Origin: Candidatus Jordarchaeales archaeon
GTDB taxonomy: Archaea > Asgardarchaeota > Jordiarchaeia > Jordiarchaeales > Freyrarchaeaceae
Assembly: GCA_038889235.1 (NCBI GenBank)
Contig: JAWAHN010000001.1
Location: 124,001-188,000, forward strand
Direction: 5' to 3'
DNA length: 64,000 bases
Below, in pieces: positions 1-64,000 of the stretch. Position numbers and translations under genes: made by a program. How positions within the stretch are numbered: the first letter of the stretch is position 1; every line of letters starts with the position of its first letter. The notes beneath the pieces are model-generated. The model ran no database searches. It saw only the letters and a program-made list of their open reading frames with translations, and was not told the origin of the DNA.

Positions 1-508
1 TGTAAGCCGTGGAGCCGAGAGAGGAGGACACTATCACCTTGTCCGCCCTAACAGAGGCGACTGGGTGGCCGTCGAGACTTATCCTGCAATTTAGAAGTTT
101 TCCATAGGGCCCGCTTAAGGCCACCTCGTTGACCGCGAAGCCGATTTGTTCGTTTTCTAAGAAGGCGTCGAGAACCTTGAACTCCAATGTTTGAAAGCAT
201 CCTTCGAGTATCTTAGCTATCTCTGGAATTGCTTCCGATGCGTTAACCTCGGCTAAGAAGCCGAGCCTGCCAGAGTTTATCGGGAATATTGGGATGTCTA
301 GCCCGCGTTCTACAACCATTCGGGCTGTGTGAATAACGGTTCCGTCGCCCCCATTCGAAACAATGAAACTCATATCTTCAACTATGTCGGATGGAGAGTT
401 AACTATGACAGCTTCATGCCCTCTAGACTTCAGGAAATCAATGATACTCCGAGTGGTGGAGGCGGCCTCGCTAGATGCACGCTTGACGACGAAGCCCACT
501 AAAACCAT
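1..508 (-). CDS. nadK: NAD kinase, C-terminus cut by window edge
   Basis: Phosphorylates NAD to NADP in the cytoplasm. I translated about 169 residues from the ATG at 506-508; the reading frame runs off the left edge, so the C-terminal third is missing. The family marks are present in order: SNGGDGT near residue 52 (the GGDGT nucleotide-binding loop), NSGRLGFLAEV near residue 79, VNEVAL near residue 130 and GSTAY at the window edge, the signature of the substrate pocket. The first residues (MVLVGFVV) form the usual opening beta strand. It is the last visible gene of a minus-strand run; the gap to the oxidase genes is 114 bp and holds an AT-rich promoter-like stretch around 555-575. The assignment is secure; only the missing end is unknown. 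Confidence 0.93.
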   Translation of the reverse strand, partial: MVLVGFVVKRASSEAASTTRSIIDFLKSRGHEAVIVNSPSDIVEDMSFIVSNGGDGTVIHTARMVVERGLDIPIFPINSGRLGFLAEVNASEAIPEIAKILEGCFQTLEFKVLDAFLENEQIGFAVNEVALSGPYGKLLNCRISLDGHPVASVRADKVIVSSSLGSTAY

Positions 509-622
509 GAGATAACCCCGTACAATCCCTTGAAACCATCAAAGAAAAGGTAACAATAAATATTTTTTTAATGATTCGAAAAATTCGAAAAGAAGGGGGC
601 GATATCCTAAACCACAAGGGGC

Positions 623-1831
623 CTACTTCCTTTTCAAGTGTCTTTTGACGAAACTCACGACGTCTTCTACTTGGAGTTTGGTCGACGGTTTATAGCTTCT
701 CGCATCTGAAAGGTTTCTCTCGCAGAATGGGCACGCTGACAGCAGGACTTGTGCCCCGGTCTCTTCAGCTTGGGAAAGCCTCTCTCTTGCTATCGAAAGC
801 GCGAGCTCTGGGAAGGCGCTTCTAACACCTCCCCCAGCCCCGCAACAAAGAGCCCCATCTCTATTCCTCTTCATCTCGACAAGCTTAACTCCTGGGATAG
901 ACTTTACAATTTTCCTAGGCTCGTCGTACACGTTGCAGTGTCTTCCAAGGTGGCACGGGTCATGATATGTTACGGTTAGACTGCTTTCAGCCAGTTCAAG
1001 CCTGCCTTCCTCAATCAGCCTGGCAAGGAGCTCCGTTACATGAATAACTTCGAAGGGCATGCTCCCGAGGATTTCAGGGTAATCTTTCTTAAGTGTGCGG
1101 TAGCAGCCTGCACAGTGCGTCACCACGGTTCTAGCTCCTGCTTTTTCGAAGACCTCAAGGTTGTGTCTAGCCAGGCTTTCGGCAAGCTTTCTGTCGCCAA
1201 CCCTTAACGCTATGGAACCGCAACACCACTCTTCTGGCGACATGACGAGGTTAACCCCTGCAGCTGCAGCCACTTCGTAGACGTCTCTACAAACTTCGGG
1301 CATCCTATACGGCCCGGTACAGCCGACGAAGAAGAACATGTCACCTTTAGCCTTCAAACTGTACCCGCCAGCCCACGCAAGCCTGTCACCGTGCTTTTCC
1401 ATGTAAGGGTTGTGTTCTCTGCTAATCCAGTTAAGTATTTCTTTGTGCCTCGGCATGGGTCCAAGCCCCAGTTCCACGAGGTCCGCTCTGAGAGCTTCGA
1501 AGAGACGAGTGTGGTCTATGAATTTGCTCGTCGGCCAAGTTATGCAACTTACTCCTGAAACGTGGCAGACGGCTTTACAGGCGCCGCACAACGTGCACTG
1601 GTACATTACGCGTGCAAAGCTCCCGCTAGGCTCAAACTTTCCCTCTAAGAGCCCCCTAATCGCTCTCATCTTGCCCCTGGCATAGTATGGTTCAAATCCG
1701 GGAGTGTGGTCGACCATGGGGCAGACACCGTACCATCCGAGGGCTTGCCTGTAGGCCGTCCTACAGTCTCCTATTCCGCTACATGATTGAGCCATGCTTG
1801 AAAGGGCTTTAACGTGCTTCAGCTCCACCAT
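623..1831 (-). CDS. Fe-S subunit of 2-hydroxyacid/heterodisulfide-type oxidoreductase (GlcF/HdrD-like)
   Basis: About 402 residues. The N-terminal part has two Cys groups of a 2x[4Fe-4S] ferredoxin domain: CSGIGDC...VCP, then CTLCGACKAVCHVSGVSC. It is followed by two CCG domains (first: VGCTG, EWCCG, HCAGCYR; second: DPCHLGR, LCCGAGGG, SACPFC). This order is that of glycolate/lactate oxidase iron-sulfur subunits and of HdrD. I chose the ATG at 1829-1831 because AGGAGGTG lies just upstream (1838-1845) and overlaps the end of the preceding FAD gene; an in-frame extension to 1888 would overlap that gene by 44 bp. Translationally coupled to the FAD subunit, so the two probably form one dehydrogenase passing electrons from a 2-hydroxy acid to an unidentified carrier. 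No membrane helix is visible. Confidence 0.88.
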   Translation of the reverse strand: MVELKHVKALSSMAQSCSGIGDCRTAYRQALGWYGVCPMVDHTPGFEPYYARGKMRAIRGLLEGKFEPSGSFARVMYQCTLCGACKAVCHVSGVSCITWPTSKFIDHTRLFEALRADLVELGLGPMPRHKEILNWISREHNPYMEKHGDRLAWAGGYSLKAKGDMFFFVGCTGPYRMPEVCRDVYEVAAAAGVNLVMSPEEWCCGSIALRVGDRKLAESLARHNLEVFEKAGARTVVTHCAGCYRTLKKDYPEILGSMPFEVIHVTELLARLIEEGRLELAESSLTVTYHDPCHLGRHCNVYDEPRKIVKSIPGVKLVEMKRNRDGALCCGAGGGVRSAFPELALSIARERLSQAEETGAQVLLSACPFCERNLSDARSYKPSTKLQVEDVVSFVKRHLKRK

Positions 1832-1844
1832 GGACGCACACCTC

Positions 1845-3341
1845 CTATAGCCTGTACTTTCCGGGGCTGAGTATCCTGTTTGGGTCAAGTGTTCTCTTCA
1901 GCGTCCTTAGAAGCTCGAAGTATGGTTCAGGGAATGCTGCGGTGTCGACGAGCGCTTGGCTGTATAATTCCCCGGTCATGTACGGCATCCCCCCGTTCTT
2001 TATCACCATGTGCATCTGGCTCATCCAGAGCTGCTTGTTCAGACTTCTCAGTTCCGGCCTGTCCCAAACCACTAGCCCGCTATCTATCTCTACGGTAGTG
2101 TGACCACAAAGAACCGCGGTTGAAACCCCTGAGAAAGCGCCTGCTTTCTCTAAGAGACCCCTATTCTCTTCCTCCCACTTTTCAAAAGCTCTGAACATGT
2201 CGGGCATTCTATGTATGGGGACATGGTGCTCCGTGCTGCACGGCACGCATCCGGGGCCAGCGGCGTTCCAGAGACCATGCCAATTCTGCCAGAAGCCGTG
2301 CATCTCGTAGTGCCACCTCGCAATGTTCCCGTCCTCTATTTTTTCCCCAAGCTCGTATCCCCCGTGCCGCTTTACCACTTCGTCTGCAAGCTTCACCTTC
2401 CTTTCCAGCTCATCTTCAGTGTAGGCTTCAATGGTGTACCACAAGATTCCCTTGTCTATTCCCTTCCACGCGGCTATAAAGGGAAACTCTGTGAGGAGAC
2501 CGGAGTAGGCTATTACCGTCAGTGGTGGAAGGTACTGGGAGTCGTATATTCCTATGTCGCCCATTCTCCGCCACTCAAGCCATATCTTCGCAGCGTTAAC
2601 GTCTCCCGGGTTTTCGAGTACAAATGTCTTGCACTCGTGGTAGCCGGGGCGGGGGAATATTTCCAGCGTGGCCTTCGTTTTTATGCCGAATATCCCGTTG
2701 TCCCCTAGGAAGAGACTTAAAATGTCTGGTCCGAAGCCGAACCTGCAGAAGGGTTCTTTAACGTAAACGCTGGCGTTTGACCCCGTTTGGATGACATCTC
2801 CCTGAGGTAGGACGACTTCTAGCGCGACGCAGTGCTCGCTGCAAGTTCCATACTTCGCCGCTCCGCCTCCCCCAACGGAGTGATGGCTTAAACCGCCCCC
2901 AACTGTTGCAGACATTCCACTTCCTGGTCCAAGAGTCCCCGTGTAGTACCCTTTTTCGAATAGGAACGTGTTGAGTTTAGCCCAGGTTATCCCGCACTCG
3001 ACAGTCACGGTCATCGCTTCGAGGTTTACGTCCACTATTTTGTTCATCCTAGTTAAGTCCACCACTATTCCGCCCTTCTCGATGGGTTTCGAGCCACCCA
3101 TTAGGCAGCATCCTCCACCCCTAGGCACTATGGGAATCCTGTACTTGTTCGCAATCCTAACTATTTTCGAGACTTCTTCCGTCGACCCTGGACGGACCAC
3201 GTACTCAGGCATTACTTCTTCGAGCCCGCCTCCTATTCCGCGAGAATACGTGTATAGGACGAAGTCTTCAGCAGAAACGTAGTCCGGGCCGACAACACCC
3301 TCCAGTGCACGTAAAACCTCACCCAAAACCTCACTCTCCAC
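1845..3341 (-). CDS. FAD-linked 2-hydroxyacid oxidase/dehydrogenase (GlcD-like)
   Basis: 498 residues, typical length for the vanillyl-alcohol-oxidase/GlcD family. The FAD-binding PCMH domain covers about residues 45-230: VRPGSTEEVSKIVRIANKY, the PRGGGCCLMGG loop, a DLTRMNKIVDVN strand, and GPGSGMSATVGGGLSHHSVGGGGAAKYGT, which corresponds to the flavin-contacting segment. The C-terminus LDPNRILSPGKYRL is the conserved family ending. Known relatives oxidise D-lactate, glycolate or other 2-hydroxy acids; the substrate cannot be read from the sequence. It lies directly upstream of the GlcF-like gene (stop codon TAG at 1845-1847 inside the next gene's ribosome site), so co-expression is expected. 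Cytoplasmic, no signal peptide. Confidence 0.88.
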   Translation of the reverse strand: MESEVLGEVLRALEGVVGPDYVSAEDFVLYTYSRGIGGGLEEVMPEYVVRPGSTEEVSKIVRIANKYRIPIVPRGGGCCLMGGSKPIEKGGIVVDLTRMNKIVDVNLEAMTVTVECGITWAKLNTFLFEKGYYTGTLGPGSGMSATVGGGLSHHSVGGGGAAKYGTCSEHCVALEVVLPQGDVIQTGSNASVYVKEPFCRFGFGPDILSLFLGDNGIFGIKTKATLEIFPRPGYHECKTFVLENPGDVNAAKIWLEWRRMGDIGIYDSQYLPPLTVIAYSGLLTEFPFIAAWKGIDKGILWYTIEAYTEDELERKVKLADEVVKRHGGYELGEKIEDGNIARWHYEMHGFWQNWHGLWNAAGPGCVPCSTEHHVPIHRMPDMFRAFEKWEEENRGLLEKAGAFSGVSTAVLCGHTTVEIDSGLVVWDRPELRSLNKQLWMSQMHMVIKNGGMPYMTGELYSQALVDTAAFPEPYFELLRTLKRTLDPNRILSPGKYRL

Positions 3342-3508
3342 CGAAGAGCAAAGAAAAATCTAGCGTGCAAGTGTAATAAAATCATTTCGCTACTCTCCTC
3401 TGATTTCCGGATGCTCCGCTCCTTCTACCAGTTTCGACGAGCCCTTAGGCCATTTTAGGAAACGCCTACTCGGCTTGGGGCGTTTCACTGGATGGTTGCA
3501 AAGTCCAC

Positions 3509-4630
3509 CTATTCCTCGCCGCCGGAGGACTCCACGAACCTCCTGAGCTCGCTTGGAATCGTTAACCCCTTTTCAGCATAACTTGTTAATGTGAGAGCGG
3601 CATAGTCTCGCACCAACTCGTTCTTGCTACCCAGCAGTTCTGCGAGCTTGTTTAGGGCTACCATGTCTGTTATCCCTTTCTCGGCGTAGGCTGTTAAAGC
3701 GTAGATAGCGTTGTTTCTCGCGTGTTCGTCGTCGAGTAGGTTCACCAGTTTTCCTACAACTGCTGGGTCTGTGAACCCCTTCCTAGCGTAGCTGGCTATG
3801 GCAAGCGCTGCGTATCCTCTTACTACGCTGTCATCGTCGTCTAGAAGTTCTACGAGTTTTCTTAGGGCTTCCGCTTTCACTATTCCTCTTGAAGCATAGC
3901 TTGTCAGGGCGAGCGCAGCGCAACTGCGTACTTCGACACTCTTCTTGCTGAGGAGCCCGACAAGTTTCTCAGGCACCACGGGATCCGTGATTCCTCTTTC
4001 AGCATAAGCGGCTAGAGCGAAGGCTGCGCATCCCTGGACGGATTCCTCTTCGTCGTCTAGGAGCGCCACTAGCCACCTTAAAGCGTTCACGTTGATTATG
4101 CCGCTTTCTGCGTACTTTTCAATGGCAAGCGCAGCACATTTTCGAACCCATTCGCTTCTATCAGCTAGAAGTTTTACAAGTCCCTCTAAGGCTTCAGGAC
4201 ACTTTACCCCCTTCAAAGCATAGCTGACTAGGGCGAGCGCCGTGTTCCCGCGCACTGTGGTGTCTTCATCGTCGAGTAAGTCGACCAGTTTATCGAGAGC
4301 GGCAGGGTCTGTAAATCCCTGGTCAGCGTAGTTTGCGAGGGCGAGTGGCACATTCCTGCGCACTTCAAGACTCTCATCACTCAACATATCGACCAGTTTT
4401 CTCAGGGCATTGGGCGCTACAATTCCGTTTGAAGCGTAAATGGCTACAGCGAGCGCTGCGCCACCCCTCACGCCGCCATCACTGTCACTTAAAAGTTCCA
4501 CAAGCCTGCCTAGAAGCTCGGGGACAAGTAAACCGGCTTCAGCGTACTCGACAATCATGTAGACAGCTTCCATTCGCACTTCAGCGTCAGCGCTCGACAA
4601 CTCTTCCACGATAGACTTAAAATTACACAT
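3509..4630 (-). CDS. HEAT-repeat protein 1
   Basis: About 373 residues made almost entirely of nine to ten 37-residue alpha-hairpin repeats. The consensus reads roughly L-x-x-LVxLLxD, then four or five residues, VRxxAAxALxxYAxxGI, then a short acidic or Pro-rich linker and ALxKL. The spaced VR...AA..A...YA pattern marks HEAT/armadillo-type solenoids, which act as binding scaffolds. I prefer the ATG at 4628-4630 (GGAG about 3 bp upstream) to the TTG 12 bp earlier. No catalytic domain, signal or membrane segment is visible. A second gene with the same repeat type lies at 6747-7922 on the other strand. The partner is unknown. Resemblance to phycobilin-lyase HEAT repeats is generic, and I do not infer that function. 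Confidence 0.85.
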   Translation of the reverse strand: MCNFKSIVEELSSADAEVRMEAVYMIVEYAEAGLLVPELLGRLVELLSDSDGGVRGGAALAVAIYASNGIVAPNALRKLVDMLSDESLEVRRNVPLALANYADQGFTDPAALDKLVDLLDDEDTTVRGNTALALVSYALKGVKCPEALEGLVKLLADRSEWVRKCAALAIEKYAESGIINVNALRWLVALLDDEEESVQGCAAFALAAYAERGITDPVVPEKLVGLLSKKSVEVRSCAALALTSYASRGIVKAEALRKLVELLDDDDSVVRGYAALAIASYARKGFTDPAVVGKLVNLLDDEHARNNAIYALTAYAEKGITDMVALNKLAELLGSKNELVRDYAALTLTSYAEKGLTIPSELRRFVESSGGEE

Positions 4631-4969
4631 AGTCTCCGCCAACCAGCAGGATTAGCGAACTAACATTGTTATACCCGCACCCAAATCTTAAATCTCTTTT
4701 TAACACCCGTTTAGACTGTTAGTCGGCGGGGCTTCTTACCACTCTGACTTGTCCGGGGAATTAGTTTCTCCCGCTTCGGTGGCGGTTTGATAACCTGTCA
4801 GCATGGCTATACGCATACTGCAAATTTGCCTGGGCGAAAACTCATGAGTTTGAGGGGCTAAGCGAAGGGCTGGGAAATGTTTCCAGGAATTTTTCGTCCT
4901 TTAACCCAGCGCTCACCTCACAGGTTCTTACTTAGGTAAAAACGCTTACCTCACCCCATAAAGAGCTAA

Positions 4970-5022
4970 GGGTGACAGTGCACTCAACTTTTCAGAAAGG
5001 AGTTAAGTGTTCTAGGTCACCC
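4970..5022. ncRNA. Strong imperfect stem-loop in a gene-free stretch
   Basis: The 490-bp interval 4643-5132 has no convincing coding frame. Inside it, 4970-4989 and 5001-5022 are complementary: GGGTGAC pairs perfectly with GTCACCC, an AG bulge follows on the right arm, and AGTGCACTCAACT pairs with AGTTAAGTGTTCT at 11 of 13 positions counting one G-U. The loop is 11 nt. About 18 of 20 base pairs form, far more than expected by chance in so short a stretch. It could be a structured RNA, a 3-prime processing or termination element, or a small transposon remnant. A smaller inverted repeat (CTGGGAAA/TTTCCAG) lies about 100 bp away. Function unknown; the strand cannot be assigned. Confidence 0.35.
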
Positions 5023-5132
5023 AGCCAAGGGGATCAGTCATCTTGCTCCAAGAAAAAGTGAGAGGAATTTAGGTTGCCGCAAATTGCTTTTAACACTTAA
5101 ACCGTCTAAACTTTCACTGGGAGGTAAGGGTC

Positions 5133-5336
5133 TCATGGTGGTTTGACGTGTTTGAGCTTCTCGCTTGCCGGCTCGCCGCTGACACCCCAACCCTCTTTTG
5201 GAACCTCATGTATAAGTACCTCAACAGCTTCAGCGGGAATGCCCAGCTTTGAGAATACTTCTGTTATGCCCTTTATAACACTCTTTTTCGCCTCATTCGA
5301 AAAACCAGTCCAAACATACACGTGAACGACTGGCAT
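5133..5336 (-). CDS. 4-oxalocrotonate tautomerase-family protein
   Basis: 67 residues, the standard size for small 4-OT proteins. After removal of Met the N-terminus is Pro (MPVVHVYVW), the catalytic base of this superfamily, followed by the beta strand and the helix SNEAKKSVIKGITEVFSKLGI, then VEVLIHEVPKEGWGVSGEPAS, which matches the usual second strand with the GWGxGG-like turn. Relatives interconvert enol and keto acids and assemble as hexamers. A TATA-like CTTTTATATG lies about 40 bp upstream (5376-5386) and no Shine-Dalgarno site is evident, so the transcript may be short-leadered or leaderless. It stands alone between the HEAT gene and the acidic protein, so the physiological substrate is not indicated. 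Confidence 0.85.
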   Translation of the reverse strand: MPVVHVYVWTGFSNEAKKSVIKGITEVFSKLGIPAEAVEVLIHEVPKEGWGVSGEPASEKLKHVKPP

Positions 5337-5507
5337 AATTTAGGGTTTGCTTCAACCACCATAAAAAGTTTTTCATATAAAAGAAAGCCACTTTAACAGC
5401 TCGGGAAAGCCGCTGACAAAGTGGAATGAATCGGTTGATAAAAGCTGAAAGGTGGAAGAGGTTCATTCCCGAAAGAGACGGTAGGTGCAGGTAAGAGTAA
5501 AACTAAT

Positions 5508-5975
5508 TTATTCCTCCTCTTCTTCAGGCCATCCTTCTTCCTCTTCCCATTCCTCTTCCCACTCTTCTTCCCATTCCTCTTCTTCTCCCCACTCTTCCTC
5601 TTCTTCCCATTCCTCCTCTTCTTCAGGCCACTCTTCTTCCTCTTCCCATTCCTCTTCTTCCTCTTCCCATTCTTCGTCTTCCTCGTAGGCGGGGCATAGA
5701 GCACAGTACACGGGGTGCGGGTTTATGAACCATTCATCGCCCCTCTTGACGACGTCGATTATGTATGGTTCACTCTTGGGCTCACTTTTCCAACACCAAC
5801 ACGTGCATATGCCGTCGTTGTAGAAAGCGCATGTATCCTTTTTGTCTTTCCCGTGGCTTTCTGCAGCTGTTACTAAGATGGCTAGCTTGTTAAGTGACTC
5901 TAACATTTCTTGGATTGCTACTCCCATTGAACTTTCAAAAATGTCTCTAATTCCGCCTGACAAAGTTGACACCAT
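5508..5975 (-). CDS. Cys-rich small protein with a Glu/Trp tail
   Basis: About 155 residues from the ATG at 5973-5975; an in-frame extension to 6053 is possible but weak. Three parts are visible: an N-terminal helix-rich segment (SGGIRDIFESSMGVAIQEML), a Cys cluster (DTCAFYNDGICTCWCW, then VYCALCPAY) with six cysteines that could bind zinc or an iron-sulfur cluster, and a tail of about 55 residues made only of Glu with nine regularly spaced Trp and a few Pro/Gly. I recognise no family for the whole protein. The Cys segment resembles short metal-binding modules seen in other archaeal proteins, but that is only a shape match. The tail is highly acidic and presumably disordered. It is isolated, with about 770 bp of mostly empty sequence upstream. 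Confidence 0.65.
   Translation of the reverse strand: MVSTLSGGIRDIFESSMGVAIQEMLESLNKLAILVTAAESHGKDKKDTCAFYNDGICTCWCWKSEPKSEPYIIDVVKRGDEWFINPHPVYCALCPAYEEDEEWEEEEEEWEEEEEWPEEEEEWEEEEEWGEEEEWEEEWEEEWEEEEGWPEEEEE
5512..5680. repeat. Low-complexity TCTTCC repeat encoding the acidic tail
   Basis: Simple-sequence tract of TCTTCC/CCTCTT units on the plus strand, reading as GAA/GAG Glu codons with interspersed TGG Trp codons on the minus strand. Reading-frame openness on the opposite strand here (Ser- or Lys/Arg-rich) is a by-product. Such tracts expand and contract by replication slippage, so tail length may vary between strains. Confidence 0.8.
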
Positions 5976-6315
5976 CCTGATTTTAAACAATCTCCAGAAT
6001 GGAGAAATGTATATTAAAGTTTTGCGGGGGTCGACATGTAGACGGTGGAGCACATTCTGCGCTCGAATAAAGACTGCTTTGCGTTGCCTGTTTAAGGTTC
6101 GTTTAATTTCTGAAAATGCCAGCCGTGTCGTCTGAAAATTTCTCTGAGTCTGGCAATGCCTCCCAGACTACACGTGAGAAATGACGCTCAGCTATCCGAA
6201 AAATAATCACTTCACCTAAAGACGCTGCGGCTTTTGAGGAACATGATGTCATCGATTGGTTACAGCTGGAATGACAACGTCATCCTAGGACCGCGTTTCT
6301 TGATGCGCCTTGCTG

Positions 6316-6609
6316 TTATGTTAAAACCCTTTGCTGCGGCTCTTCTATATTCCTTGAAGACGCGGCGCGAGCACTATTAAAGTGGATTATCCAGCTGTAA
6401 GCGTAGCAGCACCATGGTTCAGAGGATTGAAAAAGCTGAACGTTCGCACGCATGATTTTTCCATGCGATTTCCAGATAGCTACTATTTTGGGAGCATTTA
6501 GGTTAAACTCTGCAATTTCCAGGGGCGGCTTAGAGGGAAGGTAAGGTTCGAAGACGACAGTAAATTTTGGGAGAGCTGGCTGACAAGTTGAAACTATTTC
6601 TTGTCGCAT
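6316..6609 (-). CDS. Doubtful small ORF in a sparse interval
   Basis: 97 residues beginning MRQEIVSTCQPALPK. The middle (FEPYLPSKPPLEIAEFNLN, then KIVAIWKSHGK) reads somewhat like protein, but the C-terminal third does not and no family is recognised. An AATTAAA box about 20 bp upstream could serve a leaderless transcript. The rest of 5976-6746 shows no gene. The only other structure is a CACTCT/AGAGTG palindrome at 6657-6669, about 78 bp before the second HEAT gene, which could be an operator. Confidence 0.2.
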   Translation of the reverse strand: MRQEIVSTCQPALPKFTVVFEPYLPSKPPLEIAEFNLNAPKIVAIWKSHGKIMRANVQLFQSSEPWCCYAYSWIIHFNSARAASSRNIEEPQQRVLT

Positions 6610-6746
6610 TCCCTGGAGATCTGTTTAATTCTCTTTATCGAAGTGAGCGGCTTTAACACTCTAAGAGTGAAGTTTTAGTCGGGGAGAGAGGATATTATGT
6701 AGATGGAGAGTGTAGTTTAGTTTGAGGAGCTTTTGGGGGAAGCTTA

Positions 6747-7922
6747 TTGAGAGACCTTGACAGGCTTGTTGAAGATTTGCTTAGTAAGGATGCTGAGAAG
6801 AGGAAATGGGCCACCCTGATGCTTGCTGAAATGGCTGAGGATGGGGTGACTAGTGATAGGGCTTTGCAGAGGCTTGTAGAGCTTCTCGACGACGCAGACG
6901 AAGGTGTGCGCATGGGTGCCACTTACGCTGTGGCTAGGTATGCTGAGAGAGCGGTGATGGATGAGAATGCTTTGGAGAAACTTGTTAGGCTTTTGGGTGA
7001 CTTAAACGTTAGGCTACGCGATATGGCTGCTTACGTCCTCGGTAAGTACGCTGAGAGGGGGATTGTTAGGCCCGGCGTACTTAAAGAGCTCGTAGGTCTC
7101 TTAGAGGACGGGAGTGAAGATGTGCGTATGAGCGCCGTTTATGCTGTCGCAGCTTACGCCTTAAGGGGGCTTGTGGATGCTGAAGCGTTAAAGAGACTGG
7201 TCAGATTGCTTGGGGAGAAGGATGAAAGTGTGCGTAACATGGCGGCGTGGACGCTTGGTAGTTATGCTGAAAGGGGACTCGTTGAGCGCGATGCGCCGAG
7301 GAAGCTGGCCGAGCTACTTGAGGACAAGAACGGAGATGTGCGAGGAAGTGCTGCCTGGGCCCTTGTCAAGTACGCTGAAAAAGGACTTACATGCTCGGAC
7401 GCCGTGAAGAAGCTTGTAAAGCTGCTAGAGGATGAAGGGGTGGAGGCGCGCTTAAATGCGGCGTGGGCTCTCTCAATGTACGCTCTGAATGGCTACACAA
7501 ATCCGGACGCGCTTGGAAAGCTTGTGAAGCTGTTAAGCGATGAAAGGGAAGAAGTGCGTGACGTTGCAGCTTACACGCTGGCGCTCTATGCCGAAAGAGG
7601 GTTAACGCAGCCCGATGCTATGGAGAAACTCGCTAAACTGTTGGATGAAGAGGGGGACGAGGTGAGAAGTAGCGCTGCGTGGGCCCTTGGAGAATATGCT
7701 GGGAGGGGGTTTACGCACATGGAGGCATTAGAAAAGCTTGTCGGGCTGCTTGAAGATTGGAACGTTGAAGTGCGAAGGGGGGCTGTCTACGCGGTTGCCA
7801 GGTATGCAGAGATGGGGCTTAAACATCCTGATGCGCTTCATAAGCTTTCGAAGCTTCTTAAGGACGAGGATAGAGAAGTACGTGAGATAGCGAGCTACGC
7901 TTACAGTTATTACGAGAAGTAG
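6747..7922 (+). CDS. HEAT-repeat protein 2
   Basis: 391 residues with ten 37-38-residue HEAT-like repeats of the same consensus as the gene at 3509-4630: VRxxAAxALxxYAERG followed by xxDALxKLVxLLxDxxxE. The start is a TTG at 6747 with GGGGGA 6 bp upstream. Acidic Asp/Glu runs between helices and the repeated YAERG turn suggest an elongated, negatively charged solenoid. No other domain is present. Its similarity to the first HEAT protein points to an ancient duplication: repeats are alike in type, but most residues outside the consensus differ. The gene ends 29 bp from the convergent methyltransferase. Likely a protein-protein scaffold; the partner is unknown. Confidence 0.85.
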   Translation: MRDLDRLVEDLLSKDAEKRKWATLMLAEMAEDGVTSDRALQRLVELLDDADEGVRMGATYAVARYAERAVMDENALEKLVRLLGDLNVRLRDMAAYVLGKYAERGIVRPGVLKELVGLLEDGSEDVRMSAVYAVAAYALRGLVDAEALKRLVRLLGEKDESVRNMAAWTLGSYAERGLVERDAPRKLAELLEDKNGDVRGSAAWALVKYAEKGLTCSDAVKKLVKLLEDEGVEARLNAAWALSMYALNGYTNPDALGKLVKLLSDEREEVRDVAAYTLALYAERGLTQPDAMEKLAKLLDEEGDEVRSSAAWALGEYAGRGFTHMEALEKLVGLLEDWNVEVRRGAVYAVARYAEMGLKHPDALHKLSKLLKDEDREVREIASYAYSYYEK

Positions 7923-7951
7923 TAGGTGCGCTCTTCTGGCAGGCGCTAACT

Positions 7952-8857
7952 TCACTTACCCTTTGTTTTAGACTTATTCTTCAGGACAAAGTATAGAAGG
8001 CCGAGTTCTCCCGTTATATTGGCGTCAACTGGAACCGGCTGGAACTCCTGCGTGTATATTGCTTCTATTGTGAACCCTCCTTCTTCAGCCAGCTTTTTCA
8101 AGTCATCGTAGTACCATAGTCTGAGCACGTGTTCCTCTTCGAGCTCAAAAAATCTTCCGTTATCCTGAATTTCCATTCTAAAGTTGACGTAGCGGAGCTT
8201 TCTCACTCTGTCATAGCGGTATGGCCTCCAAGTGGCGACTATTCTTACACCGTCGTCCTCCGCAACCCATGTTTCATCCGGAGTCCACTCGTTTTCAATG
8301 TTCTGGCAGGCGCATGCCAACTCCACTATGTAAAGTCCTCCTTCCACCAGGGACTCGGACATGCACTTGAAGTGACTTAGTATTTTTTCGTCCGTCTGAA
8401 GGTATCCGAGACTACTTATAGTTATAATGGCTGCGTCGAACTTCTCGTCGAACTTCATGTTAGCCATGTCGCCTAAGATCGCCTTCGCTATACCTTGGAG
8501 GCCAGCTTTCCTTATTTTCTCGTTTGCATACTCGACCATTTCCGGGCTAATGTCGTACCCGACTATTTGGTAGCCATACTTGGGAAATGCGAGCAAATAT
8601 ATGCCGCTACCGCAGGCTGGTTCAAGAATTCTCTTAACTTCGAAATCACAGTATTTTTTGAAACAATTTATGAAGAAGTTTATTTCCTTTGAAACGTCAC
8701 GGGAAAACGCAATATCATAATATCTGGGAAGACAGTAAATTTTATGCTCTCCTTCATCTGACTCCTTGTCTGCGCAAGTGTCAGAGCGCACGCCTAGCGT
8801 TCCACTAGGAGCAGAGCCACGCGAAGGAAGCGTTGATGCAGAAGAATTCCCCACCAT
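7952..8857 (-). CDS. Class I SAM-dependent methyltransferase
   Basis: About 301 residues. The start is the ATG at 8855-8857 preceded by GGAGGGG (8863-8869); an upstream TTG would lack that spacing. The Rossmann-type SAM motifs are present: motif I ILEPACGSGIYLLAFPKYG (about residue 70), motif II VGYDISPEMVEYANEKI, and an acidic GDMANMKF before FDAAIITISSLGYL. The N-terminal 40 residues are Ser/Gly-rich and probably disordered. The C-terminal half (RLWYYDDLKKLAEEGGFTI) matches the cap of small-molecule methyltransferases of the UbiE/MerR-associated type. The substrate is not predictable. Single gene, convergent with HEAT protein 2; a T-rich, promoter-like stretch lies at 8940-9010. Confidence 0.87.
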   Translation of the reverse strand: MVGNSSASTLPSRGSAPSGTLGVRSDTCADKESDEGEHKIYCLPRYYDIAFSRDVSKEINFFINCFKKYCDFEVKRILEPACGSGIYLLAFPKYGYQIVGYDISPEMVEYANEKIRKAGLQGIAKAILGDMANMKFDEKFDAAIITISSLGYLQTDEKILSHFKCMSESLVEGGLYIVELACACQNIENEWTPDETWVAEDDGVRIVATWRPYRYDRVRKLRYVNFRMEIQDNGRFFELEEEHVLRLWYYDDLKKLAEEGGFTIEAIYTQEFQPVPVDANITGELGLLYFVLKNKSKTKGK

Positions 8858-9063
8858 GACAACCCCTCCGGGCAAGGACAGGAAAACTTTCGCACCGAAT
8901 CAAAACATGCAACTAACCGCGTTACATTTGCCTTTTAACGATTTCACTTTTCTTTTTTTTATTCTTTACTATCATTTCCCTTTTTAACTCCTATTCCTCT
9001 TTTTTAATTTTGTGTCGCAATCGAATTGTTTCGAAGCATATTGTTCTGAGCGCTTGACAGCGA

Positions 9064-10377
9064 CTATAGAATTGCTAAGAAAGCCCAGTATGTTATAACG
9101 CATATGATGGTTAGTGGTGCTCCTATTTTGACGAACTCGAAGAAGGTGAGCGTTTGGTTGTCTCTTTCAGCGTTTTGGATTATTATGACGTTGCTCGCTG
9201 CTCCGAGTATGGTTAAGTTTCCGGCGATTGTGCTTCCGGCTGCGAGCGCTACCAGTTGCTTTGTTGAAGTTCCTCCTAGCAGACCCATGACCTCCGGGTA
9301 GAGGTGGGCGTATGGGATGTTTAGTAGCTGGCTTAGCAGTTCGTTATAGTATTTTAGGAGGGGGAGGTATAGCGCCACGAATGGAACATTGGAGATGAAT
9401 TGGCTTACGATAACGCTGGTTGCAAGTATTGTCGGAATAGAGGCTATGCCGGGGTTAAAGCCTATGAAGGATTGGAAGAAACCTGAGTCCCAGACGCTCT
9501 TCATAAGGATGAACATTGAGGCGAAGAATATCAGGGTGTACCAGTCGATGTTTTTTAGTATTTCAAATCTCCGCTTGCTGAATATGAGTATTGGGGCTGC
9601 CGCCACTAGGGCAATGTAGGTTAACCTGAACTCCGCAGCAAACCCGACGAAAACTAGCAGGATTTTCACGGCGATCATGGCGACGATCAAAATTAAGGAC
9701 ACTTTGGAAAGTATGGCAAGCTTCTCGTCACTGATAGGCTCCTGGTTCTGGTTGTTTAGATTTTTGCCGAACTCTCTCCTGTAGAATATTCTTAGTAGGA
9801 GGTATGCGGCGATGAAGCAGATCATGGTTGGGATAGTTAGATACTTGAAGAAGTCTATAAAGGGATTCTTCATGTTTCCCCCTATAGCTATTAATAGGTT
9901 TTGAGGGTTCCCTATTGGGCTCATGACGCTTCCAACAGTCACAGCGAACGCTAGAGAGAGTAGCAAGAGTTTCGGTGAAATACCATGTTTCTTGGAGAAG
10001 TATACCATGAGGGGGGTTCCTATTATCGCCAGTGTGTCGTTCATCAGGATGGCGGAGAGCAGACCCATACTGAAGAGAATGGTTAAGACAAGGTGGTCTA
10101 CGCTTTTAGCCCTCTTGAAGATCCTATATGAGAAGTTGAGTAGGTATCCGCTGCGCGTCAAGGCTTCTCCAACGACGAACATTCCGAACAGGAAGAGCAT
10201 GACATCTAGGTCTATTGCATGCAGAGCCTTGATCGGCGAGATTTCCTGAGCTAGCAGGACTGCTATTGCTCCACCGAGCATTATCTGCCAGATCTTAAGC
10301 CTAACTCTACCTATCTGTCTGATGGCGATCAGAACGAAAACAACAAAAAGGACTATCACTGAAATGCTGATGTGCAT
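9064..10377 (-). CDS. Ion-transporter-superfamily permease (ArsB/NhaD/SLC13-like)
   Basis: 437 residues, about eleven to twelve membrane helices. Family marks are MLFLFGMFVVGEALTRSGYL, the first re-entrant loop NDTLAIIGTPLM, VGSVMSPIGNPQNLLIA (the GNPQN anion/cation-coordination loop), SNVPFVALYLPLL in the second half, and AAGSTIAGNLTILGAASN, the second symmetric signature. Relatives move arsenite, dicarboxylates, sulfate or Na+/H+; residues here do not decide between them. Start ATG at 10375-10377 with GAGGTGAT seven bases upstream. No ArsA ATPase or ArsR regulator is nearby, which weakens an arsenite role. It appears to be a single transcription unit. Confidence 0.87.
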   Translation of the reverse strand: MHISISVIVLFVVFVLIAIRQIGRVRLKIWQIMLGGAIAVLLAQEISPIKALHAIDLDVMLFLFGMFVVGEALTRSGYLLNFSYRIFKRAKSVDHLVLTILFSMGLLSAILMNDTLAIIGTPLMVYFSKKHGISPKLLLLSLAFAVTVGSVMSPIGNPQNLLIAIGGNMKNPFIDFFKYLTIPTMICFIAAYLLLRIFYRREFGKNLNNQNQEPISDEKLAILSKVSLILIVAMIAVKILLVFVGFAAEFRLTYIALVAAAPILIFSKRRFEILKNIDWYTLIFFASMFILMKSVWDSGFFQSFIGFNPGIASIPTILATSVIVSQFISNVPFVALYLPLLKYYNELLSQLLNIPYAHLYPEVMGLLGGTSTKQLVALAAGSTIAGNLTILGAASNVIIIQNAERDNQTLTFFEFVKIGAPLTIICVITYWAFLAIL

Positions 10378-10659
10378 TGGCTATCACCTCGCTTACTGCA
10401 ACGCGCTGAGAACACCGGACGGTATGCGACCTGAAAAATTAACATGGAAAGGTCTTAAGATGTTGAAACATTGAGAAAACGACGGAGGAAAAGCCAGGTA
10501 AAGAGTGTACATTAAACGGTAAAATGAGAAGTGATTAGCATTTCCAGCATTAGTCTGCATTTGAGGTCCCTTCATTAGACCGCACTTTATGCTCTGTCGG
10601 CATTCGTCCCCTTTGGAGGGGAAAAAAATTATGGCCAAGATATAAACTTTTTCGTAACT

Positions 10660-11028
10660 CTAACACGCGCGTAGGATTGACGATGACCACTTTGGAAAAG
10701 AGTTTGTTCTAGGAGGGACGATCAAAAAAAAAGTTGGGCAGCGGCAGTTTTCATCATACCGTTTCTTTTGCGAAAGAAGATTAACATTATGAGGATTAAT
10801 AACTGTCATTCTCATATCCTGCCGGTAATTTCCGCTTTGTGTACGCCAGTCAAAATCCATCCAAGTTACAATTAACGGGTTCTTTAAAATGAATGACCAG
10901 CCGTACTTGAGACTGTGAACTTCGCCACCCTTTTTACTGACATGTGCAAGGCCTCCAGGCCGGCCTATTTTCTCGAAGAGTTTGCCAACGAACTTTCCAG
11001 ATGACAAAATAAACCAGTATTCGGCCAT
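10660..11028 (-). CDS. Hypothetical protein, possibly truncated
   Basis: 122 residues starting MAEYWFILSSGKFVGKLF. The first 95 residues look protein-like (KYGWSFILKN, then IVTWMDFDWRTQSGNYRQ), but the end after a run of nine A on the plus strand (10721-10729) is Ser/Pro-rich and unlike the rest. A frameshift in that run could have changed the tail, though the other frames also stop soon. No family recognised. The flanking stretches 10378-10659 and 11029-11208 contain no convincing gene; an 81-codon frame at 10393-10638 looks random. At 10608-10623 there is a short TCCCCT/AGGGGA hairpin. Confidence 0.35.
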   Translation of the reverse strand: MAEYWFILSSGKFVGKLFEKIGRPGGLAHVSKKGGEVHSLKYGWSFILKNPLIVTWMDFDWRTQSGNYRQDMRMTVINPHNVNLLSQKKRYDENCRCPTFFLIVPPRTNSFPKWSSSILRAC

Positions 11029-11208
11029 TTATCGTAAAACGAGAGCAGGATGGAAGCTTAAAAGTCCTAAGGCGCCACCTGACCACATAGTCTGGCAACT
11101 GAGCTAAGTCGCTTTCCTTGGGTTTTGCCTAAAATGTTTCAGTCTCTTTTGTTCACCGAATTTTACAAACGGATGGACAAAACCCCTTTCAGGATTTTTC
11201 CTAGTCTT

Positions 11209-11562
11209 TCAGAGTCCAGCTTTCTTTTTGAACGCTTCTAACACTGTTTTCCACGATGATTCCGCCATGGACAACAAATCCTTCGCCTCCTCTAATGTGA
11301 AGAGCTTGTCACCGTGATCCGCTCGTTTCCTCGCTTGAAAAAGAACTCTCATAGCGTAAGCGACATCCTTCATTCCTAAGCTTTGAATAGTGTTTGCAAG
11401 TTTATCGTCCTTCTTCGAGTATTGGGCTCCTAGAGAGTCAAGGTACCTTTCCACGACCATTCTAAGAGCGAAGTATGCGGCGCTTACAGCCTTGTTGTAA
11501 CATCCGACCTCGATGTCCCTTTTCGCCTCATCTAGCAGAACCTTCGACTTCGCCACGCTCAA
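11209..11562 (-). CDS. HEPN-domain toxin-like protein
   Basis: 117 residues, all-helical, in the HEPN fold. The conserved Rx4H motif is R78-K-R-A-D-H83, the usual metal-independent RNase active site; upstream, AKRDIEVGCYNKAVSAAYFALRMVVERYL is the typical first helical pair. HEPN proteins next to a minimal nucleotidyltransferase form toxin-antitoxin pairs in many archaea, with HEPN as RNase toxin and MNT blocking it by binding or by AMPylation/polyadenylation. Here the MNT gene lies 13 bp upstream on the same strand, fitting one operon with the antitoxin gene first. The active-site Arg and His are intact, so toxicity is possible. Confidence 0.85.
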   Translation of the reverse strand: MSVAKSKVLLDEAKRDIEVGCYNKAVSAAYFALRMVVERYLDSLGAQYSKKDDKLANTIQSLGMKDVAYAMRVLFQARKRADHGDKLFTLEEAKDLLSMAESSWKTVLEAFKKKAGL

Positions 11563-11575
11563 ACGCCCAGACCTC

Positions 11576-12190
11576 TTAGGACGACAAATCCACGGTGAAG
11601 CTCGATGGGAAGATGCTTACCAACGGGTCTTTTGGCGTGCAGATGATTGGGCTTAGCATGCCGTGTAGACCGGTCTGTTTTTCGGCTTCCATGGCTGCGT
11701 CCACAACCAGCCTCTCAACAAACTTCACCTCGCTCTCCACGACGACGAGCACGTTGCTATCGTAAACACGCTCCTCCGGCCCAGATAAGGCGGCAACCTT
11801 CACAACACCCGGAACAAGCCTCCTCAACTCACCAGCAAAAACCTCCACAAGCCTAACCCAGTCAGCATCCCGCACCTCCCGCTCCTCGATCATGCTCATG
11901 AAGTGTTCCAAAAGAGGGTCTTTTGGCGTGCAGATGATTGGGCTTAGCATGCCGTGTAGACCGGTCTGTTTTTCGGCTTCCATGGCTGCGTCCACAACTA
12001 GCCTCTCAACAAACTTCACCTCGCTCTCCACGACGACGAGCACGTTGCTATCGTAAACACGCTCCTCCGGCCCGGATAAGGCGGCAACCTTCACAACACC
12101 CGGAACAAGCCTCCTCAACTCACCAGCAAAAACCTCCACAAGCCTAACCCAGCGCTCGTCAGCCCTAAGGTCAAAGTAAACGCCAAGCAT
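11576..12190 (-). CDS. Duplicated minimal-nucleotidyltransferase-like antitoxin, degenerate active site
   Basis: 204 residues built of two 80-residue copies (residues 14-93 and 111-190) joined by 17 residues and followed by a unique 14-residue tail. Each copy has the MNT layout: an amphipathic helix (WVRLVEVFAGELRRLV), strand VVKVAALSGPEERVYDSNVLVVVE where the family usually has GSxARG and SDxDxLV, then a helix and a strand. In both copies Gly-Ser has become Gly-Pro and the second metal Asp has become Asn, so transfer activity is doubtful. The single-domain form would match normal MNT size, so the duplication makes an unusual fused dimer. It overlaps no neighbour and precedes the HEPN gene by 13 bp. 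Function as antitoxin is inferred from context. Confidence 0.72.
   Translation of the reverse strand: MLGVYFDLRADERWVRLVEVFAGELRRLVPGVVKVAALSGPEERVYDSNVLVVVESEVKFVERLVVDAAMEAEKQTGLHGMLSPIICTPKDPLLEHFMSMIEEREVRDADWVRLVEVFAGELRRLVPGVVKVAALSGPEERVYDSNVLVVVESEVKFVERLVVDAAMEAEKQTGLHGMLSPIICTPKDPLVSIFPSSFTVDLSS
11625..12152. repeat. 237-bp direct duplication inside the MNT gene
   Basis: 11625-11861 and 11916-12152 are the same 237-bp sequence offset by exactly 291 bp. By eye I find only two differing bases (C/T near 11708/11999 and A/G near 11786/12077). The 54-bp spacer encodes the linker and has no partner. Such identity implies a very recent duplication or continuing gene conversion, and the frame is preserved. 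Confidence 0.95.
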
Positions 12191-12453
12191 ATCGACACCA
12201 CTCTTAACTACTTCGCGGCAACTTTTTTATGTTTCCTTTTTCGCAACTCGCTCCGTAGTTTCAGACGCGTGAACTCAAACAACTAAGCTAGAATTTTTGA
12301 TAAGTGAAACCCAGACACTGCATTTGAATTTACAAGACGCGCTACAAAGGGGAACCCTGGAGACTGTAAAAACTTAAAGAAGAAAAGTCAGAAGATCAAT
12401 AACTTTCCCAGGCAGGTGAGAAAGGTGAGGGACGCTTGGCTGCTTAGCAGTTG

Positions 12454-12858
12454 CTACCTGCTGAAGGGTATTCTGGTTACTCCCAGCCTGTCGAATGACT
12501 GGTCGTCTGAGACCACTTTCCCATCAACTCTCTTTGCTGAAACTGCTATTAATGCGTCGAATAAGGTCACTCCCTCGCTGAGGAGCTTCACGGCGTCGGC
12601 GAAGTCTTTCACTTCAAATCCAGCTAGAAAGCGCAACCTGTACTCCTTCATGATGACTTCCAAGGCTGACAAGAGGTCTACGATGTCCTTGCAGGGGACC
12701 CCCTTCGACCGCAGGACTAGGATTAGCTCGAGCACTACGAATTCGGGAATATAGTAGTCTCCGCTGGTTTTCGCCTCTTCCAGGACTTTAACGGAGTGTT
12801 TGTGGTGTTTGTCATCGGGGTTAAACGCGAAGATGACTTGTGTGTCTAAGGCGGGCAA
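12454..12858 (-). CDS. vapC: PIN-domain toxin (VapC-like)
   Basis: 134 residues. The PIN acidic residues are in the expected places: D5 in LDTQVIFAF, E44 in FVVLELILVL, D101 in LFDALIA, and D118/D119 with D123 in VSDDQSFDRL. PIN proteins are Mg-dependent RNases; in VapBC pairs they cut tRNA or rRNA until bound by the antitoxin. The start is a TTG at 12856-12858 with GAGGTGA five bases upstream; those bases also contain the stop of the antitoxin gene, so translation is coupled. The antitoxin lies immediately upstream. All catalytic acids are intact. Confidence 0.88.
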   Translation of the reverse strand: MPALDTQVIFAFNPDDKHHKHSVKVLEEAKTSGDYYIPEFVVLELILVLRSKGVPCKDIVDLLSALEVIMKEYRLRFLAGFEVKDFADAVKLLSEGVTLFDALIAVSAKRVDGKVVSDDQSFDRLGVTRIPFSR

Positions 12859-12862
12859 TGTG

Positions 12863-13120
12863 TCACCTCGCCTCGTCGATTAAAAACTTTTCGCACTCTT
12901 CGCGCACTTGCCTACTCCACTCGATCCCGCTTAGCACCCTCCTAAAAACTTCGAAAGCCTCTTCCCTGACGGGTGTCATTATGATGCGCTCGCCCTCAAC
13001 GTTCACACGGAGAAGATCACCCTTCTTAAGCGAAAGCTTCTTCCGTACACTCTTAGGAAGCACCACAACGAAACGCTCACCTACACGTACAAACTCTTCC
13101 AATCCAACCACCCTCAGCAC
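12863..13120 (-). CDS. vapB: AbrB/SpoVT-type antitoxin (VapB-like)
   Basis: 85 residues. Residues 10-52 form a swapped-hairpin AbrB DNA-binding domain: VRVGERFVVVLPKSVRKKLSL, then KKGDLLRVNVEGERIIMTPV. The C-terminal 30 residues (FEVFRRVLSGIEWSRQV onward) are helical and would wrap the PIN toxin. Paired with the PIN gene 4 bp downstream. A TTTAAATT TATA-like box lies about 30 bp upstream of the start, consistent with a short leader. AbrB antitoxins normally repress their own promoter. Confidence 0.87.
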   Translation of the reverse strand: MLRVVGLEEFVRVGERFVVVLPKSVRKKLSLKKGDLLRVNVEGERIIMTPVREEAFEVFRRVLSGIEWSRQVREECEKFLIDEAR

Positions 13121-13140
13121 GAATGAAACAAATGTTAGAC

Positions 13141-13202
13141 AAACAATTTAAATCTGACTGATAAACCGAAATCATTCAAACTGAGTTCTAGTGTGAACTC
13201 AG
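13141..13202 (-). promoter_or_regulatory. Promoter and palindrome upstream of the AbrB/PIN operon
   Basis: A TATA-like TTTAAATT (plus-strand AATTTAAA at 13145-13152) sits about 30 bp before the antitoxin start. Further upstream, 13181-13202 is a perfect 8-bp inverted repeat CTGAGTTC/GAACTCAG with a 6-bp spacer, a possible operator. The remainder of the 454-bp gap 13121-13574 shows no gene. Confidence 0.45.
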
Positions 13203-13574
13203 GTAGCCGGAGGAAGAACTCAATCTCTAAGCCTCCTTTAAAACAAGAAAACTCTTCCGTTTTCACAATTTACTTTAACGAAGAAAGAATGAACCGCCAG
13301 CTGAACTGCTCTGGCATCTCTGTGCAGATGCGGAACTAATTCACAGCGCTTGCTCCTAGTAACTCTTTAGAGGAATAGTGAAGTCTCACTAGACCTCAAA
13401 AAGACCTTGCCAGTTTTTCAGGTTAACAGTAAAGGACACACTTTCACTTCTTAGGGATCCCGCGGTTAATTTCTTGTTGTCGCGAAGGAGAATAAAAAAT
13501 AACTTTAATCGTTTAACATTCGGCATGAAAAAGATGTGCAAGGAAGGCCCCTTAAAGGGGAGGTAAAAGAAGAC

Positions 13575-14753
13575 TTATGGTGTGATCGACCAAACGCATT
13601 CTGCTTCTCCGTCCGCCATGTACTTCGTTTGACGCGCATTTAGCCCAGTGTTTTCCACGAGCCGCATTACGCAGGAGCTGCATGACGCGCAACCGCACTT
13701 TATAGCAGCCCTTAATTCCTCTCCTGAAAGGGAGGTTATTGCGTAGTACTTTGGTTCCCTGAGCATCCCATTAAGCATATCATACCATGGACAGCGTGTA
13801 ACCCTGAAACTTTCTTGGGAAACCTCTCCTTCAAGCGATGTCGAAGCAGCGTACAGCGTTAAGGCTTTCTGCACACTTTCCGGTCCGCTTCCAATGTTGT
13901 ACGCGCGTTTCCACCCTTCGAAGAGCGGAGGAACACCGTTTAGAACCACGTCCGCTGCACCCTTACCCGCCTCAGAGGTTATCCTACTAGCCAAGCCTCC
14001 ACCCAAAAGCGTGTAAGCGGTGTAGCCTTGATTCATCGCCAGGCCACCTAACACCATTGACGAAAGCTTTAAAATGTAAGTGTACGCCTCATAGTGTCTC
14101 TCACTATCGGTCGATCCTTTCAACCTCTTGCAATTAGCGGCCACAAACGGTACAGCTTCCCGCTCAACTTTCTCAACACATCTGTCTATTAAACCTGAAA
14201 GGTAATCCGCAGAGGGCAAAGAGGTTGAAAATTTATACGACGTAAAACCATGAGGCTTACCTATTTCCACAAGGAAGGTGCAGTTTGCGTCGCCAGCGGG
14301 TATATGTGTTATCCTCGACGCGCCAGCTTCCCCCTCAGTTATTAGGTCTACTGCGCCACGTAAGTAGCCGATGCATATCTCACAGCTAATGGGGTCGTTA
14401 GTCAGTACGACCATTGGCACAAAGGGACAATCGGTGACTGTAAGCTTGATCGCAGAGTTGTATTCAACATTGTGAAGCATGAGAACAGACCACATAACCA
14501 AGTCTTGAAGTCTCCCAATATTTTGAAATTTTTTCTCAAAGCCGAAATCTTCCATGATCATCCTGTCCACGTATTTTCCAACAGACACTGCACCCCGCAA
14601 TAGTATGCTGCGTGCACCCTCACCGAAGTTTCTTACGAGCTCCGAGCTTATGCCGGCAAGACGCCACCCATTAATTACTACGTTGCTGACGTGCGCGTCT
14701 CCGAAGGATAACCCGTAGTTGTTTGCTTTTTCAAGTAGTTCCTTCCAGTCCAT
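13575..14753 (-). CDS. Tandem two-domain protein, ATC-hydrolase/V4R-like fold suspected
   Basis: About 392 residues from the ATG at 14751-14753 (GAGGT eight bases upstream); a longer frame to 14870 would add an AT-rich, hydrophobic stretch that I think is untranslated. The protein appears to contain two related halves. Each has a CP near the middle (VTDCPFVPM; VTRCPWYDM), then one or two further Cys, an R or K in a helix, and ends in a DG/GD-A-x-C strand (PAGDANCTFLVE; MADGEAECVW). The pattern resembles L-2-amino-thiazoline-4-carboxylic-acid hydrolase-like and V4R ligand-binding domains, which carry conserved Cys and Gly-Asp. I do not assign a reaction. No membrane segment. Downstream of the MBL gene on the same strand, gap about 170 bp. 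Confidence 0.6.
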   Translation of the reverse strand: MDWKELLEKANNYGLSFGDAHVSNVVINGWRLAGISSELVRNFGEGARSILLRGAVSVGKYVDRMIMEDFGFEKKFQNIGRLQDLVMWSVLMLHNVEYNSAIKLTVTDCPFVPMVVLTNDPISCEICIGYLRGAVDLITEGEAGASRITHIPAGDANCTFLVEIGKPHGFTSYKFSTSLPSADYLSGLIDRCVEKVEREAVPFVAANCKRLKGSTDSERHYEAYTYILKLSSMVLGGLAMNQGYTAYTLLGGGLASRITSEAGKGAADVVLNGVPPLFEGWKRAYNIGSGPESVQKALTLYAASTSLEGEVSQESFRVTRCPWYDMLNGMLREPKYYAITSLSGEELRAAIKCGCASCSSCVMRLVENTGLNARQTKYMADGEAECVWSITP

Positions 14754-14922
14754 TTTTCTCAACCTCATTTGCGATTGTGAGATAATCGATACAAATAAGT
14801 TAAAAATGTTATGGTAAATGATGTTGATAATTGTAGATAACGCAATAACGAAGCTAAAAAATACAATCAATTCTCATTTTCTAGCGTAAGACGGAAGCCG
14901 AAACGTGTAGAAGAGAATTCTT

Positions 14923-15915
14923 CTAGAGGGTGAAGGTTGTTCCCACTGATGAAAATATTGTTTTTTCCGGTAACCTGTTTAGGAGGTGCACGGTGAACTT
15001 TATCCCGCTGCAGTGGAGGGGGGACACTATTTTGGGGTTTATTTCCTTAAGTTGTTCTATTGTCCAGTTGATGCGGTGTTGGGAGGCATGTATCATGTGT
15101 AGTCCGCCGATAATAGCGTAGACGTTGCGTTCTCCTGATAGGCGCTGTGCGTCTTCGATGGTGTTTATCAAACCCTTGTGGCAGCACCCTGTTAGCACTA
15201 TTACTCCTTTCCCTTCGACTTTAACGTAAATGGATTTTTCATCATTAAAGTAGTCGGGCATGATTTTTTCGCCTGCTTCAACGTAGAATCCGGTTGAAAG
15301 CTCTTCCCGGTGCTGTATTGGTATCTCGCCGCTCGCCCACACTCCCGGTGCGAGTTCAACCGGTCCCGTCGCCTCTACAATTCTTAGCTTTCTCGCTCGG
15401 GCAACTTGTTCAACTAACTTTCTGTCTAGCTGCGGCAGCTTTGCGGCTTTTCCCTCCCTCGCCAGTTTCTCCAGAGTTTCTTTTGAAACTCGGATGTCTT
15501 TTCCGGATAGCTCCCCTCTAAGGACGTACTTTGAGCGGAAGACATCCGGATGAAGTATCACTTCAGCCTCGGGGCTTAACTCATCCATGAGCCTGATCAG
15601 GGAGCCAAAGTGGTCGTAGTGGCCGTGGGAAACGACAACCTTCTCTATGGATGAAGGGTCAACTTTCAGTTCGTTCATATTGTTGATCAAGGTACCTTTT
15701 GGCCCGCACGTGTCGAAAAGTATAGTGCGTGTTCCATGCTTCGTTCCAACCTGTAAGAGTAAGGATAAGCCGTGCTCGCCGAGGCATCCAGCTGTCCCGG
15801 CATGATAAACGTAACCCGTAAATCTCTCGTCGACCCTAAGTATAGGGTTCACGGTGTTATCCGCTAGGACAGTGATCTTAACCCACCGCACTCCAACACC
15901 AAGATCAACGCTCAC
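14923..15915 (-). CDS. Metallo-beta-lactamase-fold enzyme, COG1237 type (methanopterin-pathway-like)
   Basis: About 330 residues. The metal motif is SHGHYDHFGSL (HxHxDH), followed by LTGCCHKGL, GGLHMIHAS and SPLHCSG, which together distinguish the group annotated as 7,8-dihydropterin-6-methyl-4-(beta-D-ribofuranosyl)aminobenzene 5-phosphate synthase. Such enzymes are proposed to act in tetrahydromethanopterin synthesis, though many members have no tested function. AGGAG touches the ATG at 15922-15924, so the GTG at 15913-15915, nine bases on, is better spaced and I use it. A link to C1 metabolism would fit the MtrH/RACo operon elsewhere in the window, but that is inference. Confidence 0.82.
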   Translation of the reverse strand: MSVDLGVGVRWVKITVLADNTVNPILRVDERFTGYVYHAGTAGCLGEHGLSLLLQVGTKHGTRTILFDTCGPKGTLINNMNELKVDPSSIEKVVVSHGHYDHFGSLIRLMDELSPEAEVILHPDVFRSKYVLRGELSGKDIRVSKETLEKLAREGKAAKLPQLDRKLVEQVARARKLRIVEATGPVELAPGVWASGEIPIQHREELSTGFYVEAGEKIMPDYFNDEKSIYVKVEGKGVIVLTGCCHKGLINTIEDAQRLSGERNVYAIIGGLHMIHASQHRINWTIEQLKEINPKIVSPLHCSGIKFTVHLLNRLPEKTIFSSVGTTFTL

Positions 15916-16267
15916 ATTTCTCATCTCCTAAACCATGGTTACGATAACAATACTTGACGTTAAAATTTCTCCTTGGCAACTAGCTGCTTGAAACCCAGAA
16001 CCCTCTCCATTAGGCTGCGATCTTTTCTAAGGGCAGCCACAAAACGACTAACCAATAAAGGAAAACTCCTTGGGAATAGATTACCGTGCCTAGTATTTTT
16101 TTTAAAGAAAGTTCCTCATTCGTAGAACTTCGAAAGAGGGTGAGTGTTGTTGATTGTTAAGCCTTTTTGAATGATTAACCATGTTGAACCATGCTTGCCT
16201 CAAGAAGAGTAAAAACTTAATCAAAAAAGGGGAGAAAAGAGAATTTTTGAGGAGAAATGGTGGGATG
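15916..16267. other. Gene-free interval
   Basis: About 350 bp without a convincing gene. An ATTTTAAC-like box near 15960 could be the promoter of the MBL gene. A 5-bp AAGGA/TCCTT hairpin lies near 16055. The right part is purine-rich and includes the terminator listed for the acylase gene. Confidence 0.5.
16205..16245 (-). terminator. T-rich terminator after the penicillin acylase gene
   Basis: On the minus strand the sequence downstream of the stop codon is pyrimidine- and T-rich (CTTTTCTCCCCTTTTTTG, then GTTTTTACTC). Oligo-T tracts of this kind are the usual archaeal termination signal. Confidence 0.4.
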
Positions 16268-18886
16268 TTATGCTGGTGTTTTAGGTTTTCTTCTTGCTGA
16301 GATTGCTGTGACAACTGCTAGTATGGCTGTCGCTGTTAGTCCAGTGGCAAGTGACGATCTGGCTGCCTGGTTTACCGTGTGTAGTGCTGCGATGTTTAGC
16401 ATAGCGAGGACTTGAATGGAAGCTAGCATCTCTTCAGCCACTTTACTTTTGATCATTTCGATCGTCTCGTTGAGAGAATATACTGGAAGATCAATGCTAG
16501 ACTCATTGTGCGCTAATATGTCAACCATGTAGAAGTAGTTCGGGTGGAGCTGGTCCTTGCTGTAGTAGTTGAGGAGTTGGTCAGCGTAGTGGGGTGAGCT
16601 CGGCTTGTTGCTTACTCCGTATGGGAGAACGCTCCACGATTTGATGTTGTTAGGCTCGAGGCTGACAACCATTATGAACGAGGAACCTCCAGTGCACCTC
16701 CACTCGCCTGTCTTCTCGTTGAACGTGTACCAGCGTGGGTTGAGGCAGCCAAACGGTTCACCGCTCGTTCCGCTCAGCCCAACTCTATACTGCCCTCTGA
16801 CTACATAGTGGACGTTGTACCAGTAGACGCTAACGTTCCCGTAAACGTGAAGCATGTAGCTGACAGTTTCGTTCAGTGTTTCGACAGCTTCTTCCTGTGT
16901 AAGGTTCCCGATATACTCTTCAAAGTCCCAGATCGTCGCGTTTTCACCGTACTTCTCCCTGCACTTGTCCATTAACTTCTGAGCCCAAAGCTGGAATATT
17001 GTTGCTGCAGTCTGGTTCGTCATCTCCATGTCCCACGCTTTCAATGCTTCTATGGCATCGTTCAACTCTTGCCTGCCTCCTGGGACTGTGTCTGGAAGTT
17101 TGCTTATACAGTCACTTGCAAGGTAGGCGACCGAGACGTTGACAGCCATCTCGATCATATCGTCTATTGTGACGTTCGTGTCTGAAAGAAGCATGTTGTA
17201 GAGCATGTAGCCCCTCGTGTACCTGCTCATGCCTTTATTGCCGTTCCAGTCCACTAAGTAGCTGGGGAATGGGTTTGCCTCATGTCTCATCGAGACGTTG
17301 TTCGGCTGTATTGTGATGTTCCATGCGGGTATGTTGCAGTTTTGCATCCACCCGCTTTCAGGGTTCTCTTGTTGCGGTAGCTCGCCGAAGGGTATTACTG
17401 GGCCCCAGTCGGTTTCAGGAAGCCATCCTGGAACCGCCGCCTTCCAGTTGAAGGTGTCGTTTCTCTTTGGGCACACGCCGTTCCACACGTAGAATATGTT
17501 GCCGTAGACGTCGGCGTACATCACGTTAAATATCGCTGTTCCGAGGAGAGACCACGCTTCCTTAAACTCTTCAAGATTCTGGGCAGTGTTGATCCGGTAC
17601 CATTGTTCTAAACCTACTATGTTCTTGCTCGTGCTGTAGTTCACCGCCAGCGCCCAGTGATGTGTCGTGTTAATGGTGAGGAGGACGCCGTGATGAGTGT
17701 AGTAAACAGGTATCTTCTGGTAAATGACTCCAACCCCGCTGATCTTCACAGGCACAGTTATCGTTTTCTGATCTAGCGGGCGCCATGCACCATTGTAGTA
17801 GTACATGGTGTTGTCATCATTGAGGCGTTCTATCCACACGTCACCTACGTCGACCTGGTTTACGGTTTCGCTCCAAGCAATATACTGGTTATGCCCCATT
17901 CCTATGAATGGCAGCCCATAGAATATGGCGCCCATAACGTTAAGCTCTGGAAGCCCGTTATGTGCTGGGGCTATCAGGTGGGCTTGATACCATTGAAGTA
18001 CACCGTCCCATGGTAAGTGTGGATTCATCCCATACATTGGGAACCCGGTGGATGTGCGGCTTCCATTAACCGCCCACTGGTTGCTGCCAAGCACGTCTCC
18101 ACAAACTGCAAGAGAACTTGCGGAAGATGTTCCTATTCCAGACTGGTAGCGTTTAAGGTATTCTTCGACACCCATGGATTTTATGGCTTTTTCAGCTGCA
18201 ATCCACTCCTCTAGCGCTCCTCTGGAGAAGAGAAGGTTTATCAGTTTCGCCATGGAGCAGACGTGGAGAGGCGTGACAGGAGCGTTCTCCTTTATCCACG
18301 AGGGGAGGGTGTCCCAGTGAGTGTAGATGTAGTAGTTTATTCCTGCAGTAAAGGGCTCAATCATGACGCGCCTTATATTTTCGCTTAGCGTACGGTAGTC
18401 TTCTTCGTCTGCTACAACCCAAAGCATTCTAAGCAGCACGTCACTTTCAACGTTCTTCAACCCAGGGTACCACGTATTATTGTTCCCGAAGGGGCCGAAA
18501 GTCTTTGAGAGGGTGCCAGTTGCAGTTAGGTAGTTCAGCATTATGGTTTCAATGGCGTCTTCCGCCTGAGCGTAGCCGAAACCAAAAAAGACAGCTTGCT
18601 GGCTGCTGCCATTAATATGAGGGATGCCAAACTCGTCCCTTATGATGGTAACCCCATCGCCGCCGAAACGAATCTGGGTGAATTCGGCGGCATTAGAAAA
18701 ACTGGAGCCCCCAGCAAGCCCAACGACGAGCGAAGGAGTGGCAGAATACAGGAAGACAGAACCCAGGCTAGTCAAAAGAAGGGCGGCAATGAAAACAAGC
18801 GAACACACCATTATTCCACTTCGCAACCCTTTCCTCCCTCCTTCCACTTTTCTATCTTCTGAAAGAAAAAAACTGATATTTTTCAT
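16268..18886 (-). CDS. Membrane-anchored penicillin-acylase-family Ntn-hydrolase
   Basis: 872 residues. N-terminal membrane/signal helix at about 26-50, then the acylase alpha region (VTIIRDEFGIPHINGSS at 79-94; FGFGYAQAEDAIE). The beta-chain nucleophile is S268 in LGSNQWAVNG, matching the GSNxWxV autocleavage site, followed by GMNPHLPW. Many NxS/T sites suggest glycosylation outside the cell. The C-terminus has a hydrophobic helix (LATGLTATAILAVVTAIS) ending in RRKPKTPA, a likely membrane anchor. Family enzymes hydrolyse amide bonds of penicillins, acyl-homoserine lactones or cyclic lipopeptides after self-cleavage; the archaeal substrate is unknown. Single gene with weak AAGG ribosome site; ATG at 18884-18886. 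Confidence 0.9.
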   Translation of the reverse strand: MKNISFFLSEDRKVEGGRKGLRSGIMVCSLVFIAALLLTSLGSVFLYSATPSLVVGLAGGSSFSNAAEFTQIRFGGDGVTIIRDEFGIPHINGSSQQAVFFGFGYAQAEDAIETIMLNYLTATGTLSKTFGPFGNNNTWYPGLKNVESDVLLRMLWVVADEEDYRTLSENIRRVMIEPFTAGINYYIYTHWDTLPSWIKENAPVTPLHVCSMAKLINLLFSRGALEEWIAAEKAIKSMGVEEYLKRYQSGIGTSSASSLAVCGDVLGSNQWAVNGSRTSTGFPMYGMNPHLPWDGVLQWYQAHLIAPAHNGLPELNVMGAIFYGLPFIGMGHNQYIAWSETVNQVDVGDVWIERLNDDNTMYYYNGAWRPLDQKTITVPVKISGVGVIYQKIPVYYTHHGVLLTINTTHHWALAVNYSTSKNIVGLEQWYRINTAQNLEEFKEAWSLLGTAIFNVMYADVYGNIFYVWNGVCPKRNDTFNWKAAVPGWLPETDWGPVIPFGELPQQENPESGWMQNCNIPAWNITIQPNNVSMRHEANPFPSYLVDWNGNKGMSRYTRGYMLYNMLLSDTNVTIDDMIEMAVNVSVAYLASDCISKLPDTVPGGRQELNDAIEALKAWDMEMTNQTAATIFQLWAQKLMDKCREKYGENATIWDFEEYIGNLTQEEAVETLNETVSYMLHVYGNVSVYWYNVHYVVRGQYRVGLSGTSGEPFGCLNPRWYTFNEKTGEWRCTGGSSFIMVVSLEPNNIKSWSVLPYGVSNKPSSPHYADQLLNYYSKDQLHPNYFYMVDILAHNESSIDLPVYSLNETIEMIKSKVAEEMLASIQVLAMLNIAALHTVNQAARSSLATGLTATAILAVVTAISARRKPKTPA

Positions 18887-19165
18887 TAATAAAACCTTTT
18901 TCTTCTTTACCGCATTTTAAGTCTCGTTCACGTGGAAATCTAGCTTTATAAGGTTGGGGCATGTTAAGTGAGCTGTTAAATGCCTTCAATTAAGCTTTAA
19001 ATATCAGCCTTCCCCCCTTCTATCCGCCTTAAAGCAGTTAGGGTAAGTTAGCGTGCCTGGTGGGGGGAAGAAAAGAAAGTGAAAAATAATAGATAATAAA
19101 AAAAGATAAAGATAAATAAGAGAAGTGGGCAGAAATACCTTTTAAAAGATGGAGGGTTGAGGAAG

Positions 19166-20599
19166 TTGGCTGAGAAGGCGGGTAGGGAGGCTAAGAAAGC
19201 GAAGGCGGCTGAAAAGGCTAAGGAGACCAAGGAAGCAGCGGGAGGAGAAGGCGCGGTTGCACCGAAGTTTAAGCAGCCGTGGGACGGGTTCCTTTCATTC
19301 TTCACGGTGTTCATTTGGGCTTTCATAGTTCTGTATGTTTTCATTCACCCGGTGTGGGGCATCGCCACCAAGATGGTTAGGATGAACGCGTTCATAGCTT
19401 CTATGCTTGGCATGGCGGCGGGGCACGCTGAGCTCGGTCTCCTCCTATCACTTAGTAACGCCTTGAACATGGAGATGTATCCTCTCGGCTATCTTGTCGA
19501 CTGGGTTCCCTACTTCATATTCTGCATCGTCTGGTTTGTCACAGTAGCCGTTTTAGCGAGACCCTTCACGCTCTCGCGCAGGAAGCAGCCTCAGACGGGT
19601 ATCGCGGTGACAGCTTTGTCGATGATCCTCGCCTTCGTGACATGGTACATCCTGGCGATGGTCCTACACTGGAAAGGCTATGAGATGATCATACTCGCAA
19701 CGAGCTGCTTCTTAGTGTTCCCGATATGGGCCACTTTGTTCAACTACTGGCCGTTCATCCCGAAGAAGCCGAACGTTCACCCTGCAGTTAGAGGGGCAGT
19801 GTACGCCACCATCTCGTGGGTCTTAGCGTTCGTGATACGTGGAGTGATTACTTTTCTGATATGGTCTAACCCTGTAGCGACCGCTTTCACCCAGTACCTC
19901 TTCGGCATTCCATTAGTAACCCTGACGCCGACCGAGCCATATGACTTCTACAACTCGTTGCTGTTATGCATAATTGTCGGAGCAGTCATTATGAGCGTTG
20001 TCTCCCCGTTCCCGAACGTCCCACAGCCCAAGCGTGGACTGTTAAACTTCGGGTTAGCGGTCTTGATAGGAGTCGCCATGTGGGGTATACTTTCAGCGGT
20101 TGTGGGTCCATCCTCGCAGACCGTTCTCATGACCGGCGGAGTTCCATATCTCTTCACGTTCCCCTACACGAACCATGGAGCTATAGCGGCGTACGTGGCC
20201 TTCCCACTGGTCACACTCCTCGCTGGGCAGCTTACGTTCGGAATGTGGCCTTGGTTAAAGTGGGGCATGAAGGGGAGCATAGGGCTGGTCGTTACATCAT
20301 TCGTAGTTGGGACGATCCTGTACTACATATTCATGGTTAACCCAGGACTTGCGGTCATATTCACCGGGGCAAACCTGCTGCTACCGGTGAGCGGGCTAGA
20401 AACAATATACATGTTCTACCTCGGAATAGGGCTAATGTTCGGGTCAACGGGAGCTATCTGGAACGCGCTAGTCTACTGCTTATACTTTGAGGGAGTGGCA
20501 GAATTCTTAGGGCATGCAGTCATGTTCGCATGGATATTAACAGTGCTCATCTTCTTCCTGCTAGCATACGAGGCGTTCGAGCACTGGCCATGGAGGTAG
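19166..20599 (+). CDS. Multipass membrane protein of unknown family
   Basis: About 477 residues. The start is taken as TTG at 19166, nine bases after GGAGGG (19151-19156); the TTG at 19157 touches the ribosome site. A TATA-like palindrome CTTTTAAAAG lies just upstream. The first 35 residues are Lys/Ala/Glu-rich, predicted cytoplasmic. About eleven to twelve hydrophobic helices follow, in pairs separated by Pro/Trp-rich loops (NYWPFIPKKPNVHP; SPFPNVPQPKRG; GQLTFGMWPWLKWGMKG). The C-terminus ends EAFEHWPWR. I recognise no transporter family. Repetition of W/P-rich loops before helix pairs suggests internal duplication. Stands alone between long intergenic regions. Confidence 0.8.
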   Translation: MAEKAGREAKKAKAAEKAKETKEAAGGEGAVAPKFKQPWDGFLSFFTVFIWAFIVLYVFIHPVWGIATKMVRMNAFIASMLGMAAGHAELGLLLSLSNALNMEMYPLGYLVDWVPYFIFCIVWFVTVAVLARPFTLSRRKQPQTGIAVTALSMILAFVTWYILAMVLHWKGYEMIILATSCFLVFPIWATLFNYWPFIPKKPNVHPAVRGAVYATISWVLAFVIRGVITFLIWSNPVATAFTQYLFGIPLVTLTPTEPYDFYNSLLLCIIVGAVIMSVVSPFPNVPQPKRGLLNFGLAVLIGVAMWGILSAVVGPSSQTVLMTGGVPYLFTFPYTNHGAIAAYVAFPLVTLLAGQLTFGMWPWLKWGMKGSIGLVVTSFVVGTILYYIFMVNPGLAVIFTGANLLLPVSGLETIYMFYLGIGLMFGSTGAIWNALVYCLYFEGVAEFLGHAVMFAWILTVLIFFLLAYEAFEHWPWR

Positions 20600-20603
20600 T
20601 TAG

Positions 20604-20646
20604 GTAATTATTCAATTTTTTCTTTCTTTTTCTCATCATTTTTGCA
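20604..20646 (+). terminator. T-rich terminator after the multipass membrane gene
   Basis: Immediately after the TAG stop the plus strand reads ATTTTTTCTTTCTTTTTC and continues T-rich for about 40 bp, matching archaeal oligo-T termination. No hairpin is needed or seen. The rest of the gap to 20864 has no gene. Confidence 0.5.
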
Positions 20647-20864
20647 GATTTCCTATGGAGACATGAATAATTGGCTTCGAACATTAGCATTTCTTACTCG
20701 TCTTGAGCTCCTGCCAATGCTTAAATGTTAAAAAAAGGTTCTTAAGCGTTTTAGCTGAAGGGGCTCCTTTGTTTTACCGGTCACTTACTTTTTGGTCGTG
20801 AAACAGGGCAAGGGTACCCGGGAGGAGTTATTGTTCCCCTAGTAAACTTAGCCGTTTTGTGCTT

Positions 20865-21359
20865 CTAGACGAGTTTTATTTCCGTTACACTTCCCCTTTC
20901 CGTCAGCTTTGACCACTCTATTATTGCTTCTTTTCCCGAATACTTTTGAACTATGGCGGCTGCGACCATTGCCATGGGGCATATTCCCTTTGTCTCTGCT
21001 ACGATGTGTGCTGTTTTCGCCATGAAGCAGTCATTGAGGACGAAAATGTACGTGCTCTCATCCTTTTTTCTAAACTCGGCGGATGAGACAAGTAGGGATT
21101 TCTCTAAAAGCTGGGCGAATTTCGACAGCGCTTCCTCGATATTTTCTCCCTTTATGGATTTTAGTCCGAGCTTCTCTACTCTTATCACACTCTCTTGCAC
21201 CATCGGGAATATGTAGTCTTTGAACCCTTCACGGCCCAAGAGCTCTATTATTTTTTCCTGGAGAGTGAATATTACGGCATGAAACAAGCCAGATATCGCT
21301 CCAAATTCACGGGACATCATGACGTCAACCATTTTCCTTTTTAGGCTCACTTTCACCAC
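20865..21359 (-). CDS. Hypothetical protein coupled to a longin-like protein
   Basis: 164 residues starting GTG at 21357-21359 with AAGGAAGG just upstream; the ATG at 21330-21332 is an alternative. The gene overlaps the end of the upstream longin-like gene by 35 bp, so the two are translated together. N-terminal helices (SREFGAISGLFHAVIFTLQEK), then a compact alpha/beta part ending FVLNDCFMAKTAHIVAETKG, ICPMAMVAAAIVQKYSGKE and SVTEIKLV. The last segment, with its Cys residues, Gly-Lys turn and final strand, looks like small ligand-binding V4R/ATC-type domains, but I cannot name a family. Cytoplasmic. A sensor partnered with the longin protein would be a reasonable guess, no more. Confidence 0.6.
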   Translation of the reverse strand: MVKVSLKRKMVDVMMSREFGAISGLFHAVIFTLQEKIIELLGREGFKDYIFPMVQESVIRVEKLGLKSIKGENIEEALSKFAQLLEKSLLVSSAEFRKKDESTYIFVLNDCFMAKTAHIVAETKGICPMAMVAAAIVQKYSGKEAIIEWSKLTERGSVTEIKLV

Positions 21360-22074
21360 CTTCCTTGGAAATTTTTAGCGCATAGTCCAGAAGGAAGCCG
21401 GCAACAGCGACGACGCTGCTAGCATCGTAATATTCGGTTCTCCTAGAAGTGAGCGCCATAAGGCAGAGTTTACCCCTAACAACAACTACAATCCATTTCT
21501 CCTCCCCTCTGAGAACTACTACGTCAACTTTGCCTCCTCTTAATTCCTCGGACAACTTGTTTGCAAAGTTGACAGCCATAGTGACAGTTGCTAGCTTTCT
21601 CCTAGAGCTAAACCAGTCGGGAAGAACGGAAAAAAGGAACTTTTCGCTTTCAAAGTCGTATAGCACAATACCCTCCAGCTCAGACCGCGAATAGAGGATG
21701 CGCATAACAGTCTCCATGAACGGCTTGGAAACTAGACTTTTAAGGTACGAGTTCATCTCATTGAAGACACTTAAGTCGCCATTCCAGTTTTCGAGCACAT
21801 TCCCATACTTGCTCAAGAACACATTTAAAACATCCTCAAGGATAAACTTAATTAAAGCCTCCGGTAGTTTCTCCGACAATATAGCGGCAACGCATACATC
21901 CTTTTCCTTGTCAACTACGAAGTAAACTTTCCTGTCTTTGAATTCCAGGAATTCTATTTCTGAACCTATAACGCTTCTACTGAAAGACATTATGGCAGAT
22001 ATTAGGCCTCCGACGAGCTGTTCCCCGCCACTTACAGCTGAAGCCAGGCAAATGCCGCCACCACCTATAACCAT
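21325..22074 (-). CDS. Two-domain longin/roadblock-like protein
   Basis: About 249 residues from the ATG at 22072-22074; an upstream frame to 22143 is possible but lacks a ribosome site. The first domain begins MVIGGGGICLASAVSGGEQ, then LVGGLISAIMSFSRSVIGS and EIEFLEFKDRKVYFVV, the strand-helix-strand order of the longin/roadblock fold (self-reference strand, helix with GxLSAIxxF, two strands). The second half (MRILYSRSELEGIVLYDFES; KVDVVVLRGEEKWIVVVVRG) reads as a diverged second copy. The C-terminus is charged. These domains bind small GTPases or dimerise in eukaryotes and appear in many archaeal proteins of unknown role. The same type of domain occurs in the 953-residue membrane protein at 31548-34409. 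No membrane segment here. Confidence 0.65.
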   Translation of the reverse strand: MVIGGGGICLASAVSGGEQLVGGLISAIMSFSRSVIGSEIEFLEFKDRKVYFVVDKEKDVCVAAILSEKLPEALIKFILEDVLNVFLSKYGNVLENWNGDLSVFNEMNSYLKSLVSKPFMETVMRILYSRSELEGIVLYDFESEKFLFSVLPDWFSSRRKLATVTMAVNFANKLSEELRGGKVDVVVLRGEEKWIVVVVRGKLCLMALTSRRTEYYDASSVVAVAGFLLDYALKISKEGGESEPKKENG

Positions 22075-22170
22075 TATGTTATGAATGAAGTTGCGTGTAA
22101 AATTTTCCTGAAACAAGAGGCTACACCAGCCGAACAAGGCCACTTTAGGAGGGAAATGAGGGAAAGAAAC

Positions 22171-23619
22171 TTAAAAGGTTATTCCTGCCAGTCTTGCCGC
22201 GTTCTTCATTTTCTCTTTGAGGTTCATTTGTCTCGAGATCATTATCTTCTGGGTTTGTGGTGATCCCGCGCCGTGAAGCGACTCGACTAGGTATCCTGTG
22301 CTCATAGTGAGGTTCTCTATTAGCCGTATGGCCCTCATCCTGTGCTCTGCTGGGTAATCCGCGTTTCCTCGCAGGTACTTCTCCACGTACCTTCCTACCT
22401 TCTCGTTTTTCAAGTCCCTTTCGCTGGGCATTGTTGCAACTATTCCCCCAGCTATGTCTTGAGCCAGCCTAGCCATCTCGTAAGGCGCCCTAGTCACATT
22501 GAGCTTGCACACGTTTGCGAGCAGTGGCTCCGGCCTGTAGGCACCCGACGGCGTCGCGTAGCCCTCGTAGCTGCAGGCTAAAGCGCAGGAGTAGAGGGTT
22601 TCGTTCATGTGCACCATTTCCACAAGCTTATCCCTCACGTGGGAGGCTTCCATTATGCCGTTGTATAGGGCTGCCAGCGCTGTCGCCCCTATGAGCACAT
22701 CCCCCATTCCAGCTTTGCATCCGCCGTAGTTCTGCCTGTGATATGACGAAAAAGTCTCTACGACGAGGCCCGTGAACTCTGTTTCACCGCACATGAAAAC
22801 CCTCTCCCATGGGACGAAGACGTCGTCGAATATGGTTAAGGTCTCGTGCCCGCTCGAACTGTACATGTAGTTTCCAATGTCCATCCAGTCACCCATAACC
22901 CTTCTGTAGTCACCCATCTGCCTTCCAACTACGAGTGTAACACCCTTAGCATCCGTTGGGACTGCGAATGCCACAGCGTAGTCTGCGTCTTTCTCGTCCA
23001 TCGCCCTCGTCGGGAGAGCGATTATCTCGTGAGAGTGCACGCAACCCGTCGTGTGCGCCTTAGCCCCCCTAACAACGATCCCGTCGTCCCTCTTCTCGAC
23101 GACTCTCACGTACATGTCAGGGTCACGCTGCTCGTGCGGCCTCAGGCTCCTGTCACCCTTAACGTCCGTCATGGCGCCTGCACACATTAAGTCGTTTCGC
23201 TGAACGTACTCCAGGTATTTCTTCAGCCTCTCATGGTAGTTCGTTCCATGCTTCGCATCTATCTCGTACGTTGCTATGTACAGGGCGTTTAGAGCGTCCC
23301 AGCCGACACACCTCTGAATACACGTCCCAGTCCTCTCGCAGAGAACCCTCAGCAGCTTAACCTTGCAGACGAGGTCGTGGGTGTTCTGGTGTATGTGAGT
23401 GAACCTGTTAACGGTCTCACCTGTAAGGTGGGACTTTGCAGTTGCAAGCCACTCGTAGCCAGGTTCATGAGCCAAATTGTAGGTTTCAGCCACAGCGTTA
23501 AGAGAAGGCCTAAGCAGCGGGTGCTCCGTTGGGTCGGTTACCTCCTCGCCCAAAGCAAAGACTCTTACACGCCTCTTCTTTAAGCTCCTAATGTACTCCT
23601 CACCCGTCATCAAAACCAT
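22171..23619 (-). CDS. abfD: 4-hydroxybutyryl-CoA dehydratase/vinylacetyl-CoA isomerase
   Basis: 482 residues from the ATG at 23617-23619, with GGAGGAGGG six bases upstream. The protein is of the 4-hydroxyphenylacetate hydroxylase flavoprotein family, but the four [4Fe-4S] ligands of the dehydratase are present: C100 and C104 (CIQRC), H294 and C301 (HRQNYGGC), with catalytic Y298 and K302. In the Clostridium aminobutyricum enzyme the equivalent residues are C99, C103, H292, C299, Y296 and K300, so numbering agrees within two. KAHTTGCVHSHE is the conserved FAD segment. It dehydrates 4-hydroxybutyryl-CoA to crotonyl-CoA, used in the archaeal CO2-fixation cycles and in fermentation of 4-aminobutyrate or succinate. 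No other gene of either pathway is adjacent. Confidence 0.92.
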   Translation of the reverse strand: MVLMTGEEYIRSLKKRRVRVFALGEEVTDPTEHPLLRPSLNAVAETYNLAHEPGYEWLATAKSHLTGETVNRFTHIHQNTHDLVCKVKLLRVLCERTGTCIQRCVGWDALNALYIATYEIDAKHGTNYHERLKKYLEYVQRNDLMCAGAMTDVKGDRSLRPHEQRDPDMYVRVVEKRDDGIVVRGAKAHTTGCVHSHEIIALPTRAMDEKDADYAVAFAVPTDAKGVTLVVGRQMGDYRRVMGDWMDIGNYMYSSSGHETLTIFDDVFVPWERVFMCGETEFTGLVVETFSSYHRQNYGGCKAGMGDVLIGATALAALYNGIMEASHVRDKLVEMVHMNETLYSCALACSYEGYATPSGAYRPEPLLANVCKLNVTRAPYEMARLAQDIAGGIVATMPSERDLKNEKVGRYVEKYLRGNADYPAEHRMRAIRLIENLTMSTGYLVESLHGAGSPQTQKIMISRQMNLKEKMKNAARLAGITF

Positions 23620-23737
23620 GTGAATCCCTCCTCCCAACACTGACATATACGGCTAAATTAACCTTACCGAGAGGCAACATGCTTAAAAACAGCACCCTCC
23701 TTGGTTCCCTCTGGGCAAGGCGTCCCCGGGAGGGTGG

Positions 23738-24238
23738 GTGTTGCCCTTCCTTCCATGGCGCTTCTTCCATTCCTGGAGCTGCCTAATGTGCGGCGAGTGC
23801 TGCGAAAAGTTCAACGTGAGCCTCACACCATCAGAAGCCCTCCTCTTGGTGAAGGGGTACGGTGAAGAGGTCGTCGAGAGAAAAGGAGGGAAGGTGTATT
23901 TAAAACGTGTGGGCGGAAGGTGCATCTTCCAAGATGGGAGGGCGTGCAGCATACAAAGCGTTAAGCCGTCAGCCTGCAAGTTGTGGCCATTTAAGGTTTC
24001 AAGCTACCCATTGAGGCTTGAAGACAAGCACCTAGCAGAGTACGACTTCGCCGGACTAAAACTCTACGTCTACCTCAACACGTTCTGCCGCGGGCTAAAC
24101 AAGGGGACACCCATATGGATGGTCATACCCGAAGCAGTAGCAATCCACCTAGGATTAACAGACAAACAAGCGTTCACAACGTCACTCACCGAGGCCAGCG
24201 AACTAAAACCAATCATGATCAAAAAAGCGAAAAAGTAA
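23738..24238 (+). CDS. CxxCxxxCC (YkgJ-like) metal-binding protein
   Basis: 166 residues. The N-terminal motif CLMCGECCEKFNVSLTPSE is the CxxCxxCC-type zinc/iron-chelating signature, with further Cys in GGRCIFQDGRACSIQSV, KPSACKLWPF and NTFCRG. That is the full set typical for the YkgJ/FliB-like family, thought to hold a zinc or iron-sulfur centre. The start is GTG at 23738 (or TTG at 23741) with GGAGG at 23729-23733. It is divergent from the dehydratase gene across 118 bp, so they may share control; a TTTTTAAGC TATA-like box for the dehydratase gene lies near 23681-23690. Function unknown. Confidence 0.82.
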   Translation: MLPFLPWRFFHSWSCLMCGECCEKFNVSLTPSEALLLVKGYGEEVVERKGGKVYLKRVGGRCIFQDGRACSIQSVKPSACKLWPFKVSSYPLRLEDKHLAEYDFAGLKLYVYLNTFCRGLNKGTPIWMVIPEAVAIHLGLTDKQAFTTSLTEASELKPIMIKKAKK

Positions 24239-24440
24239 CCCTAGGAGGAGTGCTTCCAAAGACCCTCAGGAAAAACCGGGGCACCCTTCACACGACGGAA
24301 GCATCGAAACCATTCTAAAAAAAAATTTCACATGGAAAAGCAATTGCACAAGAAAAAAAAAGGAATAATTGAAGGATAAAAATGGTAGAAGAAGCAATTG
24401 ATATATCGATTATAACAAAAGACGGATAATTTTATCATAA

Positions 24441-24456
24441 TGTTTTTAAAACATGT
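24441..24456 (+). promoter_or_regulatory. TATA-like box before the 1433-residue surface protein
   Basis: TGTTTTTAAAACATGT, centred 62 bp before the ATG, is AT-rich and partly palindromic, a plausible TATA element with an 18-35 nt leader. The remainder of 24239-24510 is AT-rich and non-coding. Confidence 0.4.
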
Positions 24457-24510
24457 TTTCTTTCTCCGTAATACTTGAGGAAGAAGTGAAGAAAAAGAGG
24501 GTACTTAAAA

Positions 24511-27500
24511 ATGAGAGAAAAAAAGAGGATAATCTTGGCCGCGTTAATCGCAACTGTACTCATGCTCACCACTTTTGCCCCACTTATGCCTCAACACCCC
24601 ACGCTAACACTAGCCCTACCACAACAAGCCACCACAAACAAGCAGGGAAGCATACCACCACAGGACGCACCTCCATGGTGGAACACCACCTTCAAATACA
24701 GAATACCCGTCAATGTGAGCGTTAGCGCTAACGCCAGCGCCACAATTCCAGTAGACGTCTACATAAACTTCACTCAGCTCGGATATAACTGTCATAAGAA
24801 CAGCATAAGGATCCAGTTTTGGGATGGTTTGTCGTGGTTTCCTGAGCCGGGGATAACATACCAGTTGTGGAATGAGACACTTAACGGGGACTACATTCAG
24901 AGTGCGACAATAACGTTCCATGCAAATGCAACAGCATACAGCACAACAGTGTACTACATATATTTCAGTGACGTAGATACAGGTACCCCGTCATTCACTC
25001 CACAAATAGATGCTATAATTCAAGACCCGATAGTAATAGTGATAGGAAAATACTACGAGGCGTACATATACACTAACACGTACGGTGGAAAAATATTCGA
25101 GTGTTACAACGCATTCTCCGAAAGCAACTGGAGCCAAGCACCATTCCATAACAATCCAAAATTTGCTAGTGGAAAAAATGATAAATTCAAGTGGATTATT
25201 GATGGAGCACCTTTTTACGGGCCTAACGTGACCTTAGGTCCCTTATTCGTTACCGTAACAGCGTGTACAAACTACACTTATGAGGGACCAGGAAGACCAC
25301 AGACAAGTAGTAATTATGTTAATGTGACTTACAGGTTCTTTGAGTGGGGATGGATATGTGAAACAACTACGTTCTTCACAGAGTTACGTGACCTTAATTA
25401 CTATGAGTGCTGCGGTTACTCGTTTGATCCCCAAATAATGCCGAAGCTAGTTTATGAGGGAGGCGAGCCATTAACAATGAGTGTTGGTTCCGTCTACTAC
25501 CTAGGGAAGGTGAATTGGTTCTGCACACTAGATGAGGCTTTTGGCGTTGCGGCGGGCATAGTGGACATTGCAGACCTCCAGTATAACATTACAAGTCCTT
25601 CATTGCTGAGTTGGCAATTTGTGGTGAGTTACGGGAGTGACTCTGAACGCTGGTGCAGGACCACCATTAGTTTAACGGTTGATACTGGAAACTGGATACG
25701 TGAACACTACGCCTTCTATGTTTGGAATGGAAGCCAGGGTTATATTCCGTTTGTGGGCTTTGCTGAAGCTGTAAGGAAGAAGTCCATTGTTATCGGCGGT
25801 GTTGAGGAGAGGTTCTTCAGCCTGACTATTTACGCCAGAGATTTAAACAATCAGACTTTGAGCAATGCCCTAGTAGAAATAATGGACAGCGAGGGAAGAC
25901 TGCTCATAAGTGGAACGAGTAATCAAAGTGGAGCCTCATCATTTTACCTCTACGAGGGAAATTATAACATATGTGTCAGTTGGAATGAAGAACATGATGG
26001 AATAATTTATCAGACGTACACTGACACTACGCCAGTCAGCTTGGATGGGGATACATCCATAACCGTTGTGCTAGGCATAGTTAACCTCATATGCCAGGCG
26101 GTATACCCGTGGAACAGCAGCATACCGTACATTAACGTTACGGTCATGAAGGAAGGACAACTTATCACTTCAGGAATAACTAACAGTACAGGATACGTAC
26201 ACTTCCGCCTGCCACCAGGCACATACAATGTATTTCTCTACGAAGATGGCGTGCAGCGAGCAGTTAATGAGTCGGATTATGTCCAGTTAGATCTTTCAGA
26301 AAGCAATACACCATACACCGCAATTCTCAACTGCACCTACTACCTCCAAGTTCCCTCACTCACAGGGACAGTCATATCCATTGTTAACGGCACATCGCTG
26401 TCATTTACCTGGACACCGCACAAGGTTATGCTCATGGTCACATGGTATTATGAAGATGATAACGGGACTGACGTGAACCGCTCTGAGGATGAAAGTCGCT
26501 ACTTGCAGTACAGGGTTATTAACGCTTCAAGAGTGGTTTTAGACTGGACGAATCTGACGCAGCATTATAGCAACGGCGGAATATATTATTTAGCTGATCT
26601 TACTGGCCTTCTTTATGGTGGAGTGGTTTACACTGTCGAGTTTAGGGCTGGTGGCTCAGGGTTTGAGTCTGTTGCGGCAAGCGCACTCGTTCAGGTTAAT
26701 CCTGTTATACTGAGTGATTCCAACGTTAATGTTTCGCGTCTGGGAACCTACTTCTGGAACCAGGAGGATATCCCAGTTTGGGTCCGTGTCTACGACGACT
26801 ATAACGGGCTCCCAGTGGTTGGTGCCAACGTCACGTGGAGCGTTGAGGGGTTCGGCAGTTTCCGGCTAAACCACGCTGGGGACGGAAACTACACGGGAAT
26901 CATACCTAAGGACCTCTTGCCTCAGGGAAGTTACATTGTGAGCTTCAGGGTGGAGTGCGCGAACTACACCGTTTACACGAAGGACAGACCTATAGTAATC
27001 GCTCCGAGGCCGATAAGCTTGGAGTTTAAGCCTACGTACGACGTCGTCTTTGGAGACAGCGTCATGTTTTACGTTTACTGTAAGGATAATCTTACGGGTG
27101 AGCCGTTGAGATCTGTGGCAAGCGTCTTCTACTCTATCGAAGGAACAATGTTCTCTGGCGTTCTTACAGACGAGGACGGGGATGGTAACTACACTGGCAC
27201 ATTTGATACTTCGCTTCTCCCCTCGGGTGTAAGCTACGGCATCACGGTTACCGTCAAATTAGAGAACTACGTTTCAGTAGAGAAGACAATATACTTGTTT
27301 GTTAAGCCTGTTCCAATGGTAATCCAGGATGTTCAGATTTCTAGGACGCACTGGAGGGACACGCTTAACTTGACTGTTACTGTTTGGGACGTGCATAATA
27401 GTGTGCCAGTTGTGGATGCGAGCGTCAGTTGCACCGTTACTAGGGATGGGGTTGTAGTGTTCGAGGCTCCGCTCGAAAGCCTGGGTAACGGAACTTACAT

Positions 27501-28812
27501 GCTTAGCGTCGATACGATAGGCATGCCTCCGGGCGAGTACACCGCGGTGTTCAGCGCCTCCAAGGAGGACTACTCTGCTCAGAATATGACGGTGAAGTTC
27601 AGCATACTGCATATTCCAATGGAAATTCAGAATGTTAATGTTACAGAGGCGCGCTGGAGGGAAAAGCTCAACTTGACGGTTACGGTTTGGGACACTCACA
27701 ATGGTGTCCCGGTTGAGGATGCGGTGGTCAGCTGTGTTATAATGAGGGATGGCGTGGTTGTGCGCGAGGTTCAGCTTGAGAGCTCGGGTGACGGAACCTA
27801 CAGGATTAGCATCGACACGACCAGCATGTCTGCGGGCAGATACACTGCTGTTCTCAAAGCATCCAAGGAAAACTACCTTGCCCAGCCTATGCAGGTGGAG
27901 TTCAGCATACTGCCTGCTTCAGCTACAGTTGCTCCGGTGGGCAACGTCGTCCTCGGAGGAGGCGCACCATACATGGTCCTGCTTGGAGGTTATGGTGAGG
28001 TTGAGAATGGTGTTCCCTTTGTTGTTCTTGTTTTTGAGTACAGGGATGCTTATGGTAACCCTGTTCCTGGAGCCACAGTCACAGCCAACGGCTTACCACT
28101 AACACACATCGGAGACGGACGGTACATGATGGTTGTTCCCACAGGCATGCCTTTCACCATGCCCATTGTGGTTTCGGCTTCGGCGGAGAACTATGAGTCG
28201 TCTCAGACATTTCAAGTGTTAACGGTCAGGGAGAGGAGCGTTGTTATACCTGGGCTTAATTTAAGGGTGCCGTTGACGATGTTCTTGGTGGCTTCGCTCG
28301 CGGTTGTTGCTCCGCCCGCCAGTATCGCGGGGTATGTTTATGTGAAGAGGGCGCGGACGCCACCTATAATAAGGCGCATAGACAAGTTGATTGAGGCTAT
28401 ACAGAAGGGTGCTAGGATTGAGGTTGGAAAGCCGCTGACGAGAGACGATGTGATCCTGTCCCTCCTCTGGGAGGAGATGGCGGTTGTCGGCGTTGAGCCC
28501 AGGATCGCTGTGATGCCTGTTGAAGTCGTGGACAAGCTGGTTCCGCTACTGGTCGAAAGCGGGCTAACCAAGGACGAAGCTGTCACTACTCTGAAGGAGC
28601 TTAGAGCTACCGCACCGGCTGAGAGAGAGCGGTTACTTGCATCTCTAGGAGTCCCACCCGACGTGAGCGCGGTGATACTTGGTGAGCTGGAGAAGCAGGA
28701 GGAAAAAGAGGGCGCAAAGAAGACAGCGAAGGGAAAGAAAAAAGCAGAAACGGAGGAAGGAGCAGGCGAGGGGCTCGAGGGGGACATTGAAGAGAAAATA
28801 GATGAGGAGTAG
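24511..28812 (+). CDS. Giant surface protein: DUF2341 domain, Ig-like repeats, TM anchor, helical tail
   Basis: 1433 residues. Signal helix at about 7-35; from residue 53 a DUF2341-type lectin-like domain (PWWNTTFKYRIPVNVS; YSTTVYYIYFSD). Two carboxypeptidase-regulatory-like beta domains follow at about 435 and 524 (TSNQSGASSFYLYEGNYN; TNSTGYVHFRLPPGTYNVFL). About five Ig-like repeats follow from 732 (LPVVGANVTWSV; LTGEPLRSVASVFYSI; SVPVVDASVSCTV; GVPVEDAVVSCVI; GNPVPGATVTANG), the third and fourth closely alike. One TM helix lies near 1253-1277, followed by a 150-residue intracellular tail rich in helices and ending in a Lys/Glu coil. Many N-glycosylation sites. The tail argues for signalling or attachment to a cytoplasmic partner rather than simple surface display. 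ATG at 24511 with AGAGGG about ten bases upstream. Confidence 0.85.
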   Translation: MREKKRIILAALIATVLMLTTFAPLMPQHPTLTLALPQQATTNKQGSIPPQDAPPWWNTTFKYRIPVNVSVSANASATIPVDVYINFTQLGYNCHKNSIRIQFWDGLSWFPEPGITYQLWNETLNGDYIQSATITFHANATAYSTTVYYIYFSDVDTGTPSFTPQIDAIIQDPIVIVIGKYYEAYIYTNTYGGKIFECYNAFSESNWSQAPFHNNPKFASGKNDKFKWIIDGAPFYGPNVTLGPLFVTVTACTNYTYEGPGRPQTSSNYVNVTYRFFEWGWICETTTFFTELRDLNYYECCGYSFDPQIMPKLVYEGGEPLTMSVGSVYYLGKVNWFCTLDEAFGVAAGIVDIADLQYNITSPSLLSWQFVVSYGSDSERWCRTTISLTVDTGNWIREHYAFYVWNGSQGYIPFVGFAEAVRKKSIVIGGVEERFFSLTIYARDLNNQTLSNALVEIMDSEGRLLISGTSNQSGASSFYLYEGNYNICVSWNEEHDGIIYQTYTDTTPVSLDGDTSITVVLGIVNLICQAVYPWNSSIPYINVTVMKEGQLITSGITNSTGYVHFRLPPGTYNVFLYEDGVQRAVNESDYVQLDLSESNTPYTAILNCTYYLQVPSLTGTVISIVNGTSLSFTWTPHKVMLMVTWYYEDDNGTDVNRSEDESRYLQYRVINASRVVLDWTNLTQHYSNGGIYYLADLTGLLYGGVVYTVEFRAGGSGFESVAASALVQVNPVILSDSNVNVSRLGTYFWNQEDIPVWVRVYDDYNGLPVVGANVTWSVEGFGSFRLNHAGDGNYTGIIPKDLLPQGSYIVSFRVECANYTVYTKDRPIVIAPRPISLEFKPTYDVVFGDSVMFYVYCKDNLTGEPLRSVASVFYSIEGTMFSGVLTDEDGDGNYTGTFDTSLLPSGVSYGITVTVKLENYVSVEKTIYLFVKPVPMVIQDVQISRTHWRDTLNLTVTVWDVHNSVPVVDASVSCTVTRDGVVVFEAPLESLGNGTYMLSVDTIGMPPGEYTAVFSASKEDYSAQNMTVKFSILHIPMEIQNVNVTEARWREKLNLTVTVWDTHNGVPVEDAVVSCVIMRDGVVVREVQLESSGDGTYRISIDTTSMSAGRYTAVLKASKENYLAQPMQVEFSILPASATVAPVGNVVLGGGAPYMVLLGGYGEVENGVPFVVLVFEYRDAYGNPVPGATVTANGLPLTHIGDGRYMMVVPTGMPFTMPIVVSASAENYESSQTFQVLTVRERSVVIPGLNLRVPLTMFLVASLAVVAPPASIAGYVYVKRARTPPIIRRIDKLIEAIQKGARIEVGKPLTRDDVILSLLWEEMAVVGVEPRIAVMPVEVVDKLVPLLVESGLTKDEAVTTLKELRATAPAERERLLASLGVPPDVSAVILGELEKQEEKEGAKKTAKGKKKAETEEGAGEGLEGDIEEKIDEE

Positions 28813-28859
28813 CTATGTACTCTGCCTTCCCATTCTTTCTTGTTTTTGATTTTTAGGGT

Positions 28860-29129
28860 CTGAGAGCTGTTGTTTTACTTGCGCTTATTCGGGCTGTGGT
28901 TGCCCGTGTTGTTTGGGTGTTTTTGATTGTTTTGGGTGTTGTAGCTATGGGCTTCTTCCTCGTCACCTGCTCACCGTTTGCAGGGTCATCGGGAGCCGCA
29001 TCGGCGGGCACCACAGAGCCCGCCTCGAGGAACATTGTACCACGCCTCCAATGGCTACCACACAGTCATCGAGGCGAGATACATCCTCCAAACACCCCTA
29101 GCAGCTAAAACAGCTCAAAAACTTTTACA
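28860..29129 (+). pseudogene. Possible gene remnant in a 380-bp gap
   Basis: No intact gene lies between 28813 and 29193. A hydrophobic frame (about 28863-29032, containing RVVWVFLIVLGVVAMGFF then TCSPFAG) is followed, in another frame, by protein-like residues ending at the TAG at 29127-29129 (LYHASNGYHTVIEARYILQ, then PLAAKTAQKLLQ). Joining them needs one frameshift near 29035. It may be a decayed membrane or secreted protein; no family is recognised and the reading could be chance. Confidence 0.22.
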
Positions 29130-29193
29130 ATAGACACAGTCTTTTTATGTGTCTTTCACGTCTTCGATTATTGTTCTTACGGCTTTTAACAGT

Positions 29194-30432
29194 TCACGTT
29201 TTTGGTCTTTTATTCCAGTCTTTTTTCCAATCCCATACTTCGACGTTTTTGGGTGTTCTTTTGAGCACGTCTTCACTTGGGACGATCAGTATTTTTCTCG
29301 CTTCTCTGAACCTAGCTAGTTTTTCTTCGATTCTGTCCACTTCTTCGCCGTTGACGTTCTTCTTCCATTTTACTTCGGCCACGACCTTCACTTTCATGTG
29401 TTCTCTGAGCGCTATGTCTACTTCTAGGTCTGGCTTTGATATCTTGACTGGCTGCATGCTGAACGTTCTCGACAGCAGTTCCTCGAAAAACCACTCCATG
29501 TACACTGGCACCCTTTCGTTGAACAATTCCCCAACCCTCTGCTCGTCCATGTCTGCCTCGAAGAAGCCGTACTTCTCGTTTAGGTAGTATGCGATGTCCA
29601 GTATTGGGGAGGCGTGCCTGTACTGGAAGCTCCTCCTCTTTCTCCCCTCTATTGGTATGGCTTTGATCAACCCCATCTGGATGAGGTTTTTAATGTATTG
29701 AGAGATGAGGCCGGGGTTGTCCTTCTCGATTAGCCCCTTCGAGTAGAGGTAGCTTGATATTTCAGAGGAGTACCTTTTCCCGTTGGCTATGGCGCCCAGG
29801 ATGGCCGAGTATCTGGCTGTGAGTTCTATGTCCTCCTCTGCGAAAACTTCCCCCACTAAGTGGGGGGCGTAGACTCTCAGCGCCTCCTTTAACCTGAAAG
29901 GCGCCTCCTCCTTGTACCTTTCAACAAGCGGTGCAAGCCACGGCTCCTGAACGATGCAAGCAGCCTCAAACATCTCTCTTCCCTTTAAGCCGAGGGACCC
30001 GGCGAAGACCAAGGCGTCCCTCGGGTCGACCAGCGAGACTTGCCTTAGCTCGAAGAGGCCGAGAAGCGGGCTTCCCTTCCCAACGACCTCCTTGAAGTAA
30101 TGCATGGTTGACGTTACCAGTATAAGGTGTCCTACGCCGCCCAGAGCTTGAATAGTCGAGAGCACGGGCTCGTCTAAGCGGTGGAACTCGTCCACTACGA
30201 TCTTCTCTTCCTTAACAATGAGCGGTAGAACCCTCCTGAACTCGCTTTGCGAGTAGTCTTCCCCGCTGCAGATGTCGATGAGAACCTTGTTCCTCGAAAC
30301 CACAAAATATCTGTCATACTCCGCTCTCTCCCTCACATAAAAGGTTTTCCCGGTCTTTCTCCGCCCGTAGACCAGCAACCATTTGAAACCGCGAAGGACG
30401 GGGTCAAGCTCTCTTCTTGGTATAACAGCCAT
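29194..30432 (-). CDS. Archaeal AAA-type ATPase with DUF234 nuclease-like C-terminus
   Basis: About 412 residues from the ATG at 30430-30432 (MAVIPRREL); the longer frame upstream only reads through repeated ATTATAATGG sequence. Walker A is GRRKTGKT (residues 23-30), Walker B is KIVVDEFHR near 86-94, and sensor-like TSTMHYF follows. Then comes a winged-helix part (SEISSYLYSKGLI, then SQYIKNLIQMGLIK) and a C-terminal PD-(D/E)xK-like segment (PDLEVDIALREHMKVKVVAEVKW). This is the common archaeal ATPase/DUF234 architecture of unknown process, often linked to mobile or defence genes. The key Walker and nuclease-like acidic residues are present. It is flanked by the large surface-protein genes. 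Confidence 0.87.
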   Translation of the reverse strand: MAVIPRRELDPVLRGFKWLLVYGRRKTGKTFYVRERAEYDRYFVVSRNKVLIDICSGEDYSQSEFRRVLPLIVKEEKIVVDEFHRLDEPVLSTIQALGGVGHLILVTSTMHYFKEVVGKGSPLLGLFELRQVSLVDPRDALVFAGSLGLKGREMFEAACIVQEPWLAPLVERYKEEAPFRLKEALRVYAPHLVGEVFAEEDIELTARYSAILGAIANGKRYSSEISSYLYSKGLIEKDNPGLISQYIKNLIQMGLIKAIPIEGRKRRSFQYRHASPILDIAYYLNEKYGFFEADMDEQRVGELFNERVPVYMEWFFEELLSRTFSMQPVKISKPDLEVDIALREHMKVKVVAEVKWKKNVNGEEVDRIEEKLARFREARKILIVPSEDVLKRTPKNVEVWDWKKDWNKRPKT

Positions 30433-30647
30433 TATAATAACCACCATTATAATAATCACCGTTACAACACTACGAAGACATTTAAACCTAACGACGAAGA
30501 GCACCAAAGGAAGGAAGAAGCGGACGTTTTAATTGACCCGGGAAGTAGGGCTAAACGTGACCCATGAGTGTGGTGGAAAGTTGCTGGTAAACACGAAGGA
30601 GGGCTTTTGCACCCGGGGTATCCCGCCAACTGAGCTTCGCTCATTGC

Positions 30648-31475
30648 CTAGTGGTGGCTCCACCCTTTCTCCCTGGTGAACATTCTAGAGAACATTTTGT
30701 AGCAGATGGCTGGGAGCTCCACCCTTCCGTAGTTTTCTGCCGTTATGAACCGTATAACGTGGTTTATGAGGAAGGTTGCCAGTAGCTCGAGCTGGTAGCT
30801 TCCAACACTGGACAGGTTTCTGCCAGAGTAGGATACGTCAAGCACCTCTCCGTTATAGAGTGCTTCGACGAAAACTTGCGGGAAAAACTCCCTTTTCACT
30901 CTCCACTCGGAGCCACTCTTCAGCACCTCTGCACCCGTAAACCTTCCAAGCTTCTCAGAGTCCTCCGCCTTCAGCAGCCTGAAGGGCTCCCTTCTCTCCT
31001 CCAGTATTTTGACCATAAGACTAGACTTTCCACCGTAACCCTTGTCCACTGATTCTCGCCCAGTTAGCTTCGCCGCCAGGAGGTTTAAGGCGATACTTGT
31101 GAACGTAACCAAGTCCTCTCCGGGAACCCAGTAGGCTCTCTCGCCTGAGAACAGGAACTTCAGCTCGCCCTCAACGTCGCCGAACTCGTCCCCGTAGTAG
31201 AAGTAAAGCACGTGGACGTTGACCTCTGGAAAGAACTCGAGCGTGAAAGCCCAGTCCTCTCCCAGCCCAAGACTCTCAAATCTGCCGCCCAAAGCCTCGC
31301 AAACCACGCCGCGAACCCTCTCCAGCCCAAAATCCTTGAAGAGTGGAAACATCGCCGCACTAAACTCTTCGAGCTCCCTCTGGTGGGGGCTCCCGACAAC
31401 CCCGTCGATCTGCCCTACAACCAGAAACCTCGGCTTCACCAAACCCACCCTTTTCCACCCGGTCAAGTTGGACAT
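30648..31475 (-). CDS. Hypothetical protein with two similar halves (DUF3786-like)
   Basis: About 275 residues from the ATG at 31473-31475 (MSNLTGWKRVGLVKPRF). Two related stretches can be aligned: FTLEFFPEVNVHVLYFYYGDE near residue 105 and VKREFFPQVFVEALYNGEV near 215, each followed by a charged turn and a hydrophobic helix (TFTSIALNLLAAKL; SYQLELLATFLINHVIRF). This FFPxVxVxxLY pattern is similar to DUF3786-type proteins. No catalytic motif. The Lys/Gly-rich KGYGGKSSLMVKIL between the halves is not a full Walker A. Cytoplasmic. Gene lies between the ATPase and the longin-like membrane protein, all on the minus strand, with 70-220-bp gaps. Confidence 0.6.
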   Translation of the reverse strand: MSNLTGWKRVGLVKPRFLVVGQIDGVVGSPHQRELEEFSAAMFPLFKDFGLERVRGVVCEALGGRFESLGLGEDWAFTLEFFPEVNVHVLYFYYGDEFGDVEGELKFLFSGERAYWVPGEDLVTFTSIALNLLAAKLTGRESVDKGYGGKSSLMVKILEERREPFRLLKAEDSEKLGRFTGAEVLKSGSEWRVKREFFPQVFVEALYNGEVLDVSYSGRNLSSVGSYQLELLATFLINHVIRFITAENYGRVELPAICYKMFSRMFTREKGWSHH

Positions 31476-31547
31476 TAAAAGACGCGAGAATTTAAACTCT
31501 TTCCCAAAAAGCGAAAACAATACGAGCACAAAAATAGAGTGTGAAGA

Positions 31548-34409
31548 CTATGCTCCGCCAGTCTCTATCTTGCCCAGCTCATCTATGAGCCTTTTAAGCT
31601 CCTTTTCAAGAGCGCGCAGCTTTTTCCTCTCTTTGTCGGTGAGTTCACCCCTCTCCTCCTTCACCCTGAACTCCTCGATCTTGGACCTTATCTCGTTAAA
31701 CCTCGCCCTAACCTCCTCAATCTTACCCGTTATTATCAGCTCTCTCACCCGTATCCTCGAGAGCGTGTCATCTATACTCGCAATCCTCTGCTCAAGCGTC
31801 TCCTTCTCACGGCTCAACTCAGAGATACGCCTCTCATACTCCTCAACACTCAAAACCCTCTTATCGAGAAGCTCGCCAGCCTTCTTAGCCTCCTTCTCCA
31901 GGGAAGCGATAGCAGTCATCAAACGACTCTTCTCTTTAATCAACCCTCTCATCCTTGCCTCGTGAAGCTTGAGAAGCCTAGGATAGTTGAAAACGCTGTT
32001 AAAAGCACGCCTGAAAACATCCCTGAACTCTGAGACGTCACCACCCTCCCACTTTCTGAGGGCTGAGCCAGCCTCAGCCTCCACAAGCCTCAGAAACTCG
32101 GCGAGTCTACCTCTAAGCCACTCAACCTCAAGCTTGCCAACCTTTCCAGCGACGCAGACGACCTCCAAGAGCTCGCTTTCAGCCCTCACAAACGTTCCAA
32201 TGCGCGTCTCAAGCACGTTGAACCCTCCAAGCCTCATCTCCTCAGCAAAGCTCCTCACCGCAGACACGAAGCCCGACACAAGCGTAGCATCAACATCCAG
32301 CGAGAGAACGTCAAAGCTCCACAACGGAAGACCCGTCTCCCTATGCGTAACCAACACGTTCTCGATAGAAGAGAGAGCCTTAACAGGAGCCCGCCACCTC
32401 CTGTAAACCCTACCACCAGCAACACCACCAGCAACCACAACGGCAGCCGAAACACCCAGAAGAGCAAGAAGGCGTGAAAACTGAACGGACTGAGCAGATT
32501 GGGCCATGAAAGCCAAAACCTCAGCAACCACCTCTAGAGGCAACGGCGGCGGACTATAAGAAAGTTCAACAATCCTATATGTCTCCTCTATGTGACTCCC
32601 CCACACAACCATCTTAAACTTGTAGAAGCCCCCGCCAGGCAGAGTAAACTCCACAAAGTAAGACCCATTCCTATAGTTATCTATCTTATCCAGCCCAACT
32701 TCGCCTCCATCAACATAGAAGAGTCTTACTTCGGCATTTGTAACAGGGAAGCCAGTGTCGTTCCTCGAAACGTAAAACAGTATCCTTACACGGTCCGTGC
32801 TCTCAAGCCTATCTATCCTAATAGAGCATGGAGCCCTATCCGAAATACTGAAGGAGGACTGCTCGATCAAGCCAACCTCTAAGCCACACTCCACGAGAAG
32901 ACGCACCACATAGCTCCCAGGCTCGACGCTCACGTTAAACCAGCCAACATCAACTGTGCCGCCGCTGAAAACCGTCTGGTTTTCAAAGACTTTACCTCCA
33001 TCTTTGAGGACCGTTAAATTCGCTTTCCCGCTCAGTGTAGCAGTTAGCGCGCCCCTCACGGTCAAGTTGTCACCGACAACCGCACCACTAACATTGACCG
33101 GGCTGAAGCCCTCATACAGAGAGTAAATCGTTAAGAAGGAAAGAACGTTCGGCCCTCTACACTGTATTATCCACGTGCCATTCGCGGCCTCAAAAAGCAA
33201 CATCCCAGGGGCGTTAACCAGATAGACCCTTTCTTCCCCCGTATCACTATTCAGAGCGCCCGGAGTAATGTTCCACCAGTCAGCCGGTATCGACACGTTG
33301 ATGAACATACCTGAACCAATGTCAGGGAAACCGTGATCTTCTGTGGCGTCAATGGTAACATTCCATTTTACTTCGCTAATCGCAACTGCATAAGTAGTAG
33401 TGGCATTTATTTTTCTGTAAAACACAGAATTGGCCTTAGAAACGTTGAAATAGACAATGTCATTCCAACTTGAAGACGCATCGAAATGCACTATCCCATC
33501 TTGAGACTCAAATGGACCATTAATAGTACAATTTCCAACTCCTCTCTTCCCAGGAAAATCAAGGACACTAGCACCCTCAATTTTCAACCCAACTTCACTA
33601 GGGTACGCAGGACCATAACTAAGAAAAACGTTCATTAGAAAGTCTCCTGGTATACTTAGGCCTACCTCAAAAGATCCATCTGTTAAATTTATGCGTCCAG
33701 CGTAAGCTTCACCGTCGTTATATGGCTCTTCATCGTCAACATAAAACCATTCAGCCCATATTCCATTGCTCTCAAGAACTACGAAAAAAGTATTATTTAC
33801 TGTATTAGAAGCGTTCAGCATTGCATTGTTAAGAGAAAGGTTCAACCATCCCCTCTTAAACGTAGCATTACTATAAGAGATTTTGTTTGTTACATTTTTA
33901 TCAGGAACTAGACGATTCAATGTAGTATTCATTGTAGCATTCATAATATATACAAGCAAAGCTCCACTATATTGTACCTGAAGATAACAAGATACATTAT
34001 ATACTATGGTATTAATAGTTGATACAGGGAAAGACATAGCGAGTGTTGTGTAAGTAAATGGAATATTCGTAAAAAGAGTTACTCCCAATGTTCCCTTTCT
34101 GTCACCTTGCTTTATTGTTGCGTTTGGTGCTGTTATGTTTGTTATTGTTAGTGTTGTGTTTAGTATTCCCCAACCTTGCGGGCATGATATGTTGAAGCCG
34201 CTTTCGGTGTCTGCCTGACCTGGTGATGTGATATTTCCCGTTATTATTAGTGTGGCGTTAGTGTCTGCTCCCTGCCCTGTTATTGGGGTGTTTTTTGTTG
34301 CGGGTGTTGTTGTCATTGATATGGGTGTGATTATGTTTTGGTTTTGGATTATTATGGGGGTTAGGAGGATTAGGGTTAGTATTATTATTGATATTGTTTT
34401 TAGTTTCAC
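31548..34409 (-). CDS. Receptor-like membrane protein: ectodomain, TM helix, longin-like domain, coiled coil
   Basis: 953 residues; GTG at 34407-34409 with AGGAGGAGGG two bases upstream. Signal helix 1-32. The ectodomain (33-635) is beta-rich with many N-glycosylation sites (TLTITNITAPNATIK; FINVSIPADWWNIT) and ends in two Ig-like segments. One TM helix at about 640-665 (LLALLGVSAAVVVAGGVAGG) is followed by RRW. The cytoplasmic region has a longin/roadblock-like domain at about 675-790 (IENVLVTHRETGLPLWSFDV, then TLVSGFVSAVRSFAEEM) and a long coiled coil (815-945). The extracellular ligand side linked to a GTPase-platform-like fold suggests signalling across the membrane. A decayed paralog lies directly upstream. 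Confidence 0.8.
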   Translation of the reverse strand: MKLKTISIIILTLILLTPIIIQNQNIITPISMTTTPATKNTPITGQGADTNATLIITGNITSPGQADTESGFNISCPQGWGILNTTLTITNITAPNATIKQGDRKGTLGVTLFTNIPFTYTTLAMSFPVSTINTIVYNVSCYLQVQYSGALLVYIMNATMNTTLNRLVPDKNVTNKISYSNATFKRGWLNLSLNNAMLNASNTVNNTFFVVLESNGIWAEWFYVDDEEPYNDGEAYAGRINLTDGSFEVGLSIPGDFLMNVFLSYGPAYPSEVGLKIEGASVLDFPGKRGVGNCTINGPFESQDGIVHFDASSSWNDIVYFNVSKANSVFYRKINATTTYAVAISEVKWNVTIDATEDHGFPDIGSGMFINVSIPADWWNITPGALNSDTGEERVYLVNAPGMLLFEAANGTWIIQCRGPNVLSFLTIYSLYEGFSPVNVSGAVVGDNLTVRGALTATLSGKANLTVLKDGGKVFENQTVFSGGTVDVGWFNVSVEPGSYVVRLLVECGLEVGLIEQSSFSISDRAPCSIRIDRLESTDRVRILFYVSRNDTGFPVTNAEVRLFYVDGGEVGLDKIDNYRNGSYFVEFTLPGGGFYKFKMVVWGSHIEETYRIVELSYSPPPLPLEVVAEVLAFMAQSAQSVQFSRLLALLGVSAAVVVAGGVAGGRVYRRWRAPVKALSSIENVLVTHRETGLPLWSFDVLSLDVDATLVSGFVSAVRSFAEEMRLGGFNVLETRIGTFVRAESELLEVVCVAGKVGKLEVEWLRGRLAEFLRLVEAEAGSALRKWEGGDVSEFRDVFRRAFNSVFNYPRLLKLHEARMRGLIKEKSRLMTAIASLEKEAKKAGELLDKRVLSVEEYERRISELSREKETLEQRIASIDDTLSRIRVRELIITGKIEEVRARFNEIRSKIEEFRVKEERGELTDKERKKLRALEKELKRLIDELGKIETGGA

Positions 34410-37183
34410 AAGCCCTCCTCCTTTGAAGATTTCGCAATGATAATTTGTACAAAATATTCTCTTTCTCTTCTCTTATAAATAGTTAATTAGTTCTTTCTTT
34501 TTCTGGCTTTTGGTTAGTGTGTTTAGTTTTGTTTGTTACTGCGTGGTTGTCGTTTGTTTTTGTCGTTAGGTTGTGTGGTTGTTTGTTTTGGGTGGGTTTC
34601 GTTTTTGAACTTACTTTTTTGTTATTTTGGTGGTGTTTGTTTTCTTTTTGTTAGTTTAGCTTGTTTAAGTTCGTCTAGTTCTTTTTTGAGGGTTTTTAGC
34701 TCTTTTCTTGTTTTTTGGAGTTCTTCTCTTGTTTTTGCGTCGCTTATTATGGTGAGTTCTCTTATTTTTGTTCTTGTGAGTGTGCTGTCGATTATTGCTA
34801 GTCTTTGTTGGATGAGTTCTTTTTCGTGGCTCAGTTCTGGTGTTTCTTTGATTGCTTTTAGTGTTCTGAGTAAGTGTTCTTTTTCTTTTATAAGTTTTAG
34901 GATTTTTGTTTGTTGGATTCTGGTTATTTTTTGGGGGTCGAAGAGGGTGTTGAAGGAGTGGTCGAGGATTTCCCTGAATTCTTCTGTGTCTCCTCCTTTC
35001 CATTTTCCGAGTGCTGGTCCAGCTTCGGCTTCCACGAGCCTTACGAGTTCTCTGAACCTTCTTTTGACCCACTCGACCTCAAGTCTGCCAGCTGCTCCTG
35101 TGATGCACAGTGCTTCTATGAGTTCGCCTTCAACTCTGATGAATTTTCCGATCCCGGGTTTCTAGGGTGTTGAATCCTCCGATCTTCGTTTCTTCAGCGA
35201 AGCTTCTTACGGCTGAGATGAATCCTGAGACGAGTGCTTCGTCTATTTCTAGGGAGAGGACGTCGAAGCTCCAGAGTGGAAGACTGGTTTCCTTGTGGAA
35301 GATTAGTATGTTTTCTATGGAGCTTAATGCTCTGGTGGGTACCCTCAGCCTCTTGTAGGCTCTTCTGCCGCTGATTCCGCCGGCTATCGCAGCGATTAAT
35401 GCGGCTCCCAGGATGGAGAACATGCGTGAGCTTTGCATGAATTGCAGGAGCTGTAGTGTGACGAGCATGAGTTCCAGTAAGTGGTCAGGAATCGGTGAGG
35501 GAGTATACTCGTAATAATAGACGCTCACCGTTTTTTTGCGTGGTGGCTATGCGGTTCCCCGACAAGGTTATGGTGAAGTTATATGGCCCTTCGCTGGGCG
35601 GCTTGAAGGCTATGAGGGTAGGTTCCGTTCTCGTAGTCGGTTACAGCTGCCTCGATCCGGCTTCCGTTAACGTAGAACACGTTCACGCTGGCGCCTGCAA
35701 CTGGGAACCCGTATCGCTCCTTGAAACGTATATCTTAATCTTCACGACGCTTACGCTCTCAACGTGAACCAAACTTACGAAACAGGATGCTTGAGCTGAG
35801 ACGCTGAAGTTCTTCTCTAGAAGCCCGACTTCTAGGCCACAGTAAACTAGCAGGCGGAGCACGTAGTTTCCGGGGTCTGCCACGCTCCATTCGAACGCGA
35901 CGTTGCCTCCGCTGAAGCCTGCCTGGTTTGTGAAGACGACACCTCCCGACTCGTTAAGTACTGTTAGGTTTGCCGTGCCAGTTAGCGCGGAGCTAAGCGT
36001 GCCGTTTATGGTTAAGTTGTCCCTGACGACAGCTCCGCCCACCTCCACCGGGCTCCAACCTTTGTAGAGCGCGTAAACTTTGAGCTGGAAGAGGACGTTT
36101 GCCCCCCACACTGGATAACCCATGTGCCGTTTGTGGCCTCGAACAGCAACATTCCAGAATCGTTACGCAGGTATGGCGAGTTGGATATAATGTTGCCGTT
36201 GATGACGTTGAGCGCTTCACCCGTCAGGTTCCACCAGTCTGCGGGAATTGAGACATTGATAAACTTACCTGCTCCAGCCTCTGGGAACCCCTGGTCTCCC
36301 GTGGTTTCAACCGTAACGTTCCAATACGCAGACTGGTCGGGCATTACGGAGTAGACTGTTGCTGCGTTCACTTGCTTGTAGAATGTTGAGTCCGCCTGAG
36401 TAACGTTGAAGTATACTGTGCTCGTGTAGTTCGTTGAAGCATTAAAGTGCACGTACCCGTCCTGCGATGGAGGCAAACGAGCTGTTATCATACACTTACC
36501 ATTTCCCCGCTGTCCTGGGACATCTTCAACAGTGAAGAAAGCCACGCCATCTAACCCAACTTTTAAGTCAACCTCACTCGGATAAACAAGCCCCGGTTCG
36601 ACCACGACGCGCATCTTGAAATCTACAGGCATATAATTCCATGGTTTAGACGGAGACTTAATGTAGGCGTATCCGTCATTGTTGGAGTCGTCTTCCACGT
36701 ATACCAGTAGGCAACCTTATCCACGCTTCCTTTAACTAGGACGAAGAACGTCTTATCATAAGTGTTGCTGGAGTTTAGAATGACCGAGGAAAAAGAGAAG
36801 TTTAGCCATCCTTCACTACCGGGAACTGGCAAATTGGCTTGAGCTAATACCGCCGATCCGGGTTCCGGAAATCCCGATGACTCATTAAACGATGCATTCG
36901 CAACGTAAAGAGTAATCATCTTTGCAACACTAAGAGTAATAGAACTAGAAGGATTTATGTATATTGAGATTCGGTTGAGGTTCACTGTGTCTGTTGGAAT
37001 TCTGAAGGACATTGCTAATAAGGTGTTGACACTAATCTCTTGGGAGCTTGTGTTCCCAGGTCTTTCTCTTGTCTTTATTGTTGCGTTTGGTGCTGTTATG
37101 TTTGTTATTGTTAGTGTTGTGTTTAGTATTCCCCAACCTTGCGGGCATGATATGTTGAAGCCGCTTTCGGTGTCTGCCTGACC
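34110..37183. repeat. 111-bp identical tract shared by the intact gene and its pseudogene
   Basis: 34110-34220 and 37073-37183 are base-for-base identical by eye (CTTTATTGTTGCG at one end, GTCTGCCTGACC at the other). Both encode the same part of the N-terminal ectodomain, beginning with QADTESGFNISCPQGWG. Outside this block the two copies differ widely, so the tract suggests gene conversion or a recent recombination. Confidence 0.9.
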
Positions 37184-37385
37184 GGGGCTTGTACTATTAC
37201 CGGTTATTATTAGCGTGGCATTAATGTCTGCTTCCTGACCCATTATGGTTGCAGTGTTTTTAGTGGAAAGTGTTGTTGCCGTGTGAAAAGTTGTTGGGTT
37301 TGGTGTGAAGATGGTTTAATGAAAAGAGGGTTAGTGCCAGAGTTAGTGTTAGCGTTAAGATAAGAGATTTTTATGTCTTTTTCAT
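34622..37385 (-). pseudogene. Decayed paralog of the 953-residue longin-like membrane protein
   Basis: Parallel to the neighbouring gene over its full length but broken. Reading from the presumptive start ATG (37383-37385): an in-frame TAA at codon 5, then frame changes near 37280, 36700, 36108 (six C run), 35705 (GGG), 35630 (CCC), 35535 (run of seven T) and 35150 (GGG). The pieces still align: GQADTESGFNISCPQGWG; INVSIPADWWNLTGEALNV; IENILIFHKETSLPLWSFDV; LVRLVEAEAGPALGKWKGG; and a coiled-coil end with KEELKKELDEL-like residues. The longin-like and TM parts are recognisable. Most lesions are 1-base length changes in short homopolymers, which could also come from assembly errors; intact long genes on both sides argue for true decay. 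TATA-like CTTATAAAA lies near 37457. Confidence 0.85.
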
Positions 37386-37524
37386 TGCGATTTTTTCAAT
37401 AAGAGCGCCCCCCTCCAAGGTCCCGCGACAATCTAGAAAATAAATATCCAGTTTTATAAGTTTGTTAATTACACGTTGCTATTTTGGCTGTTAAGTAAGG
37501 GTTATTTGTCCCTAAGTTGATTTC

Positions 37525-38565
37525 TTGTTTTTGGTGGTTGTTTTGCAGTTGGAGATTGTTGAGCCTGGTGAGCTTCTCGATGTTGATGGTCGGCTGAGGG
37601 TGCGTGGCTGGGCTCGCCGCCCTATTCTTCGTTATGAGAGGGGTAGGGTTCGCGCTCCGTGGTGTAGGATAAAGGAGTGGGATTACTACTGTGTGCTCTG
37701 TTCAAGGTACGGTTTTGCTTTGACTTGCGCTGACCTAGGTTATTTGGGTTTGGTTTCGGCTGTTTGGCTTGACTTCGAGGAGGGGGGCTTTCACCAGGAG
37801 AGTAGGATGGTTCTTCTTCCTCGTGGTAGGATGGGGCTTCCAGAGAGCTCTGGGGAGGGTGATGTGGTTTATGAGGACGGGCGTGTGAGTTTGAGGTTTC
37901 TTAAAAGGGGGGTGGAGAGGAGACTGATTGTTGAGTGGCCGGGCTTCATGAACGGTGGTGGCTTGAGCGTTAATGTTGGGCTCAGCGAGGATCCAGGAGC
38001 AGACAGCATGGTGATTGTTGTTCCCTTCAAGAATCCGAGGCAATTCTACTATAATAGGAAGGTTAACTGTATGCCCGCTGAGGGTGTCGTCGTGGTGAAT
38101 GGTGAAGTGAAACAGTTCGGTGGGCGAGACTGCTTCGGTGTCCTTGACTGGGGTCGGGGCGTGTGGCCCTACAAGTGTGAGTGGTATTGGGGTTCCCTTT
38201 CGACTAGGCTTGAGGATGGAAGGGTTTTCGGGTTCAACATTGGTTACGGATTTGGGGACACGTCAGCGGCGACCGAGAACATCGTGTTCGTGGATGGAAG
38301 GGGGCATAAGCTTGACCAGGTGACGTTCCACTTCGACAGAAAGGATTACTTGAAGCCCTGGACTTTCACGAGCAACGACGGAAGATTCGAGATGACCATG
38401 GAACCCATACTTGACAGGTGCTCTAAAACGAACCTCCTGGTGCTCAAGAGTGTGCAGCACCAGGTTTTCGGAAAGTTCACGGGGCGAGTAATTCTGGACG
38501 ACGGCTCAGAAGTGAGGGTGAGGGACGCGGTGGGCTTTGCAGAGTACGTCGTAAACAGGTGGTGA
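37525..38565 (+). CDS. DUF2804-family protein
   Basis: 346 residues. The DUF2804 signature block is clear: FYYNRKVNCMPAEGVVVVNG, then GVLDWGRGVWPYKCEWYWGS, GFNIGYGFGDTSAATENIVF, GHKLDQVTFHFDRKDYLKPW and a C-terminal QHQVFGKFTGRVILDDGSE, VGFAEYVVNRW. The family has a predicted lipocalin-like beta structure and no established reaction. Several TTG/GTG codons crowd the 5-prime end (37525-37546); the start is uncertain within about eight codons. It is the only plus-strand gene between the surface region and the methyl-transfer operon, which converges on it with a gap of 74 bp. Confidence 0.9.
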   Translation: MFLVVVLQLEIVEPGELLDVDGRLRVRGWARRPILRYERGRVRAPWCRIKEWDYYCVLCSRYGFALTCADLGYLGLVSAVWLDFEEGGFHQESRMVLLPRGRMGLPESSGEGDVVYEDGRVSLRFLKRGVERRLIVEWPGFMNGGGLSVNVGLSEDPGADSMVIVVPFKNPRQFYYNRKVNCMPAEGVVVVNGEVKQFGGRDCFGVLDWGRGVWPYKCEWYWGSLSTRLEDGRVFGFNIGYGFGDTSAATENIVFVDGRGHKLDQVTFHFDRKDYLKPWTFTSNDGRFEMTMEPILDRCSKTNLLVLKSVQHQVFGKFTGRVILDDGSEVRVRDAVGFAEYVVNRW

Positions 38566-38639
38566 AAGGTTAAAGCTACCCGGTGGAGGTTCGCGTTCCT
38601 CGAAGGCAAAGGGTTGCTGGTCCCTTAGGGGAGGGTCTT

Positions 38640-40457
38640 CTATGGAAGAAGTATGGCTTTTATGAATGTCTGGTAGAATTTTTTGTCGATTGAAAGCTCT
38701 ACGTAATGGATTTTCTCCAAAAGTTCTTCAGCCTCCTTTCTTACTTTTGTCGACTTTAGGGCCATTTTCGCCCCTCCAACCGCGGTGTCGCCTGCAAAGA
38801 CTATTTTTCCCGTTTCCACGTCTGGAAGCAAGCCTATGACCTTGGCGCTCTCGATGTCTATGTGTTTTCCGAAGGAGCCTGCAATGTATATTCGGTCGAG
38901 CTGCTGGGGGGTTATTCCCATGTTCTCCATAAGGGTCTGCCAGCCTGACCTTATAGCTGCTTTGGCGAGAAGGAACTCGTTGATATCCTTCTCGGTGACT
39001 GTTATGGGCCTCCCGCTTTCGGTTTCATCGCCCCACGCCACCACGAACACCGGCACTTTGTCGCGCACTATTCTCTCGTGTTCCACAATGAACTTGCCGT
39101 TCCTTCCTATGATCCCAGCCTTGTAAAGCTCTGCTATAAGCTCGATCATTCCGCTCCCACAGATTCCCTTGGGCCTCGCTCCTCCCACAACCTCGTAGTA
39201 GACTTTTGTTCCCTCCAAACGCACACTCTCTATGGCTCCAGTGACAGCTTTCATGCCGTGGGTTATGTGTGCTCCTTCAAACGCCGGTCCTGAGGGGGCG
39301 GAGCAGGCGAATATTCCATCCCGGTTTCCTATCATTATCTCGGTGTTCGTCCCAACATCTATGACCATGCTCATCTCGCTCTTCTTGTGAACTCCAGTGA
39401 TTAGTATGTCGGCTACAGCGTCCGCCCCTACGAAGCCAGCTATGATTGGAAGAGAAGTAACGCGGCCGTTTGGATTTATTTCGACGCCGAGCTCGTGCGC
39501 CGGGGCGCTTATGATGCCTCTCACCACGGGGACGAATGGGGAGACGCCGACATACTTTGGGCTTATGCCGAAGAGAAGATGGTGCATAACGGTGTTCCCG
39601 ACAACGACAGCCTCGTAAACCCTATCCTTCTTCACGCCAGCCCTACCGCAGACGTCTTCCACGAGACTGTTTATCGCCCCGACAACCACCCTTTGAAGCC
39701 TCTTCAGGTTGTCCTCACCTTTCGAAGCATAGGTAATCCTGGAGACCACATCCTCGCCGTACGCCACCTGGGGGTTCTCAACCCCACCTCTAGCAAGCGT
39801 CTCGCCGGAGTTAAGGTCGACGAGATGGCATACTATCTTTGAGGAGCCGACGTCCAAGCCGAGCCCATACTTCTCAGTCGACGTGTCTCCAGCCTCCACG
39901 TCCAGTAGCCTTCCATTCCAAAGAACCGCAGTCACACACCAGTCTGCTCCCCTCAAAACCTCTGGAAGCTTTCTAACCAGCTGGAGATCAACGCCAACAG
40001 GCATGAGGTGGGTATAGTGGATGAGCGCGTCTCTAAGTCTCTCAAAGTCAGGTCTGATATCGCTGAGGGAGGGCTTGGGAAGCCTTAATGGAACCTTGAC
40101 GACCGCAGGCTCCAAGGGAACCTCTTGTTCTATAGACACCTCTGCTATCTTCCTTGCAGCCATCCTGCTCTCAAGCGGAACTAGGACCGTTAAAGAACCC
40201 TCAGACACATATGCCTGACATGCAAGCCTATACCCTGAAGCTAGCTCCTCCCCGTTGAGGTATTTCAGCTCCACGCTTGTCGGGGGGTTGACCTCAGCTC
40301 TTCCACCGGTCAAAACCACCCTGCACTTGCCGCAAACCCCTTTCCCGCCGCAGTCAGACCTTAGACTGACGCCGGCGCTTCTAGCTATTTCGAGTATAGA
40401 TGCCGGCTTAGATCTAACTTTCCGCCCTTCGGGTTCAAAAGTCACCGTGACACTCAT
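38640..40457 (-). CDS. Reductive activator of corrinoid protein (RACo-like, [2Fe-2S]/ASKHA ATPase)
   Basis: 605 residues. N-terminal plant-type [2Fe-2S] domain with C36, C42, C45 and C80 (DCGGKGVCGKC; YRLAC). Then a linker and an ASKHA-fold ATPase: YGLGLDVGSSKIVCHLVDL (phosphate 1), VVVGNTVMHHLLFG, VIDVGTNTEIMIG (phosphate 2), SGPAFEGAHITHG and GICGSGMIELIAEL, IAGSFGKHI (adenosine). This matches RACo/DUF4445 proteins that use ATP to return Co(II)-corrinoid to Co(I). It lacks the C-terminal [4Fe-4S] ferredoxin of RamA. Gene starts 10 bp after MtrH, with GAGG nearby; it closes the methyl-transfer operon and should repair the corrinoid protein made by the upstream genes. Confidence 0.92.
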   Translation of the reverse strand: MSVTVTFEPEGRKVRSKPASILEIARSAGVSLRSDCGGKGVCGKCRVVLTGGRAEVNPPTSVELKYLNGEELASGYRLACQAYVSEGSLTVLVPLESRMAARKIAEVSIEQEVPLEPAVVKVPLRLPKPSLSDIRPDFERLRDALIHYTHLMPVGVDLQLVRKLPEVLRGADWCVTAVLWNGRLLDVEAGDTSTEKYGLGLDVGSSKIVCHLVDLNSGETLARGGVENPQVAYGEDVVSRITYASKGEDNLKRLQRVVVGAINSLVEDVCGRAGVKKDRVYEAVVVGNTVMHHLLFGISPKYVGVSPFVPVVRGIISAPAHELGVEINPNGRVTSLPIIAGFVGADAVADILITGVHKKSEMSMVIDVGTNTEIMIGNRDGIFACSAPSGPAFEGAHITHGMKAVTGAIESVRLEGTKVYYEVVGGARPKGICGSGMIELIAELYKAGIIGRNGKFIVEHERIVRDKVPVFVVAWGDETESGRPITVTEKDINEFLLAKAAIRSGWQTLMENMGITPQQLDRIYIAGSFGKHIDIESAKVIGLLPDVETGKIVFAGDTAVGGAKMALKSTKVRKEAEELLEKIHYVELSIDKKFYQTFIKAILLP

Positions 40458-40467
40458 CTTTTTAGCC

Positions 40468-41352
40468 TCAAAGCTCTATGAACTCTTTCATCCTGTAAGC
40501 GTACCTGTACGACGAGGTCACCGTGTAGACCGCTGGGAAAACATGCTTGCAGTCTTCTATCGGCCCATAGAGAACGAAGTTTGATCCTAGGATGAGCTGC
40601 ATGGTGTTCGCTATCACGGCAGCGGACTTCGCCGCCTCCTTGCCCAAGCGGTCTTTCAGTCCACTCCACGTGGCGACGGCGTTGTGGGCTCCGGAGCCGC
40701 AAGGTAGACCGTACCTCCTCTTTATCTCAACCGCCGCTATGGCTGCAGGGGTGAGGCTTGGAACGTCTATGACGAAGGTGTCCACTAGGGGTTTTGTAAC
40801 TCCGGCTGCCTCGGCTTTCGGCAGCAGCTTCTCTAGGACTTCAACCCTTGCCTTGCTGCTCATCACGTTCCTCGTGTAGGTTAGCAGTATCGCTGCTTTG
40901 ACACCGCTCTCCTCTAAAGCTGCAAACTCAAAGTCCTTTGACTCCGCCGAAAGGGAGTTGTAAATCATCCTATTCTCTGCTCCCATCTCTTTCGCGAACT
41001 TGAGGGCTTGAATTTTCACTTCGGGCGTTGGTGAGTCGAGGAGGAACGGCTTATCCGTGGCGTCGACGATGAACTCCATGTACCTTCTCGCCGCCTCCTC
41101 CGTTGAAGCCACCACGTCTACTAGCCCGGGTAACCCTGTTTTGTCGCTGAGCTCCTCCATCTCCCTCAGCAGCTTCTCAGCTCCTCCTTTATTGTAAACG
41201 CCCCTCTTTTCGTCTTCAACAATCTTGTGCTTGGCATAAAACATGCTCCCCACGAGGACTATGGGGTTTTCTCCAGGCTGCCCGCCAAACTTGACTCCAG
41301 CAACGTCAAAAACCTTCTGCTCCGTCTTGAAGCGCAACACTTCAACCACCAC
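40468..41352 (-). CDS. mtrH: MtrH-family tetrahydropterin methyltransferase
   Basis: 294 residues, TIM-barrel pterin-binding type. Recognisable MtrH segments are FDVAGVKFGGQPGENPIVLVG, the MFYAKHKIVEDEKRG segment, DKPFLLDSPTPEV (pterin contact), RMIYNSLSAE, and the C-terminal LPCGSGAHNAVATW. In methanogens MtrH moves the methyl of methyl-H4MPT to the corrinoid of MtrA; free-standing homologs in operons like this one are thought to run between a corrinoid protein and a tetrahydropterin. No other Mtr subunits are present, so the reaction here is most likely methyl-corrinoid to methyl-tetrahydropterin. GTG start at 41350-41352 overlaps the MFS gene by 11 bp, with GAGGGG upstream: coupled. Confidence 0.92.
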   Translation of the reverse strand: MVVEVLRFKTEQKVFDVAGVKFGGQPGENPIVLVGSMFYAKHKIVEDEKRGVYNKGGAEKLLREMEELSDKTGLPGLVDVVASTEEAARRYMEFIVDATDKPFLLDSPTPEVKIQALKFAKEMGAENRMIYNSLSAESKDFEFAALEESGVKAAILLTYTRNVMSSKARVEVLEKLLPKAEAAGVTKPLVDTFVIDVPSLTPAAIAAVEIKRRYGLPCGSGAHNAVATWSGLKDRLGKEAAKSAAVIANTMQLILGSNFVLYGPIEDCKHVFPAVYTVTSSYRYAYRMKEFIEL

Positions 41353-42784
41353 CCCTCAAAAGTTTCCTGGCGCCTAACGCGACAATGAGCGTTGACGCCA
41401 GGTGGAGAACGGTAAAGAGCAGTATTGAACCGAAATATGTTCCGGTGGCGTCCCTTATAAAGGCTCCAACATAGGGCCCTATGATGGACGAGAAAGCCAC
41501 CGACGAGTTCAATATCACGGTTATCCTGCCAGCTGCTTTTCCGCCGAAGAAGTGTGGAACTGCTGCGAAGTGGACTGTCGGCTCTCCTCCCAGGGCGAAG
41601 TACACGGCGACTCCTAGGATGAGAAGCAGCGCCGAGTTAGTGTAGCCAAGGTAGAACGCTATGCAAGCTACGCCGGCAAGCGTGTAGACTATTGGCAAGG
41701 TTCTTAGGGGGCCGCCTATCCTATCGTTGAGGTTGCCCCAGATTAGTGCTCCAAGGGCGTTTGCAACAGCCGTTACGCTCATGAATAGTGGAATTATATT
41801 GTTTGAGATGTAATTTGTGACGTAGCTGGCGAGAGCTGCCAGTTGGCTTCCCGTGAAGTATCGCATGTAGCTTACCAGGTTGGCGTCTATCCCCATGCTC
41901 TTAGTTAAGCCCTCAACTACTATTGTGGCGACGTTGAGTATGAAGAGGAACCACCCTATCGCCGTCGCCACCATTATTGTGAAGAGGATCCAGAAGCGTC
42001 TATCTCTGACAGCTTCTTTGAGGGAATATTCGGCTAACGTGGCGGCCGTTCTTTCTTCGGCATTGTTGATGCTGCCAGCGCTCCACCCTTCAGGCGGGTT
42101 TTTCCACAAGGCGACGCCGACTCCATATGCTAGGACAAAGACGATTATTCCCAAAGCTATGAATGCGTCAGATAAGCCCTTTCTAAGAGGGAGGTACAAG
42201 GTTAACGTAATCAGGTGCTGCGGTGTGACTGTGGAGGCCACTATGGTTGAAGCTAGGAGCGGCGCGTTGGAGGTGCTTCTCGACAGTATGATGTAGGTTA
42301 GGAGTGGAGCTAGCAATAGTGGGGAGAGGTTTTGACCCGCGATCGTTACACCGAAGGCTCTGCCGGGTCTATCGACAAACCATTTACCTATAAGCCCCGG
42401 GAAGGTTCCGATGAACAATGCGACGCCAGCGCCTATTAGGAATGAGCCAAGGTACCAGTATGTTTTCGCGTGTTCCCAGAAGTATAAGCTGAACATGTGC
42501 GATACGATGAGCGCACCGGCTAGGAAGACTAAACCTGATGCTGCCATCGGTATCTTTGGCCCTAAGCGGTCTACGGCAAACCCTGCTGGAACCTGGAAGA
42601 TGAGTAGGGCAACACCCATAAGTGAGGCTGAGAGGGTTACGGGGGCTACTTCACTTAAGCCGTAGATTTGCAGGATGTAAGGGTAGAACTGGCTCCATAT
42701 GAAGGCTACAACGATGAACATGGCAAGGGCCGCTGCGGAAAGCGGGTAGAACCATCTGTAGCGTCCACTAGCGTTGGGCTTCAT
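41342..42784 (-). CDS. MFS transporter (OFA-like)
   Basis: 480 residues with about twelve membrane helices. The first half has the MFS motif between helices 2 and 3 (GFAVDRLGPKIPMAASGLVF, the D-R-x-G signature), and the second half repeats it (GNLNDRIGGPLRTLPIVYTL). The layout resembles oxalate/formate-antiporter-type members. It is located inside the methyl-transfer operon between UroD-type methyltransferase and MtrH, which makes it the natural candidate to import the methylated substrate or to export the demethylated product. Transported compound unknown. Start ATG at 42782-42784 with GGAGG a few bases upstream. Confidence 0.88.
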   Translation of the reverse strand: MKPNASGRYRWFYPLSAAALAMFIVVAFIWSQFYPYILQIYGLSEVAPVTLSASLMGVALLIFQVPAGFAVDRLGPKIPMAASGLVFLAGALIVSHMFSLYFWEHAKTYWYLGSFLIGAGVALFIGTFPGLIGKWFVDRPGRAFGVTIAGQNLSPLLLAPLLTYIILSRSTSNAPLLASTIVASTVTPQHLITLTLYLPLRKGLSDAFIALGIIVFVLAYGVGVALWKNPPEGWSAGSINNAEERTAATLAEYSLKEAVRDRRFWILFTIMVATAIGWFLFILNVATIVVEGLTKSMGIDANLVSYMRYFTGSQLAALASYVTNYISNNIIPLFMSVTAVANALGALIWGNLNDRIGGPLRTLPIVYTLAGVACIAFYLGYTNSALLLILGVAVYFALGGEPTVHFAAVPHFFGGKAAGRITVILNSSVAFSSIIGPYVGAFIRDATGTYFGSILLFTVLHLASTLIVALGARKLLRGGG

Positions 42785-42837
42785 AGTTAACTCCTCCTTG
42801 AATAAAAAAGTTGGAAGTTAAAGTGGAATTGTGTGGG

Positions 42838-44097
42838 TTAATATCTGCCGTACTTTTTCACTGCTTCAACCATTGCTTTCAAGTTTTCTGGCTTCACGTC
42901 TCTCGAGAGGCCGCCGTCGACTCCCGGCCAGACCATGAATCCGCCCTCTTTTACGTCTTCGAGGAGTTTCTTCATGAATTCCTCGACTTTCTGCGGTGTC
43001 CCGCCTATGAGTAGAGCGTTTGGTGGGCCGCTCACGAGTATCACGTGGTCACCTGCTACCTCTCTAACCTTTCTAGGGTCAGTCTTTTCGAAGACTCCGA
43101 TAACCTTCTTCTTTGGAAGCTCGCGCAGGGTTTCTAGGTGTGCATCATGCCTTCCTTCGAAAAGGACGAAGGGGGTCTGCCCCATCTTGATTACTTCGTT
43201 AAAAACTTTTTTCAGGTAGGGCCAGTAGAACTCGTTGTAAAGCTTCGGGTTCAGGTACTCGTTAAGGTGTAGTGGGAAGAAGCATTGAACTATGTCTGTT
43301 CCGAGCTGCTTCTTGACCTCCGGTGGTATTGCACCGGATATTGCAGCGGTCTTTACGAACACCGGTGTTAGGGCCTCGACGGCCGCCTTAACCTTGTCGG
43401 GGTATCTGTAGAGGTCAAGCACTATGTTCTTTACGTCCCTCAGAAAGTCACCGATGAAGTCGAGTGGGGCATATGACCACGACATAGGTATTGCCGGATA
43501 GCCGAGACCTATGAGGCCGGCTATGAGGCTGTTGAAAAACGCGTTGTAACGTTCAACCTCCATTCCAAACTTCGCAAGTGTGGCGTTGTATTCGGGTGAG
43601 CCGACATCCCTTAACCCTTCGCACATTCTCGGCAGGATCACACGGTGTATGAAGTCCAGCGGGTTCTCAGCCAGCTGCTCGTATTCTTCGACCTTCATCA
43701 ACTCCTTTCCTATAAACTGAGGGTGAGCGTTTTCCGCAAGCTCTATTCCGGGCCACCTTGTGAAAACGTCCCTGAGAACTTCATGGAACTTCCCTACCAG
43801 GAACCTTGAGGAGATCCCTATTTCGGGCTGTTTTTCCATGAACGCCGTGCACAGGATCATTCCTTCCAGTCCGGCTATTACAGCCCAGGAGTCGAAGTCA
43901 AAGTCCCTCGCTACTTTGAGGGCTGCTTCCTTGCACTTGTTGTAGTCGAAGAGCACTTCACGCGTGGTGTAGCCTGCGTAGGTTCCATGCCACACGGCGG
44001 TCGCAGCGTATATCGGCACTCTGTCGGGCTCTTTGCCCTTCATCACAGCCTCAAGCCTTTCAAGCCTCTCCTTGTAGAGTTGCATGGGATCCACCAT
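42838..44097 (-). CDS. UroD-fold corrinoid-dependent methyltransferase (MT1 candidate)
   Basis: 419 residues of the uroporphyrinogen-decarboxylase superfamily, which includes MtaA/MtbA, CmuA and methoxy-aromatic O-demethylases. Visible landmarks are RVPIYAATAVWHGTYAGYTT at the N-terminus, FDFDSWAV, the middle YPAIPMSWSYAPLDFIGDFL, and the C-terminal FVLFEGRHDAHLETLRELPK and LVSGPPNALLIGGTPQKVEE. It starts one base after the corrinoid-protein stop. In this setting it should transfer the methyl of the growth substrate to the corrinoid protein. The O-demethylase type, acting on methoxylated compounds, is attractive, but the substrate cannot be read from the sequence. No amber codon occurs in it, so it is not a pyrrolysine methyltransferase. 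Confidence 0.87.
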   Translation of the reverse strand: MVDPMQLYKERLERLEAVMKGKEPDRVPIYAATAVWHGTYAGYTTREVLFDYNKCKEAALKVARDFDFDSWAVIAGLEGMILCTAFMEKQPEIGISSRFLVGKFHEVLRDVFTRWPGIELAENAHPQFIGKELMKVEEYEQLAENPLDFIHRVILPRMCEGLRDVGSPEYNATLAKFGMEVERYNAFFNSLIAGLIGLGYPAIPMSWSYAPLDFIGDFLRDVKNIVLDLYRYPDKVKAAVEALTPVFVKTAAISGAIPPEVKKQLGTDIVQCFFPLHLNEYLNPKLYNEFYWPYLKKVFNEVIKMGQTPFVLFEGRHDAHLETLRELPKKKVIGVFEKTDPRKVREVAGDHVILVSGPPNALLIGGTPQKVEEFMKKLLEDVKEGGFMVWPGVDGGLSRDVKPENLKAMVEAVKKYGRY

Positions 44098-44098
44098 T

Positions 44099-44731
44099 TC
44101 ACGCCACCCCCGCCAACTTCTTTATCTTACGCACTCCGACCGCTGCATCATCTGCCCAGTCATCGGCTCCGGTGTACGCTTTTACCTCCTCGCTCGTTCT
44201 CCCTCCGCCGATGATCACTTTTACTTTATCTCTTAGCCCAGCGGCCTTTATGGCTTCAATCGTCTTCTTCATGGACTCGATAGCTTCGGTGAGCAGACCG
44301 CTTAGGCCGACGACTTTAGGGTTATACTTTTTGATGGCGTCAACGAAAGCCTGCGGTGGCTGATCGACTCCTAGGTTAATCACTTCGAAACCCTCTGCTT
44401 CGAGAAGTGCTGTAACTATGCTCAGCCCTATGTCGTGGACGTCGCCCTCAACAGTCCCCAAAACTATTCTACCCTTGCTCACGCCTTTTTTCGCCCCTAT
44501 AACTGGCTTTAGGAGCTCCATGATTTGTTTAAGAATTTCGCCGGCCATTATTAGGTCTGAAACGAAGTATTGTCCTTCTTCGAACCGTTTGCCTATAATG
44601 TCCGTTGCCTTTCTAACGTCGTCGAGTATAACGAAGGGGTCCTCTTTAGACTCTATTCGTTTCTTGACGAGTTCGAGGGTCTTGGCTTCGTTGAGATCTG
44701 CAAGAGCATTTACAAATTCCTCGCCCGCCAT
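44099..44731 (-). CDS. Corrinoid (B12-binding) protein
   Basis: 210 residues. N-terminal four-helix cap (about 1-85), then the cobalamin domain: EGDVHDIGLSIVTALLEAEG with D-x-H-x-x-G for base-off/His-on binding, VVGLSGLL and VIIGGGRTSEE, the other two B12-contact segments. This is the MtbC/MttC/MtvC type and the central methyl carrier of the operon. TGA overlaps the next gene's start region by one-base spacing. Promoter and palindromes directly upstream are listed separately. Confidence 0.94.
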   Translation of the reverse strand: MAGEEFVNALADLNEAKTLELVKKRIESKEDPFVILDDVRKATDIIGKRFEEGQYFVSDLIMAGEILKQIMELLKPVIGAKKGVSKGRIVLGTVEGDVHDIGLSIVTALLEAEGFEVINLGVDQPPQAFVDAIKKYNPKVVGLSGLLTEAIESMKKTIEAIKAAGLRDKVKVIIGGGRTSEEVKAYTGADDWADDAAVGVRKIKKLAGVA

Positions 44732-44781
44732 CCCTCAAACACCCAAAAATAAGTAGAAGAAAATGTAAATTAAAATGTATT

Positions 44782-44814
44782 TATGAACTACTTCATAAAA
44801 GGATAATTTATCCT
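44782..44814 (-). promoter_or_regulatory. Two palindromes before the methyl-transfer operon
   Basis: In the 96-bp gap upstream of the corrinoid-protein start, TATGAA/TTCATA (44782-44797, 4-bp spacer) is followed by AGGATAATTTATCCT (44800-44814, a perfect 7-bp palindrome about one base). A TTTTAATTTAC TATA-like box lies between them and the start codon. The upstream gene encodes a ribbon-helix-helix protein, the obvious candidate to bind. Confidence 0.55.
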
Positions 44815-44827
44815 AATAGGCACTTTT

Positions 44828-45436
44828 TTACCTTTCTTTAACCCTTATGAAAATTTTCTCTGTCGTCGAGTCCATGTCGGCGTTTATGCCCAAAGCGTCA
44901 AATATGCATTTCACTATGAGCTTCGTTATTACAAGTATTTCGGGAGGGGTCTGGAAAACGAAGTCCGCTGCACCCACTTTGGTCAGTGTTCCAGCCCCTG
45001 CGAAGTCCATCATCCAGAGGACGTCTTGAGCCTTCTTAACCGGGCTTTCGTCGTCTCTCCAGCGGTAGGCATACTCGAAGAGGCGGGCTGTGCTCTGGAT
45101 TGCCATCAAAAACTCTTCGTCTTTTTCAAGCTCGCTTGGGTCAACTTTTTCTTGAAGCTTTTTTACCAAAACCCTGTAAAGTTCCCTATCGATAACCGCA
45201 AACTGTCTTTCTTCAACTCCGTGAATGTGCAGGGCGAGTCTGCCTATGTCGCTGAAGTACTTCCTGTAGTCTCCTATCCCAGCTTTCTCGGTTGCCTTAA
45301 CCAAGTTGTGGTAGAGTTGGAGGGCCTCCCTAAAAACCTGGCTTACACTCTTCCCAGTCTTCTCTCTTAGATAATCGACTAGTTTAATGTCAAAGTCGTC
45401 CAGTGCAACAGTAATTCTATGAAAAATTTTAGGCAA
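44828..45436 (-). CDS. Ribbon-helix-helix regulator with a C-terminal sensor-like domain
   Basis: 202 residues. Residues 5-45 form a CopG/Arc-type RHH DNA-binding unit: FHRITVALDDFDIKLVDYLR then EKTGKSVSQVFREALQLY. The remaining 150 residues form an alpha/beta domain (residues from IGDYRKYFSDIGRLALHIHG to GADFVFQTPPEILVITKLIV and TEKIFIRVKER) that I do not recognise. It is the first gene of the methyl-transfer gene block, transcribed in the same direction, so it probably regulates that operon in response to substrate or cofactor state. The downstream gap contains two palindromes, and its own upstream region has a perfect inverted repeat at 45464-45483. Confidence 0.75.
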   Translation of the reverse strand: MPKIFHRITVALDDFDIKLVDYLREKTGKSVSQVFREALQLYHNLVKATEKAGIGDYRKYFSDIGRLALHIHGVEERQFAVIDRELYRVLVKKLQEKVDPSELEKDEEFLMAIQSTARLFEYAYRWRDDESPVKKAQDVLWMMDFAGAGTLTKVGAADFVFQTPPEILVITKLIVKCIFDALGINADMDSTTEKIFIRVKER

Positions 45437-45463
45437 AAGTTTCCCTCCAAGTAGGCCGCATTC

Positions 45464-45483
45464 TTCCCGTTAGAAAACGGGAA
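45464..45483 (-). promoter_or_regulatory. Perfect 8-bp inverted repeat upstream of the RHH regulator
   Basis: TTCCCGTT/AACGGGAA separated by AGAA, 28 bp before the start codon of the RHH protein. Could be its operator or a 5-prime hairpin. A 17-bp sequence, CACTTTTTTACCTTTCT, just beyond it (45489-45505), recurs exactly at 44821-44837, spanning the end of the same gene. Confidence 0.45.
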
Positions 45484-45603
45484 CAATACACTTTTTTACC
45501 TTTCTCGATTCCTTCACCTCTTGCGGTAAAATTGTAGGCGTTTATCTTAAAAGTAGCGCTGAGATCGCACGACACCTCTCTACTCCTTGAAAAAGCGCTC
45601 TTT

Positions 45604-46017
45604 TCACGGTATGAAGAGAGTTCTGACGCCGTATTTTGCTGCGACGCCCGCCTGTGCTCTGTCGCTGGTTACAAGTTCACCCAGCTTTTCAGCTAAGGCT
45701 ATGTAGAGAGAATCATAGATGGAGACAGTCTCTGCTAAGGAGATCGTATATGCTCTCTCCAGGTAATTAATCTCAGGCTCCAGTATTATGACACTTCCTT
45801 TCACGAGCTCCATTAACGCCTTGAACAGTAACTGTGCACGTGCTTCATCGATTGCTTTCACTACCTTAGCATGCTTCCATAGGACGTTGGAAACCTCTTT
45901 TACTAAGAGGTCCACTGAGTGGAGGGGGCTTCTAGTTTCCAGGAGGCTTCTCACGTTGGTCCATCCTTTTTCTTTAAGAAGGTACTTGGCTAGGGATGAG
46001 GCGTCAATGGCTATCAC
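45604..46017 (-). CDS. vapC: PIN-domain toxin (VapC-like), second pair
   Basis: 137 residues, with PIN residues D5 (MIAIDASSLAKYLL), E41 (LLVKEVSNVLW), D102 (SIYDSLYIALA) and D119 (LVTSDRAQAGVA). All four acids are intact, consistent with an active Mg-dependent RNase. Its start overlaps the end of the antitoxin gene by 14 bp, so translation is coupled. Sequence is unlike the PIN gene at 12454-12858 outside the motifs. Confidence 0.88.
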   Translation of the reverse strand: MIAIDASSLAKYLLKEKGWTNVRSLLETRSPLHSVDLLVKEVSNVLWKHAKVVKAIDEARAQLLFKALMELVKGSVIILEPEINYLERAYTISLAETVSIYDSLYIALAEKLGELVTSDRAQAGVAAKYGVRTLFIP

Positions 46018-46234
46018 GGTCTTCCCTCAGAAGCTTAGCCACAGTTCCCTGCGGGAGCTCGGGTAAGTCTTCAATCATTTTGTCTATTTCTTTCAAAAGC
46101 CGCTTCTTTTCCAACTCTGCGACCTTAGCCTGCACAAACCTTCTGACCTCATCGCTCCAGTTGACTTCACTTTTAAAGGCATCCATTTTTTCCTTCAGCT
46201 TTCTCGGAATCCTGAAGGAAACTGTTACGCTCAA
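46004..46234 (-). CDS. vapB: RHH-type antitoxin (VapB-like)
   Basis: About 76 residues from the TTG at 46232-46234 (M-S-V-T-V-S-F-R-I-P), with GGGGTG eight bases upstream; an ATG at 46259-46261 is an alternative but would read through the AT-rich operator edge. The N-terminal strand SVTVSFRIPRKLKEKMD, plus helices, is an RHH DNA-binding unit, followed by a charged helical tail ending LLREDRDSH that would bind the PIN toxin. Directly upstream is a strong inverted repeat (46260-46304), the expected autoregulatory site. It is divergent from the ferredoxin gene. Confidence 0.8.
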   Translation of the reverse strand: MSVTVSFRIPRKLKEKMDAFKSEVNWSDEVRRFVQAKVAELEKKRLLKEIDKMIEDLPELPQGTVAKLLREDRDSH

Positions 46235-46259
46235 TAAAAACACCCCACGCTGAATACTC

Positions 46260-46304
46260 ATAATACAAAATTTGTAATACAAATAATAAGTTTTTTGTAT
46301 TACA
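46260..46304. promoter_or_regulatory. Operator-like inverted repeat between VapB and the ferredoxin gene
   Basis: TGTAATACAAA (46273-46283) and TTTGTATTACA (46294-46304) are perfect 11-bp inverted copies with a 10-bp spacer; a third half-site ATAATACAAA lies at 46260-46269. Spacing of about one helical turn and location 26-70 bp from the antitoxin start fit binding by RHH dimers. The same region may influence the divergent ferredoxin gene. Confidence 0.7.
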
Positions 46305-46421
46305 TTATACATAAGGTGGATGCGTCATTTTTATCGGGATGCTCACTCTAATAGCGGTGGTGAGGTTGCTTTTTCGTTGAAGGCTGTTTTGGAGAGTGGT
46401 GTGGTGACTGCCGGAGGAATT

Positions 46422-46940
46422 GTGATAGCGATTGATTATCTCAAGTGTAGTGGTTGTAGGCGCTGCGAGGTGGTTTGTTCTATTAGCCATGAGGGGCGAA
46501 TATGGCCTGAGGCGTCGAGAATAAGGGTTTTCGCTCCGTCCCCGGGAATTGAGGTTCCACATGTATGCGTTCAGTGCGATGAACACCCATGCGTGGACGG
46601 GTGCCCGGTCGGAGCACTGAGCGTAGACGGGGGGACAGGCGCTATAATTGTCGGCGAGGAGTGCATTGGTTGCGGGGGGTGCATAGAGGCGTGCCCGGGC
46701 TCGATACCGCACCTCCACCCAGTGACGCGGAAGGCGCTTATATGTGACCTCTGCGGAGGAGAACCCTTGTGCGTGAAGGCTTGCAGCGAGGGTGGATGGA
46801 ACGCCTTAAAGATCATTCGAAGAGAGGAAAGAGCTAGGTATGGTGTACAACCCCGAAAACCCATGGAAGTAGCCGAAGAGCTCGCCGCCAGGCTTTTCGG
46901 TGAAAAAGGAAGAAGGATTCTGCCAGACGCAAACTCCTAA
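46422..46940 (+). CDS. Four-cluster [4Fe-4S] ferredoxin-like protein (AOR partner type)
   Basis: About 172 residues from GTG at 46422, with GGAGGA upstream at 46413-46418; the longer frame to 46320 lacks such a site. Four Cys groups are in order: CSGCRRCEVVCSISHEG, CVQCDEHPCVDGCPVGAL, CIGCGGCIEACPGS and CDLCGGEPLCVKACSEGG. This HycB/DmsB-like arrangement holds four [4Fe-4S] clusters and passes electrons between a molybdenum/tungsten enzyme and a carrier. The gene converges on the AOR gene, with 410 bp between, and is its likely electron partner. Cytoplasmic. Confidence 0.88.
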   Translation: MIAIDYLKCSGCRRCEVVCSISHEGRIWPEASRIRVFAPSPGIEVPHVCVQCDEHPCVDGCPVGALSVDGGTGAIIVGEECIGCGGCIEACPGSIPHLHPVTRKALICDLCGGEPLCVKACSEGGWNALKIIRREERARYGVQPRKPMEVAEELAARLFGEKGRRILPDANS

Positions 46941-47351
46941 ACTTATCTCCACCCGGGTGAAACCCGGTAGAGTGATGTTTTCCGAGGCGAGGCGTGATTG
47001 CCGTTTTAAGCTGCCAGCCTTCTCTTCTCTAGCTTCACTTCTAAGGGGTTACTTAACTCTCTTCACAAATCATTCACTATGCCTCCAAAATATCATGCTT
47101 GTGATAACGAAGCCCCGGAGGAGCGGAGCCCTACAGTTTTTCACAATTATAGGCGAGGGCTCGAATATGAACATAGTGTGCTGGCGTGCGGCTTTCGGCA
47201 AATTCAATCTGAGCTCATGGGTAAGCTTCGCACGTAAGGAGCCATGTCAACATCGCCATATAGCATGGTATCTTTTGCGTGAGTTTCAAAAACACTGCTA
47301 AAATTCAAATTACTCACATTTTGGTGTGTTGTGTGATGTTTCTTTTAGTGG
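46941..47351. other. Gene-free interval with a hairpin
   Basis: No convincing coding frame; the one open frame across it looks random. Just after the ferredoxin stop, CCGGGT/ACCCGG with a 3-base loop (46953-46967) forms a compact hairpin that could end either transcript or protect its 3-prime end. Otherwise I see nothing. Confidence 0.5.
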
Positions 47352-49223
47352 TTAGAGTATTCCTGTTTTTGCTAGTTTTTCTTCCACGTTTTTTAGTCCC
47401 AGTTTTCTCAGCGTTTCTCTTTTCGGGATTCCGTGCTCGTTCCATCCCAGAGCTTCATAGTACTCCTTTCTCTTTTGGTTGAATGCCTCTGTTAGTGTTT
47501 TTCCTTTGTGTGGTCCTGATGGTAGGGGTTGGTTGAATCTTGGGGGGTTTGTGTCGTCTTTTTCCGTCCACTTGGCGTCTGGTCCTCCTAGTAGGAGGGC
47601 TGCCCGCTGTATGTGTATTATTCTGAGGGCTTTTTCGTTGCACCATTCTTCTGGGGTTAGCTTCCACCCTGTTACTGCCTCATAGAACTGGAATATTTCC
47701 TGTTGTGATATTGGAAACGTGTTGAAGGAGCAGTAGACTGCTGAATCGTGGAATATGGATAAGGGTTCGCCGAACCTGTGGTTTAGGGGGAGGCGGGCGA
47801 CCGATGTATGGTCTCCGCACTGGACTGAGCAGGCGTATGATATTTCCTCCACTAGGAAGTCTGCTCCGCTTCTTACTCCATGTGCTCCGACGGCGACTCC
47901 CTTAACTTGGACGGCGTACTCTAGCACTTCTTCGGGTTTGAGTTTTTTGATTTCGCTTATCTTTATGGCTGCCCTGTATGTTCCTTCTGCAAGCACATCT
48001 CCTATGCCTTCCCTGTAGGCGGTCATTCTTGCCAGCTTGGCGAAGGCTTTCGTGTCACCCCACTTGAGCTCGAAACCCAGGTCTTCTTTTCCAATTATTC
48101 CTTTTTCGAATAGTTCGGCTGCAAAGCCGAGCACGTTGCCGGCCTGTATGGCGCACAGGCCAAGCTCGTTCATGAGGTATGAAAGGAATATGTTGTCTCT
48201 CGGGGAGAATATTCCGAGGTTTGTACCGTTATAGGCTTGGTGCTCGTAGTCTGGAGGGTCGCATATTGCTCCTTCGAATTCCCCCTCACGTATGAAGGAT
48301 ATTTTCATGCACGTGGTTGGGCAGTTGAAGTCCCCCCAGTATGGTTTAACCCAGTACTTCGAAAACTCTTCGACCGAGTAACCTTTATCGTCATGCCACT
48401 CCTCTTGCCAGTTCCTTATGGGCTCAGCACTCATCAACGCTCCGACGTTGTATCCCCCGCTCGCCGTCCCGCTCCTCCTGAAGCCAGCGTTCTGGTAACA
48501 ATCTCTGCAAATGGACTCCATGAGCTCAACAACCCTCTTCATGTCTGCCGGCTCCGGAAGAGGACCTGTCCCCTTCACCACTATGGCTTTAAGGTTCTTT
48601 GAACCCATGACCGCGCCGTAGCCACCGTATCCCGCAGCGTGGCTTCTCTTCTCCATGACGCAGGCAAACCTGACGCGCCTCTCACCAGCTGGACCTATGT
48701 AGAGGACTGCAGGCTCCTTTAGCTCCCCGAGCTCCGGGTGGACCCCTTTAACTAGGCGACTTCCTTCCTTCACAAGCGTTCTAAGGGTTTCAGTTCCATC
48801 CATCCCCCAGACGTGTCCAGCGTCTTTGATTTCTACATGGTCGTCGCAGATGAACACATAAGACGGCTTCTCGGCAACCCCAGTAATTATCATACCATCG
48901 TAGCCTGCACACTTGAGCTCCACTCCGGCTTCGCCAGAAACAGTCGACCCTATTATGCCGTTGCTCAGCGGAGACTTCCCGGAAACACAAAGCTTCGAGC
49001 CGGGAAAGTAACCTGTCAGGGGGCCTGTGAGAACCGTGAGAATGTTCTCTGGGCCTAATGGGTCGACTTCCTCCCAACGTGACCCAAGCCTGTCCCAGAG
49101 GATCTTAGCTGCAAGCCCCCTGCCGCCTATGTATTCCCTCAGAACAGACTCTTCAAGCCTAACTTCTTTGACCCCGCCGCTCTCCAAGTCGACCTCTAAA
49201 ATTTTACCAGCATACCCTCTCAA
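47352..49223 (-). CDS. aor: Tungsten-type aldehyde:ferredoxin oxidoreductase, one Fe-S ligand changed
   Basis: About 623 residues; the start is put at TTG 49221-49223 (M-R-G-Y-A-G-K-I-L), the conserved AOR N-terminus. Domain 1 has EYIGGRGLAAKILWD, GPLTGYFPGSKLCVSGKSPL, and SHAAGYGGYGAVMGSKNLKA, which bind the bis-pterin tungsten cofactor. The cluster motif that is normally C-x2-C-x3-C reads D-x2-C-x3-C (DFNCPTTC), so one of the first three ligands is Asp; the fourth Cys (HDSAVYC) is present. The enzyme oxidises aldehydes to acids with ferredoxin. It lies near a four-cluster ferredoxin gene. Whether it is AOR, formaldehyde or glyceraldehyde type is not decidable from the sequence. Confidence 0.9.
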   Translation of the reverse strand: MRGYAGKILEVDLESGGVKEVRLEESVLREYIGGRGLAAKILWDRLGSRWEEVDPLGPENILTVLTGPLTGYFPGSKLCVSGKSPLSNGIIGSTVSGEAGVELKCAGYDGMIITGVAEKPSYVFICDDHVEIKDAGHVWGMDGTETLRTLVKEGSRLVKGVHPELGELKEPAVLYIGPAGERRVRFACVMEKRSHAAGYGGYGAVMGSKNLKAIVVKGTGPLPEPADMKRVVELMESICRDCYQNAGFRRSGTASGGYNVGALMSAEPIRNWQEEWHDDKGYSVEEFSKYWVKPYWGDFNCPTTCMKISFIREGEFEGAICDPPDYEHQAYNGTNLGIFSPRDNIFLSYLMNELGLCAIQAGNVLGFAAELFEKGIIGKEDLGFELKWGDTKAFAKLARMTAYREGIGDVLAEGTYRAAIKISEIKKLKPEEVLEYAVQVKGVAVGAHGVRSGADFLVEEISYACSVQCGDHTSVARLPLNHRFGEPLSIFHDSAVYCSFNTFPISQQEIFQFYEAVTGWKLTPEEWCNEKALRIIHIQRAALLLGGPDAKWTEKDDTNPPRFNQPLPSGPHKGKTLTEAFNQKRKEYYEALGWNEHGIPKRETLRKLGLKNVEEKLAKTGIL

Positions 49224-49359
49224 CTCGAAACACCAAGCAGAAGTTAGAAACAACACCCTAGAAGAAATTTTCCTCGCCTGCGAAAGATCGGTCAGATCCA
49301 GGTAGCGCCCTACAAGCAAGATCTAGGGCCCGGGGTAGCCTGACGGGGCTTAGGAAGGT

Positions 49360-50313
49360 TCAACTAGTTAGCTTGGGCGGCGTTATGTCCCCCGTGGCTT
49401 TGAGCACCCACACCCCCTTCTTTTTAGCTTCCTCGATAGCTTCGTAAGGTATCCAAGACGTGTAAATCAAGAGAATCTTTCTCGGCCTAATCTTTTCAGG
49501 GTACTTTCTTTCCAAGAATGCAGCTTTTCTGACAACTTCATCCACCAACTTAACCCCAGCCCTAACAGACACCTCACCTATAACGCACAAGCCATCAGAA
49601 ACACCGTAAATGTTTATTTCGCCATCAGGAAGCATGAGCGGCCCCACCTCAATGTCATAACCCATCTCACGCAGCCTCCACTTTACAACAGATCTAGCCT
49701 CCTCCTCTATGTCCAATGTAAGCTTGTCAAGAGTGGCTTCCATCCTAGTTAGGCGCTCGTCCATACGAAACTGAATCTCCTCTAATCTCTCAATACGCGC
49801 AAGCATCTTATTAAAGTCCTCCCTAAGACGCAACAATTCCTCTTCAAGCCTAGCCTGCCGCTCCTCAAGCCTAGCCTGGCTCTCGCTCAACCTAGCCAGA
49901 GCAGCCTCAAGCCTAGCCTGAGCCTCTTCAAGCCTAGCCTGCCGCTCCTCAAGCCTAGCCTGGCTCTCGCTCAACCTAGCCAGAGCAGCCTCAAGCCTAG
50001 CCTGAGCCTCTTCAAGCCTAGCCTGCCGCTCCTCAAGCCTAGCCTGGCTCTCGCTCAACCTAGCCAGAGCAGCCTCAAGCCTAGCCTGTCCCTCGCTTAG
50101 TTTGGTTAGGGCTTCTCTGAAAGAGACGTGTTCTTCGGCGAGTTTGGCCTGTGTTTTTTCGAGACTTTCTAGTCTTTCGAGTATTTTTATCTGAGTTTGG
50201 TGATGCTGATCTAGCCGTTTTACTATTTCGTCTAGCCCGAGGAGGCCTAGTACCGCATACCTGAACTCTTTGTCTTTTTCCAGTAAGATGAGGAACTCTT
50301 CTTTGACCCCCAA
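49360..50313 (-). CDS. Coiled-coil protein with a DUF3782/PD-(D/E)xK-like nuclease domain
   Basis: 317 residues. Residues 25-185 form a long heptad-repeat coil; within it, three copies of a 28-residue unit (ARLEAALARLSESQ, then ARLEERQARLEEAQ) are nearly identical. The C-terminal 120 residues have a nuclease-like fold: a helix EEEARSVVKWRLREMGY, then EVGPLMLPDGEINIYG, CVIGEVSVRAGVKLVDEVV and RKILLIYTSWIPYE. The D-x-E-x-N and GEVS elements fit a restriction-endonuclease-like core with K replaced by Ser or Arg. Such DUF3782 proteins occur widely in archaea without assigned function. ATG or GTG near 50313, with only 40 bp to the AOR gene downstream. Confidence 0.78.
   Translation of the reverse strand: MGVKEEFLILLEKDKEFRYAVLGLLGLDEIVKRLDQHHQTQIKILERLESLEKTQAKLAEEHVSFREALTKLSEGQARLEAALARLSESQARLEERQARLEEAQARLEAALARLSESQARLEERQARLEEAQARLEAALARLSESQARLEERQARLEEELLRLREDFNKMLARIERLEEIQFRMDERLTRMEATLDKLTLDIEEEARSVVKWRLREMGYDIEVGPLMLPDGEINIYGVSDGLCVIGEVSVRAGVKLVDEVVRKAAFLERKYPEKIRPRKILLIYTSWIPYEAIEEAKKKGVWVLKATGDITPPKLTS
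49841..50092. repeat. Three 84-bp tandem repeats in the coiled coil
   Basis: TCTTCAAGCC begins at 49841, 49925 and 50009, exactly 84 bp apart, and the 84-bp units are almost identical. They encode four heptads each. Copy number probably changes by slippage or unequal crossing over, keeping heptad phase. Confidence 0.9.
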
Positions 50314-50628
50314 GATTTACGTCTTCCCCTATGTGCTCTTGGGTGAAAATTTGCAGTTTTATGGTTATAAATGTGATTCGTGTTTTGTGTTTTCTGCTTG
50401 TCTTTCCTCTTTTCACCTTTCGCCTGTTTTCGGATAAAATGTACTGTTCTGTTTCCGCGTCGATTGCCGCCGTTGACGTCTCTGTCGTTGCTTTTGGCTT
50501 TGAAGAGTTTTGTTTTAGTTAGCTTTTTCTTGGGTGTTTTTGTATGACTTGGCTGCCGAAGGGGGTTTGCTTTTCTTGGGGGAAGTTTTTTAGTTGCGTT
50601 TTTCCTCTTATTGTTAAGGGGTGGTTTT

Positions 50629-51630
50629 TTGCGGTGCCTTGTTACTGCTGCGTTTCACGAGGATGGCTTGATGATTTTAAGGGAGCTTATGGAGGTGGAG
50701 TATAGGAGTTGGAGGGAAACTGGGAAGATTTACCTGGACGGAGGGGAGTTTGCTTCGCTTATCAGTGAAGTTGGAGCGGATGTTCTCGTGGTCGAGTCGG
50801 ACTTCGTTACCAGTGACGTCGTTGAAAGGTGCGACTTGAAGATTATTGCGTCGTGTAGGGATGACCCTTATAACGTTGATGTTAAGGCTGCGACGGCTAG
50901 GGGTATCCCCGTGGTATATGCTCCCAGGAGGAACACTGTCGCTGTGGCTGAGCTCACCATAGCCCTTATGCTGGCAGCTATGAGGAGGGTGGTTAAGGTT
51001 GACAGGCTCCTTAAGTCTGGGAAGGTTAAGTATGCTAGTGCGAGGGACTTCATAGAGGTCTACAATGCCACGCTGGGTTTCGAGCTTGGTGGGAAGAAAG
51101 TTGGCATAGTTGGGCTTGGGGCCATAGGGTTTGAGGTTGCCAAGAGGCTTAAGGCATTCGACGTTGAAATACTGGTTTACGACCCATACGTCGACCCCGA
51201 AAGGGTTAGGATGGTTGGCGGGCGTGTCGTCAGTCTTGAGGAACTTTTTAGGGAGTCAGACGTCGTCACAGTCCACTGCAGACTGACACCGGAGACGGCT
51301 GGGATGATAAAGGAGAAACATTTTGCTTCAATGAAGCCGACTGCCTTCTTCGTCAACCTTGCTAGGGGTGGTATAGTGGACGAGGATGCGCTCTTCAGGG
51401 CCTTGAAAGAAGGGTGGATAGCTGGCGCAGCACTGGACGTCGTCCAACACGATCCGGCGCAGTCGGACAACAGGTTTCTAACGTTAGACAACGTGGTGCT
51501 AACACCCCACATAGGGGGGAACACGCACGAGACTATAAGAAGACAGAGCGTCATGGTTGCTGAGGACATCAAAAGGATACTGAGAGGGGAAAAGCCTAGA
51601 AACATACTCAACCCAGAGGTGCTAAAATGA
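50629..51630 (+). CDS. D-isomer-specific 2-hydroxyacid dehydrogenase
   Basis: 333 residues from TTG at 50629 (M-R-C-L-V-T-A-A-F), with AAGGGGTGG just upstream. The NAD-binding loop is KKVGIVGLGAIGFEVAKRL (GxGxxG), the substrate Arg is in NLARGGIVDEDAL, and the catalytic His is in LTPHIGGNTHE. The catalytic Glu position, normally in LDVxxxEP, reads ALDVVQHDP, so it is Asp here. Close relatives include phosphoglycerate and sugar-acid dehydrogenases. It precedes the FGGY kinase and class II aldolase by 300 bp on the same strand, suggesting a joint role in a sugar-acid pathway. Confidence 0.88.
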   Translation: MRCLVTAAFHEDGLMILRELMEVEYRSWRETGKIYLDGGEFASLISEVGADVLVVESDFVTSDVVERCDLKIIASCRDDPYNVDVKAATARGIPVVYAPRRNTVAVAELTIALMLAAMRRVVKVDRLLKSGKVKYASARDFIEVYNATLGFELGGKKVGIVGLGAIGFEVAKRLKAFDVEILVYDPYVDPERVRMVGGRVVSLEELFRESDVVTVHCRLTPETAGMIKEKHFASMKPTAFFVNLARGGIVDEDALFRALKEGWIAGAALDVVQHDPAQSDNRFLTLDNVVLTPHIGGNTHETIRRQSVMVAEDIKRILRGEKPRNILNPEVLK

Positions 51631-51926
51631 CCATGAAAAAAGGGGGGAGGATGACGCGAAACAGCATAATTTAACCCTTAAAGGCAGCATTCCTTCCAGC
51701 TTAACAGTGCGGGCTTGTGTGTCCGGGCGTCCAGCAGGCTTTAGCTCTCGAGGGGGGCCGCAAGGCAAAATTTCCATTGAAAGGCTCACACCAGAAGGCT
51801 AAAATTTACCGGCATGAAGCTTTCAAAAAACAATCCAATATCTTGTTTTTGCTGATGCTCGGTTTTAGAAAGGCTTTTCAGACGGTTTCCTCCTTTCTAG
51901 TCTATTTGCGAGGGAAGGTGGTTGTC

Positions 51927-53444
51927 TTGGGGGAGTTGTTAGCCGTATTAGATGTTGGAACTGGGTCGGCCAGGTTTGTGTTGGTGAACGATGTAGGCGA
52001 GTTCACTTACTTCTCTTCCTTCAAGATGAAGTACACTGCTTCGGAGGGACTGGCTGGTATTGGGTTTGAGTTTGACGCCGAGGAACTCTGGAGGAACCTA
52101 GCGCGTATGATTAGGGAGAGCGGGCGGGCCGGTGAGGTTGTCGGCTTAGGAGTTACAAGTCAGAGGTATGCTGCGGTATTTACGGACGAAGAGGGGCGTC
52201 CCCTCTACTCTGGTCCAAACCTTGACGGGAGGGGGGTGTTCGTCCAGCATGTTTTGATGGAGAGGTTTGGGAAGGATTTTCACAGAATAACCGGCCACTG
52301 GCCACCCCTGGTGTTCATGCCATCGAGAATTCTTTGGTTTAAAATGGTGAAGCCCGAGATCTACGCTAAGTTCGGCAAGTTTCTTAACCTGTGCGACTGG
52401 ATCACCTTCAAGTTCTGCGGAGAGTACGTGACAGACTTCTCTAACGCGTCAGAAACAATAATGTTCGACGTTTCAAGACGCGAGTGGTCGAGGGACGTGC
52501 TGAGGGAGCTAGGGGTCTCCGTTGACCAGTTGCCAAGGATTGTCGAAGCTGGAACCGTTGTAGGCGAAGTTACAGGGGAAGCTAGCAGGGAGACAGGCAT
52601 ACCTGAAGGAGTGGAGGTCGTTGCATGTGGAGGGGACACTCAATGCGCCGTCTTAGCGGCCAGAGGAATGGGCGACGGAGATGTTTGTGCCGTTACAGGA
52701 ACGACTACTCCTATCCAGATAGTGCTTTCTAAGCCTGTCATCGATCCCGAAGTGAGGGTTTGGACGAGCTGCCATGTGTTACCGGACAAATGGGTGCTTG
52801 AAAGCAATGCTGGCATCACCGGACGACTCGTCGAGTGGTTCAAGGACGGGATCGCGGAGAGCGAGGTGAGGGATGCTGAGAGGAGGGGGCTAAATCCTTA
52901 CGAGGAGCTTTTCAGGAAGGCTGAGGAAGCCCCTCCGGGGGCTGGCGGAATACTGGCGTCCATGGGGCCCCAGATAATGGACTACAGAGAGGGGGTCAAG
53001 ATTTTCCCGTCGACGCTGGCCTTCCCTCCACTGATAGTGGTTGACAAACCTGTAACTAAGGGCGAAATTTTCAGGGCCTTGCTTGAAAACATAGCCTTCG
53101 CTATCAGGGCGAACTGTGAGCAGCTTCGGGATGTCTCGGGAGTTGAGCTAAGGGAGTTGAAGGTTACTGGCGGGCTTGCTAGAAGCAACTTCTTCCTAAG
53201 GCTGGTTTCCGACGTGATGGGGCTTCCCGTGCGTAGTCCGGTGGAGAAGCAGGGGAGCGCTCTCGGATGCGCCATATGCGTCGCCAAAGGAGTGAGGTTT
53301 TACAAGACATTTGACGAAGCTGTCAGTGGAATGGTTAGGGAGGGAGGAGTTATTTTGCCGTCGCTAGAAAGGTATAAAGAGTACACGACGGTATACTCTA
53401 AGTGGAGGGAGTTTTACAGTAAGGTGGCCGGTTTGGGGGTTTAA
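51927..53444 (+). CDS. FGGY-family carbohydrate kinase
   Basis: About 505 residues from TTG at 51927 with AAGGTGG upstream; an open extension to 51717 is unlike the family. Phosphate loop LAVLDVGTGSARFVLVND, GLGVTSQRYAAVFTDEEGR, central GGDTQCAVLAARGMGDGD, and C-terminal LKVTGGLARSNFFLRLVSDV with EKQGSALGCAI, the FGGY hallmark. These kinases phosphorylate pentuloses, hexuloses or glycerol-like sugars. The aldolase gene follows after 4 bp, so the phosphorylated ketose is probably its substrate, giving DHAP and an aldehyde. The exact sugar is unknown. Confidence 0.92.
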   Translation: MGELLAVLDVGTGSARFVLVNDVGEFTYFSSFKMKYTASEGLAGIGFEFDAEELWRNLARMIRESGRAGEVVGLGVTSQRYAAVFTDEEGRPLYSGPNLDGRGVFVQHVLMERFGKDFHRITGHWPPLVFMPSRILWFKMVKPEIYAKFGKFLNLCDWITFKFCGEYVTDFSNASETIMFDVSRREWSRDVLRELGVSVDQLPRIVEAGTVVGEVTGEASRETGIPEGVEVVACGGDTQCAVLAARGMGDGDVCAVTGTTTPIQIVLSKPVIDPEVRVWTSCHVLPDKWVLESNAGITGRLVEWFKDGIAESEVRDAERRGLNPYEELFRKAEEAPPGAGGILASMGPQIMDYREGVKIFPSTLAFPPLIVVDKPVTKGEIFRALLENIAFAIRANCEQLRDVSGVELRELKVTGGLARSNFFLRLVSDVMGLPVRSPVEKQGSALGCAICVAKGVRFYKTFDEAVSGMVREGGVILPSLERYKEYTTVYSKWREFYSKVAGLGV

Positions 53445-53448
53445 CGTT

Positions 53449-54102
53449 TTGGACGAAGAAACTAGGAAGGTTGGTTTAGAGATTATCAGGGTTGCCAGGG
53501 AGATGCTCAAGAGTGGTTTAGTGGAGGGAACAGCGGGCAACGTGAGCGCTAGGGTTGGCGACGACAAGGTCCTCATAACGCCCACTTCAATGGACTACAT
53601 GGAGATGGAGGTTGAGGACCTTGTCCTGCTCGACTTAGACGGAAACGTACTGGAGGGTAAGAGGCAGCCGTCGAGCGAGAAACCTATGCACCTTAAGGTT
53701 TACAGGGTTAGAGATGATGTGAAGGCGATAATGCACACTCACTCGCTTTACGCGTCCATCCTAGCCGTTTTAAGGAAGCCGCTGCCCCCGCTGATCGAAG
53801 AGTTCCTGTTCAAGTTTGGTGGAACGATAGAAGTTGCAGAGTATGGCATGACTGGGACGGAAGAGCTGGCTGAAAACGCTGTTAAGGCCCTTGGAAACAA
53901 GGCGGCCGTCCTACTAGCAAACCACGGGGCGCTCTGCTGCGGGAAGAGCCCGGCTCACGTTCTCGAGCTGGCGAAGGGCCTTGAAAGGATGGCGAAAATA
54001 TACGTTATAGCGTCAATCCTTGGAGAACCACACCCGCTGCCGGAGAAAATTCTGAGGGATGGGGTGGCGATCTACGAAATTTTCAGAAAGACAAAAAAGT
54101 AG
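53449..54102 (+). CDS. Class II (zinc) aldolase/adducin family
   Basis: 217 residues. Catalytic elements: GTAGNVSARVGDDKVLITPT, the zinc-binding IMHTHSLYAS (HxH), a catalytic Glu in VEVEDLV or EEFLFKFGG, and LANHGALCCG with the third zinc His. This matches L-fuculose-1-phosphate and rhamnulose-1-phosphate aldolases and also 3-oxo-tetronate-4-phosphate decarboxylases. TTG start at 53449 directly after the kinase stop with GGGGGT eight bases before it; translation is coupled. Works with the kinase upstream. Confidence 0.92.
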   Translation: MDEETRKVGLEIIRVAREMLKSGLVEGTAGNVSARVGDDKVLITPTSMDYMEMEVEDLVLLDLDGNVLEGKRQPSSEKPMHLKVYRVRDDVKAIMHTHSLYASILAVLRKPLPPLIEEFLFKFGGTIEVAEYGMTGTEELAENAVKALGNKAAVLLANHGALCCGKSPAHVLELAKGLERMAKIYVIASILGEPHPLPEKILRDGVAIYEIFRKTKK

Positions 54103-54132
54103 GCCCCTTCGAGAGGGGAACGCACTTCATCC

Positions 54133-54807
54133 CTATTTTTGTTGGAGAACATGTATTTTCTCTTCTAGCTCTGCCACGTGACTTACTGTGAGGTCAACTA
54201 GGGGGGAGTTTGTTTGTTTTTCCTCACTTACGAGAACTGTTTTCATTCCGAGGCCCTTTGCAGGGGCGAGGTCTGAAGTTACTATGTCGCCAACCATCAC
54301 TACTTCTTCTGGGCGGACCTCCAATTCTTTAATGACTTTTGTGAAAGCTGACGGGTGCGGTTTTAGGTGCTCTAGTTCGTCAGCAGTCAAAACTACGTCG
54401 AAAAGTTCCTCGCTTAAGCCTAGGGCCTTGAAAACGCCGAGCAAGCTTCTACGGCTGAGGTTAGTCAGGATGGCGAGCTTAAAGCTCTTTTTCAACTCCT
54501 TCAGCGCAGACACCAGTCTAGGATCTGGGTTGACATGCTTGATCGGATCCACGGACTCTATGGCCTTGTAGAACTCTTCCCGAGTTAGTCCAAGTCTTTC
54601 GGCTATCAAGGTGGATGGGGGGCGCTGGTCGTACCCCTCTTTTCTGAGCTCGACTATGACGCGCTTCACTTCTTTTAGCAGGGACTCGCCGTCCAGTCCC
54701 CTCTTCTCAGAGACGAGCTTCAAAACTTGGTTGCGGTAGGCGTCCGTCAGACTCTTGGACCTAAAAAGAGTTCCTTCGACGTCAAACACCAACGCCTTTA
54801 TCGGCAA
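54133..54807 (-). CDS. HAD-superfamily hydrolase
   Basis: About 224 residues from TTG at 54805-54807 (M-P-I-K-A-L-V-F-D), with GGGGGGAT upstream. Motif I is FDVEGTLF (nucleophile Asp; the second Asp of DxD is Glu here), motif II LAILTNLS, motif III HLKPHPSAF, and motif IV VMVGDIVTSDLAPAKGLGM. Cap region is helical (C1 type). Typical of phosphoglycolate-phosphatase-like HADs. Asp-to-Glu at the general-acid position may slow dephosphorylation or favour phosphotransfer. It converges on the aldolase gene and could dephosphorylate a product of that pathway; inference only. Confidence 0.88.
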   Translation of the reverse strand: MPIKALVFDVEGTLFRSKSLTDAYRNQVLKLVSEKRGLDGESLLKEVKRVIVELRKEGYDQRPPSTLIAERLGLTREEFYKAIESVDPIKHVNPDPRLVSALKELKKSFKLAILTNLSRRSLLGVFKALGLSEELFDVVLTADELEHLKPHPSAFTKVIKELEVRPEEVVMVGDIVTSDLAPAKGLGMKTVLVSEEKQTNSPLVDLTVSHVAELEEKIHVLQQK

Positions 54808-54962
54808 CTTAATCCCCCCAGCCGTTAAACGGACAGGAGATAAAAACTTTCTGGGAGGTTGCACTAGAGGAGTCACAATTAGGTGTCCGGCCGGAAAGTG
54901 AAGGTTCCAAGCTAAAATCTTTTATGTAGCTTTCTCGCCTTCATTTCTTGGAGGGTGGAGTG

Positions 54963-55850
54963 TTGAGGAGGCTGGAGTTAACCTTCACTAGTGGTGGGCT
55001 TAAGTGTTCTGGGTGGCTTTTCCTCCCGGAGGGAGCGAGAAAACCCCCGGTCGTGGTTATGGCTCACGGCTTCGCAGCTGAGAAAGTCTTCCGCCTTCCG
55101 GCGTACGCTGAGAATTTTTGCGCGGAGGGGTTAGCGGTCTTTTTGTTCGACTACAGGCACTTCGGTGAAAGTGAGGGGCTGCCAAGGAACCTTGTGAGCG
55201 TTAAAAGGCAGCTGGAGGACTGGAGGAGCGCTCTTGAATATGTTCGAAGCTTAAAAGAGGTTGACGGCGAGCGGGTGGCGCTTTGGGGGACGTCTTTTAG
55301 CGGGGGACACGTCTTAGTCACAGCAGCCCAAGATCAAAAAGTTTCAGCGGTCGTAGCGCAGGTTCCTTTCGTAGATGGATTGGCGACAGCGTCTTACCTT
55401 GGATTAGGATTTGTCTTGAAAGCAACAGTTCACGGTCTAATGGACGCTGTGGCGTCCACTCTCGGTAGGGTTCATTACGTGCCGGTAGTATCAGACCCAG
55501 ACAAGTTTGCAATCATGAACACCCCTGGGTCGAAGGAGGGCTACCTCTCTCTCATACCCGAAGGCTCGTCGTGGAAGAACGAGTGCCCCGCTAGAATACT
55601 CCTATCGATACCATTCTACAGGCCTGTGAGATATGCGTCCAAGATAAAGTGCCCAGTCTTGATACTCTACGCCGAAAAGGACTCGTTGATCCCGCCGGAA
55701 GCGGTCAGGAAGACAGCTAGCAAGATAAGAAACGTCAAGGTAGTATGCCTCGACGTAGGACACTTCGACGTGTACTTCGACCCAGTATTCAGCGAAACCA
55801 CAAAAATAGAAACCGAATTTCTAAAAGAAAATCTAGAAAAGCGTAGTTAA
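54963..55850 (+). CDS. Alpha/beta-fold hydrolase
   Basis: About 295 residues. Start TTG at 54963 (or GTG at 54960), with GGAGGGTGG upstream. Oxyanion-side segment VVMAHGFAAEKVFRLPAYA, nucleophile Ser in ALWGTSFSGGHVL (GTSFSGG), then the acidic residue in LILYAEKDSLIPP and the His in CLDVGHFDVY complete the Ser-Asp-His triad. A small helical cap follows the nucleophile. The type is close to DUF1100/dienelactone-hydrolase-like esterases; substrate unknown. No signal peptide. Divergent from the HAD gene. Confidence 0.9.
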   Translation: MRRLELTFTSGGLKCSGWLFLPEGARKPPVVVMAHGFAAEKVFRLPAYAENFCAEGLAVFLFDYRHFGESEGLPRNLVSVKRQLEDWRSALEYVRSLKEVDGERVALWGTSFSGGHVLVTAAQDQKVSAVVAQVPFVDGLATASYLGLGFVLKATVHGLMDAVASTLGRVHYVPVVSDPDKFAIMNTPGSKEGYLSLIPEGSSWKNECPARILLSIPFYRPVRYASKIKCPVLILYAEKDSLIPPEAVRKTASKIRNVKVVCLDVGHFDVYFDPVFSETTKIETEFLKENLEKRS

Positions 55851-56409
55851 GCAACTGATGCCACCCAAAACTCTAAAGAGAACAATGCATTACACGACTT
55901 ACCGCTCTAAAAGTGAGCTCAAAAGCTTCCAAATCCTCTTGCTACGAATAAAAAATAACGCTCAAAAATAGAAACGTTACAAAAAGTTGGACAATTATTC
56001 AGCTCGGAACCTTACATCAAAAATACTCAACATAAAAGATGATCCCATGTGGATGATTGACGCATCGAAAAGAAGCATTTTTGAATGTATAAAGGTTGCG
56101 TGTTGAGAGCGGATAGGCAACTGAACACATCAGCAAGTATATAACTTCAAAAGAGCTTTTAAGCCAAAAGTTCTTCGACAAACTCATGAAAATAAGGGAG
56201 GACACCCTTGACAGAGGAGAGATTGACGATTTTCCTGGTAAAGACTGATGAATCCAACATTTGTTCTATTAAAGCTGATAACATAGACCATGGGAAAAGG
56301 AAAACGGGGAGGGAAACGTATAATCCACAACATCACCCTACCCCGCTAAGAAGGGGGGATAAGAAAAAAGAGTCACGCTTCCAAAGTAGCTTTGCTGCGA
56401 TAATTCCTC
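55851..56409. other. Gene-poor interval with possible small-gene remnants
   Basis: No intact gene longer than about 78 codons. Two short frames between about 56010 and 56250 read like protein in succession (SKILNIKDDPMWMIDASKRS; then EHISKYITSKELLSQKFFDK and MKIREDTLDRGEIDDF, ending at a TGA near 56250), which could be pieces of a decayed gene. Another small frame starts TTG at 56208 behind AGGGAGGA but has no family. All are weak. Confidence 0.25.
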
Positions 56410-57186
56410 CTATGCTTTTTTCCTGTGAGAAGCCCACTGCATGAAAGCATCCATGTTTCTCTCAACTGAACGACGTCCTTCATAAACCCAGAAGAATAGG
56501 CCACCTAACATTGGACATGTAAAAGCTATGCTTATAACGAGCGGGATGGTAGGAATATAGGAGACTACCCCAACGGGGGCGGCTGAGGGGAAAGCACTTA
56601 GTGGAGTGAAGGGTAAGAGGAGAGCTGGATCGCCTATCCTAGTAAGTACGTAGTGAAGCAGAGGTGGAAGCACTATGATGCTAGTTGTATGGGATACCGT
56701 GGTGAGTTGCATAATGTAAACAAAGATAACTGCCATTGTTGAGTAGCCTGTTATCCAGAATCCAAGTGTTTCTAGTATTCTCCATCGCTGGCGCAGTGGC
56801 ACATGCGGACCGATGATGAACCTGATAAATTCTACTGCATTTGAGGCAGCATCACGGAGAGAGTAACCATGCGCAGAGAATGACAACATGAAGGCGGTGA
56901 TAATGTTAAGCGGAAGCAGGAGCACTGACAGAATGAGGCCAGTCAACGAAACCATAAGCTTAGTGGCCCAGCCCCATGTGACAAAGTCATAAACGCCCAC
57001 AGCACTAACGAAAACATACGCACTCTCATTATTAATTAAAATAGAAGGAAGGAAAACACCAACCGGAATAACTGGTGTCAAACACAATTTAATACCAAAC
57101 AGAAAAATCACCATGAAATAGGATACCAAAAAAATTGGGGGAAGAAAATATAATGCCCGTAAAGCCACATGAGACCACCTTGTCAT
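56410..57186 (-). CDS. Membrane protein, partner of the secreted protein upstream
   Basis: 258 residues, about six hydrophobic helices (FLPPIFLVSYFMVIFLFGI; AYVFVSAVGVYDFV; LMVSLTGLILSVLLLPLNI; GYSTMAVIFVYIMQ; and others near VISIAFTCPMLGGLFFWVYE). Pattern resembles Yip1/DUF1282-type proteins but no signature decides. ATG at 57184-57186 with AGGAGGTG seven bases upstream. It starts 15 bp after the preceding gene on the same strand, so they are probably one operon. Possible role as an immunity or assembly partner is speculative. Confidence 0.65.
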   Translation of the reverse strand: MTRWSHVALRALYFLPPIFLVSYFMVIFLFGIKLCLTPVIPVGVFLPSILINNESAYVFVSAVGVYDFVTWGWATKLMVSLTGLILSVLLLPLNIITAFMLSFSAHGYSLRDAASNAVEFIRFIIGPHVPLRQRWRILETLGFWITGYSTMAVIFVYIMQLTTVSHTTSIIVLPPLLHYVLTRIGDPALLLPFTPLSAFPSAAPVGVVSYIPTIPLVISIAFTCPMLGGLFFWVYEGRRSVERNMDAFMQWASHRKKA

Positions 57187-57201
57187 TATGCGACACCTCC
57201 T

Positions 57202-58395
57202 TTATAGGTAATATGGAAAAATCCAGACCTCATTACCCCAACACCAAGTATATGATTTTATTGTGTTTGCAACGAGACCAGCACTATACGAGTTTATTGG
57301 AAGCTCCGGAACTGCATTTCTCCACTCGCCACTAGGCCAGACGAACCAAAACGAGATGGTCGACAATAACCAGAAGAAGGGGTTCGACGGATACAGGTAA
57401 TGAACTTTCAAGACAAGTTTTACTCCGTAATTATTGCCCTGCATATAAGCTGCTATACTTCTCTCAAGGGCTAAGTTTGCCTCGTACCTTAACTTGGCAA
57501 TAATCTCAGCGGTAATCAGACCAGCGAGAGCACCTGCCACGGCGCCTGGAAGATTTCCGGCTTTAGAGGCCAGAGCAGCTCCTAGAATACCGCTTATTAC
57601 AATGGCTACAGCCCCATATGAATCTAACAAGTAATTAATATAGTAAACGAAGGCTGTGGCTTCAAAGAATGGTGTTCCATTTACTTCTATGAAGTGGGGT
57701 GCTCTTATGTGTAGGTATACGTCTTCCCCGAAATTCACCCAGCCCCATGGCCAAATGGGGGCGATCAAGGGGAAAGCGCTAACTGAAATGTATGGGTCTA
57801 TAACCTCGCTGTTCGCATAAACTGTTATTTTACATAGTTTTAGTGTTTTTCCGTCTTTATTTAGTTCATATGTCTTGTAGTTGCATGGCCAGCATGTTCC
57901 GTTTATTTCTATTGTGCCATTCCAATCTGCGATAATAGTTCCGTACTTGACTGCTTCTTCTATTTCTTCATCTGTTAGACAGGCTTGCTCAGCCATAAGG
58001 TCGTTCAACATAGACTGATGTTCAATATACTCGTTAAATACATCAATGTACTTTGGATTTTCCTGGAGGAATTCGCTGAAAAGTTCTAGAATCGTTTCGT
58101 TATTTACTTTTGTAGCAATTGTTGAGATGAAGACTTTAGATTTGGCTTCGTCCTGGGCAAGCCACCTCAGAAAACCCCTGCTAATTTCCTTCTTGAGCAT
58201 TTCTTTAGTCTTAACTTCACAAGGCGATTGTAGAGACGACAGTATTACCTGTGTTTGGGCTCCTGAAGAAAAAGTGGTTTGAGGCGGCGTGTAAAGACAT
58301 AGCATTGAGGCGATAATGGATTGCGCCATGTTTTCCCCATTATGAAAACTAAAATTGAAAACTACTAAGGAGCTAATTATTAGAATAGACAGCAA
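57202..58395 (-). CDS. Secreted protein with a Gly/Ala-rich hydrophobic hairpin
   Basis: 397 residues; TTG at 58393-58395 with AGGAGGG upstream. N-terminal membrane/signal helix (MLSILIISSLVVFNFSF), an extracellular part with Cys residues and N-glycosylation sites (WNGTIEINGTCWPCNYK), and a near-C-terminal Gly/Ala-rich membrane stretch (VAIVISGILGAALASKAGN, then LPGAVAGALAGLITAEIIAK) similar to a glycine zipper. The C-terminus is Trp-rich. I know no family. Glycine-zipper hairpins occur in pore-forming bacteriocins and in membrane-fusion proteins. Operon partner is the six-helix membrane protein downstream. Promoter region carries the direct repeats at 58454-58489. Confidence 0.7.
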   Translation of the reverse strand: MLSILIISSLVVFNFSFHNGENMAQSIIASMLCLYTPPQTTFSSGAQTQVILSSLQSPCEVKTKEMLKKEISRGFLRWLAQDEAKSKVFISTIATKVNNETILELFSEFLQENPKYIDVFNEYIEHQSMLNDLMAEQACLTDEEIEEAVKYGTIIADWNGTIEINGTCWPCNYKTYELNKDGKTLKLCKITVYANSEVIDPYISVSAFPLIAPIWPWGWVNFGEDVYLHIRAPHFIEVNGTPFFEATAFVYYINYLLDSYGAVAIVISGILGAALASKAGNLPGAVAGALAGLITAEIIAKLRYEANLALERSIAAYMQGNNYGVKLVLKVHYLYPSNPFFWLLSTISFWFVWPSGEWRNAVPELPINSYSAGLVANTIKSYTWCWGNEVWIFPYYL

Positions 58396-58453
58396 TAGAC
58401 AGCCCTCCTCATAAAATCGCTCCTCCTCAATTCTTTGGAATCAAGGACGTTTT

Positions 58454-58489
58454 TCTGATATATATATATCGATCTGATATATATATCGA
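58454..58489. promoter_or_regulatory. Direct AT-repeats TCTGATATATATATCGA upstream of the secreted protein
   Basis: Two adjacent near-identical units, TCTGATATATATATATCGA (58454-58472) and TCTGATATATATATCGA (58473-58489), each partly palindromic (TCGATATATA...), about 60-95 bp before the secreted-protein start. Could be a tandem operator or a melting-prone promoter. Rest of the upstream gap to 58880 is AT-rich, with no gene I trust. Confidence 0.5.
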
Positions 58490-58884
58490 AAAGTTTTATG
58501 TTAATTGAAATAATTAATATGATAATTATGATAATCGTGGAGTTGGATTTTATTTTTTGTTTAAGGGTAGAAGGGATTTACATGATTTCTATTTGTTGTA
58601 GTTAGGTGAGGCCGGGATGGCTATGTTGAGGAAGCCGTGTTTTTGATTAGTATAAAGCAAATTTTAGACAGAGATAAGTTTTAGCGATTTTTAGGAAGGA
58701 AAGTGCTAACTAAATTTCAGTGAAGCGGAAGCGTCATGTTGCCTATTTAAAAGCTAAAGGGCAGCATGGTTGACTTTTTGTAGTGGGCCTGATGGACGTT
58801 AAGAACCCTGCTTCTAGTTATTTTAATTGGAAAGGAAAATTACTGGAAAAGCAAGTATTTGATGTTTATAGATTAAGGAGGAAA

Positions 58885-58974
58885 ATGAGTAAAGTCAATG
58901 CTCTTAGCGTTCAAAGTTGGCTTTACGTTCTCTCCTTCTTGTCATTTCGGGGAGCCGGCATAGCTTCTCGTTAG
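58885..58974 (+). CDS. Possible short peptide or start of a broken gene
   Basis: ATG at 58885 behind a near-perfect AAGGAGG (58874-58880) starts MSKVNALSVQSWLYVLSFLS and stops after 29 codons. The hydrophobic middle suggests a small membrane peptide or the signal-peptide remnant of the downstream broken gene. Confidence 0.25.
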   Translation: MSKVNALSVQSWLYVLSFLSFRGAGIASR

Positions 58975-59040
58975 ACCCTAAAGTTTTTATGGGAAGGTGT
59001 GCGTCTATTTCTTCGTCTGGCCTTTGTTGGAATGTTTGGA

Positions 59041-60564
59041 GGGAAGTAGGGCGTGGGGGATCTGTCGTTCTGGTTTTTCTTTTTGTCCTTTTGCTTCTGG
59101 AGTTTATGGAGTTTTGGCCTTGCCGCACGTCGATGTTACCGTGGGTATTTTGGATTATCCTATTTATCCCGCCTCATCGTTGTACTTTCCAGAGTTGACT
59201 TATCCTTTGCCTCTGGTTATTGGGTCGTACCGTGTCGGGCAGAACTATGTTTTCCCTGTTTTTGAGATATGTAATGCCGTCTTCATAGTTCCGGGGGGCT
59301 ATGGAGGATATGTAGACTTGATGCTGTCGTCTTCAGGTCCGGTTAAAGTCTCCGTGTATTATTATGGATCGTCGGGTGTCGAGTTGGTTTCGTCTGCTGT
59401 TAACGCCACAGGGTTTCAAGCTAGGATTCCTCAACCGGAGGACGCCTATTTTTTATTGCGAGGAATTTCCTAGAGGAAACGTTTTCCCGGCCCCCCTCAT
59501 GACTCCGACGACGTTACCATTCTTTTTCGTGGTGATTGAGGGAGAGAATGTCTGGGTTGTTGCGGGAGAAACCACTTTCGGAGCTCAACTGGTTCAAAAC
59601 CCTTACTACGTCTTTTCATGGGCTATCCTCTTCTTCTCTTGTATCATGATTGCCCTCTCACTGATCGGAATGTTTGTCTCGAGGGGTTCTCTTGAGGAAT
59701 TTCTGGTGGAAAGGAGGAGCTACGCGGGCCTCAAACTGTTTTTCCGTGAGCCGGTATTAGTTCTCCTTCCGTTCATGCTGAGCCTCACCCTGATCCTGTA
59801 CTTTGCAGTTGAAGATTTCTGGGCGTTATCACGTGTAGCGTGGCAATTTAGTAAGGTGAGCTTCACGGTCTTCAGCGAGACAACATCGCCGCTCCCCTTA
59901 TACGTCATGCTGGCGTTAATTTTTGGGGATTCATCGTAATTTTCCCAATAGTTTTCTTTGCACGCCTCACAGTGCACTACTCGGTTGGAAAGGTTTACCT
60001 AGAAGCTACAGGTGAAGCGCGAGACGGCTCGCGCCGGGAACATTAATCTTGAGAGGCGGGTTGTTCTCAGTCACTCTCTTTTTAATTAACTATCTGTTTT
60101 TGAAGCGGGTGGAGCAGGTATACTCTTACAGTGATCTTTACGCGGTGGGCGAGCTGGCACTGATCCTACTTGCTCTATCCATCATGATCATGCTGGTCCT
60201 TTACTCGGCTTTGCCACATCTTATCTCTCTGGCGACGGGGATTGGGGAGGGGGACGCAGTGCCTAAGACGTTTATTCTGAGAATGATTTTTGAAGACGCG
60301 TTCTTCCTTGCTATAGCTTTCGGCCTGGCGGCCTGCACATTATATGTCTTAAACCCCTTCGCTTACCCTCTAGGAATATTCTATTTCTTCTTCACAAAGG
60401 GGTCCTTAACGGTTTTAATATTCTCTGGCGCCTTCCTCGTAGCCGTTCCTCTAGCTTTTTCCTTAGCTATCCCGGCGGCGATACAAACATCACGTTACAT
60501 TGTAACCAAATTAGAGGGGGTAAAACCGCCAGAGGGAGAGGAAATCAAAAAATGGAGTATTTAA
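59041..60564 (+). pseudogene. Frameshifted gene for a secreted/membrane protein
   Basis: A long coding stretch split over several frames: a signal-like helix (SVVLVFLFVLLLL), then, after a shift near 59090, ASGVYGVLALPHVDVTV and a beta-rich luminal part to PQPEDAYF; a shift near 59452 (six T) to EEFPRGNVFPAPL and GENVWVVAGETTFGAQLV; membrane helices (SWAILFFSCIMIALSLIGM; LVLLPFMLSLTLILYFAV); a shift near 59920 to FIVIFPIVFFARLTVH; and, near 60030, another shift to the last piece (VTLFLINYLFLKRVEQ through GVKPPEGEEIKKWSI). The pieces join in sensible order, so it was one gene. Most shifts are at homopolymers. Family unknown. If the shifts are sequencing errors the gene is intact. Confidence 0.72.
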
Positions 60565-60587
60565 TCGTTTATGGAGTGATTGGGTTT

Positions 60588-62345
60588 TTATGTTAAAGTT
60601 TGGAAGTTTTTAGTCGCTCTTTGGGGAGAGGTGAGAGAGTTGATGGTTACGAGGAGACTGAGCCCTATGTCTCCTACAATTATGGCGACCCATAGAGGTA
60701 GTAGTCCTAGTGCCGCTAGGACTGCTAGTGTGAGCTTGACGGCGACGGATAATGACACGTTTTGCTTTACTGTTGTCATGGTTTTCCTGCTGAGGTCCAG
60801 TAGGTAGGGTATCTCTGAGAGGTCATCTTTTAGAAGCATTATGCTGGCTGCTTCTATAGCGGCGTCACTGCCCATGCCTCCCATAGCCATACCGACGCTT
60901 GCCACGGCCAGGCTTGGAGCGTCATTTACTCCGTCACCAACCATGACCACGCCGCCCGCTGCGCCCAGCTTCTCGACGACGCTAACCTTCTCGTGGGGGA
61001 GAAGCTCCGCGTAGTACTCTTCCACAGCCAGGTTACGCGCTACAGCTTCCACGGTCCTTCTGTTGTCGCCGCTAACTATGACTGTTCTTACCCTTCTTCG
61101 CCTCAGTTCCTCCACACAGTAGTATGCGTCGTCCCTTAGAGTGTCTTCGAGCAGTATGGCACCTAGAACGGCGCCGTTAGAACCAACGAAGACAACTGAC
61201 TCAGAGTTCAGCTCGGGGACGTTACTTTGTCCTTCAGGGAAAAGTGTCCGTCTTCCGACGACATAGGGTTTACCGTCGACTCTCCCGGAAACACCCAATC
61301 CCGGCATAAACTTGAAGTCTTCGACTTTTCCGAGCTCGACTCCTTCTTGGAGGGCTTTCTCAACTATTGCTCTGGCTACTGGGTGGTTTGACAAGGCTTT
61401 AAGGGAGGCTGCGGCCTTCAGTATCTCGCTAGTTCCAACTTCGTGGCTTAGCTGTATGACCTTCAAGACCTTGAGGGTTCCATTCGTCAGCGTTCCTGTT
61501 TTGTCGAACGCAAAGATAAGTGCTTTCGAGAGCGACTCCAGGTGTACACCTCCTTTAACCAGTATACCTTTTCTGGCAGCCGCCGTTATCGAGGAGATCA
61601 TCGCTACAGGAGTTGATATAACGAGGGCGCAGGGACATGAAATTACGAGGAGCGTCAATCCCCTGTAAACCCAGGGGGGGTGAGCGGTTGCCCTAGGAGC
61701 GGGGGGGAGAAAGGCTATGATGGCTGCTGTGAGGATTACGGTGGGCGTATAGAAACGTGCAAACTTCTTAATGAACTTCTCGGTTGGCGCTTTCCTTTTC
61801 TCCGCTTCCCTAACTATGCTTAGCATTTTCGAGTAGAAGGTCTCATATGCAGGCTTCGTAACCTTTACCTTGATGAAGCCTTCATTGTTTATGGTTCCCG
61901 CGTAAACCTCATCTCCAACAGCCTTTGGCACAGGAATCGACTCACCTGTAAGAGGCGACTGGTTTACGCTCGTCTCGCCTTCAACTATAATTCCGTCTAA
62001 AGGTATTTTCTCCCCTGGCCTGACAAGAATCACTTCTCCAATCAGCACACTGTGACTATGAACCACAACCTGCCCGCCGTCCCTCAGAACTGTCGCCATT
62101 GAGGGAAACGACGCCACCAGCTTCTTGATAGAATCTTTAACGCGTCCCTCGGCATGTTTCTCCAGCAACTCAACCAGAGTGAAAAGTATAGCTACAGCTA
62201 CGCCTTCCTCCATGCTTCCTATTGCAAAGGCACCCACTATGGCTACCGTTACCAGTAAATCAATGGTTGCACGTCCACTCTTAGCCAGCTCCTTGAATCC
62301 AAGGAAAGCAATTCTGCAGCCTGAAAGCACTGCTGCGGCAACCAA
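60588..62345 (-). CDS. P1B-type heavy-metal ATPase (main part, downstream of an in-frame TAG)
   Basis: 585 residues from a TTG at 62343-62345. Contains the actuator SPLTGESIPVPKAVGDEVYAG, metal-site helix with CPC (VISCPCALVISTPVAMISS, near residue 236), phosphorylation site DKTGTLTNG (near 280), nucleotide site SNHPVARAIV, and GDGVNDAPSLAVASVGMAMG (near 467). The CPC plus the last helices (WVAIIVGDIGLSLLVTINSL) favour the Zn/Cd/Co type over Cu. Upstream in the same frame lies the N-terminal part, separated only by one TAG (62370-62372). A restart at this TTG would lose the first membrane helix or helices, so activity of this fragment alone is uncertain. Located opposite a NikR-like regulator. 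Confidence 0.9.
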   Translation of the reverse strand: MVAAAVLSGCRIAFLGFKELAKSGRATIDLLVTVAIVGAFAIGSMEEGVAVAILFTLVELLEKHAEGRVKDSIKKLVASFPSMATVLRDGGQVVVHSHSVLIGEVILVRPGEKIPLDGIIVEGETSVNQSPLTGESIPVPKAVGDEVYAGTINNEGFIKVKVTKPAYETFYSKMLSIVREAEKRKAPTEKFIKKFARFYTPTVILTAAIIAFLPPAPRATAHPPWVYRGLTLLVISCPCALVISTPVAMISSITAAARKGILVKGGVHLESLSKALIFAFDKTGTLTNGTLKVLKVIQLSHEVGTSEILKAAASLKALSNHPVARAIVEKALQEGVELGKVEDFKFMPGLGVSGRVDGKPYVVGRRTLFPEGQSNVPELNSESVVFVGSNGAVLGAILLEDTLRDDAYYCVEELRRRRVRTVIVSGDNRRTVEAVARNLAVEEYYAELLPHEKVSVVEKLGAAGGVVMVGDGVNDAPSLAVASVGMAMGGMGSDAAIEAASIMLLKDDLSEIPYLLDLSRKTMTTVKQNVSLSVAVKLTLAVLAALGLLPLWVAIIVGDIGLSLLVTINSLTSPQRATKNFQTLT

Positions 62346-62369
62346 AAGAAGGCCGACGGTTGACGGCTC

Positions 62370-62612
62370 CTAGAAAAGTCTCGCTGAAGGAGGAAGTGGC
62401 AGAAAACGCGAGAAAAGATCAGCCAGCTGAGCGTAGAGCAATTGAGGTACATGGGTCGCGGAGCCAGCGTAAAAATGCTCAAGAATTAGGGCTGCCACCA
62501 GAAGAGACGTTGAGACAGCTACCCTGATGACCACCCACTTGGCGGAGCCTACCTCCTCTTCTTCTACTTTTAGCTCTGCTGTGCATGTAGGGCACTCGAA
62601 TTCGGTGTTCAT
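62370..62612 (-). pseudogene. N-terminal part of the P1B ATPase, ending at an in-frame TAG
   Basis: 80 codons from ATG 62610-62612 (AAGGA upstream): MNTEFECPTCTAELKVEEEE, with a CPTC metal motif, then a membrane helix (VVIRVAVSTSLLVAALILEHF) and PLPPSARLF followed by TAG. Reading through the TAG continues directly, in frame, into EPSTVGLLLVAAAVLSGCRI of the ATPase. The two pieces plus one amber codon make a protein of about 675 residues, normal for a P1B ATPase. Either a nonsense mutation, a sequencing error, or read-through. Ordinary genes here use TAG as stop, so general recoding is unlikely. Confidence 0.75.
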
Positions 62613-62729
62613 AGCGTGTTCCTTGTGAGGCACAAATAGAAGCCAATGTTATTAATTTAGTGCTAAAAACTACGGGAAAATTATTAAATGTTAATTGTTT
62701 TTCTATCGAAAGTAGTAGAGGTGAAGCGC

Positions 62730-63128
62730 TTGACCGTGGTGAGCATCTCTTTAGATCCTTTTCTCCTAAAGAAGCTTGACCAGCTTGTAGAGGAGCGGGG
62801 TTATTCGAGTAGGTCTGAGGCTATTAGGGACGCTGTGAGAAACTTTCTTTCAGAGTACGAGATGAAGAAGGGTGAGGGGGGGCGTGTGATCTCAGCGATA
62901 ATAATAATGTGGGAGTATGAGAGGAGAGAGGTGGATGAGCAGCTCACAAAGCTGCGTCACGAGTACGATTACCTGGTTACAGGTAACATGCATGTGCACT
63001 TGGCGAAAGGGCACTGCGTTGAGATACTGATAGCTGAGGGCGAGTTGGAAGAAATATACAAGTTAATAGGGAAAGTTAGGGCAGTAAAAGGAGTACAACA
63101 AGTAAAGTATGCTTCAATACAGGTATGA
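62730..63128 (+). CDS. nikR: NikR-like metal-responsive regulator
   Basis: 132 residues from TTG at 62730, with GAGGTGA five bases upstream. N-terminal RHH domain (TVVSISLDPFLLKKLDQLV, then SSRSEAIRDAVRNFLSEY) and C-terminal ACT-type domain. Nickel ligands of E. coli NikR (H76, H87, H89, C95) occur here as H77, H88, H90 and C96 (LRHEYDY; MHVHLAKGHC), an offset of one. It should bind Ni(II) or another divalent metal and control transport genes. It is divergent from the metal ATPase, with 117 bp of AT-rich sequence between, an unusual pairing because NikR normally represses uptake. Confidence 0.9.
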   Translation: MTVVSISLDPFLLKKLDQLVEERGYSSRSEAIRDAVRNFLSEYEMKKGEGGRVISAIIIMWEYERREVDEQLTKLRHEYDYLVTGNMHVHLAKGHCVEILIAEGELEEIYKLIGKVRAVKGVQQVKYASIQV

Positions 63129-63240
63129 AAAAACAATTATAATTGTAGGAGACTGAAGCCGCAGAAGGCAGGACACAGAAATGGTGGGAGGTTATTTTTC
63201 AAAGTTATCGATTTATGTAAAAAATGAATTTTGGGTAAGG

Positions 63241-64000
63241 TTACCCTGCCTGTCTCTTCTTTATTTCCTCTTCTCTAAGCACTCTCCTGAGCAACTTGCC
63301 TACTATTGTCCTTGGTAGGGCGTCCCTGAACTCTACCTCCTTTGGTACCTTGTAGGCTGCAAGGTTCTTCTTGCACCACTCGATTATGTCGTTCTCGGTG
63401 ACTTTGCCCTTGTACTCTGGCTTCAGCACGACGAACACCTTTATTATCTCGCCAACTGATGGGTCAGGTATTCCGACCGCGGCGGCGTCCTGCACGGCTT
63501 CATGCTTGAACAGGACTTCCTCGATCTCTCTTGGATACACAGAGTACCCTTTGTACTTTATTAGCTCCTTCTTTCTGTCCACTACGTAGAAGTAGCCGTC
63601 TTCGTCCATCTTTGCTATATCACCTGTCCTGAGCCATATCTTCCCGTTTATTTCTACGAGTGCTTCAGCGGTCTCCTTGGGTCTGTTCAAGTAGCCTTTC
63701 ATCACTTGCGGTCCACTTACAACGAGTTCACCTTCTTCTCCCGGTCCGAGGAAGCGGTTTTCTTCTAGGTGCATTATGCCGGCGTCGGTGTTTGGAAGAG
63801 GTATTCCTATGCTACCAACTTTTCTCAACTTCTTATCTAGCGGGTTGCTGTGAGTGACTGGTGCAGCCTCGGTTAGCCCATATCCTTCGCATATTATGGC
63901 TCCCGTCAGTTTTTCGAAAGTCTCCTGTATAGCTAACGGAAGTGGACCGGCACCACTTATTCCTGCTTTGAGCGATGAGAGGTCATACTTTTTGACTTTC
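63241..64000 (-). CDS. AMP-forming acyl-CoA synthetase, N-terminus cut by window edge
   Basis: Open to the right edge, so the N-terminal half is missing. Visible parts: SLKAGISGAGPLPLAIQETF, then CEGYGLTEAAPVTH (adenylation core near the edge), GELVVSGPQVMKGYLNRP, WLRTGDIAKMDEDGYFYVVD, RKKELIKYKGYSVYPREIE (hinge and A8), and the C-terminal catalytic Lys region (PRTIVGKLLRRVL). Typical of the long/medium-chain or aryl-CoA ligase family. It activates a carboxylic acid as acyl-AMP and then acyl-CoA. Substrate unknown. It converges on the NikR gene with 112 bp between. Confidence 0.92.
   Translation of the reverse strand, partial: KVKKYDLSSLKAGISGAGPLPLAIQETFEKLTGAIICEGYGLTEAAPVTHSNPLDKKLRKVGSIGIPLPNTDAGIMHLEENRFLGPGEEGELVVSGPQVMKGYLNRPKETAEALVEINGKIWLRTGDIAKMDEDGYFYVVDRKKELIKYKGYSVYPREIEEVLFKHEAVQDAAAVGIPDPSVGEIIKVFVVLKPEYKGKVTENDIIEWCKKNLAAYKVPKEVEFRDALPRTIVGKLLRRVLREEEIKKRQAG

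What the first reader, a model, noticed from the sequence alone, without database searches (positions are those of the whole stretch)
31548..34409. Receptor-like architecture: glycosylated ectodomain, one TM helix, longin-like domain, coiled coil
The large beta-rich outside part is joined to a cytoplasmic domain with the longin/roadblock strand-helix signature (LVSGFVSAVRSFAEEM) and a 130-residue coil. A membrane-spanning protein with a GTPase-platform-like domain is unusual and suggests transmembrane signalling or membrane-trafficking-like functions in archaea.
Basis: partly seen in the sequence, partly recalled or inferred. Interest (0 to 1): 0.62.

Follow-up and report, generated by a model that had tools for sequence, protein, structure and literature searches.

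The report
Asgard surface receptors with longin domains
An Asgard archaeon encodes a glycosylated cell-surface protein whose inner end carries a longin domain, the fold that eukaryotes use to control small GTPases in membrane traffic, and proteins built this way turn out to be common across Asgard archaea, which suggests (but does not prove) that they pass outside signals to the cell's GTPases.

Summary
Window 31548-34409 (-) encodes a 953-aa protein: signal peptide, ~610-residue all-beta ectodomain with 28 N-glycosylation sequons (none inside), one TM helix, a cytoplasmic domain and C-terminal helices. AlphaFold2 of residues 668-815 (pLDDT 83.5, pTM 0.81) gives longin strand order; nearly all top PDB fold matches are longin/roadblock proteins (zeta-COP, AP sigma, Mon1-Ccz1, Fuzzy-Inturned, Sec22b). 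The organism is an Asgard archaeon (Jordarchaeia/Freyarchaeia). Related longins fused to Arf-like GTPases exist in the same genome; one passes Pfam's Fuz_longin_1 cut-off. The arrangement is no one-off: sister-family genomes carry up to six paralogues with varied or no ectodomain, and other Asgard families carry giant versions (1,100-3,000 aa). A linker-longin-winged-helix module occurs in 157 of 228 Asgard genomes, though not every hit was checked for a TM. The longin tree rejects a single origin of TM-bearing forms. No small GTPase lies near the window gene, so the 'neighbouring GTPases' check fails. Best reading: a surface receptor whose longin is a membrane platform for a Ras-family GTPase encoded elsewhere. 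Architecture and fold are shown or predicted; GTPase binding is inferred. A tandem copy upstream is a frameshifted pseudogene.

The parts
31548..34409 (-). 953-aa receptor-like protein: signal peptide, ectodomain, TM, longin, C-terminal helices
   Evidence: ORF; start and Shine-Dalgarno; orthologues
34338..34409 (-). signal peptide (residues ~1-24)
   Evidence: hydrophobic segment 3-22
32490..34322 (-). all-beta ectodomain (residues 30-640), 28 N-glycosylation sequons
32412..32474 (-). single transmembrane helix (residues ~646-666), followed by RVYRRWR
31992..32366 (-). longin domain (residues 682-806)
   Evidence: AlphaFold2 model; Foldseek; sequence link to Pfam Fuz_longin_1 through relatives
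32235..32282 (-). LVSGFVSAVRSFAEEM, first helix of the longin domain (residues 710-725)
31563..31985 (-). C-terminal helical / coiled-coil region (residues 809-949), four predicted helices
34622..37243 (-). tandem copy of the same gene, broken by several frameshifts and stops: pseudogene
30648..31529 (-). co-directional downstream gene, 293 aa, weakly DUF3786-like, kept next to the receptor in three relatives

Best explanation
A single-pass cell-surface receptor. The glycosylated beta-sandwich ectodomain binds something outside the cell. The TM helix runs directly into a longin domain that sits against the inner membrane face as a docking and regulatory platform (GEF-, GAP- or recruiter-like) for a Ras-family small GTPase encoded elsewhere in the genome. 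The C-terminal helices pair receptors (homodimers, or heterodimers with ectodomain-less paralogues in the sister family), because known longin platforms work as dimers, and/or hold effectors. Shown or strongly predicted: topology, longin fold, conservation pattern, the wider family, longin-GTPase fusions in the same genome. Inferred: dimerisation, GTPase binding, ligand sensing.
For: Longin fold predicted with good confidence and matched almost only by longin/roadblock proteins, including RabGEF subunits and coat subunits. The receptor-only longin profile finds L127 in the same genome at E 5.5e-9; L127 is a longin (Fuz_longin_1, 32.4 bits, cut-off 26.1) fused to an Arf-type GTPase (76.9 bits). 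A second fusion in the genome is L135, and L120 is one in another Asgard family. In the nearest full-length orthologue the longin is 87% identical, the helices 66%, the ectodomain 56%; far paralogues keep 37-44% in the longin and about 16-30% elsewhere. Forms lacking the ectodomain keep TM, longin and helices. The genome has 13 Ras-family hits; three of the GTPases carry the switch-I Y-K/R motif that tri-longin RabGEFs need in their substrates (PMC12383261).
Against: No GTPase gene is near the receptor, although PMC10933270 reports that in a cultured Asgard archaeon GTPase genes generally are not in operons with longins either. Some longins (SNAREs) do not regulate GTPases. No direct Pfam or PDB sequence hit for this longin itself. 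No complex could be modelled here. Ligand unknown.
Confidence: 0.52

Rival explanations
1. A surface adhesion or envelope protein whose longin is a structural adaptor: it ties the outer coat to cytoskeleton, ESCRT or coat-like machinery (sorting or anchoring), without regulating a GTPase.
For: Ectodomain fold matches include S-layer proteins and macroglobulin/Ig tandem domains. Asgard surfaces show abundant disordered surface proteins rather than an ordered S-layer (PMC9834061). Longins serve as adaptor subunits in AP/COPI, among the top fold matches. Asgard multidomain proteins with longin plus Vps28-C and adaptin appendage are described (PMC10936438). A giant relative has a weak MIT/TPR-like match in its tail (L085, below cut-off).
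Against: No ESCRT or cytoskeletal domain found in this protein. Longin relatives in the same genome are fused to GTPases.
Confidence: 0.27
2. The longin is only a dimerisation module for ligand-induced receptor pairing, and signal output goes through the C-terminal helices and perhaps the co-directional DUF3786-like protein.
For: Helical tail; neighbour kept 3' of the receptor in G001, G002 and G003; a soluble longin protein in the same window could be a partner.
Against: The longin, not the helices, is the most conserved part, suggesting a conserved interaction beyond pairing.
Confidence: 0.13
3. A SNARE-like membrane-fusion or tethering protein (longin plus coiled coil plus TM).
For: Longin, helical coil and TM are the three parts of VAMP7/Sec22; Sec22b and VAMP7 longins are among the fold matches.
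Against: Order is TM-longin-coil, not longin-coil-TM, so the coil does not zipper toward the membrane; a 610-residue ectodomain has no SNARE counterpart; the coil is poorly conserved (16-29% in far paralogues).
Confidence: 0.04

Closest known systems
[quoted passage not shown]
   Same: Longin fold. Relatives L127 and L120 score above Pfam's Fuz_longin_1 cut-off, so the sequence link runs to this group.
   Different: One longin instead of three; membrane-spanning with an ectodomain; no demonstrated GEF activity or partner.
Asgard longin proteins and longin-GTPase fusions (PMC10933270)
   Same: Same fold and phylum; longin-Arf-like fusions occur in this genome.
   Different: No transmembrane forms turned up in a text search of that paper (no hit for 'transmembrane').
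Asgard multidomain longin proteins with Vps28-C, adaptin appendage, Ig-like, PCI/winged helix (PMC10936438)
   Same: Longin in large multidomain Asgard proteins; the giant relatives have a winged-helix-like segment after the longin (by eye).
   Different: The passages read describe no ectodomain-TM-longin order; the window protein has a helical tail instead.
Longin R-SNAREs (VAMP7, Sec22b, Ykt6)
   Same: Longin fold and a coiled coil at a membrane.
   Different: Reversed order: here the TM comes before the longin; large ectodomain.
Signal recognition particle receptor (SRX longin of SR-alpha with GTPase SR-beta)
   Same: A longin at a membrane bound to an Arf-like GTPase (own knowledge); SRX is among the fold matches, and L127's GTPase also matches SRPRB.
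   Different: In SR the GTPase subunit carries the TM; here the longin protein does, with a surface ectodomain.

Membership tests
Longin domain | Order b1-b2-a1-b3-b4-b5-a2-a3 with five-stranded sheet | tested here: met
   Model: E15-22 E28-33 H46-61 E65-67 E72-77 E81-87 H92-119 H126-139, plus an extra N-terminal helix continuous with the TM.
Longin domain | Closest solved structures are longins | tested here: met
   Nearly all of the top 50 Foldseek hits are longin/roadblock proteins, prob ~1.0, best E 1.2e-3, Sec22b TM 0.59/0.64. E-values themselves are modest.
Longin domain | Sequence match to a curated longin family | tested here: inconclusive
   No direct Pfam hit for the window domain; indirect: the receptor-only profile hits L127 (E 5.5e-9) and L120 (E 4e-12), both above the Fuz_longin_1 cut-off.
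Roadblock/LC7 domain | Match to Robl_LC7 | tested here: not met
   13 roadblock hits in the genome, none at this gene; two C-terminal helices as in longins.
Longin R-SNARE | Longin, then SNARE motif, then C-terminal TM | tested here: not met
   TM at 646-666 precedes the longin at 682-806; helices are C-terminal.
Tri-longin-domain RabGEF | Three longin domains per subunit | tested here: not met
   One longin followed by helices.
Tri-longin-domain RabGEF | Heterodimer with nucleotide-exchange activity on a Rab | not testable with these tools
   No complex prediction or assay available.
Type I single-pass receptor | Signal peptide, glycosylated ectodomain outside, one TM, cytoplasmic domain | tested here: met
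   Sequence-level only: sequons 28 outside vs 0 inside, Fisher p 3e-5; positive charges after the TM. Glycosylation itself, ligand and signalling not tested.

The most novel reading that the evidence does not exclude
Asgard archaea have a phylum-wide class of transmembrane receptors whose cytoplasmic longin directly controls Ras/Rab/Arf-like GTPases at the cell surface, i.e. ligand-gated GTPase regulators that predate endomembranes, built more than once by joining ectodomain-TM stalks to cytosolic longins.
Probability: 0.3. Interest if true: 0.88.

Novelty: new variant of a known kind. Interest (0 to 1): 0.64.

Why it matters
Asgard genomes are rich in Ras-family GTPases, longins and roadblocks, yet cultured Asgard cells show almost no internal membranes, so what these proteins do is an open question. 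A large set of surface proteins with a longin on the inside gives a concrete, testable answer: GTPase regulation at the plasma membrane under control of outside cues or cell-cell contact. It would also suggest how longin GTPase platforms came to mark membranes before organelles existed.

Tried and rejected
Direct sequence searches of the longin against Pfam, NCBIfam and PDB gave nothing; membership rests on the model and on intermediates. Neighbouring-GTPase idea: among roughly twenty Jordarchaeia receptor loci, by reading the coordinate tables, only G007:C22 has a Ras-family gene within 10 kb (and a Rag/Gtr-like gene, L048:7621-8751); giant receptor L087 has a Ras-family gene ~0.9 kb upstream: no general linkage. 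A resemblance by eye between the tail of the other window surface protein (24511-28812) and the giant receptors' tail module failed the HMM test. A V4R/TRAPPC3-like reading of 20865-21359 got no Pfam support. All TM-longin proteins as one clade: rejected, AU p 0.0013, at least 8 changes, with the caveats of a short, long-branched domain and of architecture labels set by hand. G160/SQRJ_179 'Sigynarchaeota' copies are probably Jordarchaeia contigs binned wrongly.

Full report
WHAT IS THERE. The ORF 31548-34409 (-) encodes 953 aa and has a Shine-Dalgarno sequence and TATA-like box. It has a signal peptide, no other hydrophobic segment until a TM at ~646-666, 28 strict sequons before the TM and none after it, and basic residues after the TM. 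The full-length model (mean pLDDT 68.6) shows an all-beta ectodomain 43-618, then TM, longin and four C-terminal helices 809-949. Ectodomain fold matches are S-layer proteins, complement C3 macroglobulin domains and Ig-type receptors, with low TM-scores; I read this only as tandem beta-sandwiches. No Pfam family matches the ectodomain.

THE CYTOPLASMIC DOMAIN IS A LONGIN. Residues 668-815 were modelled with 16 relatives: pLDDT 83.5, pTM 0.81, order b1-b2-a1-b3-b4-b5-a2-a3 preceded by a helix continuous with the TM. Foldseek against PDB: the best hits are zeta-COP, Fuzzy/Inturned, AP sigma, Mon1-Ccz1, Sec22b, VAMP7, SRX, and roadblocks; the main unrelated hits among the top 50 are phytochrome PAS-GAF entries with low probability. 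E-values are modest (best 1.2e-3), but the agreement is near total. Sequence support is indirect: the profile made only of Jordarchaeia receptors finds L127 in the same genome (E 5.5e-9) and L120 (E 4e-12), both of which pass Pfam's cut-off for Fuz_longin_1, the first longin of FUZ, MON1 and HPS1. The window domain itself has no Pfam hit.

WHOSE GENOME. Close relatives are all in Jordarchaeia/Freyarchaeia metagenome-assembled genomes, Asgard archaea; PMC11291895 says the two names cover the same group. Two copies in a 'Sigynarchaeota' bin from the same project are probably mis-binned.

FAMILY. The genus has one full-length receptor per genome where seen. The sister family has up to six, with ectodomains of roughly 370, 650 or 820 residues, and 334-341-aa forms with no ectodomain but with two hydrophobic segments, longin and helices. 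The longin is the constant part: 87% identical to the nearest full-length orthologue against 56% for the ectodomain. Across the phylum the longin profile hits 195 of 228 genomes at E<=1e-6. Of 20 loci chosen for large ORFs, most hold long NxS/T-rich ectodomains, a TM about 45 residues before the longin, and an 80-500-aa cytoplasmic tail; proteins reach ~3,000 aa. Further loci gave both this arrangement and cytosolic longin proteins, e.g. DEAD-helicase, PCI and prenyltransferase-toroid fusions. A profile of linker, longin and the following winged-helix-like segment from giant receptors finds 157 of 228 genomes at E<=1e-20, 35 of 45 of the best-quality ones. That profile also catches proteins not checked for a TM, so 157 is an upper figure for carriers of that type; the TM was seen in the smaller sampled set, from ten family codes (f1, f2, f7, f13, f15, f17, f18, f19, f20, f28). 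The window's own genus has no match to that giant-type module.

ONE ORIGIN OR SEVERAL. In a 51-row longin tree the Jordarchaeia receptors form a 100/100 clade on a long branch and the giant receptors a separate 99/97 clade. Holding all TM-bearing forms together is rejected (AU p 0.0013) and at least 8 state changes are needed. With 139 columns, several long branches and hand-set labels, I take this as evidence for repeated joining or loss, not as a count.

GTPASE LINK. The genome has 13 Ras-family hits, 13 roadblock hits and about a dozen longin genes. Two of the longin genes, L127 and L135, are longin-Arf GTPase fusions. None of the GTPases is near the receptor. Three carry the Y-K/R switch-I motif reported as required in substrates of tri-longin RabGEFs (PMC12383261); this is compatible with, not proof of, such a mechanism. 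PMC10933270 notes that in a cultured Asgard archaeon GTPase genes generally do not sit in operons with longins, so lack of linkage is weak evidence against.

MECHANISM. Most likely a surface receptor whose longin is a GTPase platform, with the helical tail pairing receptors. Steps shown or predicted: topology, fold, conservation, family, fusions. Steps inferred: dimerisation, GTPase partner, ligand. Confidence in the architecture and longin fold is about 0.93; in GTPase regulation about 0.5.

COMPARED WITH WHAT IS KNOWN. Asgard longins are known and counted (PMC10933270), and Asgard multidomain longin proteins linked to ESCRT domains are described (PMC10936438). I found no description of ectodomain-TM-longin receptors in the held open-access library; most subscription papers and supplements could not be searched, so novelty is provisional. 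It is not a SNARE (order reversed), not a roadblock, and not a tri-longin RabGEF (one longin).

THE TANDEM COPY. Just upstream (34622-37243) lies a second copy that needs several frame changes and has in-frame stops, while the neighbouring long ORFs are intact: a pseudogene. It is ~37-52% identical in protein over its stretches, but 211 bp near the N-terminus are 88% identical in DNA, which suggests a recent conversion between the copies. Whether this is plain decay or a silent donor is open.

Noticed in passing
34622-37243 (-): Broken tandem copy of the receptor gene; a 211-bp stretch near the N-terminus is 88% identical to the intact copy although the rest is only ~37-52% identical in protein, suggesting gene conversion.
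   Followed up: partly
21325-22143 (-): A second longin protein in the window (272 aa; A5 profile E 1.6e-16), with weak Pfam leanings to Intu_longin_1 in its first half and to roadblock in its second half (all below cut-off); possible partner of the receptor.
   Followed up: partly
20865-21359 (-): 164-aa gene whose start overlaps the end of the longin gene; looked V4R/TRAPPC3-like by eye but no Pfam support.
   Followed up: partly
24511-28812 (+): 1433-aa second surface protein (carboxypeptidase-regulatory-like and Ig-like repeats, a TM near the C-terminus, cytoplasmic tail); parts of what look like its orthologues lie near the receptor in G001, G002 and G003.
   Followed up: partly
30648-31529 (-): DUF3786-like gene (below Pfam cut-off) kept directly downstream of the receptor in three relatives; function unknown.
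   Followed up: partly
L127:976-1878 and L135:1516-2367 (own genome); L120:1166-2074: Longin-Arf-type GTPase fusions whose longin shares the W-x-G-[ND]-xxx-F motif of the receptors.
   Followed up: yes
3509-4642 (-) and 6747-7922 (+): Two HEAT/armadillo-repeat proteins, with some adaptin-N similarity.
   Followed up: no
G000:C1:996173-996664: Ras-family GTPase match with one in-frame TAG; G002 has one with an in-frame TGA. Pseudogene or recoding not examined.
   Followed up: no
L087:1-1068 and L087:1941-11033: Ras-family GTPase gene with an N-terminal extension ~0.9 kb upstream of a 3031-aa receptor in the same direction.
   Followed up: no
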